The position numbers were made by a program, and so were the translations under genes. From NCBI RefSeq assembly GCF_037076465.1, contig NZ_AP028908.1, positions 1,302,001 to 1,366,000 of the forward strand: a DNA stretch of 64,000 nt. Direction: 5' to 3'. Numbering within the stretch: position 1 is the first letter of the stretch; each line of letters starts with the position of its first letter. Source of the stretch: Pectobacterium araliae. GTDB lineage: Bacteria; Pseudomonadota; Gammaproteobacteria; Enterobacterales; Enterobacteriaceae. The notes beneath the pieces are model-generated. The model made no database searches. It had not been told where the DNA came from and was given only the letters and a program-made list of their open reading frames with translations. This document shows, piece after piece, positions 1 through 64,000 of the stretch.

Positions 1-2197
1 CAATGTCGATCGGCTGTAGTTCGATCTTCGCGTCGGTGCGTGGCTTCAGACCCGCTACATCTTCGATGATCGTGAAATTGGTCGTCCCAAGTTGGGTATG
101 GTGGATCCATGAGCGGTAGCCAATATTGCCACCATTTTCGGCGCTGCCATTCGCCCAGAATTCATTTTGGTCGGGATAGCGGTTATCGCCATTGATGTAG
201 TGCGCCCAGGCGTTCCAATACAGCAGTTTGCGGTACGACTGCTCATCCAAATAGGTACTGGGGTAGTCCCGTAATGTCGAACTTAAAATACGAAACAGTA
301 CGGTCGAATTAATCACCGAGAAGTTGTTGGAACCTTTATCGCCGCGTGCCAACTGGTCAGCCTGGTTAGCGGTATAGAATGGAAACAATGGGTATTGTTT
401 GGTATCTGCGAACAGACGCAATGCCTGAATGTACTTCGGATCATAGTCAGGTTCGCCGCGCTTTGGCATCAAACCGACGGCGAATGGGTAGTAATTATTG
501 ATCTCCTTCCAGTCGACTAACGCCTTTGGACCTGCCGCTTGACGATGTTTGAGCAAATTGCCATGCAGTCCCATCGAATCAGGTGTTTTGCTGTTGTCCT
601 GCCACAATAGATCCAAAACCGACTTACGAATGGTCGCTGCCACCGTTTCCATCTCGCGTGCCATCGCGGCGTCTCCAGACAAGCGCGCGGCTTGCGCTGT
701 TGCCAACGCATTGGCGTAGACATAAGCACTTTCGGTGCGATCCATTCTTTTTTGGCCATGCAGCCTGGCCCAATCGAATGATACTGCATCGGCGTCGTTA
801 CCGGTCATCGCCGACCAGTCATACTCGATCAATCCATTGCCATTTTTGTCATAGGTCCGCAGTAGGCTGAGGACATCGCCACGACCGTAACCCGCTAGCT
901 TGCCAGCAATCTCAATCGGGCCGCCGTGTAATTGGTAAGCACGCCATGCCGCTGCGGTGATGTATTGGGTAAAGGAACTCGACCAGTTCTCCGGTGAACC
1001 AGGATTATCGACATACTTACCGCCAGCCGCGACTTCACCCGCGCCGATCCAACTGCCGTAAGCATAGGTCGGATCGCGCAAGTACTTCAAATCGTCAATA
1101 AACATGCCCGTGGTTAGCACGATGGCGTTGTTATAGCCCAGTACGCCCTCAATGGCGATCGGGAACTGATAGTCGTTGCCCGGCACGTCGGCATCAAGGG
1201 AATTGAAGCGCAACAGCCACCAGCGGTAGAACAACGACTTGTTGATGTTGTCCTCCGGCGTATCCAGATAGGGGAGGTTATCTGCCCACCAGCGATTATA
1301 ACTGGTCACGTGTTGCTGGTATGTTTGCTGCGATGACTGGGCGCGGATATGTTGGTACGCCGCCAGCGAATCAGGTAGCTCCTGCGTGGTCAGTCCCAGT
1401 TGTAGTTTGATTGTTGGGGTCTTGCCGCTGGCAGGCACGTTAACAACACGTACCAAAATCTGGTTTTCAACCTGGAAGTTGTCGCCAGAAAAGCGAGGGA
1501 ATACGGTGGTAATCGCGTTGCGAGTCTGGAACGCGCCAATTAATTCATCTTTATCGGCATGTGTGGTCATCGGTGACAGCGCTTTCAGCGTGAGCGCATG
1601 CGGCTTGCCGTCGGTCGCGGACAGGTGCGCTTCCGCCACCGCAACGTTCTCGTGGGTGATGAACTTGACCAGATTCATGCGCACGCCTGTGGCAGTATCC
1701 TCAAACACGGTGCTGAAGTAGCTTGGTGTCTGTCGGCGTAACGCGCTGATTTCCGTGAACTGCAACGGTTTTCCGTCTTGCTCTGCTTGTAGCTTAAATA
1801 GCGTATCATGACCGGTCTTGTGCCAGTAGGCGACTTCGCCGACAAAACCGGGTTGCTCTGGTTGGTGGGTATACATATAGGCGGCGCGGCCACGGGTGAA
1901 CAGCCAGTTGTTGCTATCCCCGTACCCCCCGCCAGTACCTTCGCGAGCCAGTATTTGGTCGATCCAAAAATCCTCGCCAGGATTACTACCGGCGCCACGT
2001 GCCTGATCAGCGTCGAATACTCGTCGTAAGTAACCGCCGGGTTTGAACTTAACACCGTTGTCTGTAATCGGATGGGCCAATCCCTTGAATACCGGATACC
2101 CAATGTCGGCGTTACGAACCGACACTGACTCCTTTGCGCTGATGGTTGCTGACACCATGACGGCAATCAGTCCGGTAATGTGGAAAATTATCCTCAT
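1..2197 (-). CDS. Secreted glycoside hydrolase, six-hairpin (MGH1-like) fold, 3' end outside window
   Basis: An open frame runs from an ATG at 2197 to the window edge without a stop, about 732 codons, so the C-terminus is missing. The first 22 or so residues (MRIIFHITGLIAVMVSATIS) form a signal peptide, so the protein is exported. The central and C-terminal part is rich in Trp, Tyr and Asn and has the look of an (alpha/alpha)6-barrel glycosidase: blocks such as YNRWWADNLPYLD, YRWWLLRFNS, GNGLIEYDW and WKEINNYYPFAVGL, and a late IIEDVAGLKPRTD block. I place it near MGH1/GH63-like or six-hairpin glycosidases by general resemblance only; the substrate is unknown. It is divergent from the neighbouring TonB receptor cassette across an 811-bp AT-rich gap, so it may be unrelated to it. 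A plant or microbial glycan is a reasonable guess for a soft-rot bacterium. Confidence 0.6.
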   Translation of the reverse strand, partial: MRIIFHITGLIAVMVSATISAKESVSVRNADIGYPVFKGLAHPITDNGVKFKPGGYLRRVFDADQARGAGSNPGEDFWIDQILAREGTGGGYGDSNNWLFTRGRAAYMYTHQPEQPGFVGEVAYWHKTGHDTLFKLQAEQDGKPLQFTEISALRRQTPSYFSTVFEDTATGVRMNLVKFITHENVAVAEAHLSATDGKPHALTLKALSPMTTHADKDELIGAFQTRNAITTVFPRFSGDNFQVENQILVRVVNVPASGKTPTIKLQLGLTTQELPDSLAAYQHIRAQSSQQTYQQHVTSYNRWWADNLPYLDTPEDNINKSLFYRWWLLRFNSLDADVPGNDYQFPIAIEGVLGYNNAIVLTTGMFIDDLKYLRDPTYAYGSWIGAGEVAAGGKYVDNPGSPENWSSSFTQYITAAAWRAYQLHGGPIEIAGKLAGYGRGDVLSLLRTYDKNGNGLIEYDWSAMTGNDADAVSFDWARLHGQKRMDRTESAYVYANALATAQAARLSGDAAMAREMETVAATIRKSVLDLLWQDNSKTPDSMGLHGNLLKHRQAAGPKALVDWKEINNYYPFAVGLMPKRGEPDYDPKYIQALRLFADTKQYPLFPFYTANQADQLARGDKGSNNFSVINSTVLFRILSSTLRDYPSTYLDEQSYRKLLYWNAWAHYINGDNRYPDQNEFWANGSAENGGNIGYRSWIHHTQLGTTNFTIIEDVAGLKPRTDAKIELQPIDI

Positions 2198-3008
2198 TTT
2201 TTAATTGTCTCTTAATATCGTTATTGCGCTGTAATAGCTCTTGATTTTCCCGCAGTGGCATACTGTTTATTCAATATATCTGTGCAACGACGAGAAAAAA
2301 GTGACAATAAAAATAAAATTATTTTTCTTTATTGTCAGAATGATCCGGAAAAGCTTGTCACTCAAATCTTCTGTTAGACATAACTTGATACTTAGACTCG
2401 ATTAAATCGCATTTAATGTATAGCCGCTGCTAATCAATAGGGGGCTAAATGGTTTATTCAAAATAATAGATAACCCAGAGGGCACTCAGTCAGAGTAGTG
2501 GGGGGACAGTCGGAACATATCGAAAATCGTCAACCGGGTTGCGCTATGACGAGCATAAATCGGTTTTTATTATCCACAATAAATAGAGGTGGCTATTAAT
2601 GATGTTGATCGTCATCTAAATTGGCATTTTTATTGCTGGATTATTTATAGGATAAGAACAAAAATAATAATCAATCTTTCATAATTGAAGAGAGAGATAT
2701 AATTAGTCAAATACATTTTTTTGCTATGTTTATTTGATATTATAATATTCACGAAATGTATCCTTTATTTAATTCTGAAATTTTCACAAATATAGGATAA
2801 AAAATTGTTTTTTAAAATATGTTCAATATTTTTAATTTAAACGCATCGCTTAAATAGATTTTTACGCCTGATTTATTTTTTATTTAAAGTGACTTTTATA
2901 ATAAATAAATTTATTTTCATTGTCGCTTTTTCTTTGTTGCCACACAAAGCAAACAGAGGGGAATAATAATTTTCTAAACCAAAATAACTGACAAAGGGAA
3001 AGTGAAAA
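2198..3008. other. Gene-free AT-rich intergenic region
   Basis: This 811-bp stretch separates the glycoside hydrolase start from the first TonB receptor and must hold both promoters. It is very AT-rich, especially 2640–2900. I see no convincing gene. The last 110 bases resemble the leader of the second receptor (7050–7167), so the duplicated unit includes promoter-proximal DNA. No good Fur box was found by eye. Confidence 0.6.
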
Positions 3009-5384
3009 ATGAAAAATAAATACGGTATCTCTCGCTCTTCTGGTCTTGATGTGAGGAGGCGTATCTTTTTAACTGGGGTGCTTAATATTAATACCGCATT
3101 GCTTTTGGGGAGCACGGTAATACCTATAACAACCTATGCTGCGAGCGAGAATGACACCATTGCATTTTCGATTCCTTCTGGTGATTTGCAAAAAGGATTA
3201 TTGGCCATTGCAGAACAAAGCAAGCAGACTATTTCCTTTAATCCTGCATTGGTGGTGAATTATCAAAGTGCCGCGTTAACCGGTAATTACTCGACCCGGC
3301 AGGCGATTTTACGTCTGCTACAGAGTACGCCATTATTGTTAACTACGACGAATAATGGCACGTTGACCATTATCACCTCCCAATCTGATAATGCTGATGT
3401 GGCGAATGCCAATAGTAAAACCTTGCCAAGTATCACGGTTAGCGCAACGGGGGATGATGGCTTTTTGTCTTCGAGTACGACAACAACGCGTAGCGGTGCG
3501 CCATTGCGAACTACCCCTCAAACCATTAATGTTGTGAACAGCAACGTCATGGAAAAGCAATCTGCCAGAAACGTCACCGATGCATTGCGTAATATATCCA
3601 GCGTTACCGTGTTGCCTGGATCGCTTGGAAGCTCTACCGTCCAAATTCGTGGTTATCAATCTAATGTACTTATTGATGGTTTGAATGTTTCAGGCAGTTC
3701 GCCCCTTAACCTTCCTGCTATTGCATTAGACTCTGTCGAGGTAATCAAAGGACCTTCAGCGATGCTGAATGGTGCCGGTTCTAATGGCGGTATTGTCAAT
3801 TTGGTAAGAAAAAAACCTCAGGCCAAGCCTGCGCATGAAATAAAATTGGGATATGGCAGTTACAATGAACGAAGGTTGGAGATTGATAGTACCGGGGCAT
3901 TAACTGATGATGGGCGTTTGAGCTATCGTCTCATTGCTGCAGGGGCACAAAGTGATGATAGTGCCGCGCATTACGACGGTAAGAAAGAGTCTTATTTTTC
4001 ACCAACCTTAGGTTGGAAAGATGATACGACGGATTTTCAACTGGGTTTTACCCGGAATATCCAAACTACGCCCTTTATGCCCTATACCTTAATGTATAGG
4101 GGAAAACCTTGGACGGGTGACCTGCCGAAACCGTTAGGTAATAAGAACGATCAATTCAAACTGCGGCAGAGTGTTTATTATTACAATCTAGAGCAGACGT
4201 TGTCCGACCAGTGGACCTGGGTCAGTAAGGCCAGTTACGAGAACAGCGAGTCGTGGCAGTATGGCTGGTATAATGCCTACCCGCTTAATGATGATATGAC
4301 TACCTACCTAAATTCGTTTGCTCAAGGGGGGCATTATCGTTCTCTTAATACTGAAAATTATCTACGTGCCGAATATCACTGGGATGACGTGAAATCCACG
4401 ACGGTATTGGGTGTCTCTGCTACCCGGCAAAATAATACGTCTTTCCCTACCTACTGGTCGAATAACTGGACCTTAATCTCCATTCGCGAACCTCTGCCTA
4501 ATTTGCCGTTTGCCAAGAATGCGCATACAAAAGCATGGTCAGAGCAGCGACCATTGGGTGGATTTGTCTCACAGAATATCGACTATGACCGTTGGCACCT
4601 AGCAACGGGCTTACGTTATGATAGCTCATGGCACGGGGTATTCAATCATGGCGAGGCCAACGCCAATGAGCGTGAGGAAGTCTGGTCGCCTTCGGTTGGG
4701 CTGCTGTATGAAATTACTCCCTGGGTTGCTATTTATGGTAGTCACCAGAAAGGATACCAACCTTCGAACTATTTCGATAAAAATGGGGCTTTATTGCCTG
4801 CACCGATCACTTCGCAAAATGAATTCGGCTTAAAATTTGACCTACTCGATAGTCGTCTCAGCGTGACAACGTCGGCTTATCGTATTCAATATAAAAACAG
4901 TGTCTATTTCGATAATAATGAAGGTGGTTATGCCATTTCTCCGAATAAAGGCAGCCTCCGGGGAATTGAACTGGATATCCAGGGTAATGTATTGCCTGGA
5001 TTGAACGTTATTGGCAATTATAATCTTCTCAAAAGTAATGTCGGCGCAGGTGCAACCAAACGGTTGGGGAACCCCCAGCAACGGGCTTCGTTATGGTTAG
5101 ATTATGATTTTCAGTCTCCCCTGTTAGAAGGATTCTCCACCGGACTGGGAATGATATACAGCAGTGCTATTTATTCGGTCAATGCAGGAAAAAATTACAC
5201 CGTTCCTTCACAGTTGGAAACCGATGTCAGAGTAGGGTATAGCTACCGTAATTATAGTCTGGACCTGACTGTCAAAAATATTTTCGACGAAGATCTCTAT
5301 GTTGGCACACCAAGCGGACAACCTCAGTTTGTCCCGCTACTACAGCCGCGCTCGTTTCTGCTGACGGCCAGTTATAAGTTTTAA
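3009..5384 (+). CDS. TonB-dependent outer-membrane receptor with STN domain, copy 1
   Basis: This 791-residue protein should take up a ligand across the outer membrane using TonB energy. A long signal peptide ends near TTYA-A (residues 44/45). An STN (secretin/TonB short N-terminal) domain covers about 50–122 (PSGDLQKGLLAIAEQSKQ). A probable TonB box follows (LPSITVSA, about 139–146). The plug begins around 165 (TPQTINVVNSNVMEKQ) and contains the usual GGIVNLVRKKP segment. The rest is a beta-barrel ending in the aromatic Phe typical of outer-membrane proteins (LLTASYKF). Architecture matches FpvA/FecA-like siderophore receptors. STN domains normally talk to a FecR-type anti-sigma factor, but no sigma/anti-sigma pair lies nearby. 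The start follows an AAAGGGAAAG ribosome site. It forms a likely operon with the SbmA-like gene 66 bp downstream and is paralogous to the receptor at 7168. The ligand is unknown. Confidence 0.9.
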   Translation: MKNKYGISRSSGLDVRRRIFLTGVLNINTALLLGSTVIPITTYAASENDTIAFSIPSGDLQKGLLAIAEQSKQTISFNPALVVNYQSAALTGNYSTRQAILRLLQSTPLLLTTTNNGTLTIITSQSDNADVANANSKTLPSITVSATGDDGFLSSSTTTTRSGAPLRTTPQTINVVNSNVMEKQSARNVTDALRNISSVTVLPGSLGSSTVQIRGYQSNVLIDGLNVSGSSPLNLPAIALDSVEVIKGPSAMLNGAGSNGGIVNLVRKKPQAKPAHEIKLGYGSYNERRLEIDSTGALTDDGRLSYRLIAAGAQSDDSAAHYDGKKESYFSPTLGWKDDTTDFQLGFTRNIQTTPFMPYTLMYRGKPWTGDLPKPLGNKNDQFKLRQSVYYYNLEQTLSDQWTWVSKASYENSESWQYGWYNAYPLNDDMTTYLNSFAQGGHYRSLNTENYLRAEYHWDDVKSTTVLGVSATRQNNTSFPTYWSNNWTLISIREPLPNLPFAKNAHTKAWSEQRPLGGFVSQNIDYDRWHLATGLRYDSSWHGVFNHGEANANEREEVWSPSVGLLYEITPWVAIYGSHQKGYQPSNYFDKNGALLPAPITSQNEFGLKFDLLDSRLSVTTSAYRIQYKNSVYFDNNEGGYAISPNKGSLRGIELDIQGNVLPGLNVIGNYNLLKSNVGAGATKRLGNPQQRASLWLDYDFQSPLLEGFSTGLGMIYSSAIYSVNAGKNYTVPSQLETDVRVGYSYRNYSLDLTVKNIFDEDLYVGTPSGQPQFVPLLQPRSFLLTASYKF

Positions 5385-5450
5385 TCCGATACGGGTTCCT
5401 GGATGTGTGCTCAGGAACCCATTTATTTATTACGTGGTATTTATCTATTT

Positions 5451-6638
5451 ATGTTCAAATCTTTTTTCCCCAATCCTAAGCCTTTTTTCTTTTCTGCTCT
5501 GGTATGGAGCGTGTTTTGTATTGTGGTTTGGTTCGTATGGGTGCGCGATTATGCGGGATTTACCGACACCACATTACCGGTGACTGTCAGTCGATTTGTG
5601 TCGTGGCCTTATTTGTGGTTTTACTGTTATTACCTGATAGCCTCGATGTCATTTGGCATCTTCTGGCTTTTGTTTTGTCCCCATCGCTGGCAACGTTGGT
5701 CGGTGCTGGGCTCGATCTTAATCATTTTTATGATGAATTTTTCGGTTGAAATCGGTGTGACACTGAATGCCTGGTATGGGCCTTTTTATGATTTGATCCA
5801 GAAAGCGTTGACCCAACCTGGTGCGGTAACGTTGGCGGAATTTTATCAGGGCATTTTCACGGTATTGCGTATTACCTTGCTTTCCCTGACGGTAGGTGTT
5901 TTTAACCTGTTTCTGACCAGCCACTATATTTTCCGTTGGCGCAGCGCAATGAATGAGTTCTACATCGCGCATTGGTCGGTATTGCGCCATATTGAGGGTG
6001 CGTCGCAGCGCGTACAGGAAGACACTATGCGTTTCGCCTCTACGTTGGAAGGGCTAGGGATTCAACTTATCCAGTCTATCATGACGCTGGTCGCGTTTCT
6101 TCCGGTGCTGGCTACGCTCTCCAAACACGTCGGTAATCTGCCGTTGCTGGGCGATATTCCTTACGGTCTGGTGATCGCCGCAGTGGCATGGTCGTTGGTG
6201 GGAACGGGGCTGATTGCGTTGATCGGCATTAAATTACCTGGCCTGGAGTTTAACAACCAACGGGTGGAAGCCGCCTACCGTAAAGAGTTGGTCTATGGCG
6301 AAGATCATGCGGATCGCGCTGACCCGTTAACTGCGGCAGTGTTGTTTACCGCCGTCAGGAAAAATTATTTTCGACTTTATTTTCATTATACCTACTTCAA
6401 TGTCGCACGAATGTTCTACCTTAGCCTGGACAATATTTTCAGTCTACTACTGCTATTCCCGGCGATTATTGCCGGTACGCTAACTCTGGGCCTGATTACT
6501 CAAATTACCAATGTGTTTGACCGGGTGCGTTATTCATTTCAATATTTGATCAATTCTTGGTCGACGATTATCGAATTACTCTCAATTTATAAACGTTTAC
6601 GTGCATTTGAATCGGTAATGGATAAAGAAGAAATATAA
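5451..6638 (+). CDS. SbmA/BacA-family inner-membrane peptide transporter, copy 1 (shortened tail)
   Basis: A 395-residue membrane protein of the SbmA/BacA family. E. coli SbmA is a proton-driven importer that takes up microcins B17 and J25, proline-rich peptides and other modified peptides. Signature segments are present: [16 protein letters not shown] (about 180–195), NIPYGL-like [27 protein letters not shown] and [13 protein letters not shown]. At least six hydrophobic segments are visible. The start ATG at 5451 ([10 protein letters not shown]) is chosen because the paralogue at 9611 starts identically; an in-frame ATG at 5403 would add 16 residues. The protein stops at DKEEI, earlier than copy 2. 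Bases downstream still encode a tail like that of copy 2 (IAKNG...NPNFSR) in another frame, which indicates a 1-base insertion. It lies directly behind the TonB receptor and probably carries the same ligand across the inner membrane. Confidence 0.88.
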
Positions 6639-7167
6639 TCTTATTGCAAAAAATGGTATAGCTTATTCAAAAAATCCCAATTTTTCTCGATGGCACATAA
6701 GTATCTACTTTCAATTATATGACAATCAGGAAGTGAGAACGCATCAACCTCCTGATTGTCATACCTCGAGAATCCCATGTTTTTTTCATGGTTTATTGTC
6801 ATGATCTGCATTCTTTAATAGTAAAAGCCAGTGATATCGGCGATGTAATAAAAATACAGATTAATCAAATGATATTCTTTGCTATCATTATCTAATTTTG
6901 TGATATTTGATTAATTTTAAATATATTTTATTCTGGTTTTTTTATAAAAAAAGAAGGAATGTATCGATTTTTGTTGTGATGATAAGTGTTTGTTTTATGT
7001 ATTAATGGGATGCTGGTTCTTTTCAATTTATAAATTTATTTTTTTATTGATTATTAATTAAAAAGAAATTTATTCTTGTTGTCATTTTTCCTTTATCGAT
7101 GCACAGAACATAAGAAGATTAATAAAAATCTGTAAGTCACCATAATTAGCTAGGGAAAAATGAAAGT
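6639..7167. other. AT-rich intergenic region between the two receptor/SbmA cassettes
   Basis: The 529-bp gap begins with about 45 bases that still encode the lost tail of SbmA copy 1 in another frame. A perfect 14-bp inverted repeat follows (6718–6763). The rest is AT-rich and leads into the second receptor. ATCATTATC at 6884–6892 matches half of a Fur box, but the other half is poor. The final 110 bases resemble the leader of copy 1. Confidence 0.6.
6718..6763. repeat. Perfect 14-bp inverted repeat behind SbmA copy 1
   Basis: TATGACAATCAGGA at 6718–6731 is exactly reverse-complemented at 6750–6763, with an 18-base loop. There is no T-run after it on either strand, so it is not a classical terminator. 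It could be an mRNA-stabilising stem or a protein site. It lies between the two cassettes. Confidence 0.7.
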
Positions 7168-9540
7168 ATGAAAAAGAGATATGATACGCGCAACACCTCC
7201 GGCGCAGGTCTTAAGAAGCGTCTGTTTTTCACCAGTATGTTGAATATCAATACTGTGTTATTACTCGGGGCGACGGCAACTCCGATGCTAACCTATGCGG
7301 TGGGTGTAAATGACACTACCTCGTTTGCTATTCCAGCGGGGGACTTGCAAAAAGGATTATTGGCGATTGCTGAACAAAGCAAACAGACCATTTCTTTTAA
7401 TCCTGCACTGGTGGTGGATTATCAAAGTGCCGCGTTAGTGGGCAACTACTCAACCCGACAGGCTGTTTTAAGTCTGCTACAAGGCACACCACTGGTATTA
7501 ATCACCACGGATAATGGTACGCTGACCATTGTTTCGTCCCGATCTCAAGATGTGGATACGGCAAAATCCGATAATAAAACGCTGCCGGGTATTACGGTCA
7601 GCGCTGCGGGGGAAGAGGGATTTTTATCCTCAAACACGGCAACAACACGTAGCGGTGCACCTTTACAATTGACACCACAGTCTGTGGCGGTCGTTAACAG
7701 TGAGGTTATGCGTAAACAATCGGCTCAGACAGTGAGTGATGTATTACGCAATGTTTCCGGCGTGACGGTGATGCCCAGTTCGCTGGGATCCTCCAGCGTT
7801 AATATTCGCGGATACCAGGCCAGCGTTCTGGTTGAAGGGTTTAATGCGTCGTCCAGTAGCACGCCATTGGATTTCCCTGCTATTGCACTTGAGTCGGTTG
7901 AAGTCCTTAAAGGACCGGGGGCAATTCTGGTGGGATCAAGCTCTCCGGGCGGCGTTGTCAATATTGTGCGGAAAAAACCTCAGGCTGAAGCCAGAAATGA
8001 AATAAACATCGGCTACGGTAGTTATAATGAGCACCAACTCGGTCTTGATAGCACTGGCGCATTAAATGATGACGGACGCTTAAGTTATCGGGTTATCACC
8101 TCGGGAAGTAAAAGTGATCGCAATGCGGCACATTACGATGGCAAAAAAGATTTTTATTTTGCGCCGTCACTACGCTGGAAAGATGACACCACTGATTTTA
8201 CGTTGAGTTTCAGCCGTAATGTCCGAACCACGCCATTTAACCCTTACACGGTGATGTACCACGGTAAACCCTGGACCGGGAACCTTCCTGAGCCATTGGG
8301 ACGCAAAGATGACAAACTGACCCTGCGGCAAAATGTTTTCAGTTACAGTCTGGAACAAGTGCTGTCTGACCACTGGACATTTTTCAGTAAAGCAACCTAT
8401 GACGATAGCCAGTCTTATCAATATGGTTGGTATAATGGGCTCGAATTAGCAGAGGATATGACGGTCTGGCTCAATACCTTTAGTCAGGGAGGCGAAAGCC
8501 GTGCGTTAGATACCGAAAACTATCTGAAAGCGAAGTATGAATGGGGGGATTTAGCCTCTACCAGCATTGTGGGTGTCTCTGCATCGCGTACCAATTCGGT
8601 GACCTATCAGGCGTTGTCTTTTGGTGACTGGTATAATGTCCCTATCCAGCAACCTTTGCCGGATTTGCCATCGGCGAAAGCACCTTATCGAAAATACTAT
8701 GGTGAAAGCCGACCACTTGGCGCTTTCCTACAGCAGAACGTGGATTACAACGACTGGCATCTTACCTCCGGTTTGCGTTATAGCAGCGAGTGGCACGGTG
8801 TGTTCAATCATAGTGAAGCCAGCGACAGTGAGAGGGAAGAGGTCTGGTCGCCTTCCGTTGGGCTATTGTATGAAATCACCCCCTGGGTTGCTATTTATGG
8901 TAATTACATTAAAGGCTATCAACCCCCTTCCTACCGAAAAAACAATGGTGATCTGCTTCCTTCCCAGATCAGTAAACAGAATGAAGTGGGGCTAAAATTT
9001 GATTTGCTTGATAGCCGACTAAGCATTACCACGGCGGCTTATCGAATCAGATTCAATAATTATCAATATTTTAGTTATACCTCGGAGGATTATGTCTCGG
9101 GGCCGGGATATTCCAGTGAGGGATTTGAGGTCGATGTTCAAGGGAACGTATTACCTGGGCTGGATATTATCGGCCACTATAATTACGGCAAAACGGATTT
9201 CAGCGTGGATAGCGATGCGCATGAAGCATTACCACGTCATCACGCCAGTCTGTGGGCAAACTATCAGTTCCAATCGCCCCAGCTTAGCGGGTTTTCTGCT
9301 GGTGTGGGGTTGACCTATTCCAGTGCGGCAAACATGGATCGCCAGAAAGCGTACACCATTCCTGCTCAGCTACAAACCGATGCCAGTCTGGCCTACATCT
9401 ATGGTAAATACGGTCTGAATTTCACGGTTAAAAATCTCTTTAATCAGGATCTCTACGTCTCATCACTTGGTGGCGAACCGCAGTTTGTACCATTGCAGCA
9501 ACCGCGCTCGTTTTTGCTGACCGCCAGTTATCAGTTTTAA
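7168..9540 (+). CDS. TonB-dependent outer-membrane receptor with STN domain, copy 2
   Basis: A 790-residue paralogue of the receptor at 3009 with the same layout: signal peptide to about residue 45 (LTYA-VG), STN domain about 50–122 (PAGDLQKGLLAIAEQSKQ, nearly identical to copy 1), probable TonB box LPGITVSA, plug from about 165 with GGVVNIVRKKP, and a barrel ending LLTASYQF. Many blocks are identical to copy 1, including SPSVGLLYEITPWVAIYG. Extracellular loops differ, for example around residues 480–510 and 625–640, which suggests the two bind different variants of a ligand. The start ATG follows AGGG; a mini-frame ATGAAAGTATGA overlaps it, so the first ATG could affect initiation. It is followed after 70 bp by a second SbmA-like gene. 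No sigma/anti-sigma partner for the STN domain is present. Confidence 0.9.
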   Translation: MKKRYDTRNTSGAGLKKRLFFTSMLNINTVLLLGATATPMLTYAVGVNDTTSFAIPAGDLQKGLLAIAEQSKQTISFNPALVVDYQSAALVGNYSTRQAVLSLLQGTPLVLITTDNGTLTIVSSRSQDVDTAKSDNKTLPGITVSAAGEEGFLSSNTATTRSGAPLQLTPQSVAVVNSEVMRKQSAQTVSDVLRNVSGVTVMPSSLGSSSVNIRGYQASVLVEGFNASSSSTPLDFPAIALESVEVLKGPGAILVGSSSPGGVVNIVRKKPQAEARNEINIGYGSYNEHQLGLDSTGALNDDGRLSYRVITSGSKSDRNAAHYDGKKDFYFAPSLRWKDDTTDFTLSFSRNVRTTPFNPYTVMYHGKPWTGNLPEPLGRKDDKLTLRQNVFSYSLEQVLSDHWTFFSKATYDDSQSYQYGWYNGLELAEDMTVWLNTFSQGGESRALDTENYLKAKYEWGDLASTSIVGVSASRTNSVTYQALSFGDWYNVPIQQPLPDLPSAKAPYRKYYGESRPLGAFLQQNVDYNDWHLTSGLRYSSEWHGVFNHSEASDSEREEVWSPSVGLLYEITPWVAIYGNYIKGYQPPSYRKNNGDLLPSQISKQNEVGLKFDLLDSRLSITTAAYRIRFNNYQYFSYTSEDYVSGPGYSSEGFEVDVQGNVLPGLDIIGHYNYGKTDFSVDSDAHEALPRHHASLWANYQFQSPQLSGFSAGVGLTYSSAANMDRQKAYTIPAQLQTDASLAYIYGKYGLNFTVKNLFNQDLYVSSLGGEPQFVPLQQPRSFLLTASYQF

Positions 9541-9610
9541 TCTGATCAATGTGGGGCTGGAGCTTATCTCTGAAGCCCTGCTTGTCCATCATGCTGTATA
9601 GAGATCCACT

Positions 9611-10852
9611 ATGTTCAAATCTTTTTTCCCCAAACCTAAGTCGTTTTTCCTTTCAGCCTTGATATGGAGTACGTTTTGTATTTCCGTCTGGTACGGTTGG
9701 GTTCGTGATGATGTGGGGATCGCAAACAGTTCGTTGCCGACGAATGTCAGTCGATTTATTTCGTTACCCTACCTGTGGTTTTATGGTTACTACCTGATCT
9801 CGGTGGCGTTATTTTCCATCTTTTGGTTTTTGGTTTATCCCCATCGCTGGCAGTATTGGTCGGTACTCGGTTCAGCATTAATTATTTTTATGGCTTATTT
9901 TTCAGTGGAAATCGGCGTGGCGCTGAATGCCTGGTACGGGCCTTTTTATGACTTGATTCAAAAAGCGCTGGTTACCCAAGGTTCGATAACCGCGTCGGCA
10001 TTATATCAGGAGGTTTTTACCTTTCTCGGAATCATTATGCTTTCTGTTGCGGTGAGCGTTTTGAATCTGTTTCTGGTCAGCCACTATATTTTTCGCTGGC
10101 GAAGTGCGATGAACGAATACTACATCACTCACTGGCAGATATTGCGCCATATCGAAGGTGCAGCGCAGCGCGTGCAGGAAGATACTATGCGCTTTGCCAC
10201 GACGCTGGAAGGACTGGGGATTAATTTGATTAATGCCATTATGACGCTGGTGGCGTTTCTTCCGGTGCTCATTACGTTTTCTCCACATGTCCCTACTTTA
10301 CCGATACTGGGTGATATGCCTTATGGCCTGGTGATAGCCGCAGCAATATGGTCATTGGCAGGAACGGGACTGATTGCCTTGGTGGGTATTAAATTACCTG
10401 GTCTGGAATTTAACAATCAGCGAACGGAAGCCGCCTATCGGAAAGAGTTGGTGTACGGTGAAGATCATGCAAATCGCGCTGATCCGCTAACCGCCGCCGA
10501 ATTTTTTAGTGCCGTCAGAAAAAATTATTTCCGACTCTATTTTCATTACACCTATTTTAATATCGCAAGATTCCTCTATCTGCGAGCGGATAGCATTTTC
10601 AGCTTAATTTTACTGTTCCCAGCGATTATCGCCGGGACGCTTACTCTGGGCCTGATGACGCAGATTACCAATGTGTTTGACCGGGTGCGTGATTCCTTTC
10701 AATATTTGATTACCTCATGGTCGACGATTGTTGAGTTGCTCTCCATTTATAAACGGTTACGGGCTTTTGAGGCGATAATCGATCAGAAAAGCGATGATGT
10801 TATTGCAAAAAATGGAACATCTCATTCAATAAATCCCGATTTTTCCCGGTGA
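9611..10852 (+). CDS. SbmA/BacA-family inner-membrane peptide transporter, copy 2
   Basis: A 413-residue SbmA-family transporter, close in length to E. coli SbmA (406). It carries [53 protein letters not shown] and [16 protein letters not shown], and several long hydrophobic helices. Members import peptide antibiotics and other modified peptides driven by the proton gradient. Compared with copy 1 it keeps a hydrophilic tail ([18 protein letters not shown]). It sits 70 bp behind receptor copy 2, so one transcript probably makes both the outer- and inner-membrane steps of one import route. The real substrate is unknown; a peptide-like metallophore or a modified peptide would fit the pairing. 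Confidence 0.9.
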
Positions 10853-10934
10853 TGTGTGGCGTATAGTGAATAGCATATATCAATGAGCCGTTGCCGGCGA
10901 TAAACCACGCACGGTTGCCAGCAGGAGAAAGAGA

Positions 10935-11552
10935 ATGGATCAGGAATATGTTGTTGTACAAAATCCTATCGCACCACAGCGGTTGTTTTTACTTTTTCAC
11001 GGTGTGGGTGATACCGCGACTGGGATGGCACCAATCGGCCACTATTTTGCGACTGCTTTTCCTGACGCGTTGGTTGTTAGCATTGGCGGACCATTCAGTA
11101 CGGGATTCGGCGAAGGGCGCCAATGGTTTTCCGTGCAGGGCGTGACAGAGGAAAATCGGCTATCACGCATTGAAGCGGTGACCTCGCGCTTTGTTGAAAC
11201 GGTACGGTCCTGGCAGCAAAAAAGCGGCGTGGATTTTGCCCGAACCACGCTGATTGGTTTCTCGCAGGGGAGCATCATGTCACTGGAAGCGTTAAAGTCG
11301 GAACCTAAACTGGCCGGACACATTGTGGCCTTCAGCGGACGTTTTGCGGTATTGCCCGATAATGCATTCAGCGATGTGGTCGTTCATTTGGTTCACGGCG
11401 AGGCCGATGGAGTCATTGTCGTCGATCATGCACGTGCCGCGGCGCAACGTTTTAAAACGCTGGGGACGAAGTTCACATTGGATACCGTGCCGGGTGTCGG
11501 ACATGGCATCGATCAGCGCATGCTGAATCACGCATTGGCATACCTGAAATAA
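10935..11552 (+). CDS. ypfH: Esterase YpfH, alpha/beta hydrolase
   Basis: A 205-residue cytoplasmic serine esterase of the phospholipase/carboxylesterase family. The nucleophile elbow GFSQG puts the catalytic Ser at 110; Asp158 (HGEADGV) and His190 (GVGHGID) complete the triad, and the oxyanion region is LFHGVGD. Length fits E. coli YpfH, which hydrolyses short acyl esters. The ATG at 10935 follows AGGAGAAAGAGA, a strong ribosome site. In E. coli ypfH lies next to ypfN and dapE; here it still points towards ypfN but is separated from it by a chemoreceptor and three gene remnants (11.9–14.9 kb), so that interval was inserted or expanded in this lineage. Physiological substrate unknown. Confidence 0.85.
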   Translation: MDQEYVVVQNPIAPQRLFLLFHGVGDTATGMAPIGHYFATAFPDALVVSIGGPFSTGFGEGRQWFSVQGVTEENRLSRIEAVTSRFVETVRSWQQKSGVDFARTTLIGFSQGSIMSLEALKSEPKLAGHIVAFSGRFAVLPDNAFSDVVVHLVHGEADGVIVVDHARAAAQRFKTLGTKFTLDTVPGVGHGIDQRMLNHALAYLK

Positions 11553-11907
11553 GCAGGTCTTTCTCTATACCGAAAGATGCTGGTCGAAAGAATCCCTAGA
11601 CGCTTACTTGGGTAAGTGCCTGGGGATTTACGTCTTAATCTCTGCTGGTGCAACCCTTTTTATTTTTAGCTTATTGTCGATGCGTATTCTAATCGCGTAT
11701 CAGCAATGTGTTTTTATTTTTTTAAGGCTGGATTTTTATCGGGTTATATTTTTTTTGATGATTATTTTATCCATGTTTTAAATTGTTTAATCCATATTTA
11801 AATGTCGGTTTGTCCGTGGAAATATCTTTATTTGTGCCGAAGGATAAATATTTGCCTTCTTTTTTCCGATATAACTATATCGTCCTTATGGAAAAAGAGG
11901 GTGTGAC
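11553..11907. other. Intergenic region with a long imperfect hairpin
   Basis: Between ypfH and the chemoreceptor. AATCCCTAGACGCTTAC at about 11590–11606 pairs imperfectly with GTAAGTGCCTGGGGATT at 11612–11628. No clear T-run follows, so it may be a weak terminator or a dispersed palindrome. The rest is AT-rich promoter DNA. Confidence 0.45.
11845..11872 (+). promoter_or_regulatory. Possible sigma-28 (FliA) promoter for chemoreceptor 1
   Basis: TAAATATT (11845–11852) and TCCGATAT (11865–11872) resemble the FliA consensus TAAAGTTT/GCCGATAA. The spacing is 12 rather than the usual 11, so this is weaker than the site before the second chemoreceptor. It lies 35 bp upstream of the start codon. Confidence 0.4.
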
Positions 11908-13578
11908 ATGTTTAAACGTATTAAAGTGATTACCATCCTTATTATTGTCTTGTTTATATTAGGGATATCTCAATTTTTCACCGGCGCGTTATCGGTTCGG
12001 GCGCTGATTAACGACAAAGAGGGGTTTCTTGTTTCTCAGCGTTCTAACCAGAATGTTGCCGCATTTACCGATGCATGGATCATGATGAATCAGACGCGCA
12101 TTGCTATCGGTTCCATTGTACAAAATATGATGATGGGGAATGCGGATAAGGAGGGCATGCAGGCACTCTTGCAGCAAGCGAAGTCACAGTTGGCCGCATC
12201 GGAGAACAGCTATAAACAGTACCTGTCAATTCCTAACCCTCCGGGAATGGATGAAAACCTTGCTAAAAAACTTGAGGATAGCTACAGCGCGTATCAGAAA
12301 CTGCTCAATGATATTATTGATGCGCTTTCCGCAGGCCAGGCGGGATCGGCGATGAAGTTGCATAACGGGGCGACGGCACTTAATGTCACGATGCAGGACG
12401 CCTATATTGCGTGGCGCGCGGCACAAAACCAGCTATCTGACGAGGGGCTACGGAAAAATAATCTCGCCTTTGAAACGATGTTGTGGCTATTGGGCGCAAC
12501 GACGGTGATCGTTGTCCTGGCGATTATTCTCAGTTGGATCGGGTTACAGCGTATTTTATTGCAACCACTACACGCATTAATGCGACATATTAGTGCCATC
12601 GCCGAGGGTGATTTGACGTTGCCTATTAGCGCTAACGGGCGTAATGAAATGAGCCAGCTTGCAGAGGGATTACGCCATATGCAACAGTCATTGATCAATA
12701 CGGTGGGCCTGGTTCGCGATAGTTCACACGCTATCTATTCGGGAGCCAGTGAAATTTCGGCTGGCAGTAATGATCTGTCATCCCGTACCGAACAGCAGGC
12801 GGCATCATTGCAGGAAACTGCGGCCAGTATGGAACAATTGACGTCCACCGTGAAGCTGAATACGGACAATGCCCGACAGGCGGCCGAACTGGCAAAAAAT
12901 GCTTCGGAAACGGCAGGGAAAGGTGGGGCTGTCGTGGAGAATGTGGTGAAAACCATGAACGATATCTCGGATAGCTCGCAAAAAATCGCTCACATCACCG
13001 GCGTGATTGATGGCATTGCTTTCCAAACCAATATTCTGGCGCTGAATGCGGCGGTGGAAGCGGCTCGTGCGGGAGAACAGGGGCGTGGTTTTGCTGTGGT
13101 GGCGGGTGAAGTGCGAACGCTGGCACAGCGTAGCGCACAGGCGGCAAAAGAGATCAAATCGTTGATCGACGATTCGGTCAGCCGAGTCAGTACGGGGTCG
13201 GCACAGGTTAACGAAGCGGGCGATACAATGAAAAAAATCGTCGACGCGGTGAGCCAATTGACGGATATCATGGGCGAAATCGCCTCTGCGTCGGACGAAC
13301 AAAGCCGCGGTATTGATCAGGTGGGACAGGCGATCACCGAAATGGATCGCGTTACGCAACAAAATGCCACGTTGGTGGAAGAATCGGCTTCTGCCGCCGC
13401 CGCATTGGAAGAGCAGGCCAAATTTTTGCAGAACGCGGTTGAGGTGTTCAACATTAATCGGGCGACAGCGCAGGCACATCGTGTCGAGAGCGGTCCTTCT
13501 CCTGCTGCATTACCGACATCGCTATTGCCCAAACCTACGTCTGGCAGATCATCGAATGCGAATTGGGAAATGTTTTAA
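11908..13578 (+). CDS. Methyl-accepting chemotaxis protein 1
   Basis: A 556-residue inner-membrane chemoreceptor of the Tsr/Tar type. A first membrane helix (about 7–28), a periplasmic ligand-binding domain (about 30–188, four-helix-bundle type by its helical pattern), a second helix (about 190–213), a HAMP segment (about 214–267) and a long cytoplasmic signalling coil follow in order. The hairpin tip, FQTNILALNAAVEAARAG at about 372–389, is the strongly conserved CheA/CheW contact. It ends in NWEMF, a close variant of the NWETF pentapeptide that tethers CheR and CheB, so it is probably a major, self-adapting receptor. GAGGG before the ATG is the ribosome site. The ligand cannot be told from sequence. 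It sits in the accessory interval between ypfH and ypfN. Confidence 0.93.
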   Translation: MFKRIKVITILIIVLFILGISQFFTGALSVRALINDKEGFLVSQRSNQNVAAFTDAWIMMNQTRIAIGSIVQNMMMGNADKEGMQALLQQAKSQLAASENSYKQYLSIPNPPGMDENLAKKLEDSYSAYQKLLNDIIDALSAGQAGSAMKLHNGATALNVTMQDAYIAWRAAQNQLSDEGLRKNNLAFETMLWLLGATTVIVVLAIILSWIGLQRILLQPLHALMRHISAIAEGDLTLPISANGRNEMSQLAEGLRHMQQSLINTVGLVRDSSHAIYSGASEISAGSNDLSSRTEQQAASLQETAASMEQLTSTVKLNTDNARQAAELAKNASETAGKGGAVVENVVKTMNDISDSSQKIAHITGVIDGIAFQTNILALNAAVEAARAGEQGRGFAVVAGEVRTLAQRSAQAAKEIKSLIDDSVSRVSTGSAQVNEAGDTMKKIVDAVSQLTDIMGEIASASDEQSRGIDQVGQAITEMDRVTQQNATLVEESASAAAALEEQAKFLQNAVEVFNINRATAQAHRVESGPSPAALPTSLLPKPTSGRSSNANWEMF

Positions 13579-13611
13579 CCGAGGTGTTGGGTTGAAACGT
13601 ATAGCACAAAC

Positions 13612-13647
13612 AAATCAATGCAGGCTGTTATGGCCTGCATTGATTTT
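13612..13647 (+). terminator. Hairpin behind chemoreceptor 1
   Basis: AAATCAATGCAGGC pairs with GCCTGCATTGATTT across a short loop, followed by a few T. It would end chemoreceptor transcription and, being symmetrical, the remnant on the other strand. Confidence 0.55.
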
Positions 13648-13664
13648 GCTGGCAATAACCCGCT

Positions 13665-13975
13665 TTAAACGCGTTCGACGATCATGGAGATACCTTGACC
13701 ACCGCCGATGCACAGCGTCGCTAATCCCAACGTTTTGTTATAGTTATGCAGCGCGTGTACCCGCGTGACGAGAATGCGTGCACCGCTTGCGCCGATAGGG
13801 TGACCCGCTTCAATCGCGGCAACGGCTTTCTGCTGTGATGCCAGCGCCACCCGATCTTGCTCTTCACGCGTGAGCCGATAGGGCGCGGCGCTCATGTTTT
13901 CCATCCCGCCCGTCACGCAGACCTGATTGTCACCGGATAGGATAGACTGTGCGCCCAGCACGACGGCCTTCAAAT
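13665..13975 (-). pseudogene. Acetyl-CoA acetyltransferase (thiolase) remnant
   Basis: On the minus strand the frame first shows a thiolase stretch [16 protein letters not shown] then [11 protein letters not shown] and [22 protein letters not shown], then jumps directly to the C-terminal thiolase block [13 protein letters not shown] and ends [15 protein letters not shown] with a genuine stop. The N-terminal part (active-site Cys region) is missing and roughly 150 residues between the two blocks are deleted. The product cannot be a functional thiolase. It belongs to the decayed cluster with the AtuA-like and LysR remnants next to it, suggesting a lost acyl-CoA catabolic operon. Confidence 0.85.
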
Positions 13976-14169
13976 AAATAAGAACGGAAATGGCTGGCAT
14001 CAATGACTTTATTATTCATTGCGTGTTTACTCTGAAAGTTATTTCTCTGAAAATGGCCGCACGATTCCCCATAGGTAAATAAATACCTGTTAATCGTGGC
14101 GGCAAATTTGTGTTATTTAGAAAATAGGGTGGGGAATATATAAATCCCACCCGTTTCTCTGTTATCGAA

Positions 14170-14500
14170 TTAAATATTGATATCCAGTATGGCCGAACTT
14201 AATCCCTTGCCGTGCATATCCAGCGCCAGCGAGCGGGTGACACCGCCGCCGAGTGCGCCGTACATGACGAAGTTCAGTGCGCCAATGCTGGGTAACTCAT
14301 AGCGAACGACATCGCCTGTTACGATATCGGCAAACCAGGATTTCACTTTTTCGGCAGTGATCTTTTCTTTCAGTACGTCGTAATCTTCCGCACGGTAGGC
14401 AATGAGCGAAATATTGGAGGTCTTGCCTTTATCGCGCTGACTGAAACGGATAATTTCACGCGCGCTGCTCAGAAAATAAATCTCTCTCAGCCTGCATTCA
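14170..14500 (-). pseudogene. AtuA-like (DUF1446-type) protein, C-terminal remnant
   Basis: Reading the minus strand from about 14500 gives a C-terminal piece of about 100 residues with the blocks RFSQRDKGKTSNISLIAYR, ELPSIGALNFVMYGALGGG and VTRSLALDMHGKGLSSA, ending at a TAA at 14170–14172. This is the C-terminal domain seen in AtuA-family proteins of acyclic terpene and related acyl-CoA catabolism, as far as I recall the family. No start or N-terminal domain is present; the piece abuts the LysR remnant on the other strand. It is a gene fragment left by deletion. Confidence 0.7.
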
Positions 14501-14508
14501 GTTCCCGC

Positions 14509-14928
14509 ATGCTATTTGCCGATAGTTTTTATCTGATTTGCCAGCACTCGCACCTGCTGGCGCAGCGTGACAGTGTTGATGTCGCCGATGTAGCGCAATA
14601 CCCGTTTGTCGGGTTCTGCAAAGGCACTAGCATTCGGCAATACACCGATCAGCTTATCGAGCCGGAGGGCTTTAACTACGTGCTTGAAGTGCGTTAGTTG
14701 ACCACCATGATGGGGCTGGTGGCAGCAAATTATGGTGTGAGTCTTGTGACGGGGCTGACGCGGTTTCAGTTTCAGCACAAAGACATTGCGATTATTCCGT
14801 TTAGGGATTTATCACTACAGCGTGGCATCTATCTGGTGACGGATAAAGAACGCCAATTGTCGGTGTGCGCGAAAGAGTTTTATGATTTTCTTCTGGAGCG
14901 GGCGGAAAGTTTTGTTCCCGCAGCGTGA
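14509..14928 (+). pseudogene. LysR-type regulator, substrate-binding domain remnant with in-frame stop
   Basis: The plus strand encodes the C-terminal half of a LysR effector domain: ADSFYLICQHSHLLAQRD, then YPFVGFCKGTSIRQ, then after a TAG at 14695–14697 the frame continues TTMMGLVAANYGVSLV and ends FLLERAESFVPAA. The TAG stands where a CAG (Gln) codon would give RQLTTMMGLV, so a single substitution broke it. The DNA-binding N-terminus is absent. It probably once controlled the divergent catabolic genes whose fragments lie beside it. Confidence 0.82.
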
Positions 14929-14991
14929 GAATCCAAACCGCCCGCAGCGCGGGACTTCGCTCGCGTGCAGGTAGTTTGGCGATGACCGATG

Positions 14992-15183
14992 TCAGGGCTT
15001 TTTCTGCGGCCAGTCGTCGTCTTCATTGTCCCATTTATCGTTGTTGTCACGATGCGGGGGCAATTTCGGTTTGTTGAGCAGAAAACGCGTATGGTCAACG
15101 TTGCGCAATTCTTTGATGCCGTTAATCAGCATGCCTATCAGGACAATCAGAATTATCCACCAGTAATCAGCCAGCCATGCCAT
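14992..15183 (-). CDS. ypfN: Small membrane protein YpfN (UPF0370)
   Basis: A 63-residue protein with one N-terminal transmembrane helix (about 4–23, [13 protein letters not shown]) and a charged, Asp-rich cytoplasmic tail ([13 protein letters not shown]). It matches the enterobacterial YpfN family, which sits behind dapE. Function unknown. It begins 3 bases after the M15 peptidase gene stop, so it is the last gene of the yffB–dapE–peptidase–ypfN run and probably translated from the same mRNA. Confidence 0.85.
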
Positions 15184-15185
15184 GG

Positions 15186-15860
15186 TTACGCCTCATCAAC
15201 GTTATGAATGTAACGGGTAAACAGTTGCGGCAGGTGCTGGCAGAGCCAGTGGTAGCCCGCAATATCTTCGTCTTGCCAGGCAGCAAGGATGAGATCCGGC
15301 GTAAGCTGTTCTTCCGCATACTGTGCTAATGGATAATAGCTGATATGCCAGGGTTCGGCTGCGACACCGCCGAGATCGTGTGCATAAGGCCGATAAAAAC
15401 CGTATTCATGCATATGCGCACTCAGCCATGCACTCAGAGCGGTAAAATAACCGCCTTCTTCATATTCCCACGGTTCCAACTGGAGCGAGCTGCCTGCGGG
15501 TAATAAATCAGGATCGTAAATATCCAGATCGCTGCCCCAGTGGTGACGACTGGAACCGGGCATCGCAGACCAGCGCAGAATTGCCTCACAGCGTGCACTT
15601 TCGTCCAGAGATAACACGTCCAGCGGCTGGCTGTTGGCATCCATGACGGGACGTTCGCCGCGAAATTTGCCATTCCAGATCTGGCGCTGGCGCTCGAAAT
15701 CACGAAACGTACTGGCAGGCTGTAGGTTAAACCCTGCCGCTTTGGCCGCCTGCTGTAGCGCCCGAAACGCGGTTACCGCCTCTGGCTGAAGACGATGGCG
15801 ACCATGTAAAGCGACTAAATGCTGGTCGCTTTTACCGGTTAACATAGCTGGCGTCATCAT
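15186..15860 (-). CDS. M15-family D,D-carboxypeptidase-like protein, coupled to dapE
   Basis: A 224-residue zinc peptidase of the M15B (VanY/DacB-like) family. The zinc motif [14 protein letters not shown] (SxHxxGxAxD type) supplies a His and an Asp, and EPWHISYY supplies the catalytic Glu and last His. No signal peptide is visible, which is odd for an enzyme of peptidoglycan; it may act on cytoplasmic muropeptides or another D-Ala-containing peptide. The start is taken as the ATG at 15860 that overlaps the dapE stop (ATGATGA); a longer frame would extend 69 bases into dapE. The coupling with dapE, an enzyme of diaminopimelate synthesis, links it to cell-wall metabolism. E. coli lacks this gene at the locus. 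Confidence 0.8.
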
Positions 15861-16984
15861 GCGATGAGCTGCTCCATAATGCGCTGGTACATCCGGCTCA
15901 GCAGTTGCAGATCTGCTGCGCTGACGCATTCGTCCACTTTATGGATTGTGGCGTTGACGGGGCCTAGCTCAACCACCTGTGCGCCCATGCGGGCAATGAA
16001 TCGTCCATCGGAGGTGCCACCATTGGTCAGAAGTTCTGGTGTAACTTCATTGTAATGTCCGACGGCATTCACCACGGCATCGACCAGTTCGCCGCGAGCG
16101 GTCAGGAATGGCTGGCCGGAGAGCTTCCAGTCGATGGTGTAATTAAGCTGGTGGCGATCCAGTAATTCTGCGACGCGTTGCTGGATTAACACATCGGTTA
16201 ATTCGGTGCTGAAGCGGAAATTAAACTGTACAAACAGCTCACCGGGGATGACGTTATTACTCCCCGTACCCGCCTGAATATTGGCTATTTGCATGGTGGT
16301 TGGCGGGAAGAATTCGTTGCCCTGATCCCACTCGGTAGCGATCAGTTCGTTGAGTGCCGGTGCTGCGCGGTGAACGGGGTTGTCTGCCAGATGAGGATAG
16401 GCAACGTGCCCTTGTACGCCGTGTACGCGCAAATTCGCGGTGATAGAACCCCGACGGCCGTTTTTGACGACATCGCCCACGGCATGCGTACTGGACGGCT
16501 CGCCGACCAGACAATAGTCCAATCGTTCGTTGCGCGCCATCAGCGCCTCAACCACTTTTACCGTGCCGTTAACGGCGCTGGCTTCTTCGTCCGACGTAAT
16601 CAGGAACGCGAGACGCCCTTGATGATTCGGGTGGGCGGCGACAAAGCGCTCGGCGGCAATCACCATCGCGGCCAGTGAACCTTTCATGTCTGCCGCGCCG
16701 CGGCCGTACAGCATGCCGTCACGAATGATGGGCTCAAACGGCGGGTGCTGCCAGTGGGTTTCATCGCCGCTGGGAACCACATCGGTGTGTCCGGCAAAGG
16801 CCAGCGTTTTTCCCGCGCCGCGCCATGCCCAGAAATTTTGGGTATCGCCAAAATCCATCGCTTCGACGGTAAAGCCGATCGCCGTCAGGCGTTCAATCAT
16901 GAGTGCCTGGCAGCCCTCGTCATTTGGGCTGAGGGAAGGGCGTTTAATTAACTGTTGAGCGAGTTCTATGACTGGGCAAGACAC
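15857..16984 (-). CDS. dapE: Succinyl-diaminopimelate desuccinylase DapE
   Basis: This 375-residue zinc enzyme hydrolyses N-succinyl-LL-diaminopimelate to LL-diaminopimelate and succinate in lysine and peptidoglycan synthesis. [12 protein letters not shown] gives the first metal ligands (His66, catalytic Asp68); [12 protein letters not shown] provides the bridging Asp; TSDEEASA the Glu pair; and TIHKVDE near the end the last His. I use the GTG at 16984, which gives exactly the E. coli length and SCPVIEL N-terminus; an upstream ATG at 17059 would overlap yffB. It follows yffB after one base and overlaps the M15 gene, so the three are co-translated. Confidence 0.95.
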
Positions 16985-16985
16985 G

Positions 16986-17363
16986 TTATTTGTTCTCCGC
17001 AATAAATTTCTGATAGCTGTCGATACTGAATCCAAGTAGTGCATTGCCGTCATCGGCAATCAGCAACGGTCGTTTAATCACTGCTGGCTGTTCCAGCATC
17101 AGATTTTTAGCAGCCTCTGCGCTGTCGCGGGTATCGCTGTTGATCCGTTCACGCTGTTCTTCGCTGAGCTTACGCCAGGTCGTCCCGCGTGTGTTGAGTA
17201 AGGCCTGAAACCCCAGTTGATCGATAAAACGCTGTAGCAGTGGTTCATCCAGACCGTCGGCACGGTAATCATGAAAGTGGAACGCTACCTGTTGATCCTC
17301 CAGCCAGCGGCGCGCTTTCTTTATAGTGTCACAGTTTTTGATGCCGTATAGGGTTAGCGCCAT
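16986..17363 (-). CDS. yffB: Spx/ArsC-like protein YffB
   Basis: A 125-residue thioredoxin-fold protein of the ArsC/Spx family. It begins [18 protein letters not shown] with a single Cys at 11 in the position of the ArsC nucleophile, but without the full arsenate-reductase set, as in E. coli YffB. The start ATG at 17363 has a fair ribosome site (GAAAGGAT). It is first in the operon with dapE. Biochemical role is unsettled; glutathione-dependent thiol chemistry has been suggested for the family. Confidence 0.87.
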
Positions 17364-17537
17364 AGGGGTAAAATCCTTTCTGCTTATTAGGTTGCATGAC
17401 GATTGCTGTACTGGACAGCGCGGCTTGGTGGAGCCTAATCGTGCGATAGCCCAGCATGCCGAAAAAAGGCGGGGAGATCTACTGTGAACTGTGTAGCAGA
17501 AATAGGCGGTAGTACGCTTTTTATACTTTCATAACAC

Positions 17538-17567
17538 TTTTACCTGATTAAAAAGTGTGCGTATAAT
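17538..17567 (+). promoter_or_regulatory. Promoter for ypfM
   Basis: A perfect -10 box TATAAT lies at 17562–17567, with TTTTAC at 17538–17543 as a poor -35 at 18-bp spacing. Transcription would start about 20 bases before the ypfM ATG. Confidence 0.55.
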
Positions 17568-17596
17568 GCGTCGCCGTTAATCACCAAGAGGTTCGC

Positions 17597-17656
17597 ATGG
17601 TAGAAGTAGAAGTGAGTACTTGGAAAGATTTTATTGAAGCAATGTTACGCAAATAA
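17597..17656 (+). CDS. ypfM: 19-residue small protein YpfM
   Basis: The frame encodes MVEVEVSTWKDFIEAMLRK then TAA. This matches the 19-residue E. coli YpfM (from memory, ending WKDFIEVMLRK) at the same chromosomal place, upstream of and divergent from yffB. An AAGAGG ribosome site lies 6 bases before the ATG, a TATAAT promoter 30 bases upstream, and a terminator hairpin begins about 50 bases after the stop, so it is a complete tiny transcription unit. The conserved half WKDFIEAMLRK is amphipathic. Function unknown. Confidence 0.85.
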   Translation: MVEVEVSTWKDFIEAMLRK

Positions 17657-17702
17657 TAACAAGAAGTACCGATAATCATTGCATACCAGGAATAAAATCA
17701 TA

Positions 17703-17742
17703 TGAAGAAGCAGTATTGAGTCTCTCAATGCTGCTTTTTTTC
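17703..17742 (+). terminator. Terminator behind ypfM
   Basis: AAGCAGTATTGAG pairs with TCAATGCTGCTT, followed by a run of T. It closes the short ypfM transcript. Confidence 0.75.
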
Positions 17743-17820
17743 TATGTGAAAAGAGGAAACCTGAGTAAATAAAAGAGGGTATTATTAATTTTCTTATGAA
17801 TTCTATTTTCTTTTTTTAAT

Positions 17821-18531
17821 TCATATTGATAGTTCGTTAAGCGCAAATTTCGCGGCGGAAATTGCGTGAAGCTTGCTGGTATCAAAAAGAGGAACTTTCG
17901 CATCCTGAGCGCTGATTAACAGTGGGATCTCTGTACAGCCAAGAATGATACCTTCTGCGCCTTGCTGTTCGAGTTGCTGGATAATGTCCCGATACACCAG
18001 CCTTGATGCGTCATTAATGTTCCCCAGACACAGCTCGTCGTAAATGATGCGGCTAACAGCTTCTTTCCCCACGGGGTCGGGAACAATTACGTCTACGCCA
18101 AACCGTTCCTGAATGCGCTGACGATAAAAGTCTTGTTCCATCGTGTAGCGGGTTCCCAGTAAACCCACTTTCTTTACTCCGTGCTGTTTCAGGCTGGCGC
18201 CAGTGGCATCGGCAATATGTAGAAGAGGGCGCTGGCAGGCGCGTTCAACGTCATCAGCGACCTTATGCATGGTGTTGGTACAGATGACGATAGCGTCTGC
18301 CCCCGCTTGACGTAATCCTATGGCGATATTACCCAGCACGGTAGCGGCCTGCGACCAATCACCCTGTGACTGCAATTGTTCTATCTCGTGAAAATCGACA
18401 CTGTGAAGGATGATCTTGGCGGAGTGTAGGCCACCCAGTTGGTTTTTCACATATTCGTTAATCATGCGATAATACGGGATAGTGGATTCCCAACTCATAC
18501 CCCCAATCAAACCCAGCGTTTTACTTACCAT
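17821..18531 (-). CDS. Aspartate/glutamate racemase family protein (YgeA-like)
   Basis: A 236-residue PLP-independent amino-acid racemase. The two catalytic cysteines are visible: Cys84 in VICTNTMHK and Cys199 in ILGCTEIPLL. The N-terminus LGLIGGMSWEST is the hallmark of the aspartate-racemase/YgeA subgroup. I choose the ATG at 18531 because a strong GAAGGGAG ribosome site precedes it and because it gives the usual length (about 230); the longer frame to 18654 has no family match. It probably makes a D-amino acid, possibly for the cell wall or signalling; the exact substrate is unknown. It is monocistronic and divergent from cspE. Confidence 0.87.
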   Translation of the reverse strand: MVSKTLGLIGGMSWESTIPYYRMINEYVKNQLGGLHSAKIILHSVDFHEIEQLQSQGDWSQAATVLGNIAIGLRQAGADAIVICTNTMHKVADDVERACQRPLLHIADATGASLKQHGVKKVGLLGTRYTMEQDFYRQRIQERFGVDVIVPDPVGKEAVSRIIYDELCLGNINDASRLVYRDIIQQLEQQGAEGIILGCTEIPLLISAQDAKVPLFDTSKLHAISAAKFALNELSI

Positions 18532-18749
18532 CGCGTCTCCCTTCGATATCATAAAAAGTAATGAATCGGCCAGAACTGAACTCTCCGCGTTCTGCATTGG
18601 ATTAAAATAGGGCAACCGGATTATCCGGTATACATTTTTAGCGATTTTTATCACTTTTTATCCAACTTCAACTGGACAAAAGGTCAATCTATTGTTGTAC
18701 TGTACCTGACACAGATTTTGTGTCTTTCATTCATGTAAAGGTAAGTTTG

Positions 18750-18959
18750 ATGTCTAAGATTAAAGGTAGTGTTAAGTGGTTTAATGAGTCCAAGGGCTTC
18801 GGTTTCATTACTCCAGAAGATGGTAGCAAAGACGTGTTCGTACACTTCTCTGCCATCCAGAGCAATGGTTTCAAAACTCTGGCTGAAGGTCAGCGTGTAG
18901 AGTTCGAAATCACTGACGGTGCCAAAGGTCCTTCTGCTGCTAACGTTAACGCTATTTAA
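18750..18959 (+). CDS. cspE: Cold-shock-family RNA chaperone CspE
   Basis: A 69-residue single cold-shock domain nearly identical to E. coli CspE. RNP1 is KGFGFI (about 16–21) and RNP2 VFVHF (about 30–34); they bind single-stranded RNA/DNA, melt mRNA structure and prevent termination. The ATG at 18750 follows AAAGGTAAG; an in-frame ATG at 18720 is not in the family. It keeps the ancestral neighbourhood with crcB and tatE, but a group II intron now lies directly behind its terminator. Confidence 0.95.
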
Positions 18960-18975
18960 TTATACCGATTTCGTG

Positions 18976-19005
18976 AAAAACCCGCCGATGGCGGGTTTTT
19001 TTTTA
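18976..19005 (+). terminator. cspE terminator and group II intron target
   Basis: AACCCGCC-GAT-GGCGGGTT followed by eight or more T. The intron begins four or five bases after the T-run, as group IIC introns do. Confidence 0.85.
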
Positions 19006-19008
19006 TTT

Positions 19009-20928
19009 GTGCGCCGGGCATGGCGCGTAGCGCCTTGACGGGCGCTGTCCGTTGACTGTAGTGGTCAAGGGGCGACTTGGCGGTGAAAGTCCTCTACACA
19101 CCCGGCAAGGGGAAGTGTTAGCCGAACGGCAAGGGTGCCCACCGCGAGGTGGGATCTGAAGGAAGCTGAAGGCAAAATGCTGGCCTGACGAACAGGAAGC
19201 AGTTTAGGCGGCACAGCGGGGTAAGGTGGCAAATATCATCAAAGCCCAATACTTGCACAGAACGCTGTGACGTAAAGCTGACAGGCATAAGCAGGAAGGT
19301 CGCGCGAATTACCCCGGGAGGGCTGCACGTTTGCTTCAGGGCTACCGAGCGTCGAGAGGCGACGGGATGAACGTGCAGCAGTCAGCCGAAGCCGTAGTAG
19401 TGCTGCATAACTGGCAGCATGAAGGGCTGAACATGATTAACCGTGATTAGGACACCGATACTCGATGGGAATTAATGAGGCACAAGCGCAGAGCACTGCG
19501 GCCAGCGGCAGAGGAGACGGACAGTATCCGTCAGTGCTGCATGAGGGTGCTGAAATCCCCACGGCGGTCGGTGGGCAAACGAAAGCGGAAATGCCGTTGA
19601 CGATGGAAACGGTGATAACGAGAGAGAACCTGATGCTGGCCTATCAGCGCGTGGTGGAAAACAACGGCGCGGCAGGGGTAGATAACCTGAAAGTGACGGA
19701 GTTGAAGCCGTGGCTGAAACAGAACTGGGCGAGTATCAGGCAGGCATTGATTACGGGCGCCTACCAGCCGCAGGCGATACGCAGAGTGGATATCCCAAAG
19801 CCGGACGGCGGCGTGAGAACCCTGGGTATCCCGACGGTAGTGGACAGGCTTATCCAGCAGGCGATAGCACAACAACTCAGTCCGGTCGTGGAGCCGCACT
19901 TCTGCGAATCGAGTTACGGGTTCAGAAGTAACCGCAATGCGTGGCAGGCAGTGCAACAGGCACAGCGCTACATACAAAGCGGGAAACGCTGGGTGGTCGA
20001 TCTGGATCTGGAAAAGTTCTTTGACCGGGTGGATCATGACATTTTGATGTCACGTCTGGCGAGGCTGTCAGGGATAAACGGCTGTTGAAACTGATACGTC
20101 GCTACCTTGAAGCGGAAATGACGAACGGGTGCGAGACAGAGAAGCGAGGTAAGGGAATGCCGCAGGGCGGACCGTTGTCGCCGCTACTGTCGAACATTCT
20201 GCTGGATGAACTGGATAAAGAACTGGAGCGTCGAGGTCACAGCTTCTGTCGCTATGCGGATGACTGCAACATTTACGTGAGCAGTCGCAAAGCAGGCGAG
20301 CATATCTTTAGGGCAATCAGGGTGTACCTGAGAGACATACTGAAGCTAAAGGTCAATGAGCAGAAGAGTGCGGTGGCGCGACCGTGGGAGCGTAAGTTCC
20401 TGGGATACAGCGTGACACGGCACAAACAGACCCGACTGAAGATCGCAGGGAGCAGTGTCGAGAGGCTGAAGGAGAAGATCCGTAGCCTGACGACAGGGCA
20501 CGCGACGAAATCAGTGAAAGGCGTAATCAATGAACTCACACCGATACTGCGAGGCTGGATGAGCTACTTCAGATACACGGAAGTAAAAGGAGTTCTGGAG
20601 AAGATTGACGGCTGGGTCAGGCGTAAACTGCGCAGTCTACTGTGGCGGCAATGGAAACGAACGTATACGCGAGCCCGAATGCTAATGCGAGCGGGCTTGT
20701 GTGAAAAGCGAGCGTGGAGGTCGGCGAGTAACCAGCGAGGAGCGTGGTGGAACGCGGGGTCGAGTCACATGAATGATGCGATAAAGACGGCGCAGTTCAG
20801 ACGACTCGGCTTGATATCACTAGTGGAGCAGCAACGGCAGTTCCAGAGTTAACATGAACCGCCGTATGCGGAACCGCACGTACGGTGGTGTGAGAGGACG
20901 GCGGGAGTAATCTCGCCTCCTACTCGAT
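19009..20928 (+). mobile_element. Group II intron (IIC-like) inserted behind the cspE terminator
   Basis: The element starts with GTGCGCCGGGC, a standard 5' GTGYG boundary, and ends with a domain V/VI region: GCCGTATGCGG...CCGCACGTACGG (about 20865–20887), then a domain VI stem ending CCTACTCGAT at 20928. Between lies a maturase frame of about 460 residues without an endonuclease domain. The position directly behind a Rho-independent terminator and the maturase C-terminus (GAWWNAGSSHMN...FRRLGLISLVEQ) both point to class IIC. Exact ends are by motif and could be off by a few bases. The maturase has a frameshift, so mobility needs another copy. Confidence 0.85.
19465..20852 (+). pseudogene. 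ltrA: Group II intron reverse transcriptase/maturase, frameshifted
   Basis: The maturase is split between two frames. The first (19465–20088) covers the N-terminus and RT blocks up to EKFFDRVDHDILMSRLAR, then goes out of frame and stops. The second (20085–20852) resumes with LIRRYLEAEM, contains MPQGGPLSPLLSNILLDE, the catalytic CRYADDCNIYV, the thumb/X domain (LRGWMSYFRYTE) and the C-terminus. Reading GCG AGG C-G TGT C as expected for RLARRVRDKRLL would need one more base near 20063, so a single-base deletion explains the break. The intact protein would be about 463 residues. Without a programmed shift there is no active product. Confidence 0.88.
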
Positions 20929-20939
20929 TCCACGTCATG

Positions 20940-21323
20940 TCAATGTGTTGTCACCCACGTGACTAATGCAAACGCCAGTGCAGTCATAAGCAATGAACCC
21001 ACCAGATTCAACAGTATGTGCAACCCCGCCGCAGCCACTTGTCCGCTTTGCAGGAACATGACAACCTCTGCCGAAAAAGTAGAAAATGTCGTTAGGCCGC
21101 CGCATAGCCCGGTGGTGATCAATATTTTCCAGTCCTGATCGAGATGAGGATGGCGCAGGAAGTAGGCTAACGCGCCGCCAATAACAAAAGCACCAATCAG
21201 GTTGGCAAGCAGTGTGCCCAAAGGTAGCGCCGGGTACAGATTGTTAAACTTCACTCCCAACTGCCAGCGTGCGACGCTACCGACCCCACCACCAATAAAT
21301 ACCGCGAGTAATGTACTAAACAT
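20940..21323 (-). CDS. crcB: Fluoride ion channel CrcB (Fluc)
   Basis: A 127-residue membrane protein with four hydrophobic helices. It forms dimers that let fluoride leave the cell. Family marks: [13 protein letters not shown] at 10–22, [14 protein letters not shown] about 40–53 with the pore Asn, and [15 protein letters not shown] about 75–89 holding the Na-binding and phenylalanine-box residues. The start ATG at 21323 has an AAAAAAGG ribosome site; a longer frame to 21575 would run through the riboswitch and is rejected. Expression should rise with fluoride through the riboswitch upstream. Its transcript reads antisense into the group II intron 12 bp downstream. Confidence 0.93.
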
Positions 21324-21410
21324 AGAAACCTTTTTTGGATTGCTTTTACCTAGATTGTTTTTGCAATCTCGAAGAGCGTTGGGCAGGGGGCTACGCCCTC
21401 TCTGCGAGAT

Positions 21411-21507
21411 GGCCGTAGACATCATTAGCCGACTGGCGGTTGTACCCTGTGCGTTAGGATGCCAGCATTTTGGCTGCGCGAGGGTAGGGAGGAATGTCAT
21501 CTCCGCG
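21411..21507 (-). promoter_or_regulatory. Fluoride riboswitch (crcB motif)
   Basis: On the minus strand GGAGATGACATTCCTCC (21504–21488) is followed some 55 bases later by GGCTAATGATGTCTACGG (21430–21413). GGAG pairs with CTCC (P1), and GACAT (21498–21494) pairs with ATGTC (21422–21418), the long-range helix of the crcB motif; the TGATG...CTAC element is the conserved 3' part. It lies about 90 bases before the crcB start. The insert between the two halves is longer than in the minimal motif and can form its own stem. Confidence 0.85.
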
Positions 21508-21743
21508 TAGTGGGGAAAGTGTACGCCGTCAGAAAATTTTTTTGTAGTGATGCTGAGGTGAAAGTTGTAAAGCAATCTGAATACGTGTGAAAGCGCTTTT
21601 GCCGCGTCTTACTTTGTTACAGATGGAGATTGTGTCCTGCTGCGTAAGGTTTTAGATAGAGGACATAAGGTACAACGTGTTTTCTCAACAAAAATCGTTC
21701 TCGTTTGCTGGCGTTTCCAGCCTCTGTAATCAGGTAGGTTTGT

Positions 21744-21941
21744 ATGGAAGGTATCAGTATTGCCAAACTGTTGGTGATTGGCGCATTAATCATTCTGCTG
21801 TTCGGTACGAATAAACTTCGTAGCTTAGGCGGTGATTTGGGCGCGGCGATTAAAGGCTTCAAAAAGGCGATGAATGACGATCAGCCTGCGAAGGCGGATG
21901 ATACGACCGCGCTGAATGATTCGTCTCGTAAAGAATCCTGA
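21744..21941 (+). CDS. tatE: Sec-independent translocase component TatE
   Basis: A 65-residue TatA/E-family protein: one N-terminal membrane helix (about 6–20, [14 protein letters not shown]), hinge, amphipathic helix ([21 protein letters not shown]) and a short charged tail. It forms part of the pore for folded twin-arginine proteins and can partly replace TatA. The neighbourhood between crcB and lipA is that of tatE in E. coli, which separates it from tatA of the tatABC operon. Ribosome site AGGT precedes the ATG. Confidence 0.93.
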
Positions 21942-21953
21942 TGGCACACCACA

Positions 21954-21990
21954 CAAAAAAACGGACGGCAATGGCCGTCCGTTTTCTATT
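21954..21990. terminator. Bidirectional terminator between tatE and lipA
   Basis: ACGGACGGC-AAT-GGCCGTCCGT with A-run before and T-run after serves both convergent genes. Confidence 0.85.
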
Positions 21991-22023
21991 CCACACAAAA
22001 AATATGTAAAAAACTATGAGCGC

Positions 22024-22989
22024 TTATTTTACTTCGATGCCTTTTGCCTGTAAGTCAGCATGGTAAGACGAGCGAACAAACGGGCCGCAGGCCGCATGGG
22101 TAAAGCCCATCGCCATCGCTTCGGCTTTCATCTCATCGAACTCATCCGGGCTAACGTAGCGTTGTACTGGTAGGTGATGGCGGCTCGGCTGTAAGTATTG
22201 CCCCAGCGTCAGCATTGTTACACCGTGGCGACGCAGGTCGCGCATGACTTCCACGATTTCCGCATTGGTTTCCCCCAATCCCACCATCAGGCCAGATTTG
22301 GTGGGGATGTCGGGATGCGCGCTCTTGAAGTTTTCCAGCAGCTTCAGTGACCATTCATAGTTTGCGCCAGGGCGAACCTGACGATAAACGCGCGGTACGT
22401 TTTCCAGATTGTGGTTGAACACATCCGGCGGCGTGGCGGTCAGGATCTCTAACGCGCGATCCATACGACCGCGGAAGTCTGGCACCAGCGTTTCGATACG
22501 GATATTCGGATTCTTGCGGCGAATGGCGCTAATACAATCGGCAAAGTGCTGAGCTCCACCGTCGCGCAGGTCATCACGGTCAACGGAGGTAATCACGACA
22601 TAGCGTAGACCCATGTCATGGATGGTCTGTGCCAGTTTCTCAGGCTCATTGGCATCCGGCGCAATCGGGCGGCCGTGGGCAACGTCACAGAACGGGCAGC
22701 GACGTGTACAAATGGCACCCAGGATCATGAAGGTAGCCGTGCCGTGGTTGAAACACTCTGCCAGATTCGGACAGGACGCTTCTTCGCAAACTGAGTGCAA
22801 CCCGTTTTTGCGCATGGCCGCTTTGATTCCCTGTATACGGCTCGAATCCGCTGGAAGTTTAATCTTCATCCATTCAGGTTTGCGCAGAATCTCTTGGCGT
22901 TCGGTAACGACGGTACGTACCGGGATTAGCGCCATCTTATCGGCATCGCGGTATTTGACACCGCGTTCGATCTGAATCGGTTTACTCAT
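22024..22989 (-). CDS. lipA: Lipoyl synthase LipA
   Basis: This 321-residue radical-SAM enzyme inserts two sulfur atoms into protein-bound octanoyl groups to make lipoyl cofactors. The auxiliary 4Fe-4S cluster ligands are Cys68, Cys73 and Cys79 ([14 protein letters not shown]); the radical-SAM cluster ligands are Cys94, Cys98 and Cys101 (CTRRCPFC). The late RSSYHAD motif gives the Ser that binds the auxiliary cluster. Length equals E. coli LipA. It works after LipB, the next gene upstream, but a 227-bp AT-rich gap suggests its own promoter. Confidence 0.97.
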
Positions 22990-23216
22990 GTTTGCGTAAG
23001 TTCCAGTTCTGAATCGTTTCTTTAAATTTGTTATCCAAATTCAAAGGATTATGTTTTTGGTTAAACTTTTTTTTAAAAAACTCTAAAAATTATATCATCT
23101 TGCCTAACCACAATCAGCCCTTGCACGATCAAAATGAAGAAATTATGTGAATAAAATGTAATTTATCAAAAAGCGATCGTCTAACTGACAGATTTTTATT
23201 GACAGGATGAATCACG

Positions 23217-23900
23217 TCAACCAGAAAGTGGCTCACCCTGCGTGTCTAGATTCCACGGGATAAATTCGGGTGCGGAATAGCCGACTAACTGCAAAAAGGT
23301 GTTCACTAGCACGGACGCGGTATCATCCAGCGTGACGCCTGGTACTAGATCGCTTAGCTGCGTCATCTCCATACCGGCGTAACCACACGGGTTGATGCGC
23401 AGGAAAGGAGAGAGATCCATGGCGATATTCAGCGCCAGCCCATGAAAAGAGCAGCCTTTGCGAATACGTAGCCCCAGCGAACAGATTTTACGCTCACCCA
23501 CATAGACGCCGGGCGCATCAGGGCGCGCATGGGCTTCGACCTGGAAGTGTGCCAGTGTACCAATTACGGTATCTTCTATCGCGGTGACGAGTTGGCGTAC
23601 GCCGAACTTACGGCGCTTTAGGTCAATCAACACGTACATAACCTGCTGACCGGGGCCGTGGTACGTCACCTGACCACCTCTGTCGCTCTGAATCACGGGA
23701 ATATCGCCGGGCATAAGGATATGTTCGGCTTTGCCTGCTTGGCCCTGCGTGAATACGCGGGGATGCTGAACCAGCCAAATTTCATCTGGGGTTTTATCAT
23801 CACGTCGGTCGGTGAAATTATGCATCGCCAGAGAGACGGGCTCATACGGCTGTACGCCAAATTGGCGTACGATGATCTTATCCTGTAGCAAGTGTGTCAT
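23217..23900 (-). CDS. lipB: Octanoyl-[ACP]:protein octanoyltransferase LipB
   Basis: A 227-residue cytoplasmic transferase that moves octanoate from acyl carrier protein to lipoyl domains of 2-oxoacid dehydrogenases. The catalytic dyad is visible as Lys138 (GERKICSLG) and Cys172 ([10 protein letters not shown]); [12 protein letters not shown] (about 74–85) forms the substrate tunnel. Between ybeD and lipA as in E. coli; 121 bp separate it from ybeD. Confidence 0.96.
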
Positions 23901-24021
23901 CTTCAGGTTAAGGAAAGGTGGGGGGATTATAACGGCGGGAGGCCTCAGCGAACAGCACGTTGCAAAATTATGTCGTGCTCTACCGGTTTTCCCGCTCGTT
24001 TTTTTTCAGAACGCGATTGCC

Positions 24022-24285
24022 TTACAGAACCATGCGCACGATATCGATGTTACCCAGCTCTTCATACAGCGTTTCCACCTGCTCAATGTGAGTCGCAGTG
24101 ATGGTGATGGAAACCGAATGATAGTTCCCTTTGCTGCTGGGTTTGATCTGCGGGGTGTAGTCGCCAGGCGCATGACGCTGTACCACTTCAACGACCAGAT
24201 CGACTAACTCCGGTTTTGCCTCGCCCATGACTTTGTAGGTAAAAACACAAGGGAATTCAAGCAATTCGTTTAATTTGGTTTTCAT
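24022..24285 (-). CDS. ybeD: UPF0250 protein YbeD
   Basis: An 87-residue protein of the YbeD (DUF493) family with an ACT-like alpha/beta fold; [13 protein letters not shown] and [20 protein letters not shown] are typical. It sits between dacA and lipB throughout enterobacteria. A regulatory role in lipoate metabolism has been proposed because of this position; not shown by the sequence. Ribosome site GGAG precedes the ATG. Confidence 0.92.
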
Positions 24286-24357
24286 TTGCGCTCCAGAAAA
24301 GGTAATACATCGGCATTATTCCGACGGTATTAGCCACGATATAATGACATTATACTA

Positions 24358-24391
24358 AAAAATATAACTCCCGCGTTGTGCGGGAGTTATG
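24358..24391 (-). terminator. dacA terminator
   Basis: On the minus strand ATAACTCCCGC-ACAA-GCGGGAGTTAT is followed by TTTTTT. It separates dacA from ybeD. Confidence 0.85.
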
Positions 24392-24436
24392 GATGGTATT
24401 TATATGGGGGCGTTTTGACCCCATACAAGAGGGGGA

Positions 24437-25648
24437 TTAGCCGAACCAGTGATGGAACATCAGTTTGATGTAGTCGATCATGCGGCCAAAGATCCCGCCT
24501 TCTTTCACTTCGTTCATGACGACCAGTGGGCGCTGATCGATGGTTTTACCATCCAACTGGAAGTTGATAGAACCCACAACCTGGTTTTTGGCTAATGGCG
24601 CATGCAGTTCCGTGTTGTCCAGCACATAGCTGGCTTTCAGATCTTTCATACGGCCACGTGGAATGGTCAGGTAGGCATCTTTCTCCACGCCTAGCGCAAC
24701 GCGGTCGCTATCGCCAAACCAGACGGGTTCAGACGCGAATTCTTTACCTGCTTTCAACGGCGCAACGGTTTCAAAGAAGCGGAAGCCCCAGGTTAGCAGT
24801 TTCTTACTTTCTGATTCACGCCCTTTAGCATTGCGTCCACCCAGTACCGCCGAGATCAGGCGCATCTGACCTTCTGTTGCCGAAGCGACCAGATTAAAGC
24901 CCGCTGATGACGTATGGCCCGTTTTGATGCCATCGACATTCAGGCTGGAATCCCACAGTAAGCCGTTCCGGTTAGGCTGGCGAATATTGTTGAACGTGAA
25001 CTCTTTTTCTTTGTAGGTTGCGTACTCTTCTGGCACATCGCGGATCAGCGCCTGACCGATCAACGCCATATCACGTGCCGAACTGAACTGACCCGGCGCA
25101 TCAAGACCGTGTACGGTTTCAAAATGGGTGTTTTGCAGCCCCAGCGCTTTCACGTAACCGTTCATCAGGTTGACGAAAGCATCCTGGCTGCCTGCAACGT
25201 AGTCGGCCATCGCGACACAGGCATCGTTACCAGATTGCAGGATAATACCGCGATTCAGTTGGGAAACAGGAACACGGTCGCCTGGCTTCAGGAACATCAG
25301 GGAAGAGCCCTGGAAAGTCGGATTACCGGTTGCCCACGCATCTTTACTGACGGTAACGATGTCGTTCGGGCCGATTTTTCCTGATTTAATCGCCTGACCA
25401 ATAACATAGCTGGTCATCATTTTCGTTAAGCTGGCTGGATCGCGGCGCGTGTCGGCATTCATTTCCGCCAACACTTTCCCAGAGTTGTAATCAATCAGGA
25501 TGTAGGATTCAGCATCGATTTGCGGGACGCCGGGGATCATCGTTTTAAGATTGATATCTTCGGCATAGGCAAAGGAAGAGGCACTAATGACGAGCAGTGC
25601 GCCAAGCGCAGTACGCTTAGTAAAACGAGACGTGTTTACAGTATTCAT
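24437..25648 (-). CDS. dacA: D-alanyl-D-alanine carboxypeptidase PBP5 (DacA)
   Basis: A 403-residue periplasmic penicillin-binding protein that trims the terminal D-Ala of peptidoglycan pentapeptides and keeps cell shape. Signal peptide cleaves near FAYA-ED (29/30). The active-site motifs are SLTK (Ser73, Lys76), SGND in the middle and [11 protein letters not shown]-terminal amphipathic helix ([16 protein letters not shown]) anchors it to the inner membrane. It is the last member of the mrdA–rodA–rlpA–dacA elongation cluster but separated from rlpA by 166 bp, so a private promoter is likely. Confidence 0.97.
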
Positions 25649-25814
25649 GATTGGAACAACAACATCCGTGGGTATAAGTTAAAAAACGAGCCACACTATA
25701 GCAGATGAGGAATGGGCAGGCATCAGGCATTACGTTACGTGATTTTGCAAAAGGGCGGTATGTTCAATGCCATAGCCGCCGCTTTCGCTGCGTGAGCCTG
25801 CCGATTATCCGTGA

Positions 25815-26930
25815 CTAGAGCGTACCGGGTGCGGCGGTGATAAACGACTGCTGCTGAGCTTCGACTGACAAACGTTGTTGAAGTTCAGCGGCTTGCTGAC
25901 GATTCTGGAATGGTCCCAGTTGGATACGGTACAGCCCACCACTCGCGGTGACCTTACCCGCCACGTGGAAGCGTTCACTCAGGCTACGCTGCCAGGTTTG
26001 CGCGCGCTGCTGATCGCTCAGTGCACCGACTTGAACCACATAGCGACCCGCGGTGGAAGATGTTGCAGCCACAGGAGCGGCAACCGTCGCCGCTGGCGCG
26101 ATGTTCATTGGCGCAGCAGCGGGTGGTGTTGATGTTGGCGTTATGCTGGACTCAACCACGCCAGCACGCAACGCGGAAGGCGCACCCAAAAAACCGCCGC
26201 TGTGCGATGGCGTGCTGCTCGGCGGTTGCATGCTTTCTGCTGGCGCACTCAGGCTGCTATTACTGATCGGGCGCACGGCGCTATTGGGCGTGGGGGAAGT
26301 GGTTTCCATCATGGGTGTACCCAGCCCGCTGGCACCGAAGCTCGGACGTTCCGGCAGAGCGAAGCTTTGCTTGGCGACGGTGGTGCCCACGGTTCCGGGA
26401 CCGGAAAGCGTGCCGTCTGGCGCGACGTTGATGAAATCCACTTTCACTTTGGTATTGTTCGAGATATTCAGCCGATCGCCTGCGGCCTTCGACAGATCGA
26501 TAATCCTGCCCGGCGTATAGGGCCCGCGATCGTTGACGCGTACAACCAGACGGCGGCCGTTGCTCAGGTTGGTGACGCGGACATAGCTTGGCAGTGGCAG
26601 CGTTGGGTGAGCGGCCGTTATCGCGTTAGGGTCAAACGTTTCGCCGATTGACGTGCGGTTGCCGTTGGCCTCCTCGCCGTACCATGCGGCTAAGCCTGTC
26701 TCACTAAAGTTTTGTGGATCTTTGACAATTTTATAGCTCTTGCCTTTGACGCTGTAGTCTTGCAACGTACCCTGATTGTAGGGTTCATAACGCGGTTCCG
26801 CGCCGCCAATCTCTTCCGTCGGGCCGCTGTAAACCTGTGTAACGGGCGGTGCAGGCTGCCGCTGTTCCGTTGTGGTACAGGCCGCAAGCGCCAGAGTTGC
26901 TACGCCGACCCAAAGCCAATCCTTACGCAT
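25815..26930 (-). CDS. rlpA: Septal-ring lytic transglycosylase lipoprotein RlpA
   Basis: A 371-residue outer-membrane lipoprotein. The lipobox LALAAC makes Cys18 the lipidated residue. A double-psi beta-barrel (about 80–170, with GLAAWYGEEANGNRTSIGE and VRVNDRGPY) is the RlpA core, which in Pseudomonas cleaves naked glycan strands. A long Pro/Ser/Ala-rich linker leads to a SPOR domain (about 295–368, YVVQVGALSDQQ) that binds denuded peptidoglycan at the septum. It starts 13 bp after rodA, so it is in the mrdA operon. Confidence 0.95.
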   Translation of the reverse strand: MRKDWLWVGVATLALAACTTTEQRQPAPPVTQVYSGPTEEIGGAEPRYEPYNQGTLQDYSVKGKSYKIVKDPQNFSETGLAAWYGEEANGNRTSIGETFDPNAITAAHPTLPLPSYVRVTNLSNGRRLVVRVNDRGPYTPGRIIDLSKAAGDRLNISNNTKVKVDFINVAPDGTLSGPGTVGTTVAKQSFALPERPSFGASGLGTPMMETTSPTPNSAVRPISNSSLSAPAESMQPPSSTPSHSGGFLGAPSALRAGVVESSITPTSTPPAAAPMNIAPAATVAAPVAATSSTAGRYVVQVGALSDQQRAQTWQRSLSERFHVAGKVTASGGLYRIQLGPFQNRQQAAELQQRLSVEAQQQSFITAAPGTL

Positions 26931-26943
26931 CGCTCACCTCGTA

Positions 26944-28056
26944 TTATAAATTCTTGGATAGCAGTTTGCGGTGAGTATGTATCGACATGACGATACCGAA
27001 TCCCGCCATTAAAACGACCAGCGCCGATCCGCCGTAGCTGATTAGCGGTAGCGGTACGCCAACGACGGGAAGTATACCGCTGACCATCCCGATATTGACG
27101 AAAACATAGAAAAACAGAATTAACATCAGCCCGCCGACCATCACTCGGCCGAACGAGGTTTGCGCATTAGCGGCAATGACCAGACCGCGCATAATCATGA
27201 ACAGATACATCGCGAGTAGAATCAAGACGCCGATTAATCCAAGCTCTTCTGCTAACACAGCAAAGATAAAGTCAGTGTGCCGCTCCGGCAGAAACTCTAA
27301 CTGAGACTGTGTGCCATGCAGCCAGCCTTTGCCAGACAGGCCACCTGAGCCTATCGCAATTTTCGACTGAATAATATGGTATCCCGCACCGAGCGGATCG
27401 CTTTCTGGATCGAGCAGCATCATGACCCTGGCACGTTGATAATCGTGCATCAGGAAGAACCAGAGTATCGGAATAAACGCGGCGAGTAGCAGCACGGCGA
27501 TGCCAATCAAGCTCCAGCTCATACCCGCGAGAAAAAGCACAAACAGGCCAGATAATGCAATCAGGATCGAGGTGCCTAAATCCGGCTGTGCGGCAACCAG
27601 CAGCGTAGGAACAAAAATCAGGATCAACGCGATCGCCGTATTTTTTAGCGACGGTGGACACATATCACGGTTAATAAAACGGGCAACCATCAATGGCACG
27701 GCGATCTTGGCTATTTCCGATGGCTGGAAGCGGATAAAACCTAAATCCAGCCAGCGCTGTGCGCCTTTACTTATTTGTCCGAAAATATCTACGATAAGCA
27801 GCAAAATGACACAAACTACATAGAGGTAGGGAGCCCAGCCTTCATAGACGCGAGGCGGAATTTGCGCCATCACGATCATTACCGTAAACCCTAGCACGAT
27901 TTGAACGACTTTTCGCTCCATCATGCCGACGTCCTGTCCGCTCGCGCTCCATAAGACAAATAGGCTATAGCCCAGCAGTGCCAGGATGCAGAGAAGAAAC
28001 GGGAGGTCGATGTGGATTTTCGCCCAGAACGAACCCTTTTGTTGGCTATCGGTCAT
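26944..28056 (-). CDS. mrdB: SEDS peptidoglycan glycosyltransferase RodA (MrdB)
   Basis: A 370-residue polytopic membrane protein with about ten helices. It polymerises lipid II into glycan strands during lateral wall growth, with PBP2. SEDS-family segments include [18 protein letters not shown] (with the conserved FQPSE), DLGTS and the C-terminal [11 protein letters not shown]. Length equals E. coli RodA. The gene starts 9 bp after the mrdA stop and precedes rlpA. Confidence 0.96.
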
Positions 28057-28065
28057 GAATGTCTG

Positions 28066-29970
28066 TTACTCACTCTCGCTACCCGGCGGCGCAGGCGGCG
28101 CGCTGGGTAAATCGGTATTGTTATCACCCAGCAGGATATGATCAAGGATCTGGCGAGTGATAACGCCCACGGTCGGACCCGCCCCACCGTTTTCCAGAAT
28201 AATCGACATCGCGACTTTTGGATCCTTATACGGGGCAAAGGCGACCATTAATTTATGGTCACGCAGATGCTCTGCGATCTTATGCGCATTATAGGTTTCG
28301 TTTTCTTTCAGGCCGAAAACCTGCGCCGTACCGGATTTTGCCGCGATCTTATAGGGTGCATCATCGAAACTCTTGTGTGCGGTGCCGTTAGCGCGATTCG
28401 CTACGCCATACATCCCGTCCTTCGCCACTTCCCAATAGCCAGAGTGGATATTGCCAATCTGCTGATTCTCAGTCTGTCGGAAAGGCACGATAGCGCCATT
28501 TTCCCGTGAGCTATAAAGCAGGTGTGGCGTTTTGACCTGGCCGTCGTTGATGAGCGTGACCAGTGCCTTATTCATCTGGATAGGTGTTGCCGTCCAGTAG
28601 CCTTGGCCAATCCCGACGGGGATCGTATCTCCCTGATACCAGGGTTTCTTAAATCGCCTGAGTTTCCACTCACGGGTTGGCATGTTGCCAGCGCTTTCTT
28701 CCGAAATATCAATGCCGGTTTTCTCGCCATAACCAAATTTATTCATCCATTCAGATAGGCGATCGATTCCCATGTCATAAGCGACCTGATAGAAGAAGGT
28801 ATCCGCAGATTCTTCCAGTGATTTGGTGAGGTTAAGACGGCCATGTCCCCATTTTTTCCAGTCGCGGAAGCGCTTTTCGGAGCCGGGTAATTGCCACCAG
28901 CCAGGATCAAACAGGCTAGTGTTAGTGGTGATAACGCCAGCCGTCAGGGCGGAAACCGCGATATAGGGTTTAACGGTGGAGGCCGGAGGATAAATGCCCT
29001 GCGTTGCACGATTGATCAATGGACGATTGGGATCGTTTTGTAGTTTGGTATAATTTTTGGTGGAAATCCCGTCGACAAACAGATTGGGGTCGTAACTGGG
29101 CGTGGAAACCATCGCCAGAATACCGCCGTCGCGTGGATCGGTGACAATGACGGCGGCGCGGCTACCTTCCAGCAGTTTCTCGATGTAGATTTGTAGGCTC
29201 AGATCCAACGTTAGATAAATATCACGCCCAGCCTGCGGGGGCTGTTCGTGGAGTTGGCGGATCACGCGGCCGCGGTTGTTCACTTCAACTTCTTCATAAC
29301 CGGGTTTGCCGTGCAGCAGGTCTTCGTAATGACGTTCGATACCGAGCTTGCCAATATCACGCGTGGCGGCGTAATCGGCAATTTTTTCTTCTTTGGTCAG
29401 CCGTTCTACGTCTTTATCGTTAATTTTGGAGACATAGCCCGTGACATGCGTTAACGCAGAACCGTAAGGGTAATAGCGGCGTTGATAACCTTTAACTTCC
29501 ACGCCAGGAAAGCGGTATTGGTTGACGGCAAAACGGGCGACCTGAATCTCATCAAGCCCAGTTTTTACTGGAATGGAGGTAAAACGGCGTGAACGCTTGC
29601 GTTCTTTTTCAAAATTTTCCAGATCGTCATCGGTCAAATTAACGATGGGACGTAGCGCTTCCAACGTTTCTTTCAGGTTGTCGACTTTGTCAGGCACCAG
29701 TTCTAATTGGTAAATGGTGCGGTTCAACGCCAGCGGCGTGCCATTACGATCGTAGATAATGCCGCGGCTGGGCGCGATAGGAACCAGCTTAATACGGTTT
29801 TCGTTAGAGCGAGTGCGATAGTCATCGACACGCAAAATTTGCAGATGATAAAGATTAACGACTAATACACCAGAAAGCAGCAAAATGCCCAGGAAGGCTA
29901 CCAAAGCACGGCGCACGAACAGAGCGGACTCCGCCGTATAATCACGAAAGGGTTTGCGTTCTACTTTCAT
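28066..29970 (-). CDS. mrdA: Penicillin-binding protein 2 (MrdA), transpeptidase
   Basis: A 634-residue class B PBP, the cross-linking partner of RodA in the elongasome. One N-terminal membrane anchor (about 20–42, RRALVAFLGILLLSG) is followed by the pedestal domain and the transpeptidase. The acylated serine lies in YPPASTVKP near residue 330; SADTF is the SxN-type motif, and AAKSGTAQVF the KSG motif. The C-terminal Pro-rich tail (SAPPAPPGSE) is variable. Tight spacing with rodA shows an operon; rlmH lies 33 bp upstream. Confidence 0.97.
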   Translation of the reverse strand: MKVERKPFRDYTAESALFVRRALVAFLGILLLSGVLVVNLYHLQILRVDDYRTRSNENRIKLVPIAPSRGIIYDRNGTPLALNRTIYQLELVPDKVDNLKETLEALRPIVNLTDDDLENFEKERKRSRRFTSIPVKTGLDEIQVARFAVNQYRFPGVEVKGYQRRYYPYGSALTHVTGYVSKINDKDVERLTKEEKIADYAATRDIGKLGIERHYEDLLHGKPGYEEVEVNNRGRVIRQLHEQPPQAGRDIYLTLDLSLQIYIEKLLEGSRAAVIVTDPRDGGILAMVSTPSYDPNLFVDGISTKNYTKLQNDPNRPLINRATQGIYPPASTVKPYIAVSALTAGVITTNTSLFDPGWWQLPGSEKRFRDWKKWGHGRLNLTKSLEESADTFFYQVAYDMGIDRLSEWMNKFGYGEKTGIDISEESAGNMPTREWKLRRFKKPWYQGDTIPVGIGQGYWTATPIQMNKALVTLINDGQVKTPHLLYSSRENGAIVPFRQTENQQIGNIHSGYWEVAKDGMYGVANRANGTAHKSFDDAPYKIAAKSGTAQVFGLKENETYNAHKIAEHLRDHKLMVAFAPYKDPKVAMSIILENGGAGPTVGVITRQILDHILLGDNNTDLPSAPPAPPGSESE

Positions 29971-30003
29971 CCAGTGTTATTTCACATGTTTCATCATATC
30001 GCC

Positions 30004-30474
30004 TTACTCCCGATGGTAAGGGTGATTAGTCGTAATGCTCCATGCACGATACAGGCTCTCTGCCACCAGTACGCGAACGAGAGGGTGCGGCAGCGTTAAT
30101 GGCGAGAGCGACCAGCTTTGTTCCGCTGCGGCTTTGCATTCTGGCGAAAGCCCTTCTGGCCCGCCAATCAGCAGACTGACATCGCGCCCATCCTGTTTCC
30201 AGCGCTCAAGCTGCTGCGCCAACTGTGGCGTTTCCCAGCGCGTACCTGGAATATCTAGCGTAACAATACGGTTGCCTTTGCCCACCGCAGCCAGCATCTG
30301 TTCGCCTTCGCGCTCCAGAATGCGTTTAATATCCGCATTTTTACCCCGCTTCCCCGCCGGAATTTCGAGTAATTCGAAAGGCATGTCCTTCGGGAAGCGT
30401 CGCAGATAATCGGTGAAACCAGTCTGCACCCAGTCGGGCATTTTGGTGCCAACGGCGACCAGTTGCAGTTTCAT
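30004..30474 (-). CDS. rlmH: 23S rRNA pseudouridine-1915 N3-methyltransferase RlmH
   Basis: A 156-residue SPOUT-class methyltransferase. It methylates pseudouridine 1915 in helix 69 of the assembled 70S ribosome. The trefoil-knot SAM region is [12 protein letters not shown] (about 101–112) and the C-terminal [10 protein letters not shown] is typical. I start at the ATG at 30474 ([15 protein letters not shown]), as in E. coli; a longer frame to 30531 overlaps rsfS. It follows rsfS after one base, so the two ribosome genes are co-translated. Confidence 0.96.
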
Positions 30475-30475
30475 G

Positions 30476-30793
30476 CTAGCCCCACAGTTTTTCCAATTCG
30501 TACAACTGACGGCTTTCTTCTTGCATGACATGAACCATCACGTCACCTAAATCGACAACAACCCAGTCAGCGGCGTTTTCACCTTCTACTCCGAGTGGGA
30601 TCAAACCCGCGGCGCGTGAGGATTGCACGACGTGATCGGCAATAGACGCGACATGGCGCGTAGAGGTGCCCGTACAGATAACCATGTAATCGGTGATGCT
30701 GGACTTGCCCTGGACGTTGAGTGCAACGATATCCTGGGCTTTTAAGTCATCGACCTTATCAATAACGAAGTCTTGGAGTGCTTGACCTTGCAA
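30476..30793 (-). CDS. rsfS: Ribosomal silencing factor RsfS
   Basis: A 105-residue factor that binds L14 of the 50S subunit and blocks joining of the subunits when nutrients are scarce. Core blocks [15 protein letters not shown] and [19 protein letters not shown] are almost as in E. coli. The start codon is TTG at 30793 with GAGGGGGAA just upstream; the downstream frame has no better start. It leads the rsfS–rlmH–mrdA–rodA–rlpA run. The E. coli cobC gene between nadD and rsfS is absent. Confidence 0.95.
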
Positions 30794-30987
30794 AGGTTCC
30801 CCCTCAATCGCGTTCTGTCAGTCACTGATGAACGCGTGTGGCGCTGAATGGTTTAAGAAAAAGGTAAATCACCGAATAATTGCCGAAAATTCCCGCTTTT
30901 CCCGGTGATTGAAACCAGCCGCGGAGTATATCACGCACTTTTGCCGAGTGGTATAAAGCCCGTGGCTGATGGATGGGAAAACCTGCG

Positions 30988-31641
30988 CTATTGGTACAGG
31001 CCGTGTTCGTCGATGTAGTTGAGTACGATGGGAGGCAATAAATCGTGACAGTCCAGACCGTGCTGTCGCCGTTGGCGAATCTCCGTGGCAGAAATGGTGA
31101 CCAGTGGGGTGTCTGCCAAAAAGATTCGCCCGTGTGATTGCTGATGAAGATCGTCCGGCGTGTGCGTCAGATGATCGTCCAGCCACTTTTGTAATTCGGG
31201 AGTTTCCATCGCCGAGCGATAGCCGGGGCGAGCGCACACCAGCAAATGGCAAACGCTGAGTAGATCTTGCCAGCGGTGCCAACGATGTAGCGTCAGCAGT
31301 GAGTCCTGTCCGATGATAAATCCCAGCGGCGTATTAGAGCCTTTTTCCGCCCGCAGTGCTTCCAGTGTCTCGATGGTATAGGAGGGGGTTTGTCGCTGTA
31401 GTTCTCGATCGTCCACGGTAAAGAGTGGATTATCTTCAACGGCCAGCTCAGCCATATGAAAACGCTGCCGAGAGCTGGCTTCGGGCTGCTGTCGGTGCGG
31501 TGGAACATTATTGGGCATCAGGACGATGTTAGTCAGTCCCACGAGTTTTGCCAGCGCGGTCACCGGTTGAAGGTGGCCATAATGAATGGGGTCGAACGTG
31601 CCGCCAAAAAACGCGGTCAGCGATGGCGCTGTGGGTGACAT
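30988..31641 (-). CDS. nadD: Nicotinate-nucleotide adenylyltransferase NadD
   Basis: A 217-residue enzyme that adenylates nicotinate mononucleotide in NAD synthesis. [13 protein letters not shown] near the N-terminus is the nucleotidyl-transferase GxxxPxHxGH motif; ISATEIRQR near the C-terminus is the ISSTxxR motif. The start at 31641 ([14 protein letters not shown]) lies immediately after the holA stop; the frame could reach 31677 inside holA. It is the last gene of the leuS–lptE–holA–nadD operon. Confidence 0.95.
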
Positions 31642-31643
31642 AT

Positions 31644-32669
31644 TCAGATGAATGCCTCCGGCAAGGCCTTGCCGCACAGCAGCATGGCAAGCGATTCTAG
31701 TTCAGACCAAACGGACTGACCATAGTCTTGCTTTAGGGTTATTTCCACCTGCGTCAGTAATCGCACGGCCTGCTGTAACTGCTGAAGGGAGAGCCGCTGT
31801 AATGCCTGAGTGAGCAGATCACGCCGGTTTTGCCACACTTTTTGCTGATCGAATAACGTACGTAGTGGCGTGTCTGACATGCGCCGTTTCAGCGCCAACA
31901 GCTGTAGTAGCTCGCGCTGTAGCGTGCGCAGCAAAATGACAGGTTCGCAATCTTCCTGTTTTAGCTGCTGCAAAATGTGCCAGGCGCGTTTGGCTTTACC
32001 TGCCAACAATGCATCAAGCCAGTGGAAAGGCGTGAAGTGAGCGGCATCGTTTACCGCATTTTCTACGCGTGGCAAGGTCAGCTTGCCATCGGGATACAGC
32101 AGCGCTAGCCGTTCTAATGCCTGAGACAGTGCGAGAAGGTTGCCTTCATAGCAATAGCAAATGAGCTGCGTGGCCTGTTCATCCAGCGTCAACTTCATGG
32201 ATTTGGCTCGCTGAGCAACCCAACGGGGAAGCTGTGTTTGTTCTGGTGTCAGGCAATTGATATAGACACTGTCTTGTGCCAGCGCTTTAAACCAGGCGCT
32301 GTTTTCCTGCGCTTTGGTCAGCTTATGACCACGCAGAATCAACAAAATATCCGGGTGCAATAATCCAGAGAGCTTAACCAGATTTTCACCCATCGCGGCA
32401 TTCGGGCCGTTTTCCGGCAAGACCAGTAAAAGCGATTGGCGTGAGGCAAACAGGCTGAGCGCCTGACAGGTACTAAAAATCGCATCCCAGTCGGTATGCA
32501 GATCCAGAATGAAGCTGAAATGCTCGCTGAATTCGTGCTGTTGAGCGACGCGCTTGATGTTATCGAGACTTTCTTGCAGCAGGAGCGGGTCTGAACCAAA
32601 GACTAAATAACAACCGCGCAGCCCCTCATGGAGCTGCGCGGTGAGTTGTTCGGGGTAAAGCCGAATCAT
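31644..32669 (-). CDS. holA: DNA polymerase III delta subunit HolA
   Basis: A 341-residue clamp-loader subunit that opens the beta sliding clamp. The N-terminus [27 protein letters not shown] is typical and DPLLLQES follows; the C-terminal collar region contains [21 protein letters not shown]. It overlaps the lptE stop by 4 bases (ATGA-type coupling), and nadD begins two bases after its stop. Confidence 0.95.
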
Positions 32670-33220
32670 GAACGCTTAGTGGCAGTAGGTGAATCAGTGG
32701 ACTGCAACCGATTTTTGACTTCCTGACTACCGTTTATGGTCAGCAATTTACGCACCAACTGTTGGGCAGCCTGCTCTCGCATTTCCTGACGGACGATGTC
32801 CTGTTCGGCATCTTTCGCCAGTGCAGCCAGCGGGTTATCAAAGAACGTGCGGAACACTGTCACGCTGATCGGATAAATATCTTCGCCCGGCATCAGCACC
32901 TGCGCCTGCAACGTCAGCACCATCTGGTACTCCGCTGTTTTACCGTCCTGAAAAATAGAGACGGTATCGCGCGTTTCGCTTGAGCCCAGTACCCGCAGAG
33001 ACGGGATATCCTGACGCGTCGCATCGTCAACAATTTTTACATCGCTGAGACGGAGCTGCTCGCGTACCGCACGTGTTAGCGGACCATAAGGGTCATTGCT
33101 GTCGACGACGAGTGTTTGTAACTGCGCAGGCACTTGTGTCGTGCCGCGCAGATGAAAACCGCAGCCAGCGGTGATTAACACCGCCAGCCCCAGCAACAAC
33201 GTGAATAGACGATGTCGCAC
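32666..33220 (-). CDS. lptE: LPS-assembly lipoprotein LptE
   Basis: A 184-residue outer-membrane lipoprotein that plugs the LptD barrel and helps insert lipopolysaccharide. The signal ends with the lipobox LITAGC, lipidated Cys20. The mature part starts [11 protein letters not shown], the family signature. It lies 14 bp after leuS and overlaps holA by 4 bases. Confidence 0.95.
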
Positions 33221-33234
33221 AGTTCCTCCTTGCC

Positions 33235-35817
33235 TTAACCCACAACCAGGTTAAGCAGTTTGCCAGGGACATAAATCACTTTACGAACCGTGACGCCGTC
33301 CAGATATTTCGCGACCAGCGGTTCCTGAGCAGCGCGTTCGCGAACCTGTTCTTCGCTGGCGTCAGCGGCAACGGTAATTTTACCCCGTACTTTACCGTTA
33401 ACCTGAACGACGACCAGTTTGGAGTCTTCCACCATCGCGTTCTCATCCGCAACCGGCCACGGCGCGGTATCCACATCGCCTTCACCTTGCAGCGCCTGCC
33501 ACAGTGTGAAGCAAACGTGCGGCGTAAACGGATAGAGCATACGAACGACGGCCAGCAGTGTTTCCTGCGTCAGCGCGCGATCCTGATCGCTGTCCTGCGG
33601 CGCTTTCGCCAGCTTGTTCATCAGCTCCATGATGGCGGCGATCGCGGTGTTGAAGGTCTGGCGACGGCCGATATCATCGGTCACTTTAGCGATCGTTTTG
33701 TGCAGATCGCGGCGCAGTGACTTCTGATCTGCGGTCAGTGTGGCGACATCCAGCGCCACTACTGCACCTTTCTCTGTGTGCTCAAAGGCTTGTCTCCAGA
33801 CGCGTTTCAGGAAGCGGTTTGCGCCTTCTACGCCGGATTCCTGCCATTCCAGCGTCATTTCTGCCGGAGAAGCAAACATCATGAACAGACGAACCGTATC
33901 CGCACCGTATTTCTCTACCATGACCTGCGGGTCGATGCCGTTGTTTTTGGACTTCGACATTTTGCTCATACCCGCGTAAACCACGTCACGGCCTTCGTTA
34001 TCGACGGCTTTGACGATGCGTCCTTTCTCATCACGTTCAACGGTAACGTCGGTCGGAGAAACCCAGATGCGTTCGCCGTTATTACCCAGATAATAGAAAG
34101 CATCCGCCAGCACCATACCCTGACACAGCAGGCGTTTGGCCGGTTCATCAGACGTAACCAGACCTGCGTCGCGCATCAGTTTGTGGAAGAAGCGGAAATA
34201 CATCAGGTGCATGATGGCGTGTTCGATACCGCCGACATATTGGTCAACGGGCAACCAGTAGTTGGCGGCAGCCGGATCTAACATCCCCTGATCGTACTGT
34301 GGGCAAGTATAGCGTGCGTAGTACCAGGAGGATTCCATAAAGGTGTCGAACGTATCCGTTTCACGCAGTGCTGGCTGACCGTTAACGGTGGTCTTCGCCC
34401 ATTCTGGGTTAGATTTCAGCGGGCTGGTGATGCCATCCATCACGACATCTTCTGGCAGGATCACTGGCAACTGATCTTCTGGCGTCGGGATAACGGTGCC
34501 ATCTTCCAACGTCACCATCGGAATGGGCGCGCCCCAGTAGCGCTGACGGGAGACACCCCAATCGCGCAGGCGATAGTTGACTTTACGCTCGCCGATGCCT
34601 TTTTCTACCAGCTTATCGGCAATGGCATTGAATCCAGCTTCGAAATCCAGACCGTCAAATTCGCCGGAATTGAACAGATTGCCCTTTTCGGTCATCGCCT
34701 CGGCGGACAGGTCAGGTTCACTGCCGTCGGCATTGAGAATAACCGGCTTGATGGACAGATCGTATTTGGTGGCAAATTCCCAGTCGCGCTGGTCGTGGCC
34801 CGGAACGGCCATGACTGCGCCTGTACCGTATTCCATCAGGACGAAGTTGGCGACCCAGATAGCGACTTTCTCACCGTTCAGCGGGTGAATCGCATGCAGG
34901 CCAGTGGCCATGCCTTTTTTCTCCATCGTCGCCATATCGGCTTCGGCGACTTTGGTATTACGGCATTCAGCAATGAAATCGGCCAGCGCTGGGTTGGTTG
35001 CAGCAGCTTGCGCAGCGAGAGGGTGACCGGCGGCAACAGCAACGTAGGTCACGCCCATGAACGTGTCTGGGCGCGTGGTGTAAACGCTCAGTTTCTCTTC
35101 ACTGGCCGCCACATCAAAGGTGATTTCCACACCTTCAGAACGACCGATCCAGTTACGTTGCATGGTTTTGACCTGCTCAGGCCAGCTTTCCAGCGTATCC
35201 AGATCGTTCAGCAGTTGGTCTGCGTAAGCGGTGATTTTGATAAACCACTGTGGAATTTCTTTGCGTTCGACTTTGGTGTCACAGCGCCAGCAGCAGCCGT
35301 CGATAACCTGTTCGTTCGCCAAGACGGTCTGATCGTTCGGGCACCAGTTAACGGCAGAGGTTTTTTTATACACCAGACCTTTTTCGTACAACTTGGTGAA
35401 GAACCACTGTTCCCAGCGGTAGTAGTCTGGTTTACAGGTCGCGACTTCACGATCCCAATCATAGCCAAAGCCCAGCAGTTTGAGCTGGTTTTTCATGTAA
35501 TCGATGTTGGCATAGGTCCAGGGCGCTGGCGCGGTATTATTTTTGACCGCAGCCCCTTCTGCTGGCAGACCAAACGCATCCCAACCGATCGGTTGCAGAA
35601 CGTTTTTGCCCAACATGCGCTGATAGCGGGAAATCACGTCACCGATGGTGTAGTTACGGACGTGGCCCATATGTAGTCGACCAGAAGGGTAAGGTAGCAT
35701 GGAAAGGCAATAGTATTTTTCCTTGCCAGGCTGTTCGGTGACTTTAAATGTCTGCTTCTCTTGCCAGTGAAGCTGGACGTCCGCTTCTATCTCTTCTGGG
35801 CGGTATTGCTCTTGCAT
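33235..35817 (-). CDS. leuS: Leucyl-tRNA synthetase
   Basis: An 860-residue class I synthetase, the same size as in E. coli. The HIGH signature is [15 protein letters not shown] near residue 40, the inserted editing domain (about 225–415) contains [19 protein letters not shown], and the KMSKS loop is KMSKSKNNG near 620. A C-terminal domain follows. It charges tRNA-Leu and hydrolyses misacylated products. It heads the leuS–lptE–holA–nadD operon and is divergent from ybeL. Confidence 0.98.
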
Positions 35818-36124
35818 GGCTGCCAGGGGTCCTGTTTAGTTAAGAATTGCTACGTGAGTAGCCTCTTCTGATTCATAACAAAAGATCCGCATAGCATAGC
35901 CGTAAGCGGCGCGGGCAACAACACCCAGCGCCCGACTGAGGAATATTTCTGCTCTGTGAGCGACATACTGCGAGGCGTTGCGCAAATTGGCGACAATTTA
36001 TCAGGCGTACCGAAAAAATAATCTAAAATAGAGAGATAGGTAACGTATCGGTTTTGGCCAGCTATGCTAGACAGCGAATAGGCGTTCTTTACCACCCTTC
36101 AACCCGCTTAATTCAGGAGGAAGC
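35818..36124. other. Divergent intergenic region leuS/ybeL
   Basis: This 307-bp gap must hold both promoters. A TCAGGAGGAAG ribosome site for ybeL is at 36113–36123. I see no RNA gene or strong hairpin. Confidence 0.5.
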
Positions 36125-36607
36125 ATGAATAAACTAGCCCGCTATTATCGCGAGTTAATGGCTTCAGTGACGGCTCGGCTGAACAATGGTGAACGCGATC
36201 TCGACAGTCTGGTGCTGAGCGCCCGCAAAACCTTACAGGAAAGCTCGGGACTGACGCAGAAAGAAATAGAGCAGGTGATTCAGGCTGTTCAGCGCGATCT
36301 CGAAGAGTTTGCCCGCAGCTATAACGAAAGTCAGGACGAGTTTACCGACAGCGTTTTTATGCGAGTGATCAAGGAAAGTCTGTGGCAGGAGCTGGCGGAT
36401 ATTACGGATAAAACGCAACTGGAGTGGTGTGAGATCTTCAAAGATGTGAATCATCACGGGGTGTACCATAGCGGTGAAGTAGTGGGGCTCGGTAATCTGG
36501 TGTGTGAGAACTGCCATCATCATATTGCGTTCTACACGCCGGAAGTTTTGCCACTCTGCCCGAAATGCTCACATGACCTGTTCCACCGCCAGCCGTTTCA
36601 GCCGTAG
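36125..36607 (+). CDS. ybeL: Zinc-ribbon protein YbeL
   Basis: A 160-residue cytoplasmic protein of the YbeL (DUF1451) family. A helical N-terminal part (about 1–110) is followed by a zinc ribbon with CENCHHH and CPKCSH (about 130–155). Function unknown. It is divergent from leuS as in E. coli and has a very strong ribosome site (AGGAGGAA). Confidence 0.92.
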   Translation: MNKLARYYRELMASVTARLNNGERDLDSLVLSARKTLQESSGLTQKEIEQVIQAVQRDLEEFARSYNESQDEFTDSVFMRVIKESLWQELADITDKTQLEWCEIFKDVNHHGVYHSGEVVGLGNLVCENCHHHIAFYTPEVLPLCPKCSHDLFHRQPFQP

Positions 36608-36639
36608 AGCTGTAGGGGCGGTGAGCGGTGGTAATGGGT

Positions 36640-36725
36640 AGATCGTAAAGACGCTGCAAGTACGTCCCTGTAAGCTCGGATTGCGCCATCCATGGCGCAA
36701 ACGCTTTACTCTTCTATCCCGTTAC
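36640..36725. repeat. Palindrome-rich candidate dispersed repeat
   Basis: Between convergent ybeL and gltL, TTGCGCCATCCATGGCGCAA forms a near-perfect palindrome, preceded by GCAAGTACGTCCCTGTAAGCTCG and followed by CGCTTTACTCTT. The make-up suggests an intergenic repeat of the kind scattered in pectobacteria. Only one copy is in this window, so this is inference. Confidence 0.4.
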
Positions 36726-36760
36726 CACCGTTCTAGTCCTGCAAAGTATGCCTGCAGATA

Positions 36761-37486
36761 TTAATGCAGGATTTTCGCCAGGAAGTCTTTAGCGCGTTCG
36801 GACTGTGGGTTATTGAAGAAATCCTCCTTGCGGGTATCTTCAACGATTTTGCCCTCATCCATAAAAATCACGCGGTGCGCCACTTTACGGGCAAAGCCCA
36901 TTTCATGCGTGACGACCATCATGGTCATGCCTTCCTGCGCTAACTCAACCATGACGTCCAACACTTCGTTGATCATCTCTGGATCAAGCGCGGATGTCGG
37001 TTCGTCGAATAACATCGCGATAGGATCCATACACAGTGCGCGGGCAATCGCGACACGTTGCTGCTGGCCACCGGATAGCTGCCCAGGGAATTTGTTGGCG
37101 TGTGCCGCCAGCCCCACACGTTCTAACAGTTTCTGTGCTTTGGCTTTGGCGTCTTCGCGTTTACGCTTTAGCACTTTTACCTGCGCCAGCGTCAGGTTCT
37201 CGATAATCGACAGGTGTGGGAATAGTTCAAAGTGCTGGAACACCATCCCGACTTTGGAACGCAACTGAGCTAGATTGGTTTTTTTATCATTAACGGCGAT
37301 GCCATTAACGGTAATTTCACCTTTTTGAATCGGTTCCAGCCCGTTTACGGTTTTGATCAGGGTTGATTTACCGGAGCCAGAAGGCCCGCAGACGACCACA
37401 ACTTCACCTTTTTTGACTTCTGTGGAGCAGTCGGCTAGCACCTGAAATTGGCCATACCATTTAGAAACATTTTTCAGGGAAATCAT
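36761..37486 (-). CDS. gltL: Glutamate/aspartate ABC transporter ATPase GltL
   Basis: A 241-residue ABC ATPase that drives uptake of glutamate and aspartate. Walker A is GPSGSGKST (about 34–42), the signature LSGGQQQR about 134–141, Walker [12 protein letters not shown] about 157–167 and the switch His in VVTHEMG. The ATG at 37486 overlaps the gltK stop by one base (TGATG), which couples translation. It is the last gene of gltIJKL. Confidence 0.97.
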
Positions 37487-38160
37487 CAAACCGTCCTTTT
37501 TTTCAGGTAACTGACCAGCATTGAGGCAGTAATGCTGAAGAGAAAATAAATGAACCCAGCAAATAGGATCATTTCAACTTGTGTTCCGTCACGCTCGCCG
37601 ATGGTGGAGGCGGTACGGAAGAAATCAGCGAGGCTGAGTACATAAACCAGTGAGGTATCCTGAAACAGAACGATACCTTGCGTCAGCAACAGCGGCACCA
37701 TGGCGCGGAATGCCTGTGGCAGAATAACCAGCTTCATGGATTGCCAGTGCGTCATACCTAATGCTAACGCTGCGGAAGATTGACCGCGCGATATGCTGAG
37801 GATACCCGCACGAATGATTTCCGAATAATAGGCTGCCTCGAACAGCGAGAAGGCTACCATAGCTGAAATCAGTCGAATATCGGTTTTCGGTGATAGCCCA
37901 AGCACATTTTGTAATAAGCTAGGAACCACCAGATAGAACCACAACAGCACCATGACGAGAGGAACGGAGCGGAACAGGTTCACATACAGTTTGGCGAACC
38001 AACTAATGGGCTTTATCGGCGACAGACGCATCACCGCGAGAATCGTCCCCCAGACAATCCCGAACACTACTGCCGTTAGCGTAATTTTGAGTGTGACGAC
38101 CATCCCCTGAATCAGGTACGGCATACTTGGCCCAATTGAGCTCCAGTCAAATTCATACAT
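37486..38160 (-). CDS. gltK: Glutamate/aspartate ABC transporter permease GltK
   Basis: A 224-residue inner-membrane permease of the His/Glu/Gln family with about five helices. The EAA loop that touches the ATPase is [20 protein letters not shown] (about 132–151). It pairs with GltJ, three bases upstream. Confidence 0.96.
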
Positions 38161-38163
38161 GAT

Positions 38164-38904
38164 TTATTTGCTCCCCATGTTGCCCGGTAAACGGGTTTTT
38201 CGCTCAACGACTTGCATGATCAACATAATAATGGCGTTGATGCCAACGTAGGCTAGCGTGATAGCGGTAAAAGATTCATACGCGTGGGCGGAATAATCCA
38301 GCAGTTTCCCTGCCTGTGCTGCCATATCAACCAGGCCAATCGTGGACGCGATAGCCGAGTTTTTTACCAGGTTCAGCATCTCTGACGTCAACGGCGGAAC
38401 AATCACGCGGTACGCATTCGGCAGTAATACATAGCGATAGGTTTGCGGCAGTGTAAGGCCCATCGCCAGCCCGGCGGCTTTCTGCCCACGTGGTAAAGAC
38501 TGAATCCCCGCACGTACCTGCTCACAAACGCGCGCTGCGGTGAAGAGCCCCAGACAAATCATCGATGACAGGAAGAATTGAATATTCGGGTCTAACTCGG
38601 CTTTAAACCACATGCCGATGTTGACGGGAAGCAGTTCGGGAACCACCAGATACCAGGTAAAAAATTGGACAATCAGTGGGACGTTGCGAAATAGCTCGAC
38701 GTAGCAGGTACCAATGCCCGCAAGGAAACGATTTGGGACGGTACGCAGGATTCCAAATAAAGAACCAATGAGAAAAGCGATAATCCAGGCACAGATAGAT
38801 AGTGTGACGGTGACTTGCAGACCGGACAAAATCCACCCGAGGTAGGTTGTGTTGCCGAAGGGGGCGGCTTGTAGAAATATGCCCCAGTTCCAATCTATTG
38901 ACAT
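38164..38904 (-). CDS. gltJ: Glutamate/aspartate ABC transporter permease GltJ
   Basis: A 246-residue permease that forms the transmembrane channel with GltK. The EAA loop is AAGLAMGLTLPQTYRYVLLP (about 143–162). A GGAG ribosome site precedes the ATG. It is separated from gltI by a 218-bp gap with a terminator-like hairpin, which lowers downstream expression relative to the binding protein and may make the SroC RNA. Confidence 0.96.
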   Translation of the reverse strand: MSIDWNWGIFLQAAPFGNTTYLGWILSGLQVTVTLSICAWIIAFLIGSLFGILRTVPNRFLAGIGTCYVELFRNVPLIVQFFTWYLVVPELLPVNIGMWFKAELDPNIQFFLSSMICLGLFTAARVCEQVRAGIQSLPRGQKAAGLAMGLTLPQTYRYVLLPNAYRVIVPPLTSEMLNLVKNSAIASTIGLVDMAAQAGKLLDYSAHAYESFTAITLAYVGINAIIMLIMQVVERKTRLPGNMGSK

Positions 38905-38916
38905 AACGAACTCCGG

Positions 38917-38942
38917 TAAAAAAAGGGTAGCGGAGCTACCCT
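38917..38942 (-). terminator. Intra-operon terminator between gltI and gltJ
   Basis: GGGTAGCTCCGCTACCC plus a T-run just before gltJ. Some read-through must occur for gltJKL to be made. Confidence 0.85.
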
Positions 38943-39085
38943 GAAGATTGATGAGCGGCCATATTCCCGTTCTGTTTCAAACTACAGGTGTAGTGTTTAT
39001 TTTCCTGTTTATTGAAATTTCTTGGGCAACATGTGATGGGGAACGACCATCACATGCCTGTCTGTCCTGCCACGAATCAGCAATC
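38917..39085 (-). ncRNA. sroC: SroC-like small RNA from the gltI–gltJ intergenic region
   Basis: In E. coli and Salmonella the sponge RNA SroC, which captures GcvB, is cut from the gltI–gltJ spacer and ends at a terminator. Here the 218-bp spacer has the same position and ends with GGGTAGC-TCC-GCTACCC followed by seven T on the minus strand (38942–38917). The 5' end is assumed at roughly 39085. Direct sequence identity with SroC was not checked. Confidence 0.5.
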
Positions 39086-39122
39086 AGAGGGCAGACGACT
39101 CTGCCCTTATTCTCATTATTAA

Positions 39123-40019
39123 TTAGTTGAGCGCTTTGTCATTTGGCGCGTTGAACAGCGCTTTCATTTCGTCTGACAGGGCAAAGTTCAGGTTAAGATC
39201 TTTTGGTGGAATCGGCTGTTTGAACCAGCGATCGAACCATTTTTCAGCTTCACCGGAGGTCTGGACTTCGGCGATCGTGTCATCAACCAGTTTCTTGAAT
39301 TGCGGATCGTCTTTACGCAACATGCAGCCGTAGGCTTCTTCAGATTGTGCCTTACCGACGATATCCCACTGATCGGCGCTTTTCGCTTTCGCGCGTTCGC
39401 CCGCCAACAGTGCATCATCCATCATAAAGGCGACTGCACGACCGCTTTCCAGCGTGCGGAAAGAGTCGCCATGGTCTTTCGCACTGATGATGCGCATCTT
39501 CAGTTGTTTTTCTTCATTCAGCTTATTCAGCAGAACTTCAGACGTTGTACCGGAGGTCACTACGACAGTTTTACCTGCCAAATCTGGGAAGTCTTTTACG
39601 CCGGAATCTTTTTTGGTTAACAGACGCGTACCGACAACGAAAATGGTATTAGAGAACGCGGCTTGTTTCTGACGCTCCAGGTTGTTGGTTGTTGAACCAC
39701 ATTCCAAATCGAATGTCCCGTTCTGTAACAGTGGGATGCGGTTTTGAGAAGTGATAGGGAGCAGTTTGACTTGCAGATTAGGCGCATCCAGTTTTTTCTT
39801 AATCGCGTCGACAATTTTGTCAGAGTAGGCCTGAGAATAGCCAACGACTTTCTGCGTATTATCGTAGTAAGAAAAAGGGACGGATGATTCGCGGTGGCCA
39901 ATGACGATCACGCCATTATCCTTGACCTTTTTCAATGTACCGGCCAGATCTTCAGCCTGAGCTACGCTGGCGGCGGTGCCAAGCAGAAGCAGTGATAATG
40001 CCAGTTTACGCATTTGCAT
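39123..40019 (-). CDS. gltI: Glutamate/aspartate periplasmic binding protein GltI
   Basis: A 298-residue periplasmic receptor for glutamate and aspartate. Signal peptide cleaves near SVAQA-ED (22/23). The mature protein contains GHRESSVPFSYYD, ITSQNRIPLLQNGTFD and ECGSTTNN, as in E. coli GltI (also called YbeJ). It is first in gltIJKL with a GGAG ribosome site. In E. coli it is repressed by the RNA GcvB. An NtrC-like palindrome lies 275 bp upstream. Confidence 0.97.
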   Translation of the reverse strand: MQMRKLALSLLLLGTAASVAQAEDLAGTLKKVKDNGVIVIGHRESSVPFSYYDNTQKVVGYSQAYSDKIVDAIKKKLDAPNLQVKLLPITSQNRIPLLQNGTFDLECGSTTNNLERQKQAAFSNTIFVVGTRLLTKKDSGVKDFPDLAGKTVVVTSGTTSEVLLNKLNEEKQLKMRIISAKDHGDSFRTLESGRAVAFMMDDALLAGERAKAKSADQWDIVGKAQSEEAYGCMLRKDDPQFKKLVDDTIAEVQTSGEAEKWFDRWFKQPIPPKDLNLNFALSDEMKALFNAPNDKALN

Positions 40020-40294
40020 GTTCTAACTCCTTTGCTGTCGTTACAGTGCAATAGTTATCGCGCTGTCATTACTAACCATATGGTTAATGTGCCCGTTATC
40101 TTCACGTTAACATCGTATCTGTGTCGCTGAATCACTCATGACACTTTGCTACTTCTCTGTGATAACGCTGCACCGTTAAGGCGCGAAGTTACTGTCTATA
40201 CAGTTAAAAAGTAGCTGATTGTAAATAGATTGAAATAGAAATGTTTGTTTTTTGCGATGTCCGCCGCACCAAATGGCAGCAATGTCAAAGGGTG

Positions 40295-40309
40295 GCACCA
40301 ATTTGGTGC
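40295..40309. promoter_or_regulatory. NtrC-like palindrome upstream of gltI
   Basis: GCACCAATTTGGTGC fits the NtrC consensus GCAC-N7-GTGC exactly. A weaker GCAC half (GCACCAAATGGCAGC) starts 29 bases away at 40266, about three helical turns. No matching sigma-54 promoter was found, so control by nitrogen limitation is only suggested. Confidence 0.4.
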
Positions 40310-40410
40310 GTTACTTGCCCCAATAGAGCACCTTACGCCGACGTAATATCCAAAAAAATACAGAAACAACCATTTACAAGGTAATAAGAGGCAAATACCG
40401 TGCCACAAAT

Positions 40411-40434
40411 AAAAAAAGCATGCAAAAGCATGCT
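40411..40434 (-). terminator. lnt operon terminator
   Basis: On the minus strand AGCATGC-TTTT-GCATGCT is followed by TTTTTTATT. Confidence 0.75.
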
Positions 40435-40458
40435 CTTAGGGAAGTGAGGAGGCGCTGA

Positions 40459-41988
40459 CTATCGGCGACGTAAACCAAAGAAAACGGCGGTGATACCGCC
40501 TAGCAGCGTAACGATCCAGAGCGGCCAGGAACCGAAGCGGGCATAAGGTGTTATTCCCGTTGCGGGAACGACCCGCGTGTCCAGCACTGCTCGTGTGAAC
40601 TGCGGCAGACTGGCGCTGACCTGGCCATCTGGTGTAATCACCGCGGTGACGCCGTTGTTGGTACTACGCACCAGAGGACGCCCTAATTCTAGCGCACGCA
40701 TACGCGCCATCTGGAAGTGTTGCCACGGGCCGATGGAGTGGCCGAACCAGGCATCGTTCGAGATGGTCAACAGCATATCGGTGTCTGGCCGGAAGTTATC
40801 ACGCACCTGTTGGCCTAAGATAATTTCATAACAAATGGCGGCGTTGAGCTTGAAGCCATGGACAGAAAGCTGTGGCTGAACATAGTCCCCTTGGCTAAAC
40901 GACGACATAGGAAGATCGAAGAACGGCGCCAGCGGACGCAGTAGCGTCTCCAATGGGACGAACTCGCCAAAAGGCACCAGATGATTTTTGTTGTAACGGT
41001 TCGTTGTGGGGTAGTGATACGGATTTTTATCGCCCAAAACGATCACTGAGTTATAAAAATCGGTTTTATTACCCTCACGCCGGATATCGACGATACCCGT
41101 AATCAGGCTGCTATTTCGGCTACGCAGGATATCGTCAATCTGCTTCAGATAGGCGCCCTGACGGCTTTCAATATCGGGAATAGCGGTTTCCGGCCAGATA
41201 ACGATGGGCGCTTTGTCCATATAGGGCAGGCTGTTATCCAGATAGATTTTCAGCGTGTTCAACAGCTCGTCTTGTTCCCACTTCATAGCCTGCGGGATAT
41301 TACCCTGTACCAGTGCGACATTAACGGCGCGTTCAGGTTGCAGGGTGTACCACTGCACGTTGCGCAGCGGCCATGATAAAACGAAAACGCCGATAGCAAT
41401 GGCCGCTGGTAGGATTTTTCGCTGGTTGATGGCATAAACGAGTAGCCCGCTGAGGCTCATCAGCAGGAAGGTAATGGTGTCGATACCCAGAAGGGGCGCG
41501 ATACCTTTCAGCGGGCCGTCAATTTGACTGTAGCCGAATTGCAACCACGGAAAACCGGTGAGCACCCAGCCGCGCAAAAATTCAGTTAGCTGCCAGAGCA
41601 CAGGGGCAGCAAGCGTCAGACGCCACAGCGTTGTTTTCGGCGACAGTCGTGAGAGCAAGGCAGAAAACAGCAGGGGATAGAGCGACAAATAGGCTGCGAG
41701 CAGGATAACCAGCGCAATATTGACAGAGCCCGGCATCCCGCCAAATTGCGCAATACTGACGTAAACCCAGTTAACGCCGCTGCCGAACAGGCCCAATCCC
41801 CAGCAAAACCCTATCCAGGCTGACTGGCGAGCGGTGCGGTTGAGCGTCAGCGCTTGTAGACCCATGAGCGAGATAATCGCCGCAGGCCAGAAATCAAAGG
41901 GAGAAAACGCCAGCGTGCCACAGACACCAAATAAGAGCGCCAGCAGGGCTTTAACCTGCTGGCGTTGTAGAAAAGAAGCGACAACCAT
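40459..41988 (-). CDS. lnt: Apolipoprotein N-acyltransferase Lnt
   Basis: A 509-residue inner-membrane enzyme that adds the third acyl chain to lipoproteins so that Lol can sort them. About six N-terminal helices are followed by a nitrilase-like periplasmic domain with a Glu-Lys-Cys triad: WPETAIPD (Glu), [11 protein letters not shown] (Lys) and [11 protein letters not shown] (Cys). The start at 41988 follows the family; the frame continues upstream into corC to 42078 without homology. It follows corC after 7 bases. Confidence 0.95.
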
Positions 41989-41995
41989 TGCCAAA

Positions 41996-42874
41996 TTATT
42001 CTTCCAATTTTGGTTGAGAGGCATTGTCAGGAATTCTGACATGAACCTGAATAATACGGCGACTGTCTGCCATCGCAACTTTAAACAGGTAACCTTCTAT
42101 GTCGATGGTTTCGCCACGAGCAGGAAGATGGCCGAAAGACTGCATGACCAAGCCACCGATGGTGTCGACTTCGTCATCGCTGAACCGTGTGCCGAAAGCC
42201 TCATTAAAATCTTCGATATCGGTTAACGCACGAACGGTGTAGGTCTGGCGGTTAAGCTGACGAATATCTCTGTCTTCTTCATCGTCATATTCGTCTTCTA
42301 TTTCGCCGACAATCAGCTCAAGAATATCTTCAATCGTGACCAGGCCGGATACGCCACCAAACTCATCAATGACAATCGCCATGTGATAGCGCAGTGAGCG
42401 GAACTCATTCAGCATCCTATCAACGCGTTTACTTTCCGGCACAACCACGGCGGAACGCAGAACTTTATCCATACTGAACGGTTCGGAGTCGCTGCGCATA
42501 AACGGCAGCAAATCCTTGGCCATCAGGATGCCTTCAATGTGATCTTTATCTTCGCTAATGACGGGAAAACGAGAGTGGGCGGATTCGATAATCACGTCCA
42601 GACACTCTTCCAACGTTTGATCGCGTTTGAGCGTAATCATCTGCGAGCGAGGGATCATGATGTCGCGTACACGCTGATCGGCGATATCCATGACGCCTTC
42701 GAGCATATCTCGTGTTTCAGGATCGATCAGTTCATTCTGTTCGGAATCCCGAATCAGAGTGAGTAAATCGTTACGATCTTTTGGCTCGCCGTGAAAAAGC
42801 TGATTAAGAATAAGAGAAAAGAAGCCCTTTTTGGGACTGGGTGCATCGCTGTTTTGGGAATGGTCGTCGCTCAT
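41996..42874 (-). CDS. corC: CorC/YbeX, CBS-pair and CorC-HlyC domain protein
   Basis: A 292-residue cytoplasmic protein with two CBS domains (about 70–190, [11 protein letters not shown] and [15 protein letters not shown]) and a C-terminal CorC_HlyC transporter-associated domain (about 205–285, [19 protein letters not shown]). It was linked to Mg/Co efflux with CorA; the E. coli homologue YbeX is also tied to ribosome homeostasis. It is in the ybeZ–ybeY–corC–lnt row, 127 bp after ybeY. Confidence 0.94.
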
Positions 42875-43001
42875 GCGTTTTAATTAACATCACTCTTGTT
42901 AAAGGATTATTGCCAGCAACTGGAAGCGGCACAGTGGCTGATGTGTAAAGACAAATGCCCGATATCTTCCCGATCTCGGGCTATACAAAATGTATTTCTG
43001 T

Positions 43002-43481
43002 TTATTCGGTGAGGCCATCTTTTTCTGCAAGGTAGGGATCGGCATAACCCATGCCCTGCATAATTTCGGTTTCCAGCGCTTCCATTTCTTCGGCTTCGCT
43101 GTCTTCGATATGGTCGTACCCTAGCAGATGCAGGCTACCATGGACAACCATGTGCGCCCAGTGCTCTTCTACGGTTTTTTCCTGCTCGGTGGCTTCGTGC
43201 TCCACCACCTGACGGCAGATGATTAAATCGCCAAGCAGAGGAAGTTCGACTTCAGGCGGTGCCTCAAAAGGAAATGACAGCACGTTGGTCGGCTTGTCTT
43301 TACCTCGATAGGTGTTATTCAGGTCTTGGCTCTCAGCTTCATCTACGATACGGATGGTGATTTCAGCGACGTCCTGAAACTGTGGCAGAACGCCTTCCAG
43401 CCAGCGCTGAAAGTCTTTTTCTTCTGGTAGCCCTTGTGCTTGCTCGCTGGCGATTTGTAAATCCAGAATCACCTGACTCAT
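43002..43481 (-). CDS. ybeY: Endoribonuclease YbeY
   Basis: A 159-residue zinc ribonuclease for 16S rRNA 3'-end maturation and ribosome quality control. The zinc motif [12 protein letters not shown] (H-xxx-H-xxxxx-H) lies near residue 114–124. It overlaps the ybeZ stop by 4 bases, as YbeY and YbeZ act as partners. Confidence 0.96.
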
Positions 43482-44536
43482 TTTTGCTCCTGATCGGATG
43501 CCGCTGCCTGCGCTTCACGCTTACGCTGTTCTGCTAAGGCGTCTTTACGTTTCTGTTCGGCATTTTCCCACGCTTCATAGGCATTCACAATCCGTGCAAC
43601 CACCGGATGGCGCACTACGTCCTCGCTGTGGAAAAAGTTAAAGCTAATTTCTTCCACATCGGCCAGCACTTCAATTGCATGGCGTAAGCCGGATTTCAGA
43701 TTTTTCGGCAGGTCGATCTGTGTGACGTCACCGGTGATAACCGCTTTTGAGTTGAACCCGATACGCGTCAGGAACATTTTCATCTGTTCGATGGTGGTGT
43801 TCTGGCTTTCATCCAGAATGATAAAGGCATCGTTCAGCGTGCGGCCACGCATGTAAGCCAGTGGCGCGACTTCAATTACGTTGCGTTCGATAAGCTTCTC
43901 GACGCGCTCGAAGCCCAGCATTTCAAACAGGGCATCATAAAGTGGGCGCAGGTATGGGTCGACTTTTTGGCTTAGATCGCCAGGTAGGAAGCCCAGCTTT
44001 TCGCCAGCTTCGACTGCCGGGCGCGTTAACAGAATTCGGCGAATATCCTGACGCTCCAACGCATCTACGGCGGCAGCGACAGCTAAGTAGGTTTTCCCCG
44101 TTCCCGCTGGGCCAACGCCGAACGTAATGTCGTGAGCGAGGATGTTGGCGACATACTGCGCCTGATTCGGCGTGCGCGGTTTGATCACACCGCGTTTGGT
44201 GCGAATATTGACCACTTTGCCATAGTCAGGAACGTGTTCCACAGACTGCTCCAGCACGCGAGATTCTTTAATCGCAAGGTGAATTTGCTCAGGATCGATA
44301 TCACCGATGACACCACGTACCGGCGCAGTATCAACATACAGACGTTGCAGGATATCGGCGGCAGCTTGCGTCAACAGGCTTTTGCCAACCAGTTTGAACT
44401 GATTGTCTCGGCGATTGATCTCGATGCCTAAGCGGCGCTCTAGCTGTTTAATATTGTCATCAAACGGACCGCAAAGGCTGAGCAGGCGTTGGTTATCAGC
44501 GGGTTCAAGGGCAATCTCTTGTGTCGTTACGTTCAA
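43478..44536 (-). CDS. ybeZ: PhoH-like ATPase YbeZ
   Basis: A 352-residue PhoH-family ATPase partner of YbeY. Walker A is [13 protein letters not shown] (about 141–153); Walker B is [13 protein letters not shown] choose the TTG at 44536 as start because AAGAGGA lies 5 bases upstream and the product then begins like E. coli YbeZ; the ATG-like start at 44584 would add 16 unsupported residues. The C-terminus is Lys/Glu/Gln-rich. First gene of the ybeZ–ybeY–corC–lnt operon. Confidence 0.92.
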
Positions 44537-44747
44537 ATTATTCCTCTTGAGCGTTACTGTGCTGGCTCCATCCTGCCCGCACAAAGTGAACAGTAGTCAG
44601 ACGGTCTGATGTGTCCGCCCTATGAGTGAATTATTCATCGTGAATGCCCGATGGTGCAAGTCACAATCATGATATTGGGATGCCGCCTCGCAAAAGCAAA
44701 TGTAAGCGGCATGAAATTGAAACGGATTATTGGTGTAACAGCCTGCC

Positions 44748-44776
44748 ATAAAAAATGGGTGGCAAAGCCACCCACA
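44748..44776 (-). terminator. miaB terminator
   Basis: On the minus strand TGGGTGGC-TTT-GCCACCCA followed by TTTTTT. Confidence 0.85.
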
Positions 44777-44802
44777 ATAATATTCGAGCGAATGAACGTT
44801 GA

Positions 44803-46227
44803 TTACGGTTGGTAGAACCCGACACCGATCTCGTTTTCTTTACGAGTGCGCGCAATCACGGAAGACGGTGATTCATGTACGCGCAGATCCATTTGATCTT
44901 CGGTGCGTACCACGATGCCACGCAATGAGTTGGTATAAACATCAACGATTTCGACATCGACGAATTTACCGATCATGTCCGGCGTACCTTCGAAGTTGAC
45001 GACGCGGTTGTTTTCCGTACGGCCAGACAGTTCCATCACGCTCTTACGTGAGGTGCCTTCCACCAGAATACGCTGGACGGTGCCTAGCATGAGGCGACTA
45101 AATCGCATTGCTTGCTGGGTGATGCGTTCTTGCAGAAGATACAGACGCTGTTTTTTCTCTCCTTCCGGCACATCATCAACCATATCCGCAGCCGGCGTTC
45201 CCGGACGAGCGGAATAGACAAAGCTGTAGCTCATGTCGAAATTCACATCGGCAATCAACTTCATCGTCTGTTCAAAGTCAGCCTGCGTTTCGCCAGGGAA
45301 ACCGACGATAAAATCAGAACTGATCAGGATACCCGGACGCGCATTGTGCAGTTTACGGATGATAGCTTTGTATTCCAATGCGGTATGGCGGCGCTTCATC
45401 ATCGTCAATACGCGGTCAGAGCCGCTTTGCACTGGCAAATGCAGGAAGCTGACTAATTCCGGCGTGTCTTCATAAACGCTGATAATATCGTCTGTGAATT
45501 CAATCGGATGGCTGGTGGTAAAGCGAACACGGTCGATCCCGTCAATGGCGGCGACCAGACGCAGCAGCTCAGCAAAAGAGCAGATTTCACCGTCATAGGT
45601 TTCACCGCGATAGGCATTAACGTTTTGTCCTAAGAGGTTAACTTCACGCACGCCTTGCGCGGCCAACTGAGCGATTTCGAACAACACATCATCGCACGGG
45701 CGGCTGACTTCTTCGCCGCGGGTATAAGGCACCACGCAGAATGTGCAGTATTTATTACAGCCTTCCATGATGGAGACGAAGGCCGTCGGCCCATCGGCGC
45801 GTGGTTCTGGCAGGCGGTCGAATTTTTCGATTTCAGGGAAACTGATATCAACGATGGGGCTACGCGTGCCCTGAACGTGATTAATCATTTCCGGCAGGCG
45901 ATGCAGGGTTTGCGGACCAAAAATAACGTCAACGTAGTGCGCACGTTCACGAATATGTGCACCTTCCTGCGAGGCAACACAGCCACCGACACCAATAATC
46001 AGGTTCGGATTAAGATCTTTCAGCGCTTTCCAGCGACCAAGTTGATGGAAGACCTTTTCCTGCGCCTTTTCACGGATCGAACAGGTATTGAGCAGCAGAA
46101 CATCGGCTTCTTCAGCGATTTCAGTCAGCTCATAGCCGTGCGTACTTCCCAGTAAATCAGCCATTTTTGATGAATCGTACTCATTCATCTGACAGCCCCA
46201 GGTTTTAATATGCAGTTTTTTTGTCAT
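44803..46227 (-). CDS. miaB: tRNA-2-methylthio-N6-dimethylallyladenosine synthase MiaB
   Basis: A 474-residue radical-SAM methylthiotransferase. It converts i6A37 to ms2i6A37 in tRNAs reading UNN codons. The N-terminal UPF0004 domain has three cluster Cys ([27 protein letters not shown]); the SAM cluster is CNKYCTFC (about 157–164); a TRAM domain lies at about 380–440. Divergent from ubiF. Confidence 0.97.
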
Positions 46228-46454
46228 CGACTTGCCATTACTCAGTGCGGATAAGAAAGATTCCCCTCATTTGGGCGGGGTATTGTAATCGTTCGCTGAC
46301 GTTGTGACCAGCGCCGGAAACCACGCTGATTTGATAACCCCTTACTTTCTATAAAAACGCGGCTTTTCTGAAAAGTTACCCGCAAATCCAGTACACTATT
46401 TTCATGCATTTTTACTGGTGTGAATAAACCAGAACCAGAGAGGATAAAGCCAAT

Positions 46455-47621
46455 ATGCATTACGATGCGATTGTGGTTGGCGGTGGCATGGTCGGTGCGG
46501 CCGCCGCGCTTGGGCTGGCACAGCAAGGGTTTCAGGTTGCAGTGGTTGAGCAGGAAATGCCGACGCCGTTTGATGCCGCCAGTCCGCCAGATTTACGGAT
46601 CTCGGCGATTGGCTATGCGTCGGTTGCGTTATTGAAAGAGCTGGGAGCATGGCAGCGAGTACAGCAGATGCGCAGTGCGCCCTACCGCCGGTTGGAAACC
46701 TGGGAATGGGCGAATGCCAGAGTCATTTTTGATGCTGCCGACATTCACCTGCCCGAACTGGGTTTTATGGTGGAAAATCGCGTGCTGCAACTGGCGCTCT
46801 GGGAAAGTTTGCAGGAAGAGGATCGCTGCCAATGCTATTGCCCGGCTACGCCGCAGAACCTGCAACGCACAGATAATGGCTGGTGTTTACAGCTTGCTGA
46901 CGGGCAGACACTGACGGCTGCGCTGGTGATGGGTGCCGATGGCGCGAATTCTCAAGTTCGGCAGTGGGCGGGGATTGGTATCAGCGGCTGGCAGTATCGT
47001 CAGTCTTGTATGTTGATCGGCGTAGAGACCTCGCAACCGCAGCAGGATGTAACCTGGCAGCAGTTCACGCCGAGTGGCCCGCGTGCATTTTTACCGCTGT
47101 TTGAGCAATGGGGATCGCTGGTGTGGTATGACAGCCCGCAACGTATTCGCCAGCTTCAGGCGATGCCGCTTGTACAGCTGGATAAAGAAATTGCGGCCGC
47201 GTTTCCTGAGCGATTGGGCACGGTCAAGGCGCTCTCCGCCGGATCATTTCCGCTGGTCAGACGCCATGCGCAAACTTATATCAAGCCCGGTTTGGTACTG
47301 TTGGGCGATGCTGCGCATACCATTAATCCGCTGGCGGGACAGGGCGTTAATCTCGGATATCGTGACGTTGAGGCGCTGCTGGATGTGTTGATCAACGCAC
47401 GTAATGCGGGGGAAGAATGGGCTTCTGAGCGCGTGTTACGCCGTTATCAGTGCCGCCGTATGCCGGACAACCTGATGATGCAAAGCGGGATGGATTTATT
47501 CTATAACGCATTCAGTAACGCGCTACCGCCGCTGAGCTTTGCACGCAATATGGCGCTGATGGTCGCACAGCGCGCTGGTGTGTTAAAACAGCGCGCCTTG
47601 AAATATGCCATTGGTGTTTGA
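46455..47621 (+). CDS. ubiF: Ubiquinone biosynthesis hydroxylase UbiF
   Basis: A 388-residue FAD monooxygenase that hydroxylates the ring at C6 in aerobic ubiquinone synthesis. The N-terminal Rossmann motif is VVGGGMVGAAAALGLAQQG; the second FAD motif GDAAHTINPLAGQGVNLGY lies near 285–303. The place between miaB and the tRNA cluster is that of ubiF in E. coli and separates it from the paralogues ubiH and ubiI. Ribosome site GAGAGGA. Confidence 0.95.
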   Translation: MHYDAIVVGGGMVGAAAALGLAQQGFQVAVVEQEMPTPFDAASPPDLRISAIGYASVALLKELGAWQRVQQMRSAPYRRLETWEWANARVIFDAADIHLPELGFMVENRVLQLALWESLQEEDRCQCYCPATPQNLQRTDNGWCLQLADGQTLTAALVMGADGANSQVRQWAGIGISGWQYRQSCMLIGVETSQPQQDVTWQQFTPSGPRAFLPLFEQWGSLVWYDSPQRIRQLQAMPLVQLDKEIAAAFPERLGTVKALSAGSFPLVRRHAQTYIKPGLVLLGDAAHTINPLAGQGVNLGYRDVEALLDVLINARNAGEEWASERVLRRYQCRRMPDNLMMQSGMDLFYNAFSNALPPLSFARNMALMVAQRAGVLKQRALKYAIGV

Positions 47622-47645
47622 TTGATGATAGTGGGGACGCCGCCG

Positions 47646-48260
47646 TTACTGCACTGGCTCGGCGGTGAAGATAATATCGGTGTCCTCATTGGTTGTTGTT
47701 GTAAAGCGAACCTTTCCTACCTGCCGAACGCCTTTACCTGAGGTCTGGCTATCCTGAAGCAGGCCGAACATCATCTCGGTGACCTCAGGGCTTTCAAGAT
47801 TGTTCTCGTCCAATAGTGCAGAAAGCGCGGCTGTGATGATTTGCAAATTCTGTCTTGTCGCTTCGGCGGATTCTGATGTGGCGCTGAGTAGTACGAGTCC
47901 ATTAAGCTGTTGGCTTGTACTCTCTACCGACCCAATTAATCCAACATGCTCGTTAAAAATGTGTTGAAAGTCATCGACAGATGTTCCCTTTTCCAGATTA
48001 ATGGTCAACTTGAGAGGGATATTGAGTTTCGTCAGATTGGCATTCATTCGGTCAGCGAACGTTTGCGACGACATCGTGAAAGCAGGGGCGCTGGCGGCAT
48101 AAGTTTGTGTAATGAAGCAAAACAGCAGCGCTACGCTGAGTAGCAGCTTGCTCAATTGCGCACGTATGACAGACCATCGCGATTGGCCGACGTCATTTTG
48201 CTGTGGCTGCACAACGTGGCTGAAATCATGAGTCACAGAGGATGTAGATAAAACCTTCAT
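47646..48260 (-). CDS. Hypothetical exported or membrane-anchored protein
   Basis: A 204-residue protein that I cannot assign. A hydrophobic helix at about residues 36–54 (LLLSVALLFCFITQTYA) ending in TYA-AS looks like a late signal peptide or anchor. The rest is soluble, rich in Thr and Ser, with no Cys in the mature part and no known motif. The ATG at 48260 is preferred over one at 48308 because AAAGGGCGAG precedes it. It is convergent with ubiF and lies just behind the tRNA operon terminator; E. coli has nothing comparable here. Confidence 0.65.
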   Translation of the reverse strand: MKVLSTSSVTHDFSHVVQPQQNDVGQSRWSVIRAQLSKLLLSVALLFCFITQTYAASAPAFTMSSQTFADRMNANLTKLNIPLKLTINLEKGTSVDDFQHIFNEHVGLIGSVESTSQQLNGLVLLSATSESAEATRQNLQIITAALSALLDENNLESPEVTEMMFGLLQDSQTSGKGVRQVGKVRFTTTTNEDTDIIFTAEPVQ

Positions 48261-48348
48261 GCTCGCCCTTTTAGGAAAATCGAATGATTGATTGGGATAT
48301 GTTAGCACCAGACTATGCTAATAACAGACGATGTTAATACCAGACATA

Positions 48349-48388
48349 ACAAAACGGGGCGACATCTTTCGATTGTCGCCCCGTTTCT
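48349..48388 (-). terminator. Terminator of the tRNA operon
   Basis: On the minus strand AAACGGGGCGACA-...-TGTCGCCCCGTTTT, a strong GC-rich stem with short T-run, 23 bases behind the last tRNA. Confidence 0.85.
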
Positions 48389-48410
48389 GAGCTATTTTAC
48401 GAGCTTTATT

Positions 48411-48485
48411 TGGCTGGGGTACGAGGATTCGAACCTCGGAATGCCGGAATCAGAATCCGGTGCCTTACCGCTTGGCGATACCCCA
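48411..48485 (-). tRNA. glnV: tRNA-Gln (CTG)
   Basis: A 75-nt tRNA with CCA encoded, anticodon CTG in GATTCTGATTC, and GGTTCGAATCC in the T arm. It reads CAG. It is the last of six tRNAs in the operon (Met-Leu-Gln-Gln-Met-Gln). Confidence 0.95.
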
Positions 48486-48491
48486 AAAATG

Positions 48492-48568
48492 TGGTGGCTA
48501 CGACGGGAATCGAACCTGTGACCCCAGCATTATGAGTGCTGTGCTCTAACCAGCTGAGCTACGTAGCC
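48492..48568 (-). tRNA. metU: tRNA-Met (CAT), elongator
   Basis: A 77-nt tRNA starting GGCTACGTAGCTC, anticodon CAT in ACTCATAATG, encoded CCA. It is identical to the first tRNA of the operon (48953–49029). Confidence 0.95.
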
Positions 48569-48622
48569 AAATGTACTGCTATTGTTACTGCATTTCAACA
48601 AAATCTTCTACTATCAAGTAGA

Positions 48623-48697
48623 TGGCTGGGGTACCTGGATTCGAACCAGGGAATGCTGGTATCAAAAACCAGTGCCTTACCGCTTGGCGATACCCCA
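48623..48697 (-). tRNA. glnW: tRNA-Gln (TTG)
   Basis: A 75-nt tRNA, anticodon TTG in GTTTTTGATAC, encoded CCA. It differs from the copy at 48731 by one stem pair in the anticodon arm (CTGGT...ACCAG versus CCGGT...ACCGG). Confidence 0.95.
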
Positions 48698-48730
48698 ACA
48701 GAACAACAATTTTTAGCATGTATTATGAAA

Positions 48731-48805
48731 TGGCTGGGGTACCTGGATTCGAACCAGGGAATGCCGGTATCAAAAACCGGTGCCTTACCGCTTGGCGATA
48801 CCCCA
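48731..48805 (-). tRNA. glnU: tRNA-Gln (TTG)
   Basis: A 75-nt tRNA with TTG anticodon and encoded CCA, the second of the tandem glutamine pair. Confidence 0.95.
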
Positions 48806-48861
48806 ATCACTACAAAACACTAACAGGCTTCGAAAAGCGATGTTAAGCCGAAAAAATAACA

Positions 48862-48946
48862 TGGTGCGGGAGGCGAGACTTGAACTCGCACACCTTGCGG
48901 CGCCAGAACCTAAATCTGGTGCGTCTACCAATTTCGCCACTCCCGC
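48862..48946 (-). tRNA. leuW: tRNA-Leu (TAG)
   Basis: An 85-nt class II tRNA beginning GCGGGAGTGGCGAAATTGG, anticodon TAG in GATTTAGGTTC, long variable arm, encoded CCA. Reads CUN codons. Confidence 0.95.
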
Positions 48947-48952
48947 AAAAGA

Positions 48953-49029
48953 TGGTGGCTACGACGGGAATCGAACCTGTGACCCCAGCATTATGAGTGC
49001 TGTGCTCTAACCAGCTGAGCTACGTAGCC
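48953..49029 (-). tRNA. metT: tRNA-Met (CAT), elongator
   Basis: A 77-nt tRNA, first in the operon, about 38 bases downstream of a strong promoter. Confidence 0.95.
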
Positions 49030-49067
49030 ATCTTTTCCGCGTCACCTTCATCGGCGTTGCGGGGCGC

Positions 49068-49096
49068 ATTATGCGTAGTTGGCCTAATTGCGTCAA
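49068..49096 (-). promoter_or_regulatory. Strong stringent-type promoter of the tRNA operon
   Basis: On the minus strand TTGACG (49096–49091), a 17-bp spacer and CATAAT (49073–49068), followed by the GC-rich discriminator GCGCCCCGC. Such discriminators make stable-RNA promoters sensitive to ppGpp. Confidence 0.85.
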
Positions 49097-49248
49097 CTAG
49101 TTTTTTCCCGAAAAGTGTCCTCAGTGTACCGTTTGTTTGGGTTGTGAACAGTATGGTGAGAAAAGCGCCAAAAAGCACGAAATCCCAGTCAATTAAGCGT
49201 ACAAAAACGAGCCATGAAAGGCCCGTTGATTGACGAAATTAAATCAAA

Positions 49249-50913
49249 TTATTTGTAGGCAGATTGGTGCACACCAACCGCGCGGCCTGATGGATCATCC
49301 AGTTTTTTGAAGGATTCATCCCACTCAATCGCTTTAGCAGACGAACAGGCGACTGACGGGCCGCCAGGCACACATTCTGCTGCGCTTGGAACGGGGAACA
49401 ATTCTTCGAAGATTTCACGGTACAGATACGCTTCTTTGGAGCCCGGCGTGTTGTACGGGAAGCGAAAACGTGCGGTTTCCAATTGTTGATCGGTAACCTG
49501 ATTGGCTGCCACTTCTTTAAGCGTGTCGATCCAGCTGTAGCCCACGCCGTCAGAGAACTGTTCTTTCTGACGCCATGCAACGCTGTGCGGCAGGTAGGAT
49601 TCAAAGCACTCGCGCAGGATGTGTTTTTCCATCTTGCCGTTGCCACACATTTTGTCTCGTGGGTTGATGCGCATCGCGACATCGAGGAAGTTTTTGTCCA
49701 GGAATGGTACGCGAGCTTCCACGCCCCAGGCTGACATCGCTTTGTTGGCGCGGGCGCAGTCGTACTGGTGCAGTGCTAGCAGCTTACGCACGGTTTCTTC
49801 ATGCAGTTCTTTGGCGTTTGGCGCTTTGTGGAAATAGAGGTAGCCGCCGAATACTTCGTCAGAACCTTCACCAGACAGCACCATCTTGATGCCCATCGCT
49901 TTGATTTTGCGGGACATCAGGTACATCGGCGTTGAAGCGCGAATCGTGGTGACGTCATAGGTTTCGATGTGATAAATCACGTCGCGAATTGCATCCAGCC
50001 CTTCCTGCACGGTGAAGTGAATTTCGTGATGCACGGTGCCTAAGTGGTTAGCCACTTCCTGCGCCGCTTTCAAATCTGGCGCACCTTCCAAACCGACAGC
50101 GAAAGAGTGCAACTGAGGCCACCAGGCTTCACTGCGCTCGTCATCTTCTACGCGACGGGCGGCATATTTTTTAGTGATTGCAGAGATAACGGAAGAATCC
50201 AGGCCGCCAGAGAGCAACACGCCGTAGGGCACGTCAGACATCAGGTGGCTTTTCACCGCTTCTTCCAGCGCATCGCGCAGCGCTTCTTTATCCGTTTCGT
50301 TGTCTTTTACTGCGTCGTAATCAAACCAGTCACGTTGGTAATATTCGCGAATTTCGCCGTCTTTGCTCCACAGATAGCTGCCCGCTGGGAATTCTTTGAT
50401 GGTGCGACAAACTGGCACCAACGCTTTCATTTCAGAGGCGACGTAGAGGTTACCGTGCTCATCGTAACCCATATACAGTGGGATGATACCGAGGTGATCA
50501 CGGCCAATCAGGTAGGCGTCTTTTTCGCTGTCATACAGGGCAAAGGCGAACATACCGCGCAGTTCATCCAGGAATTCAGGGCCTTTTTCCTGATACAGGG
50601 CGAGGATGACTTCGCAGTCGGAGCCAGTCTGAAACGCGTAACGGTCGCCATATTGCTGACGCAATGCCTGATGGTTATAAATTTCACCGTTAACGGCCAG
50701 AATGTGGGTGCGCTCGGCATTGTAAAGCGGCTGTGCGCCCGTGTTGACGTCAACGATAGACAGACGTTCATGCGCCAGAATGGCTTTGTCGCTGGCATAC
50801 ACACCGGACCAGTCTGGGCCGCGGTGACGCATTAAACGGGATAATTCCAGCGCTTTCTTACGCAGTTCAACAGGATCGCTTTTCAGATCAAGCACACCAA
50901 AAATAGAACACAT
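49249..50913 (-). CDS. asnB: Asparagine synthetase B (glutamine-hydrolysing)
   Basis: A 554-residue enzyme, E. coli length. Met1 is removed to expose Cys2 (MCSIFGVLD), the glutaminase nucleophile. The N-terminal class II amidotransferase domain (to about 205) has RGPDWSG and NGEIYNH; the synthetase domain has the pyrophosphate loop LLSGGLDSS and SGEGSDEVFGGY. It makes asparagine from aspartate, glutamine and ATP. Between the tRNAs and nagC; nagD, present here in E. coli, is missing. Confidence 0.97.
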   Translation of the reverse strand: MCSIFGVLDLKSDPVELRKKALELSRLMRHRGPDWSGVYASDKAILAHERLSIVDVNTGAQPLYNAERTHILAVNGEIYNHQALRQQYGDRYAFQTGSDCEVILALYQEKGPEFLDELRGMFAFALYDSEKDAYLIGRDHLGIIPLYMGYDEHGNLYVASEMKALVPVCRTIKEFPAGSYLWSKDGEIREYYQRDWFDYDAVKDNETDKEALRDALEEAVKSHLMSDVPYGVLLSGGLDSSVISAITKKYAARRVEDDERSEAWWPQLHSFAVGLEGAPDLKAAQEVANHLGTVHHEIHFTVQEGLDAIRDVIYHIETYDVTTIRASTPMYLMSRKIKAMGIKMVLSGEGSDEVFGGYLYFHKAPNAKELHEETVRKLLALHQYDCARANKAMSAWGVEARVPFLDKNFLDVAMRINPRDKMCGNGKMEKHILRECFESYLPHSVAWRQKEQFSDGVGYSWIDTLKEVAANQVTDQQLETARFRFPYNTPGSKEAYLYREIFEELFPVPSAAECVPGGPSVACSSAKAIEWDESFKKLDDPSGRAVGVHQSAYK

Positions 50914-51116
50914 ACATGACTCCCAGTAATTACGAATTCGACCTTAGTGGTATTGATTTAGCATCAAAACGCCATAGGAATTCAATATTGATTAATGAAA
51001 AAAGCTATTCATATGATGTTTCGTTAATTTATTCGTGACTTTAGTGTTGATTCGTCAAATTAATAGAAGGGAAAAGCCGAATTTTTAGGGATTATATAAT
51101 CCGGCCAGAAAGGGAA

Positions 51117-52340
51117 TCAGGCGTTTTCGAGCAATTGCTGTAGCAGCACACCGTTTAGCATCGCCCGTTTGACCAACGCGAACGCGCTGATAGCGGAAAG
51201 ATGATTGAGGCTGGAGACCTCAATTGGCAGGTTATGACGAAATTCTTTCAGTACCTGCGTGTTGATGCAGCGCTGAATTGCAGGAAGCAGCGTTTTTTCT
51301 GCTTCGGTAATTTCACCCGCAATGACGACTTTCTGAGGATTGAACAGATTGATCGCGATGGACAGTGCTTTGCCGAGATTGAGCCCAGCCTGTTCGATAA
51401 CTTCACAGGCGAGGGCATCACCTCGATTTGCCGCTTTGCAAATCGTAGAAATCGTACAGTTGTCGGTAGAAAGCTTGCTGGGGTAGCCCTGACCCAGCAG
51501 GTGTCGTACGCGCTGTTCAATGGCGGCGTTGGCGACGATAGTTTCCAGACAGCCGAAATTACCGCAGTGGCAACGATCGCCGAGTGGATCGATCTGGATA
51601 TGGCCGATCTCGCCCACGTTGCCGTTACTGCCGAGAAAAATTTGTCCGTTGACGAGAATACCCGCCCCCGTACCCCGATGGACGCGTACCAGAATGGAAT
51701 CTAGCGAGTCGTGGGTGGCACCGAAGTAGTGTTCGGCCAGTGCCAGACTGCGGATATCGTGACCGACAAAGCTAGTAACGTTGAAGTGACGTTGCAGGTT
51801 TTCAACCAGTTGCCAGTTATTTACACTTATATGTGGCATATAACGGACAATGCCCGCAACAGGATCAACCAACCCCGGCAGCACCACAGAAATTGCAATA
51901 AGCTCGCGGATACGGCGCTGGTGGCTGACGATAAAGTCGCTGATAGACTGAAAAAGCACGGCTTCCAGCGATGCCTGCGTTTTTTCTTGCAGTTCGTAGT
52001 GTGCCTCTTCCAGTGCTTTTCCCTGCAAATCGTATAACGCAATGGTGGCGTCGTAACGGCCGAGACGAACGGCGATGGTATGGAAAGGACGATTTTCGGT
52101 GATAATCGAAATGGCGCGTCTGCCGCCGGTGGAGGCTTGCTGATCGACTTCTTTGATGAGCCCACGTTCCAGAAGCTGGCGGGTGATTTTGGTGACGCTG
52201 GCGGGTGCAAGCTGGCTCTGTTCTGCTATCTGAATTCGTGAGATCGGGCCTTGCTGATCAATCAGGCGGTAAACCACCGCGCTGTTTAATTGTTTAACCA
52301 GATCGACATTCCCTATCTGCGCTTGTCCGCCTGTGGTCAT
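51117..52340 (-). CDS. nagC: N-acetylglucosamine repressor NagC (ROK family)
   Basis: A 407-residue transcriptional repressor that responds to GlcNAc-6-phosphate. The N-terminal winged helix-turn-helix (about 15–75, ISRIQIAEQSQLAPASVTKI) is followed by a ROK sugar-kinase-like domain; the zinc motif is CHCGNFGCLETI. It likely represses nagE and nagBAC from the 358-bp region between nagB and nagE. Third gene of nagBAC. Confidence 0.96.
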   Translation of the reverse strand: MTTGGQAQIGNVDLVKQLNSAVVYRLIDQQGPISRIQIAEQSQLAPASVTKITRQLLERGLIKEVDQQASTGGRRAISIITENRPFHTIAVRLGRYDATIALYDLQGKALEEAHYELQEKTQASLEAVLFQSISDFIVSHQRRIRELIAISVVLPGLVDPVAGIVRYMPHISVNNWQLVENLQRHFNVTSFVGHDIRSLALAEHYFGATHDSLDSILVRVHRGTGAGILVNGQIFLGSNGNVGEIGHIQIDPLGDRCHCGNFGCLETIVANAAIEQRVRHLLGQGYPSKLSTDNCTISTICKAANRGDALACEVIEQAGLNLGKALSIAINLFNPQKVVIAGEITEAEKTLLPAIQRCINTQVLKEFRHNLPIEVSSLNHLSAISAFALVKRAMLNGVLLQQLLENA

Positions 52341-52435
52341 TAAGAAATTACTCGCTTAGGTTTAACTCAACGTTGGGTAAACGTTATCTCCGGTTACCCA
52401 ACGAATTTCCGCGTTACCCCAAGGCGTTTCTCGTT

Positions 52436-53581
52436 TTATCCCCAAACAGGATTACCGCTAACAAACGTCTTGAGAATGTGATAGTCACGGTCAAAGACGG
52501 TCAGGTTGGCCACTTTACCGCTTTCAATACTGCCTAACTGCTTATCGACGCCGATGGCGCGAGCGGGATAGAGCGTTGCCATCCGAATCGCTTCATCCAG
52601 CGCAATACCCGCGTGTTCGACGCTATTACGCACGGCGTCAATCATAGTCAGTGCCGAGCCGCTCAGGGTGCCGTGTTCATCGACACAAACGCCATCACGG
52701 TAGTATATGGTTTTACCAGCAAAAATGAACTGGTCAATATCCGCACCTGCGGGAGCCGTGGCGTCGGTCACCAGCACCAGTTTATCTCCCTTGATACGTT
52801 TACTGTTGCGAATATTGGCCCAGTCAACGTGTCGTCCATCCGCGATAATACCGCAATAGACTTCCGGGGCGTCGTAAATCGCGCCAACGAGCCCAGGTTC
52901 GCGGCCAGTCAGATACGGCATGGCGTTGAACAGGTGGGTGGCGAAACGAATACCCGCGGCAAAACCCCGCTTAGCCTGTTCCCAGGTGGCATTGGAATGC
53001 CCAGCAGAGACGATGATACCCGCCGCTGTCAACTGGCGGATGAACGACGGCTCGACTTCTTCCGGTGCCAGCGTGATTTTCGTAATGGCATCTGCATTGG
53101 CGCACAAAAAGTCGACCAGTTCTTGCGTCGGTTGACGAATAAAAGCAGGGTCATGCGTGCCTTTCTTTAGCACATTCAGCCACGGACCTTCGAGATGCAG
53201 CCCAAGCGCCTGATGCTGATTCTGCGTCAGCCAGTTTCTCATCACGTTGATGCTGTGCTTCATGAACGCATCGCTGGAGGTAATCAGCGTAGGTAAAAAG
53301 CTGGTGCAGCCTGAACGCTGGTTCGCTTGCTGCATGATCTCCAGCGTGTCGACGGAGATTGTGTCCAGCGAGTCATTAAACTGCACGCCGCCGCAGCCGT
53401 TCAGTTGGAGATCGATAAACCCCGGCGCGAGAAACGCGCCGCCCAGGTCGTGTTGTTCAATGTCGGCAGGAAGCTCGGCAAGTGGGCAGACCTGCTCGAT
53501 CAGCCCATCGGCAATCACGACAGCGTGATTATCCAGAATCTGATGGCCGGTAAAAATCCGGCTATGGGTTAACGCGTACAT
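52436..53581 (-). CDS. nagA: N-acetylglucosamine-6-phosphate deacetylase NagA
   Basis: A 381-residue metal-dependent amidohydrolase that removes acetate from GlcNAc-6-P to give glucosamine-6-P. Metal and substrate blocks: [43 protein letters not shown]. The frame offers TTG, ATG and ATG in a row; the ATG at 53581 stands 6 bases after GGGAG and matches the E. coli start MYALT. 19 bp after nagB. Confidence 0.96.
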
Positions 53582-53600
53582 CATCAACTCCCGCGATCGG

Positions 53601-54401
53601 TTAGAGATTTTTCATACTTTCCGTTTCTAACTCACGGAAATATTTAACAGTTTTCACCTTCAGCTCCATTGTTGAAGGCTCGTCACAAACCATGATGGCT
53701 TTGGCGTGAAGTTGCAGACAGCTGATGGTCCACATATGGTTGACGTTACCTTCTACCGCAGCCTGTAGCGCTTGTGCTTTGTTGCGTCCGGTCACCAGAA
53801 TCATCACTTCTTCGGCATCCAGCAGCGTCCCAACGCCCACGGTTAGGGCGAATTTAGGCACCAGGCTGACGTCCCCGCCGAAGAAACGGGAATTCGCGAT
53901 ACGGGTTTCTTCCGTCAACGTTTTGATGCGGGTGCGGGAAGCCAGAGAAGAAGCGGGTTCATTGAAGGCGATATGCCCATCATTGCCCACGCCTCCCATG
54001 AAAAGATGAATTTTCCCGTAGGATTTTATTTTCTCTTCATAGCGGCGACATTCTGCTGTGGTGTCTTCGGTGTTGCCGTTCAACAGGTTAATGTTTTCAC
54101 GCGGAATATCAATGTGATTGAAGAAATTCTGATACATGAAGGTATGATAGCTTTCTGGGTGGTCGGTTGGCAGGCCGACATATTCATCCATATTAAAGGT
54201 CACAACATATTTGAAGCTCACCAGGCCAGCGTTATGCATGGCGACCAGCGATTTGTAAGCCTCCAGCGGTGAACTGCCTGTTGGTAACCCGAGGATGAAA
54301 GGGCGATCTGCGCTGGGCTTGTAAGTGTTAATTCTTTCAACGATGTGGCGGGCGGCCCATTTTCCGACGTCGGCGGCGGTGGTTAAAGGAATGAGTCTCA
54401 T
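53601..54401 (-). CDS. nagB: Glucosamine-6-phosphate deaminase NagB
   Basis: A 266-residue allosteric isomerase/deaminase that turns glucosamine-6-P into fructose-6-P and ammonia. [23 protein letters not shown] (Asp72 base) and [13 protein letters not shown] (Asp141, His143, Glu148) are in place. First gene of nagBAC, divergent from nagE. Ribosome site GGAGAG. Confidence 0.97.
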
Positions 54402-54759
54402 CAGCGCTCTCCTGATTTTCTAGTGGAATTAAATACGTTATTGCGAAAATCGCGCCAACTGCGCGTTTAGTCTATGCATTAAAATTAGTTTACTCTGTTT
54501 TTTTTAATCTTGAAATAAGTTGGGATTTTATTCAGGTATAAACTTTTTGTATGCAGTTTTTTGGTGACTTTTATCACATAATTACGGGGTTTAATTTGTG
54601 TAGCGAATTATTTTTCTTACACTCCCCCTGGAACCACCGCTGGCCATGTTTTTTAACAATGAAGCTTTCGACAGTGAAGTTTTTCGGCAGTGAAATTGAT
54701 TGGCAGGTTTGTTTGCCCCACAACATTTCATTTACCTCGCAAAGGTAAGAGAGGGAAAA
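54402..54759. other. Divergent nagB/nagE control region
   Basis: The 358-bp region must hold both promoters. It contains a good CRP site at 54559–54580. AT-rich stretches such as AATCTTGAAATAAG may belong to NagC operators, but I could not define one. Confidence 0.6.
54559..54580. promoter_or_regulatory. CRP-cAMP binding site, nagB/nagE
   Basis: TTTTGGTGACTTTTATCACATA matches TGTGA-N6-TCACA with one mismatch (GGTGA). Catabolite activation of the divergent nag genes is known in E. coli. Confidence 0.7.
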
Positions 54760-56256
54760 GTGAGTACTCTGAGCTATTTACAAAAAGTCGGTCGGGCATT
54801 GATGGTGCCTGTCGCGACGCTGCCTGCTGCCGCTATCCTGATGGGGATAGGTTATTGGATTGATCCGGTTGGCTGGGGAAGTGAGAACGCGTTGGCGGCA
54901 CTTCTCATCAAATCGGGTGAGGCGATTATCGGGCATATGGCGATGCTGTTTGCGGTCGGCGTTGCTTACGGTATGTCGAAAGATAAGGATGGTGCGGCAG
55001 CCTTGACCGGTTTTGTCGGTTATCTGGTGCTGACTACGCTGTGTTCACCTGCCGTGGTTGCTATGATCCAACGCATCCCCGTTGAACAGGTGCCCGCTGC
55101 GTTTGGCAAGATTGAAAACCAGTTCATCGGGATTCTTGTCGGTGTCATGTCCGCTGAGCTGTATAACCGCTTCAGTCAGGTTGAATTGACTAAAGCGCTG
55201 TCGTTCTTCAGCGGACGCCGTCTGGTGCCGATTCTGGTGTCTTTCCTAATGATTCTGGTCGCGTTCATTTTAATGTACGTCTGGCCGGTCATTTACAATG
55301 CTCTGGTATCATTCGGCGAATACATTCAGCAGTTGGGTTCGGTTGGCGCCGGGGTTTACGCCTTCTTTAACCGCTTGCTGATTCCTGTTGGGTTACACCA
55401 TGCGTTGAATTCCGTGTTCTGGTTTGATGTCGCGGGTATCAACGATATTCCTAACTTCCTGGCGGGTCAGCAGTCTATCGATTCTGGCAAAGCCTTGGTG
55501 GGGATCACCGGACGTTATCAGGCGGGTTTCTTCCCGATTATGATGTTTGGCTTGCCGGGAGCCGCGCTGGCGATTTACCACTGCGCACGCCCTGAGAACA
55601 AAAGCAAAGTGGCCGGGATTATGCTGGCGGCAGCGTTTGCTTCATTCTTCACTGGGATCACCGAGCCGCTGGAATTTTCGTTTATGTTTGTTGCGCCCGT
55701 GCTGTATTTCCTGCATGCGTTACTGACAGGGGTTTCCGTCTTTATTGCTGCGAGCATGCATTGGATCGCTGGTTTTGGTTTCAGTGCTGGTTTGGTGGAC
55801 ATGGTGCTGTCTTCGCGTAACCCGCTTGCCACTCAGTGGTACATGCTGCTCGCACAGGGGCTGGTATTCTTCGTCATTTACTATGTCGTGTTCCGTTTTA
55901 CCATCACGCGTTTCAATCTGTTAACGCCGGGGCGCGAGTTGGCAGTGAGCGGTAGCGAGGCCGATGGCTATGACGTGATTAAGGCATCTTCAGGTAAGAA
56001 GTCAAACGATACAGCTGAATTGGCACAGGGGTATTTGCAGGCGCTTGGTGGCAAAGCCAATCTGATTGGTATCGATGCCTGTATCACGCGTTTGCGTTTG
56101 AACGTGGCTGATTCCTCTCTGGTTGATGATGCACTGGCGAAACGTCTTGGCGCGGCGGGTGTGATTCGCCTGAATAAACAAAGCGTACAGATTGTCGTGG
56201 GTACGCAGGCTGAATCGATCGCCACTGCGCTGAAAGCCGAGTATGACAAAATATAA
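54760..56256 (+). CDS. nagE: GlcNAc-specific PTS permease NagE, domains IIC-IIB only
   Basis: A 498-residue PTS transporter that would import and phosphorylate N-acetylglucosamine. The IIC domain (about 1–380, ten or so helices) contains GLHHALNSVFWFD, GFFPIMMFGLPGAALAIY and TGITEPLEFSFMF. The IIB domain (about 420–495) holds the phosphorylated Cys in GIDACITRLRL. The protein ends at LKAEYDKI, where E. coli NagE goes on for about 150 more residues with the IIA domain. So it needs IIA from another protein, most likely Crr (IIA-Glc). The GTG at 54760 after GAGAGGGA is the start; an ATG at 54700 has no support. Confidence 0.92.
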   Translation: MSTLSYLQKVGRALMVPVATLPAAAILMGIGYWIDPVGWGSENALAALLIKSGEAIIGHMAMLFAVGVAYGMSKDKDGAAALTGFVGYLVLTTLCSPAVVAMIQRIPVEQVPAAFGKIENQFIGILVGVMSAELYNRFSQVELTKALSFFSGRRLVPILVSFLMILVAFILMYVWPVIYNALVSFGEYIQQLGSVGAGVYAFFNRLLIPVGLHHALNSVFWFDVAGINDIPNFLAGQQSIDSGKALVGITGRYQAGFFPIMMFGLPGAALAIYHCARPENKSKVAGIMLAAAFASFFTGITEPLEFSFMFVAPVLYFLHALLTGVSVFIAASMHWIAGFGFSAGLVDMVLSSRNPLATQWYMLLAQGLVFFVIYYVVFRFTITRFNLLTPGRELAVSGSEADGYDVIKASSGKKSNDTAELAQGYLQALGGKANLIGIDACITRLRLNVADSSLVDDALAKRLGAAGVIRLNKQSVQIVVGTQAESIATALKAEYDKI

Positions 56257-56320
56257 TAGTATGACAAGGCGTAATATAATGGCGGTGGTGGTGTAACGCC
56301 GTGTCATGTCGATGACATTA

Positions 56321-56352
56321 AGGGGGGGGAGAGCAATCTCGCCCCTTTTTTT
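56321..56352 (+). terminator. nagE terminator
   Basis: GGGGGGAGA-GCAA-TCTCGCCCC followed by seven T. Confidence 0.8.
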
Positions 56353-56438
56353 CGTTATGAATAATTAACGGTTGTTTCCCAGCGTAGCTTGTTGGATCAT
56401 TGTCGGTTATACGTCGTTTTAGCATTGAGGAATGAAGA

Positions 56439-58097
56439 ATGAGTGAGGCTGAAGCCCGCCCGACTAACTTTATCCGTCAGATTATTGATGAAGATCTGGC
56501 CTCCGGTAAGCATGATCATATTCAGACGCGTTTCCCGCCAGAGCCGAACGGCTATCTGCATATTGGGCATGCCAAATCTATCTGCCTGAATTTTGGTATC
56601 GCGCGTGACTATCAGGGGCAGTGCAATCTGCGTTTTGACGACACTAATCCGGTAAAAGAAGATATCGAATACGTTGAGTCGATCAAACGTGACGTCGAGT
56701 GGCTGGGTTTTTCATGGAGCGGCGACGTTCGCTATTCTTCTGATTATTTCGATCAACTGCATGCTTATGCGGTTGAGCTGATCGGTAAAGGACTGGCTTA
56801 CGTTGATGAACTGACGCCTGAGCAGATCCGTGAATACCGCGGCACGTTGACGGCACCGGGCAAAAATAGCCCTTACCGCGATCGTACCGTGCAGGAAAAC
56901 CTGGCGCTGTTTGAAAAAATGCGCAACGGCGGGTTTGCTGAAGGTACAGCCTGTTTGCGTGCAAAAATCGATATGGCATCGTCCTTTATCGTGATGCGTG
57001 ATCCGGTGTTGTATCGCATTAAATTTGCCGATCACCACCAGACCGGTAATAAGTGGTGCATCTACCCGATGTATGACTTCACCCACTGCATTTCCGATGC
57101 GCTGGAAGGGATCACGCATTCGTTGTGTACGCTGGAATTCCAGGACAACCGCCGTCTGTATGACTGGGTGCTGGATAACATCACTATCCCTTGCCACCCA
57201 CGTCAGTACGAATTCTCTCGTCTCAATCTCGAATACGCGATTATGTCCAAGCGTAAGCTGAACCAGCTGGTAGTGGAAAACGTGGTTGAAGGCTGGGATG
57301 ATCCGCGTATGCCGACCATTTCAGGCTTGCGTCGTCGTGGCTATAGTGCGGCATCCGTCCGTGAGTTCTGTGTGCGCATCGGCGTAACGAAGCAGGACAA
57401 TAACGTGGAAATGGCGGCGCTTGAATCCTGTATCCGTGACGATCTGAATGAAAATGCTCCGCGTGCGATGGCAGTGTTAGATCCGGTCAAGGTCGTGATC
57501 GAGAATCTGCCAGCCGAGCACGAAGAGTTTGTGGCGATGCCAAATCATCCGAACAAGCCGGAAATGGGCTCACGTCAGGTCGCATTCAGCCGCGAAGTTT
57601 ACATCGATCGCGCTGACTTCCGTGAAGAAGCTAACAAGCAGTACAAGCGTCTGGTGTTGGGTAAAGAAGTGCGTCTGCGTAATGCCTATGTGATCAAAGC
57701 CGAGCGCATTGAAAAAGACGAGCAGGGCACCATTACCACGATCTACTGTAGCTATGATGCGGAAACGCTGAGCAAAGATCCGGCTGACGGCCGTAAAGTG
57801 AAAGGTGTTATCCACTGGGTTTCTGCGGCGCATGGCGTTCCAGCGGAATTCCGCTTGTACGATCGTTTGTTCAGTGTGGCGAACCCTGGCGCGGCGGAGG
57901 ATTTCCTGTCGACGATTAACCCAGATTCACTGAAAATTACGCAAGGTTTTGTAGAAGCAAGTTTGGCACAGGCAGAAATAGAGAAAGCGTATCAGTTTGA
58001 GCGTGAAGGTTACTTCTGTGCCGATCGTGTTTATTCCAACACAGAACATCTGGTGTTTAACCGAACGGTTGGTCTGCGCGATACCTGGGTAGGCTAA
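56439..58097 (+). CDS. glnS: Glutaminyl-tRNA synthetase
   Basis: A 552-residue class I synthetase, close to the E. coli 554. The HIGH motif is [15 protein letters not shown] (about 33–47), the KMSKS counterpart [10 protein letters not shown] is [10 protein letters not shown] here (about 268–277), and the two C-terminal beta-barrels bind the anticodon. It charges the tRNA-Gln species found at 48.4–48.8 kb. Own promoter after the nagE terminator. Confidence 0.98.
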
Positions 58098-58114
58098 GGC
58101 CACGAGGTAGAAGA

Positions 58115-58148
58115 TAAAAATAAAACCGCCTCGGCGGTTTTATTTTTT
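58115..58148. terminator. Bidirectional terminator glnS/fur
   Basis: ATAAAACCGCC-TC-GGCGGTTTTAT with flanking A and T runs serves both convergent genes. Confidence 0.88.
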
Positions 58149-58160
58149 GATGCGGTCGAT

Positions 58161-58610
58161 TTATCGCGTGGAATCGTGCAGAGTTTCGTCTTCTCGACAA
58201 TCCCCTTCACTGCAATGCCCATAGAGATACAGACTGTGGTTGGACAGTTTAATGCCGTGTCTTTCTGCGATCTCGCGCTGACGCGCTTCGATAGATTCAT
58301 CGCGGAATTCAATGACTTTGCCACAGTCGAGGCAAATTAAGTGATCGTGATGATGCTGCTGCGTCAATTCAAAGACGGATTTGCCACCTTCAAAGTTATG
58401 ACGGGTTACGATACCTGCATCATCAAACTGGTTGAGTACGCGATAGACGGTCGCAAGACCAATCTCTTCGCCCATATCAATCAGTTTCTTATATAAATCT
58501 TCCGCACTGACGTGATGGCAGACAGGATCCTGTAGCACTTCCAGTATTTTCAGTCTTGGAAGAGTGACTTTCAGGCCGGCCTTCTTTAATGCGATATTGT
58601 TGTCAGTCAT
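58161..58610 (-). CDS. fur: Ferric uptake regulator Fur
   Basis: A 149-residue Fe(II)-responsive repressor. Winged helix (about 1–82, LATVYRVLNQFDDAGIV), regulatory metal site HHHDHLICLDCG (about 87–98) and C-terminal CSEGDC. It controls iron uptake and could control the two TonB receptor cassettes at 3–10 kb if these carry siderophores. The order fldA–fur as in E. coli. Confidence 0.98.
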   Translation of the reverse strand: MTDNNIALKKAGLKVTLPRLKILEVLQDPVCHHVSAEDLYKKLIDMGEEIGLATVYRVLNQFDDAGIVTRHNFEGGKSVFELTQQHHHDHLICLDCGKVIEFRDESIEARQREIAERHGIKLSNHSLYLYGHCSEGDCREDETLHDSTR

Positions 58611-58695
58611 GCGGGTTTAGTCCTGTTGCTTACTTATCAATGGAGGCTGCCTAGCCTATGACATCGGTCGGCTCAAAAAATGTAATTGCGTCTCA

Positions 58696-58724
58696 ATTAT
58701 AGAACCGCGTATGCAAAATGAAAA
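58696..58724 (-). promoter_or_regulatory. fur promoter
   Basis: On the minus strand TATAAT (58701–58696) with TTTTCA (58724–58719) at 17-bp spacing; transcription would begin about 80 bases before the fur ATG. Confidence 0.6.
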
Positions 58725-58900
58725 CAAGGGAATGTTAACAATATTGTCCCCATTCATACTACTGATATACACGCAGTCCGTTGTTGATGAATGAAGAAAG
58801 AGTGAAGCACGTATAAAACCGATGGGATTATTGTACAGGTTTACTGATAGAAGTTAAAAAAATGTATCAATTATTATGAAAGGTTTTACCTATCAATACT

Positions 58901-58936
58901 ATTTTGGCCCTGATCGAAACTATCAGGGCCAAAATG
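58901..58936 (-). terminator. fldA terminator
   Basis: ATTTTGGCCCTGAT and ATCAGGGCCAAAAT form a perfect 14-bp stem three bases beyond the fldA stop. Confidence 0.8.
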
Positions 58937-58938
58937 GC

Positions 58939-59466
58939 TTAGCCAACCAACTCTTTCAGATTCAGTTCATCGCTGATTTGTTTCACCCACGTCGTTACAC
59001 GTTCGCTGGTCAGTTCAGGCTGACGGTCTTCATCGATAGCCAAGCCGATGAAGTGATTGTCGTCGGCGAGTCCTTTAGAGGCTTCAAAGTAATAGCCTTC
59101 TGTTGGCCAGTGACCGATAATCGTCGCGCCGCGAGGTTCAATAATGTCACGAATGGTGCCCATGGCATCACAGAAGTATTCCGCATAGTCTTCCTGATCG
59201 CCGCAGCCAAACAAAGCAACCAATTTCCCCGTGAAATCAACTTCTTCCAGCGACGGGAAGAAGTCATCCCAATCGCACTGCGCTTCACCGTAATACCAGG
59301 TTGGAATACCCAGCAGCAGGATATCGAAACCTTCTAGGTCTTCTTTGCTGCTTTTGGCGATGTCATGAACATCAGCAACGTCGGTGCCTAACTGTTGTTG
59401 AATCGTTTTGGCGATGTTTTCCGTGTTGCCCGTATCACTGCCAAAGAATATTCCGATGAGTGCCAT
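58939..59466 (-). CDS. fldA: Flavodoxin I FldA
   Basis: A 175-residue FMN electron carrier. The phosphate loop is FFGSDTGNTENIAK (about 7–20); WYYGEAQCDWDDF and YAEYFCDAMG are typical of long-chain flavodoxins. It supplies electrons to radical-SAM enzymes such as LipA and MiaB, both in this window, and to IspG/H and BioB. The ATG at 59466 (MALIGIFFG) matches E. coli; an upstream ATG at 59517 does not. Confidence 0.97.
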   Translation of the reverse strand: MALIGIFFGSDTGNTENIAKTIQQQLGTDVADVHDIAKSSKEDLEGFDILLLGIPTWYYGEAQCDWDDFFPSLEEVDFTGKLVALFGCGDQEDYAEYFCDAMGTIRDIIEPRGATIIGHWPTEGYYFEASKGLADDNHFIGLAIDEDRQPELTSERVTTWVKQISDELNLKELVG

Positions 59467-60351
59467 GAATTGAATAACCTCTTGATTCCTAATGGTATGG
59501 TGTAATATTTCACCCATTTATCTGTTAATAATAACAGACACTCACATCGGGAGAAACTCGTATCGGTAAGGAGGCGTAAATCAAGATCGCGTGAAATGCG
59601 AAGGTAAGTAAGAAAACGAAAATATCTCTACTGATACTGAATTCCCTATAATCAATGTGGTCTATGTTATCGTCTGAGATTACGGATATATTTCTTTAAC
59701 ATAGCGGCGGCTATTCATTTGTAACGGTACTTCATTTTTTATGAATGTGCTTTTTATTTTATGATTTATTCCGCTTGTAATTAAAAGCAGGCTTTTGTTT
59801 GTGAAGAATAAAAATCACGGAGCGGTACATTATTATTCGTGGGAATTAAAATACTTACAAAAGATAATGTTTTTATAGAATTGAAAATTTGTAACATTTC
59901 GCGGGAACATTCCTAATAAAGGAAGATAAGAATTATAACTATTTACAGCTGAAACGATACAATTTTAAAGGGGAAATTTTAGCTTTCTGATGTTAAAGAA
60001 TAAAATGAAATTTCATTCAAATTACTTTTCCATCTGATCGCCTATCCATGCCAACGCACGTAGGACGTGGTCGTGCAGCACATGCGCTTGCAACCCTATG
60101 ATTAAAAACCTTATATTTATAAAAATAGAATAATGTATTATCCGTGCGAAAAATTATATTAATAAATATAGCAAGAATGCTAAATATTCTCTGTATTTAG
60201 CCGATGAGTTAGCGTGGTTTTTGAGTTTTCAACTCGGTGAAATGTGAACGCTAGGGAGAAGTGACCTGTTTCATGGTGTGAATTTTCTGATACATATCGG
60301 TTGATTAGCGATAAAAATCTTTTCAACCATTTTCCTGATTTGGAGTGAGCT
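59467..60351. other. Long AT-rich intergenic region before chemoreceptor 2
   Basis: 885 bp without a gene. Mostly AT-rich. A short GC-richer island at 60045–60100 (CCAACGCACGTAGGACGTGG...) stands out. A sigma-28 promoter lies at 60181–60207. ybfE follows fldA directly in E. coli, so this stretch came with the inserted chemoreceptor gene. Confidence 0.6.
60181..60207 (+). promoter_or_regulatory. Sigma-28 (FliA) promoter for chemoreceptor 2
   Basis: TAAATATT (60181–60188), exactly 11 bases, then GCCGATGA (60200–60207) matches TAAAGTTT-N11-GCCGATAA closely. It would tie the receptor to the flagellar regulon, with a leader of about 135 bases. Confidence 0.8.
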
Positions 60352-62019
60352 ATGGGACTTATTAAAAATATTGCCATCAGAACCGCTATGCTATGGGTGC
60401 TGGGCATTTTTTGTGTTCTTTGGGGCGGCGTATCAATATATACCATGTTCTCTTTTAAAGAGATGACGGCGACCTCGAAAACCAGCACCTTACTAGTTCA
60501 GAACATGAACTTTATCAACCAGGGCAACGATCAATATTTCCGTATGGTAACCCGTTTGGCGCGTGCGGTTGATGCTCGCCGCAGCGGTGATAATGCCACT
60601 GCGGATAAAGAGCAGGCTTCTGCACTTGTCGCGCTGGATAAACTGAAATCTGATTTGGTGGCGTTTAATGCTATCGATCACGCAAGTCTGGACGATGCGC
60701 TGGTGCAGGCTGTCAGCCGTGACTGGAATAATCTGGTTGTGCAGGGCGTTGAGCCACTTTATCAAAAGGCTGCTGCCAACGCGCTGGATGACTACCAAGA
60801 TCAGGCCAAAAACGTTGTGCCGCCATTGAGCCGTCAATTTGGTGCTTCGCTCTCTGCATTCAGTAACGCCAGTGCGGAAAAATTCGCTGCGGCGGGTGTC
60901 CGTTTTGAACAAATCACCACGGTTGGACAGAACATTGTGCTGAGTGGCTTGGTTATCGGCCTGATTATGTTGTTCCTGACCGACCGCTATCTGGTGGTGT
61001 GCCTGGTTCGTCCATTAAACGATCTGCGCTATCACTTTAGCGTGATTGCTTCCGGCCATCTGGGCAAGCCGATTCTGGACTTTGGTAATAACTGTGTGGG
61101 TCGTTTGTTCCCACTGCTGCGTGAAATGCAGGGGAGTTTGGCCAGTACAGTTAGCACGATCAGAAACAGCACGGATTCCATCTATCAGGGCGCTTCTGAA
61201 ATTGCCGCGGGTAACAACGATCTGTCTTCACGTACCGAAGAACAGGCTTCTGCGTTGGAAGAAACCGCAGCGAGCATGGAGCAACTGACGGCGACGGTGA
61301 AACAGAACGCCGAAAACGCCAACCACGCCAGCCAACTGGCATTACAAGCCTCGACAACAGCGAAAAAGGGCGGTGAAATCGTTGAAAACGTGGTGAAAAC
61401 CATGGCAGAAATCTCTGGCAGCTCGAGAAAAATTGCAGAGATCACCACCGTGATTAATGGCATTGCTTTCCAGACCAACATTTTGGCGCTGAACGCGGCG
61501 GTAGAAGCGGCGCGTGCGGGTGAACAAGGCCGCGGATTTGCCGTTGTGGCGGGCGAAGTACGCAGTCTGGCGCAGCGCAGTGCGCAAGCGGCGAAAGAGA
61601 TTGAAGGGCTGATTTCTGAATCGGTTCGCTGCGTGGACACCGGCTCCAACCTGGTTAGCGATGCCGGAGACACGATGCAGGATATCGTCCGTGCGGTGAC
61701 TAACGTGACGGATATCATGGGAGAAATTGCGTCGGCATCGGAAGAACAGAGCAAAGGGATTGCACAGGTGGGTCAGGCCGTGGCGGAAATGGACAGCGTA
61801 ACGCAGCAAAACGCCGCGTTGGTTGAACAGGCCTCGTCAGCTGCCTTGTCGTTGGAAGAGCAGGCGGCGCTGTTGAACCAAACTGTGTCGCTGTTCCAAC
61901 TGTCCGATACGCAATCAGGGCTGCAAGTGGCGGCAAAACCGGTGCAGAAAACGCAGGCGATTACCCCGCGTGCAGCCAAAGCGCTACCAGCCAGTAACGA
62001 CAACTGGGAAAAATTCTAA
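60352..62019 (+). CDS. Methyl-accepting chemotaxis protein 2
   Basis: A 555-residue chemoreceptor. First membrane helix about 10–30 (TAMLWVLGIFCVLWGGVSIYT), a helical periplasmic domain of Tar/Tsr type (about 33–190), second helix about 192–213, HAMP and signalling coil with FQTNILALNAAVEAARAG at about 375–392. It ends NWEKF, a CheR/CheB tether like that of chemoreceptor 1 (NWEMF). The signalling halves of the two proteins are close, the sensor halves are not, so they sense different ligands. GGAGTGAG precedes the ATG. It sits between fldA and ybfE where E. coli has none. Confidence 0.93.
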   Translation: MGLIKNIAIRTAMLWVLGIFCVLWGGVSIYTMFSFKEMTATSKTSTLLVQNMNFINQGNDQYFRMVTRLARAVDARRSGDNATADKEQASALVALDKLKSDLVAFNAIDHASLDDALVQAVSRDWNNLVVQGVEPLYQKAAANALDDYQDQAKNVVPPLSRQFGASLSAFSNASAEKFAAAGVRFEQITTVGQNIVLSGLVIGLIMLFLTDRYLVVCLVRPLNDLRYHFSVIASGHLGKPILDFGNNCVGRLFPLLREMQGSLASTVSTIRNSTDSIYQGASEIAAGNNDLSSRTEEQASALEETAASMEQLTATVKQNAENANHASQLALQASTTAKKGGEIVENVVKTMAEISGSSRKIAEITTVINGIAFQTNILALNAAVEAARAGEQGRGFAVVAGEVRSLAQRSAQAAKEIEGLISESVRCVDTGSNLVSDAGDTMQDIVRAVTNVTDIMGEIASASEEQSKGIAQVGQAVAEMDSVTQQNAALVEQASSAALSLEEQAALLNQTVSLFQLSDTQSGLQVAAKPVQKTQAITPRAAKALPASNDNWEKF

Positions 62020-62162
62020 GCGTCGTTTTAGCCTGAGATAGCGAGTTTACTCTTGGGTGAATGTTCAGGCGGTGTCAGAAATGGCGCCGCACAAGATGTG
62101 ATGCTATGTTATATAAATGCTGCGTTATATAAACACCGCGTATAACTATCGGGTTACGCCAA

Positions 62163-62444
62163 TCAGGACTGCTGTTCGGCCAACTGCGCGAGCAGCATCT
62201 CTTCAATCAATTCACTGCGGCTAATGTTCCGCTGTTCAGCAAGGCTGTTCAGGATATCGACAGCGTCGCTATTAATCTTTAATTCGACACGGCGCAAGCC
62301 ACGCACTTTATCGCGACGTAGTTGATTACGCTTGTTAATTCTTAGTTGTTCGTCACGTGTGAGCGGATTGGTCTTGGGGCGGCCCGGACGACGCTCATCT
62401 GCGAACAGATCCAGTGTAGTACGATCCGTTTGTTCTTTTGCCAT
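62163..62444 (-). CDS. ybfE: YbfE, small ribbon-helix-helix-like protein
   Basis: A 93-residue basic protein: MAKEQTDRTTLDLFADERRP at the start and VELKINSDAVDILNSLAEQ...SRSELIEEMLL near the end, which resembles a ribbon-helix-helix domain. E. coli YbfE is LexA-regulated; I could not find a convincing LexA box in front of it here. Function unknown. Between fldA and ybfF. Confidence 0.88.
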   Translation of the reverse strand: MAKEQTDRTTLDLFADERRPGRPKTNPLTRDEQLRINKRNQLRRDKVRGLRRVELKINSDAVDILNSLAEQRNISRSELIEEMLLAQLAEQQS

Positions 62445-62671
62445 AAGTAATGATACTGCAAGGTATTCGGATCAAAATACACCGAGCTGCCCGTTCCGTC
62501 CTACAGATAAAATCGATGCCTACTCTCACTCTGCAATAGAATTGTCAGGGCGCGGTTTGGCTATCTGTTGAACATGCTGGGAAATTACGCGTGCACTTTG
62601 ATGAAGTGGTTACAATGACTTGTGGCTGAATCAGCCGTCCCTCTACTGCGAGCGCCATCATACCCTAGCCG

Positions 62672-62736
62672 CACTGGCGGCGACAACGGTTAACTGCCCC
62701 TGTTGCCATGAATCCGCCTGTGTGAGTATGGTCTGG
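62672..62736 (+). other. Possible remnant of an IS1-type InsA start
   Basis: The frame at 62680 reads ATTVNCPCCHESACVSMVW, which recalls the zinc-finger N-terminus of IS1 InsA (ATVNVHCPRCQS). There is no rest of an IS element, no terminal repeats, and the match is short. Could be chance. Confidence 0.25.
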
Positions 62737-63504
62737 TTAATTCATGTCCAGAAAACGGTGGATAGCGCGCAAAACCGCATCGGGTTTTTCTGAGTGAACC
62801 CAGTGACCTGCTCCGCTGACAACATGCGCCCGCGCAGACGGGAACTGACGCAGCAGTGAATCGCGGTAGCGATCGTCCAGATAGGGGGAATCGCCGCCGC
62901 GAATGAACAATATTGGCCCTTGCCAGGCCGGAACCTCTTGCCAGCCAACAATGTTTTCGTACTCATCCCACAAGACCGGTACGTTAAAACGCCATTCTCC
63001 CTGCTGGAAGGATTTCAGCAAAAACTGAATCACGCCTTCTTCTTTTATGTGTTGGCGCATGAGTGCTGTCGCTTCGGTTCGTGATGTCAGGCCCGCTTCC
63101 GTTACAGCACGTAGTGCGGCGAAAATGGTGTCGTGGCGGCGCACGTGATAATCCACTGGCGCGATATCAATCGCGACCAGCTTGTCCAGTCGTTCGGGAA
63201 TGAGCGCGCTGAGCGCCATGGCGACTTTTCCACCCATCGAATGACCAATCACGATAGCGCGTTCGATATGCAGCTCATCTAACAGTGCCAACACATCCTC
63301 CGCCATGGCGGGGTAGTTCATCTGTGATGAGCGTGGTGATAAACCGTGGTTACGTAAATCGATTTGCAGGATGTCATGCGTATTTTGCAAATCCCGCCCT
63401 AATACACCAAGGTTATCGAGTGTGCCAAACAGGCCATGAATCAGGACAACAGGACGTTTATCTGTGGGCTGGTGCGCATAAAGCCTACGATGATTCAATT
63501 TCAT
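62737..63504 (-). CDS. ybfF: Acyl-CoA esterase-like alpha/beta hydrolase YbfF
   Basis: A 255-residue alpha/beta hydrolase. HGLFGTLDNLG near the N-terminus forms the oxyanion hole, GHSMGGKVAM carries the nucleophile Ser (about 88), and GAGHWVHSEKP the catalytic His. E. coli YbfF hydrolyses short acyl-CoA and p-nitrophenyl esters. The start at 63504 (MKLNHRR) follows E. coli; an ATG at 63516 would add four residues, and neither has a clear ribosome site. Divergent from seqA. Confidence 0.9.
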   Translation of the reverse strand: MKLNHRRLYAHQPTDKRPVVLIHGLFGTLDNLGVLGRDLQNTHDILQIDLRNHGLSPRSSQMNYPAMAEDVLALLDELHIERAIVIGHSMGGKVAMALSALIPERLDKLVAIDIAPVDYHVRRHDTIFAALRAVTEAGLTSRTEATALMRQHIKEEGVIQFLLKSFQQGEWRFNVPVLWDEYENIVGWQEVPAWQGPILFIRGGDSPYLDDRYRDSLLRQFPSARAHVVSGAGHWVHSEKPDAVLRAIHRFLDMN

Positions 63505-63787
63505 GGTGAAGTTCATTCAGAGAGACATGGGCTTAGGGTATCATGACTTTAGAAGCAATGTTGTCACTGAAGGAATGGTAAGGGACACGTATAGCTACTT
63601 GAATGGATGTGAAAGGCATTGGGGCATCGTCTGACTTTTGGTATTGTCCCGTTATGCCGCTGTTCGATAATGTTTGAACGCCTGTATAATCCTTTTGATT
63701 TGAGTCATCTACCCATCGATGTCGGGTTGCAGAAGAAAACGTCTCTGTAATTTGCACGATAATGGGTAAAAACAGCACTGGATAAAG

Positions 63788-64000
63788 ATGAAAACTATTG
63801 AAGTCGACGAAGAGCTTTATCGTTATATTGCCAGCCACACACAGCATATCGGTGAGAGCGCATCGGATATTTTACGGCGCATGCTGAAATTTACTGCTGG
63901 GCAGCCAGTCACCACGCCAGCGGTAGAGGCAACGGCAACGTCTCAGCCCGCCGCTGCGCCAAGCCCGCGCGATCGGGTACGAACCCTTCGTGAACTGCTG
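63788..64000 (+). CDS. seqA: Negative regulator of replication initiation SeqA, 5' part
   Basis: The first 71 codons of SeqA, cut by the window end. [24 protein letters not shown] is the N-terminal multimerisation domain, followed by a Pro/Ala/Thr-rich linker; the C-terminal hemimethylated-GATC binding domain lies outside. SeqA sequesters newly replicated oriC and blocks early re-initiation. Position next to ybfF as in E. coli. Confidence 0.95.

What the first reader, a model, noticed from the sequence alone, without database searches (positions are those of the whole stretch)
3009..10852. Tandem duplicated import cassette: STN-type TonB receptor plus SbmA/BacA peptide transporter
Two consecutive units each pair an outer-membrane TonB receptor with an SbmA-family inner-membrane importer, same strand, 66–70 bp apart. 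E. coli sbmA has no such partner. The pairing makes a complete two-membrane route and suggests that SbmA here plays the part that FptX/RhtX-type permeases play for siderophores. Barrel loops differ between copies while plug, STN and transporter cores are nearly the same, which suggests two related ligands: peptide metallophores, modified peptides, or bacteriocins made by competitors. I know of no described system of this exact layout in Pectobacterium.
Basis: partly seen in the sequence, partly recalled or inferred. Interest (0 to 1): 0.85.

Follow-up and report, generated by a model that had tools for sequence, protein, structure and literature searches.

The report
Grafted receptor–SbmA peptide import pairs
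A bacterium carries two copies of a gene pair that joins an outer-membrane receptor to a proton-driven peptide importer (SbmA), and the receptors look like natural hybrids, with a signalling head shared with a neighbouring receptor on a different barrel, which offers a way to find out what SbmA normally imports.

Summary
In detail: R1 3009-5384, S1 5451-6638, R2 7168-9540, S2 9611-10852, all +, gaps 66 and 70 bp. "Nearly the same" is wrong: R1/R2 are 62% and S1/S2 76% identical. S1/S2 are SbmA by sequence (six ladder glutamates kept). None of 24 congeners has a true SbmA, and 0 of 71 SbmA loci examined elsewhere has a receptor within 1.5 kb. What 14 of 24 congeners do have, near the same flanking gene, is an import locus: FecI/FecR, receptor R3, then an ABC transporter of the SbmA fold in the slot that SbmA fills here. 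This genome keeps that locus 20 kb from the pairs. R1 and R2 share R3's upstream block and STN/TonB-box head (STN 80-89%), but their plug and barrel are only 27-39% identical to R3's, the barrel lying nearer to Burkholderia receptors. Best reading: head-grafted receptors wired into R3's FecI/FecR circuit, each with a proton-driven SbmA in place of the ABC pump, importing small peptide-like ligands. Chimaerism is fairly well supported (the short STN tree alone does not settle it); shared signalling and peptide cargo are inferred. New variant of a known kind.

The parts
2903..3008 (+). Upstream block of R1, homologous to the upstream block of R3 (shared TGTC..CTTTT element and leader)
   Evidence: Local alignment of 150-bp upstream stretches: R1-R3 z 7.1, R1-R2 z 10.2, 0 of 500 dinucleotide shuffles as good; aligned with 14 congener R3 upstream stretches. 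R1 against congener L145 alone is weak (z 2.1, 19 of 500 shuffles as good).
3009..5384 (+). R1, TonB-dependent receptor with STN signalling head, 791 aa
3147..3449 (+). R1 STN domain and TonB-box region (residues 47-147): part of the shared head (TonB box placed by eye)
   Evidence: STN 70/79 identical to R3, barrel 137/509; identity to R3 falls between residues 131 and 151
5393..5420 (+). 10-bp hairpin between R1 and S1 (possible attenuator or mRNA-processing hairpin; none listed between R2 and S2)
   Evidence: pattern match only, and such patterns as a class are no more than slightly above shuffles (14 found, mean 10.3, sd 4.0)
5451..6638 (+). S1, SbmA-type peptide importer, 395 aa
   Evidence: six ladder glutamates present
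7025..7147 (+). Upstream block of R2, homologous to that of R3
   Evidence: R2-R3 z 17.4, R2-L145 (congener) z 11.6, 0 of 500 shuffles as good
7168..9540 (+). R2, TonB-dependent receptor with STN head, 790 aa
7306..7608 (+). R2 STN domain and TonB-box region (residues 47-147)
   Evidence: STN 63/79 identical to R3, barrel 147/507
9611..10852 (+). S2, SbmA-type peptide importer, 413 aa
   Evidence: six ladder glutamates present
10935..11552 (+). Esterase gene that marks the downstream border of the locus
   Evidence: NCBIfam PRK11460 299.8 vs 191; found in 24 of 25 genomes of the genus; by the coordinates it lies 3.2-15.2 kb from R3 in 13 of the 14 congeners with R3 (G012 has no esterase match)

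Best explanation
Two complete import routes for small peptide-like ligands, added to a resident import locus. The resident locus (PmbA/TldE-like metallopeptidase, ExbD, ExbB, TonB, FecR, FecI, receptor R3, SbmA-fold ABC transporter) lies 20 kb upstream. R1 and R2 are natural chimaeras: upstream block, signal peptide, STN signalling domain and TonB box belong with the R3 lineage, plug and barrel with a Burkholderia-like receptor lineage. Each chimaera is followed by a proton-driven SbmA in the slot where R3 has its ATP-driven relative. Proposed working: ligand binds the R1 or R2 barrel; TonB (probably the locus's own TonB-ExbB-ExbD) powers passage; the STN head reports transport to the single FecR beside R3; FecI switches on R3, R1 and R2 and the transporter genes behind them; SbmA carries the peptide through the inner membrane with protons. 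Shown: layout, head/body mosaic, shared upstream block, SbmA residues, genomic position. Inferred: shared FecR, co-transcription, peptide cargo, direction of transfer.
For: Head against body: STN of R1/R2 is 89%/80% identical to R3, about as close as R3 is to its congener orthologues (89-92%), while barrels are 27%/29% identical to R3 but 34-37% to three Burkholderia-type receptors whose STN is only 29-36% identical. Body tree joins R1/R2 with those receptors (99/97) and a tree holding R1/R2 with R3 is rejected, p-AU 0.012 (the group was named after the identities were seen). Identity crosses over just after the TonB box. Synonymous differences: heads pS 0.54 for all three pairs, S1-S2 0.56 (0.50-0.63), R1-R2 barrel 0.80 (0.74-0.87), so head and SbmA seem to coalesce later than the barrels. 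Upstream blocks of R1, R2, R3 are homologous. None of the genome's seven FecR matches lies in the window; one lies beside R3. In 14 of 14 congener R3 loci FecI, FecR and the ABC are adjacent. Peptide cargo: PmbA/TldE-like peptidase in the locus, a peptidase behind the ABC in 4 of 7 congener stretches read, SbmA itself, and published pairs FhuA-SbmA for microcin J25 (PMC10233263, table passage) and PupB-YddA for ubonodin (PMC10037499, passages). Swapped heads are known to work: the PupBA chimaera signals through the PupB head with PupA specificity (Koster 1994 as told in PMC9249621 section 8, read).
Against: The STN-only alignment is short: a tree putting R1/R2 with the Burkholderia heads is not rejected (p-AU 0.363) and the R1+R2+R3 group has support 79/88 only. 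R4 is a long branch in the body tree and the program warns of long-branch joins. R1 upstream is only weakly like the one congener block tested (z 2.1). STN scores of R1/R2 are below Pfam's cut-off. The pS ranges of R1-R2 head (0.42-0.67) and plug (0.64-0.88) overlap slightly, and codon constraint could lower pS in heads and SbmA. No Fur box better than shuffles, and no peptidase lies inside the two pairs. The PmbA-like protein misses the NCBIfam PmbA cut-off (392 vs 438). No expression, ligand or transport data.
Confidence: 0.6

Rival explanations
1. Ordinary ferric-siderophore receptors; the neighbouring SbmA genes are incidental or serve as siderophore permeases in the way of FptX/RhtX, and the cargo is an iron chelate rather than a peptide.
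For: R1/R2 pass the TonB-siderophor subfamily cut-off; closest solved structures to R1 are labelled FoxA/CntO, enantio-pyochelin, ferripyoverdine and FhuA receptors.
Against: The pair occurs twice in tandem and the same slot is held by an SbmA-fold ABC transporter in 14 of 14 congener R3 loci; peptidases accompany the locus; no Fur box better than shuffles. FhuA itself serves microcin J25 with SbmA, so a siderophore-like barrel does not exclude peptides.
Confidence: 0.25
2. No graft: R1, R2 and R3 are plain paralogues whose STN heads stayed similar because they bind the same FecR while the barrels diverged in place.
For: Shared upstream block and same chromosomal interval fit local duplication; strong selection on a shared partner would slow the head (dN 0.06-0.12); the STN tree test does not reject other placements.
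Against: Synonymous sites, which such selection should not slow, are also less diverged in the heads (pS 0.54) than in plug/barrel (0.76-0.82); barrels group with Burkholderia receptors, not with R3. Even if true, the shared-FecR prediction stands.
Confidence: 0.25
3. Decaying or silent duplicates without present function.
For: S1 is shorter at its C-terminus than S2, with homologous DNA continuing past its stop; a third SbmA of this type in the genome is broken; no true SbmA in 24 congeners.
Against: All four frames are open, all six ladder glutamates are kept, dN is far below dS for S1-S2 (0.155 vs 1.04).
Confidence: 0.1

Closest known systems
FhuA + SbmA route of microcin J25 (E. coli)
   Same: TonB-dependent siderophore-type receptor plus SbmA gives a full path for a lasso peptide (PMC10233263, passages read)
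   Different: The E. coli genes are not a pair (recalled); here they are adjacent and duplicated and the receptors have signalling heads
PupB + YddA route of ubonodin (Burkholderia cepacia complex)
   Same: Receptor plus transporter of the same fold superfamily (PMC10037499, passages read); nearest plasmid-record receptors to R2 are Burkholderia/Paraburkholderia ones beside TonB-ExbB-ExbD-ABC
   Different: ABC (ATP) instead of SbmA (proton); whether those Burkholderia genes are the PupB/YddA of the paper was not tested
R3 - ABC locus of the same genus
   Same: Same head, upstream block, gene order, spacing (61 bp vs 66/70) and chromosomal interval
   Different: Different plug/barrel (27-39%); ABC with an ATPase domain and with ladder positions 203, 269, 287 and 378 not glutamate
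Ferredoxin uptake (Fus) and protease-associated import systems
   Same: Receptor, inner-membrane transporter (FusD) and protease logic, described in Pectobacterium (PMC6793856, abstract and one passage seen)
   Different: No M16 protease among the ORFs profiled beside R1, R2 or R3 here; receptors score as the siderophore type
PupA/PupB receptor chimaeras (Koster 1994)
   Same: A head from one receptor on another's barrel signals through the head's partner (PMC9249621 section 8 read)
   Different: Made in the laboratory; R1/R2 look like a natural case

Membership tests
SbmA/BacA (SLiPT) peptide transporters | Family profile above curated cut-off | tested here: met
   NF008306 649.5 and 664.5 vs 492; PF05992 507.8 and 515.7 vs 24
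SbmA/BacA (SLiPT) peptide transporters | Six-glutamate ladder (E193, E203, E269, E276, E287, E378) | tested here: met
   S1, S2 and 4 of 4 other SbmA aligned keep all six; 5 of 5 SbmA-fold ABC proteins do not (a fifth chosen SbmA, L164, dropped out of the script for want of a matching frame). Ladder list from PMC13316013 (passages)
SbmA/BacA (SLiPT) peptide transporters | N-terminal TM0 segment, no ATPase domain | tested here: met
   67 residues of S1 and S2 fall in the TM0 columns; 4 of 5 ABC proteins have 0-13, the fifth (P. caribensis, frame taken stop to stop) 53; no ABC_tran match in S1/S2
SbmA/BacA (SLiPT) peptide transporters | Proton-coupled peptide uptake | not testable with these tools
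   needs a transport assay
Cell-surface-signalling (FecA/PupB-type) receptors | N-terminal STN domain | tested here: inconclusive
   PF07660 26.3 and 25.0 bits, below 28.4, but 89% and 80% identical to the STN of R3, which passes at 31.1
Cell-surface-signalling (FecA/PupB-type) receptors | Cognate FecI/FecR genes adjacent | tested here: not met
   No FecR match inside the window; a FecI/FecR pair lies beside R3, 20 kb away
Cell-surface-signalling (FecA/PupB-type) receptors | Ligand-dependent induction through FecR | not tested
   needs a reporter assay
Fus / protease-associated import | M16 protease in the cluster | tested here: not met
   No M16 match among the ORFs of L144, L006 and the two pairs that were profiled; two L006 ORFs (4941-5702, 6264-6884) and the rest of the genome were not scanned for it. 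An M16 protease follows the ABC in 1 of 7 congener stretches read (L156)
Lasso-peptide producer cluster | Transglutaminase-like lasso protease (PF13471) | tested here: not met
   0 matches in the genome; the control genomes ring in 2 of 14
FptX/RhtX siderophore permeases | MFS-type permease (recalled) | tested here: not met
   Only SbmA_BacA and ABC_membrane_2 match S1/S2 at E <= 0.001

The most novel reading that the evidence does not exclude
A natural plug-and-play uptake regulon: one FecI/FecR pair listens to three receptors that share a grafted head but bind different peptides, so sensing any one peptide switches on all three import routes, two proton-driven and one ATP-driven. Cassettes carrying a new barrel and an SbmA are recruited by acquiring the resident promoter and head. 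SbmA here would have a dedicated, inducible physiological ligand.
Probability: 0.4. Interest if true: 0.75.

Novelty: new variant of a known kind. Interest (0 to 1): 0.6.

Why it matters
SbmA is known mainly as the door that antimicrobial peptides exploit; its normal cargo is unclear (recalled). A receptor-SbmA pair with a signalling head would let the cargo be found by reporter induction. The locus also shows an ABC transporter of the SbmA fold and SbmA, proposed to have evolved from a YddA-like ABC ancestor (PMC13316013, abstract and passages), filling the same genetic slot 20 kb apart, and it looks like a natural case of the receptor head swap made in the laboratory by Koster et al. 1994.

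Tried and rejected
Close relatives of R1/R2 in named genomes: one scan of genome contigs; its two short patterns matched 47 stretches and gave one unrelated Winogradskyella hit; weak as a negative because the patterns were narrow. Order-wide search with R2 at E <= 1e-130: 3 of 394, own genome and two congeners. Class-wide with R2 at E <= 1e-70: 1 of 369, own genome; in both at most two candidates per genome were scored, so relatives can be missed. Lasso-peptide biosynthesis in the genome: no PF13471. AtxE2-type isopeptidase for the S9 peptidase at the R4 locus: best NCBIfam name but 96.4 bits against a cut-off of 400, so not filed there. Fur boxes upstream of R1, R2, R3/FecI: none better than shuffles; the TonB-FecR gap is the nearest (30 of 300 shuffles as good). 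Homology of the receptor-transporter spacers: none. Structure model of R2: mean pLDDT 44.1, not used. Defence-system library: no match for R1 or S1. The STN-tree test of R1/R2 + Burkholderia was not rejected (p-AU 0.363) and is told as evidence against. Plasmid sbmA: 174 records match S2; two E. coli plasmid neighbourhoods read, no receptor annotated, the plasmid gene table being incomplete.
Full report
WHAT IS THERE. The window is C1:1302001-1366000 of a 4.66-Mb genome. Two units in tandem, each a TonB-dependent receptor followed by an SbmA-type transporter: R1 3009-5384, S1 5451-6638, R2 7168-9540, S2 9611-10852, gaps 66 and 70 bp. Domain profiles agree.

HOW SIMILAR ARE THE COPIES. R1/R2: 486/789 = 61.6%; S1/S2: 299/395 = 75.7%. 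By part: signal peptide 22/46, STN 63/79, plug 68/104, barrel 307/520. Synonymous differences per site: S1-S2 0.562 (0.495-0.631), R1-R2 STN to TonB box 0.542 (0.423-0.672), plug 0.756 (0.639-0.876), barrel 0.804 (0.742-0.869) (bootstrap 95%). So the barrels are at saturation while the head and the transporter are not: barrels have been exchanged, or heads and transporters homogenised. Head and plug ranges overlap slightly, and codon constraint could explain part of it.

TRUE SbmA, AND RARE. S1 aligns with E. coli SbmA over residues 1-394 (E 3.7e-166). S1 and S2 keep the six ladder glutamates named in PMC13316013 (passages read), as do 4 of 4 other SbmA aligned; 5 of 5 SbmA-fold ABC proteins do not. 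In the genus, 25 of 25 genomes have some match to S2, but in the 24 congeners none exceeds 31% identity and those frames are ABC-sized or pieces. In an order sample 31 of 393 others, in a class sample 18 of 368 others and in a family sample 144 of 362 others have a match at the thresholds used, 176 distinct genomes in all; best full-length identity to S2 is 68%. I examined the flanks of 71 of those 176 (the best-scoring, handed out as loci): 0 of 71 have a receptor within 1.5 kb, at least four of them with a shorter flank at a contig end; the same profile finds receptors in 6 of 6 control loci, four of which (R1-R4) were in its training set. Four longer stretches, including a nearer partial relative (G791, 73%, split frame), have none within about 7-8 kb.

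THE RESIDENT LOCUS. 20 kb upstream lie a PmbA/TldE-like metallopeptidase, ExbD, ExbB, TonB, FecR and FecI (all -), then divergent receptor R3 and an SbmA-fold ABC transporter (+). R3 orthologues (E <= 1e-60 to R2) occur in 14 of 24 congeners, and 14 of 14 have FecI, FecR and the ABC next to them (in G020 the ABC and FecR are in pieces). In 7 congener stretches that reach past the ABC, a peptidase follows it in 4: DPPIV/S9 by profile in L154 and by likeness in L155 (in pieces) and L160, M16 by profile in L156. By the coordinates the esterase at window 10935-11552 lies 3.2-15.2 kb from R3 in 13 of those 14 congeners; in G005 no other ORF of 130 aa was listed between ABC and esterase. In four congeners without R3 (L151, L152, L158, L159) none of the locus's genes was found in the 14-15 kb upstream of the esterase. 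Here the interval also holds a subtilase autotransporter (as in several congeners), GH127/GH43-type genes and the two receptor-SbmA units. The units therefore sit in the R3 locus's own interval.

CHIMAERIC RECEPTORS. A search of the genus with the R1 head (residues 1-147) finds three strong matches in this genome (R1, R3 73%, R2 66%; next is R4 at 44%) and one in each of the 14 congeners with R3 (66-71%). R1-R3: STN 70/79, plug 32/104, barrel 137/509; R2-R3: 63/79, 41/105, 147/507. Against three Burkholderia-type receptors (L161-L163), R1/R2 are 29-36% in STN but 42-53% in plug and 34-37% in barrel. The body tree joins R1/R2 with the Burkholderia receptors (99/97) apart from R3 (100/100), and a forced R1+R2+R3 clade is rejected with p-AU 0.012, a group named after the identities were seen. 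The STN alignment is short: the rival grouping is not rejected (p-AU 0.363) and the R1+R2+R3 grouping has 79/88. The program warns about the long R4 branch. Identity to R3 drops below identity to the Burkholderia receptors between residues 131 and 151, just past the TonB box. The upstream 150 bp are homologous too: R2-R3 z 17.4, R1-R3 z 7.1, R1-R2 z 10.2; R1 against one congener block is weak (z 2.1); R4's is not like R1's or R2's (z 0.5, 0.3) and is weakly like R3's (z 3.2, 6 of 500 shuffles). So upstream block, signal peptide, STN and TonB box form one block shared with R3.

CIRCUIT. None of the genome's seven FecR matches lies in the window; one is next to R3 and one near R4. Since the STN domain is the part that contacts FecR and head swaps move signalling with the head (PMC9249621, section 8 and passages), I infer that R1 and R2 report to the FecR next to R3. 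No Fur box better than shuffles was found.

RELATIVES ELSEWHERE. On plasmid records the nearest receptors to R2 are Burkholderia and Paraburkholderia, 35-37% (176 records at E 1e-40; 59 at 1e-60). In the three neighbourhoods read they stand beside TonB, ExbB, ExbD and an SbmA-fold ABC, with FecR or FecI-FecR in two and a TldE-like frame in one: much the same parts list as the R3 locus. Ubonodin enters Burkholderia by PupB and the ABC transporter YddA (PMC10037499, passages); whether these are the same genes was not tested. Microcin J25 uses FhuA, TonB-ExbBD and SbmA (PMC10233263, table). SbmA is thought to descend from a YddA-like ABC transporter (PMC13316013, abstract and passages); here both kinds stand in the same slot behind receptors with the same head.

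A THIRD, BROKEN COPY. Another SbmA remnant (79% to S2, 77% to S1, at most 70% to ten other SbmA proteins tried) lies near receptor R4, its ABC, an S9 peptidase and a FecI/FecR pair.

LITERATURE. No paper on an adjacent receptor-SbmA pair turned up in the open-access library with these searches: SbmA + TonB-dependent + adjacent (4 papers listed; passages of two seen, none on such a pair); SbmA + TonB + receptor + gene cluster + Pectobacterium (0); three of SbmA/YddA/BacA/TonB-dependent (3 listed, passages of one seen). Subscription papers are mostly not in the library.

VERDICT. Observation confirmed; interpretation partly supported. Best reading: natural head-grafted receptors with SbmA replacing the usual ABC importer, inserted in and probably controlled by a resident import locus. 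Novel as a combination, built from known parts.

Noticed in passing
L007:7388-7957 (-), own genome C1 about 2597390-2597970: Broken SbmA of the same type as S1/S2 near an R4 receptor - ABC - S9 peptidase locus with a FecI/FecR pair close by.
   Followed up: partly
window 19138-20928: Group II intron (Rfam matches at both ends) whose reverse-transcriptase-like reading frame (named by eye) is split over two ORFs (19465-20088, 20085-20852), between a cspA thermosensor and a fluoride-riboswitch gene, probably crcB.
   Followed up: partly
window 6639-6700: DNA past the S1 stop is still homologous to the 3' end of S2, so S1 seems to have lost a C-terminal tail.
   Followed up: partly
window 5393-5420: Hairpin between R1 and S1 with none listed between R2 and S2; may uncouple receptor and transporter expression.
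   Followed up: no
L189, L190, L191, L188 (relatives): In three relatives sbmA lies beside what look like type III secretion genes (names recalled from sequence, no profile run); in L188 it is split in two frames beside a possible harpin gene.
   Followed up: no
L154:7035-9383, L156:4995-7715, L160:5253-7601: The slot behind the R3-linked ABC holds different peptidases in different congeners (DPPIV/S9 in L154 and by likeness L160, M16 in L156), which hints at ligand-specific processing.
   Followed up: partly
L105 (NZ_CP025841.1), L106 (NZ_CP141865.1): E. coli plasmids carry an sbmA near transposase genes, without an annotated receptor gene; its role there is unclear.
   Followed up: no
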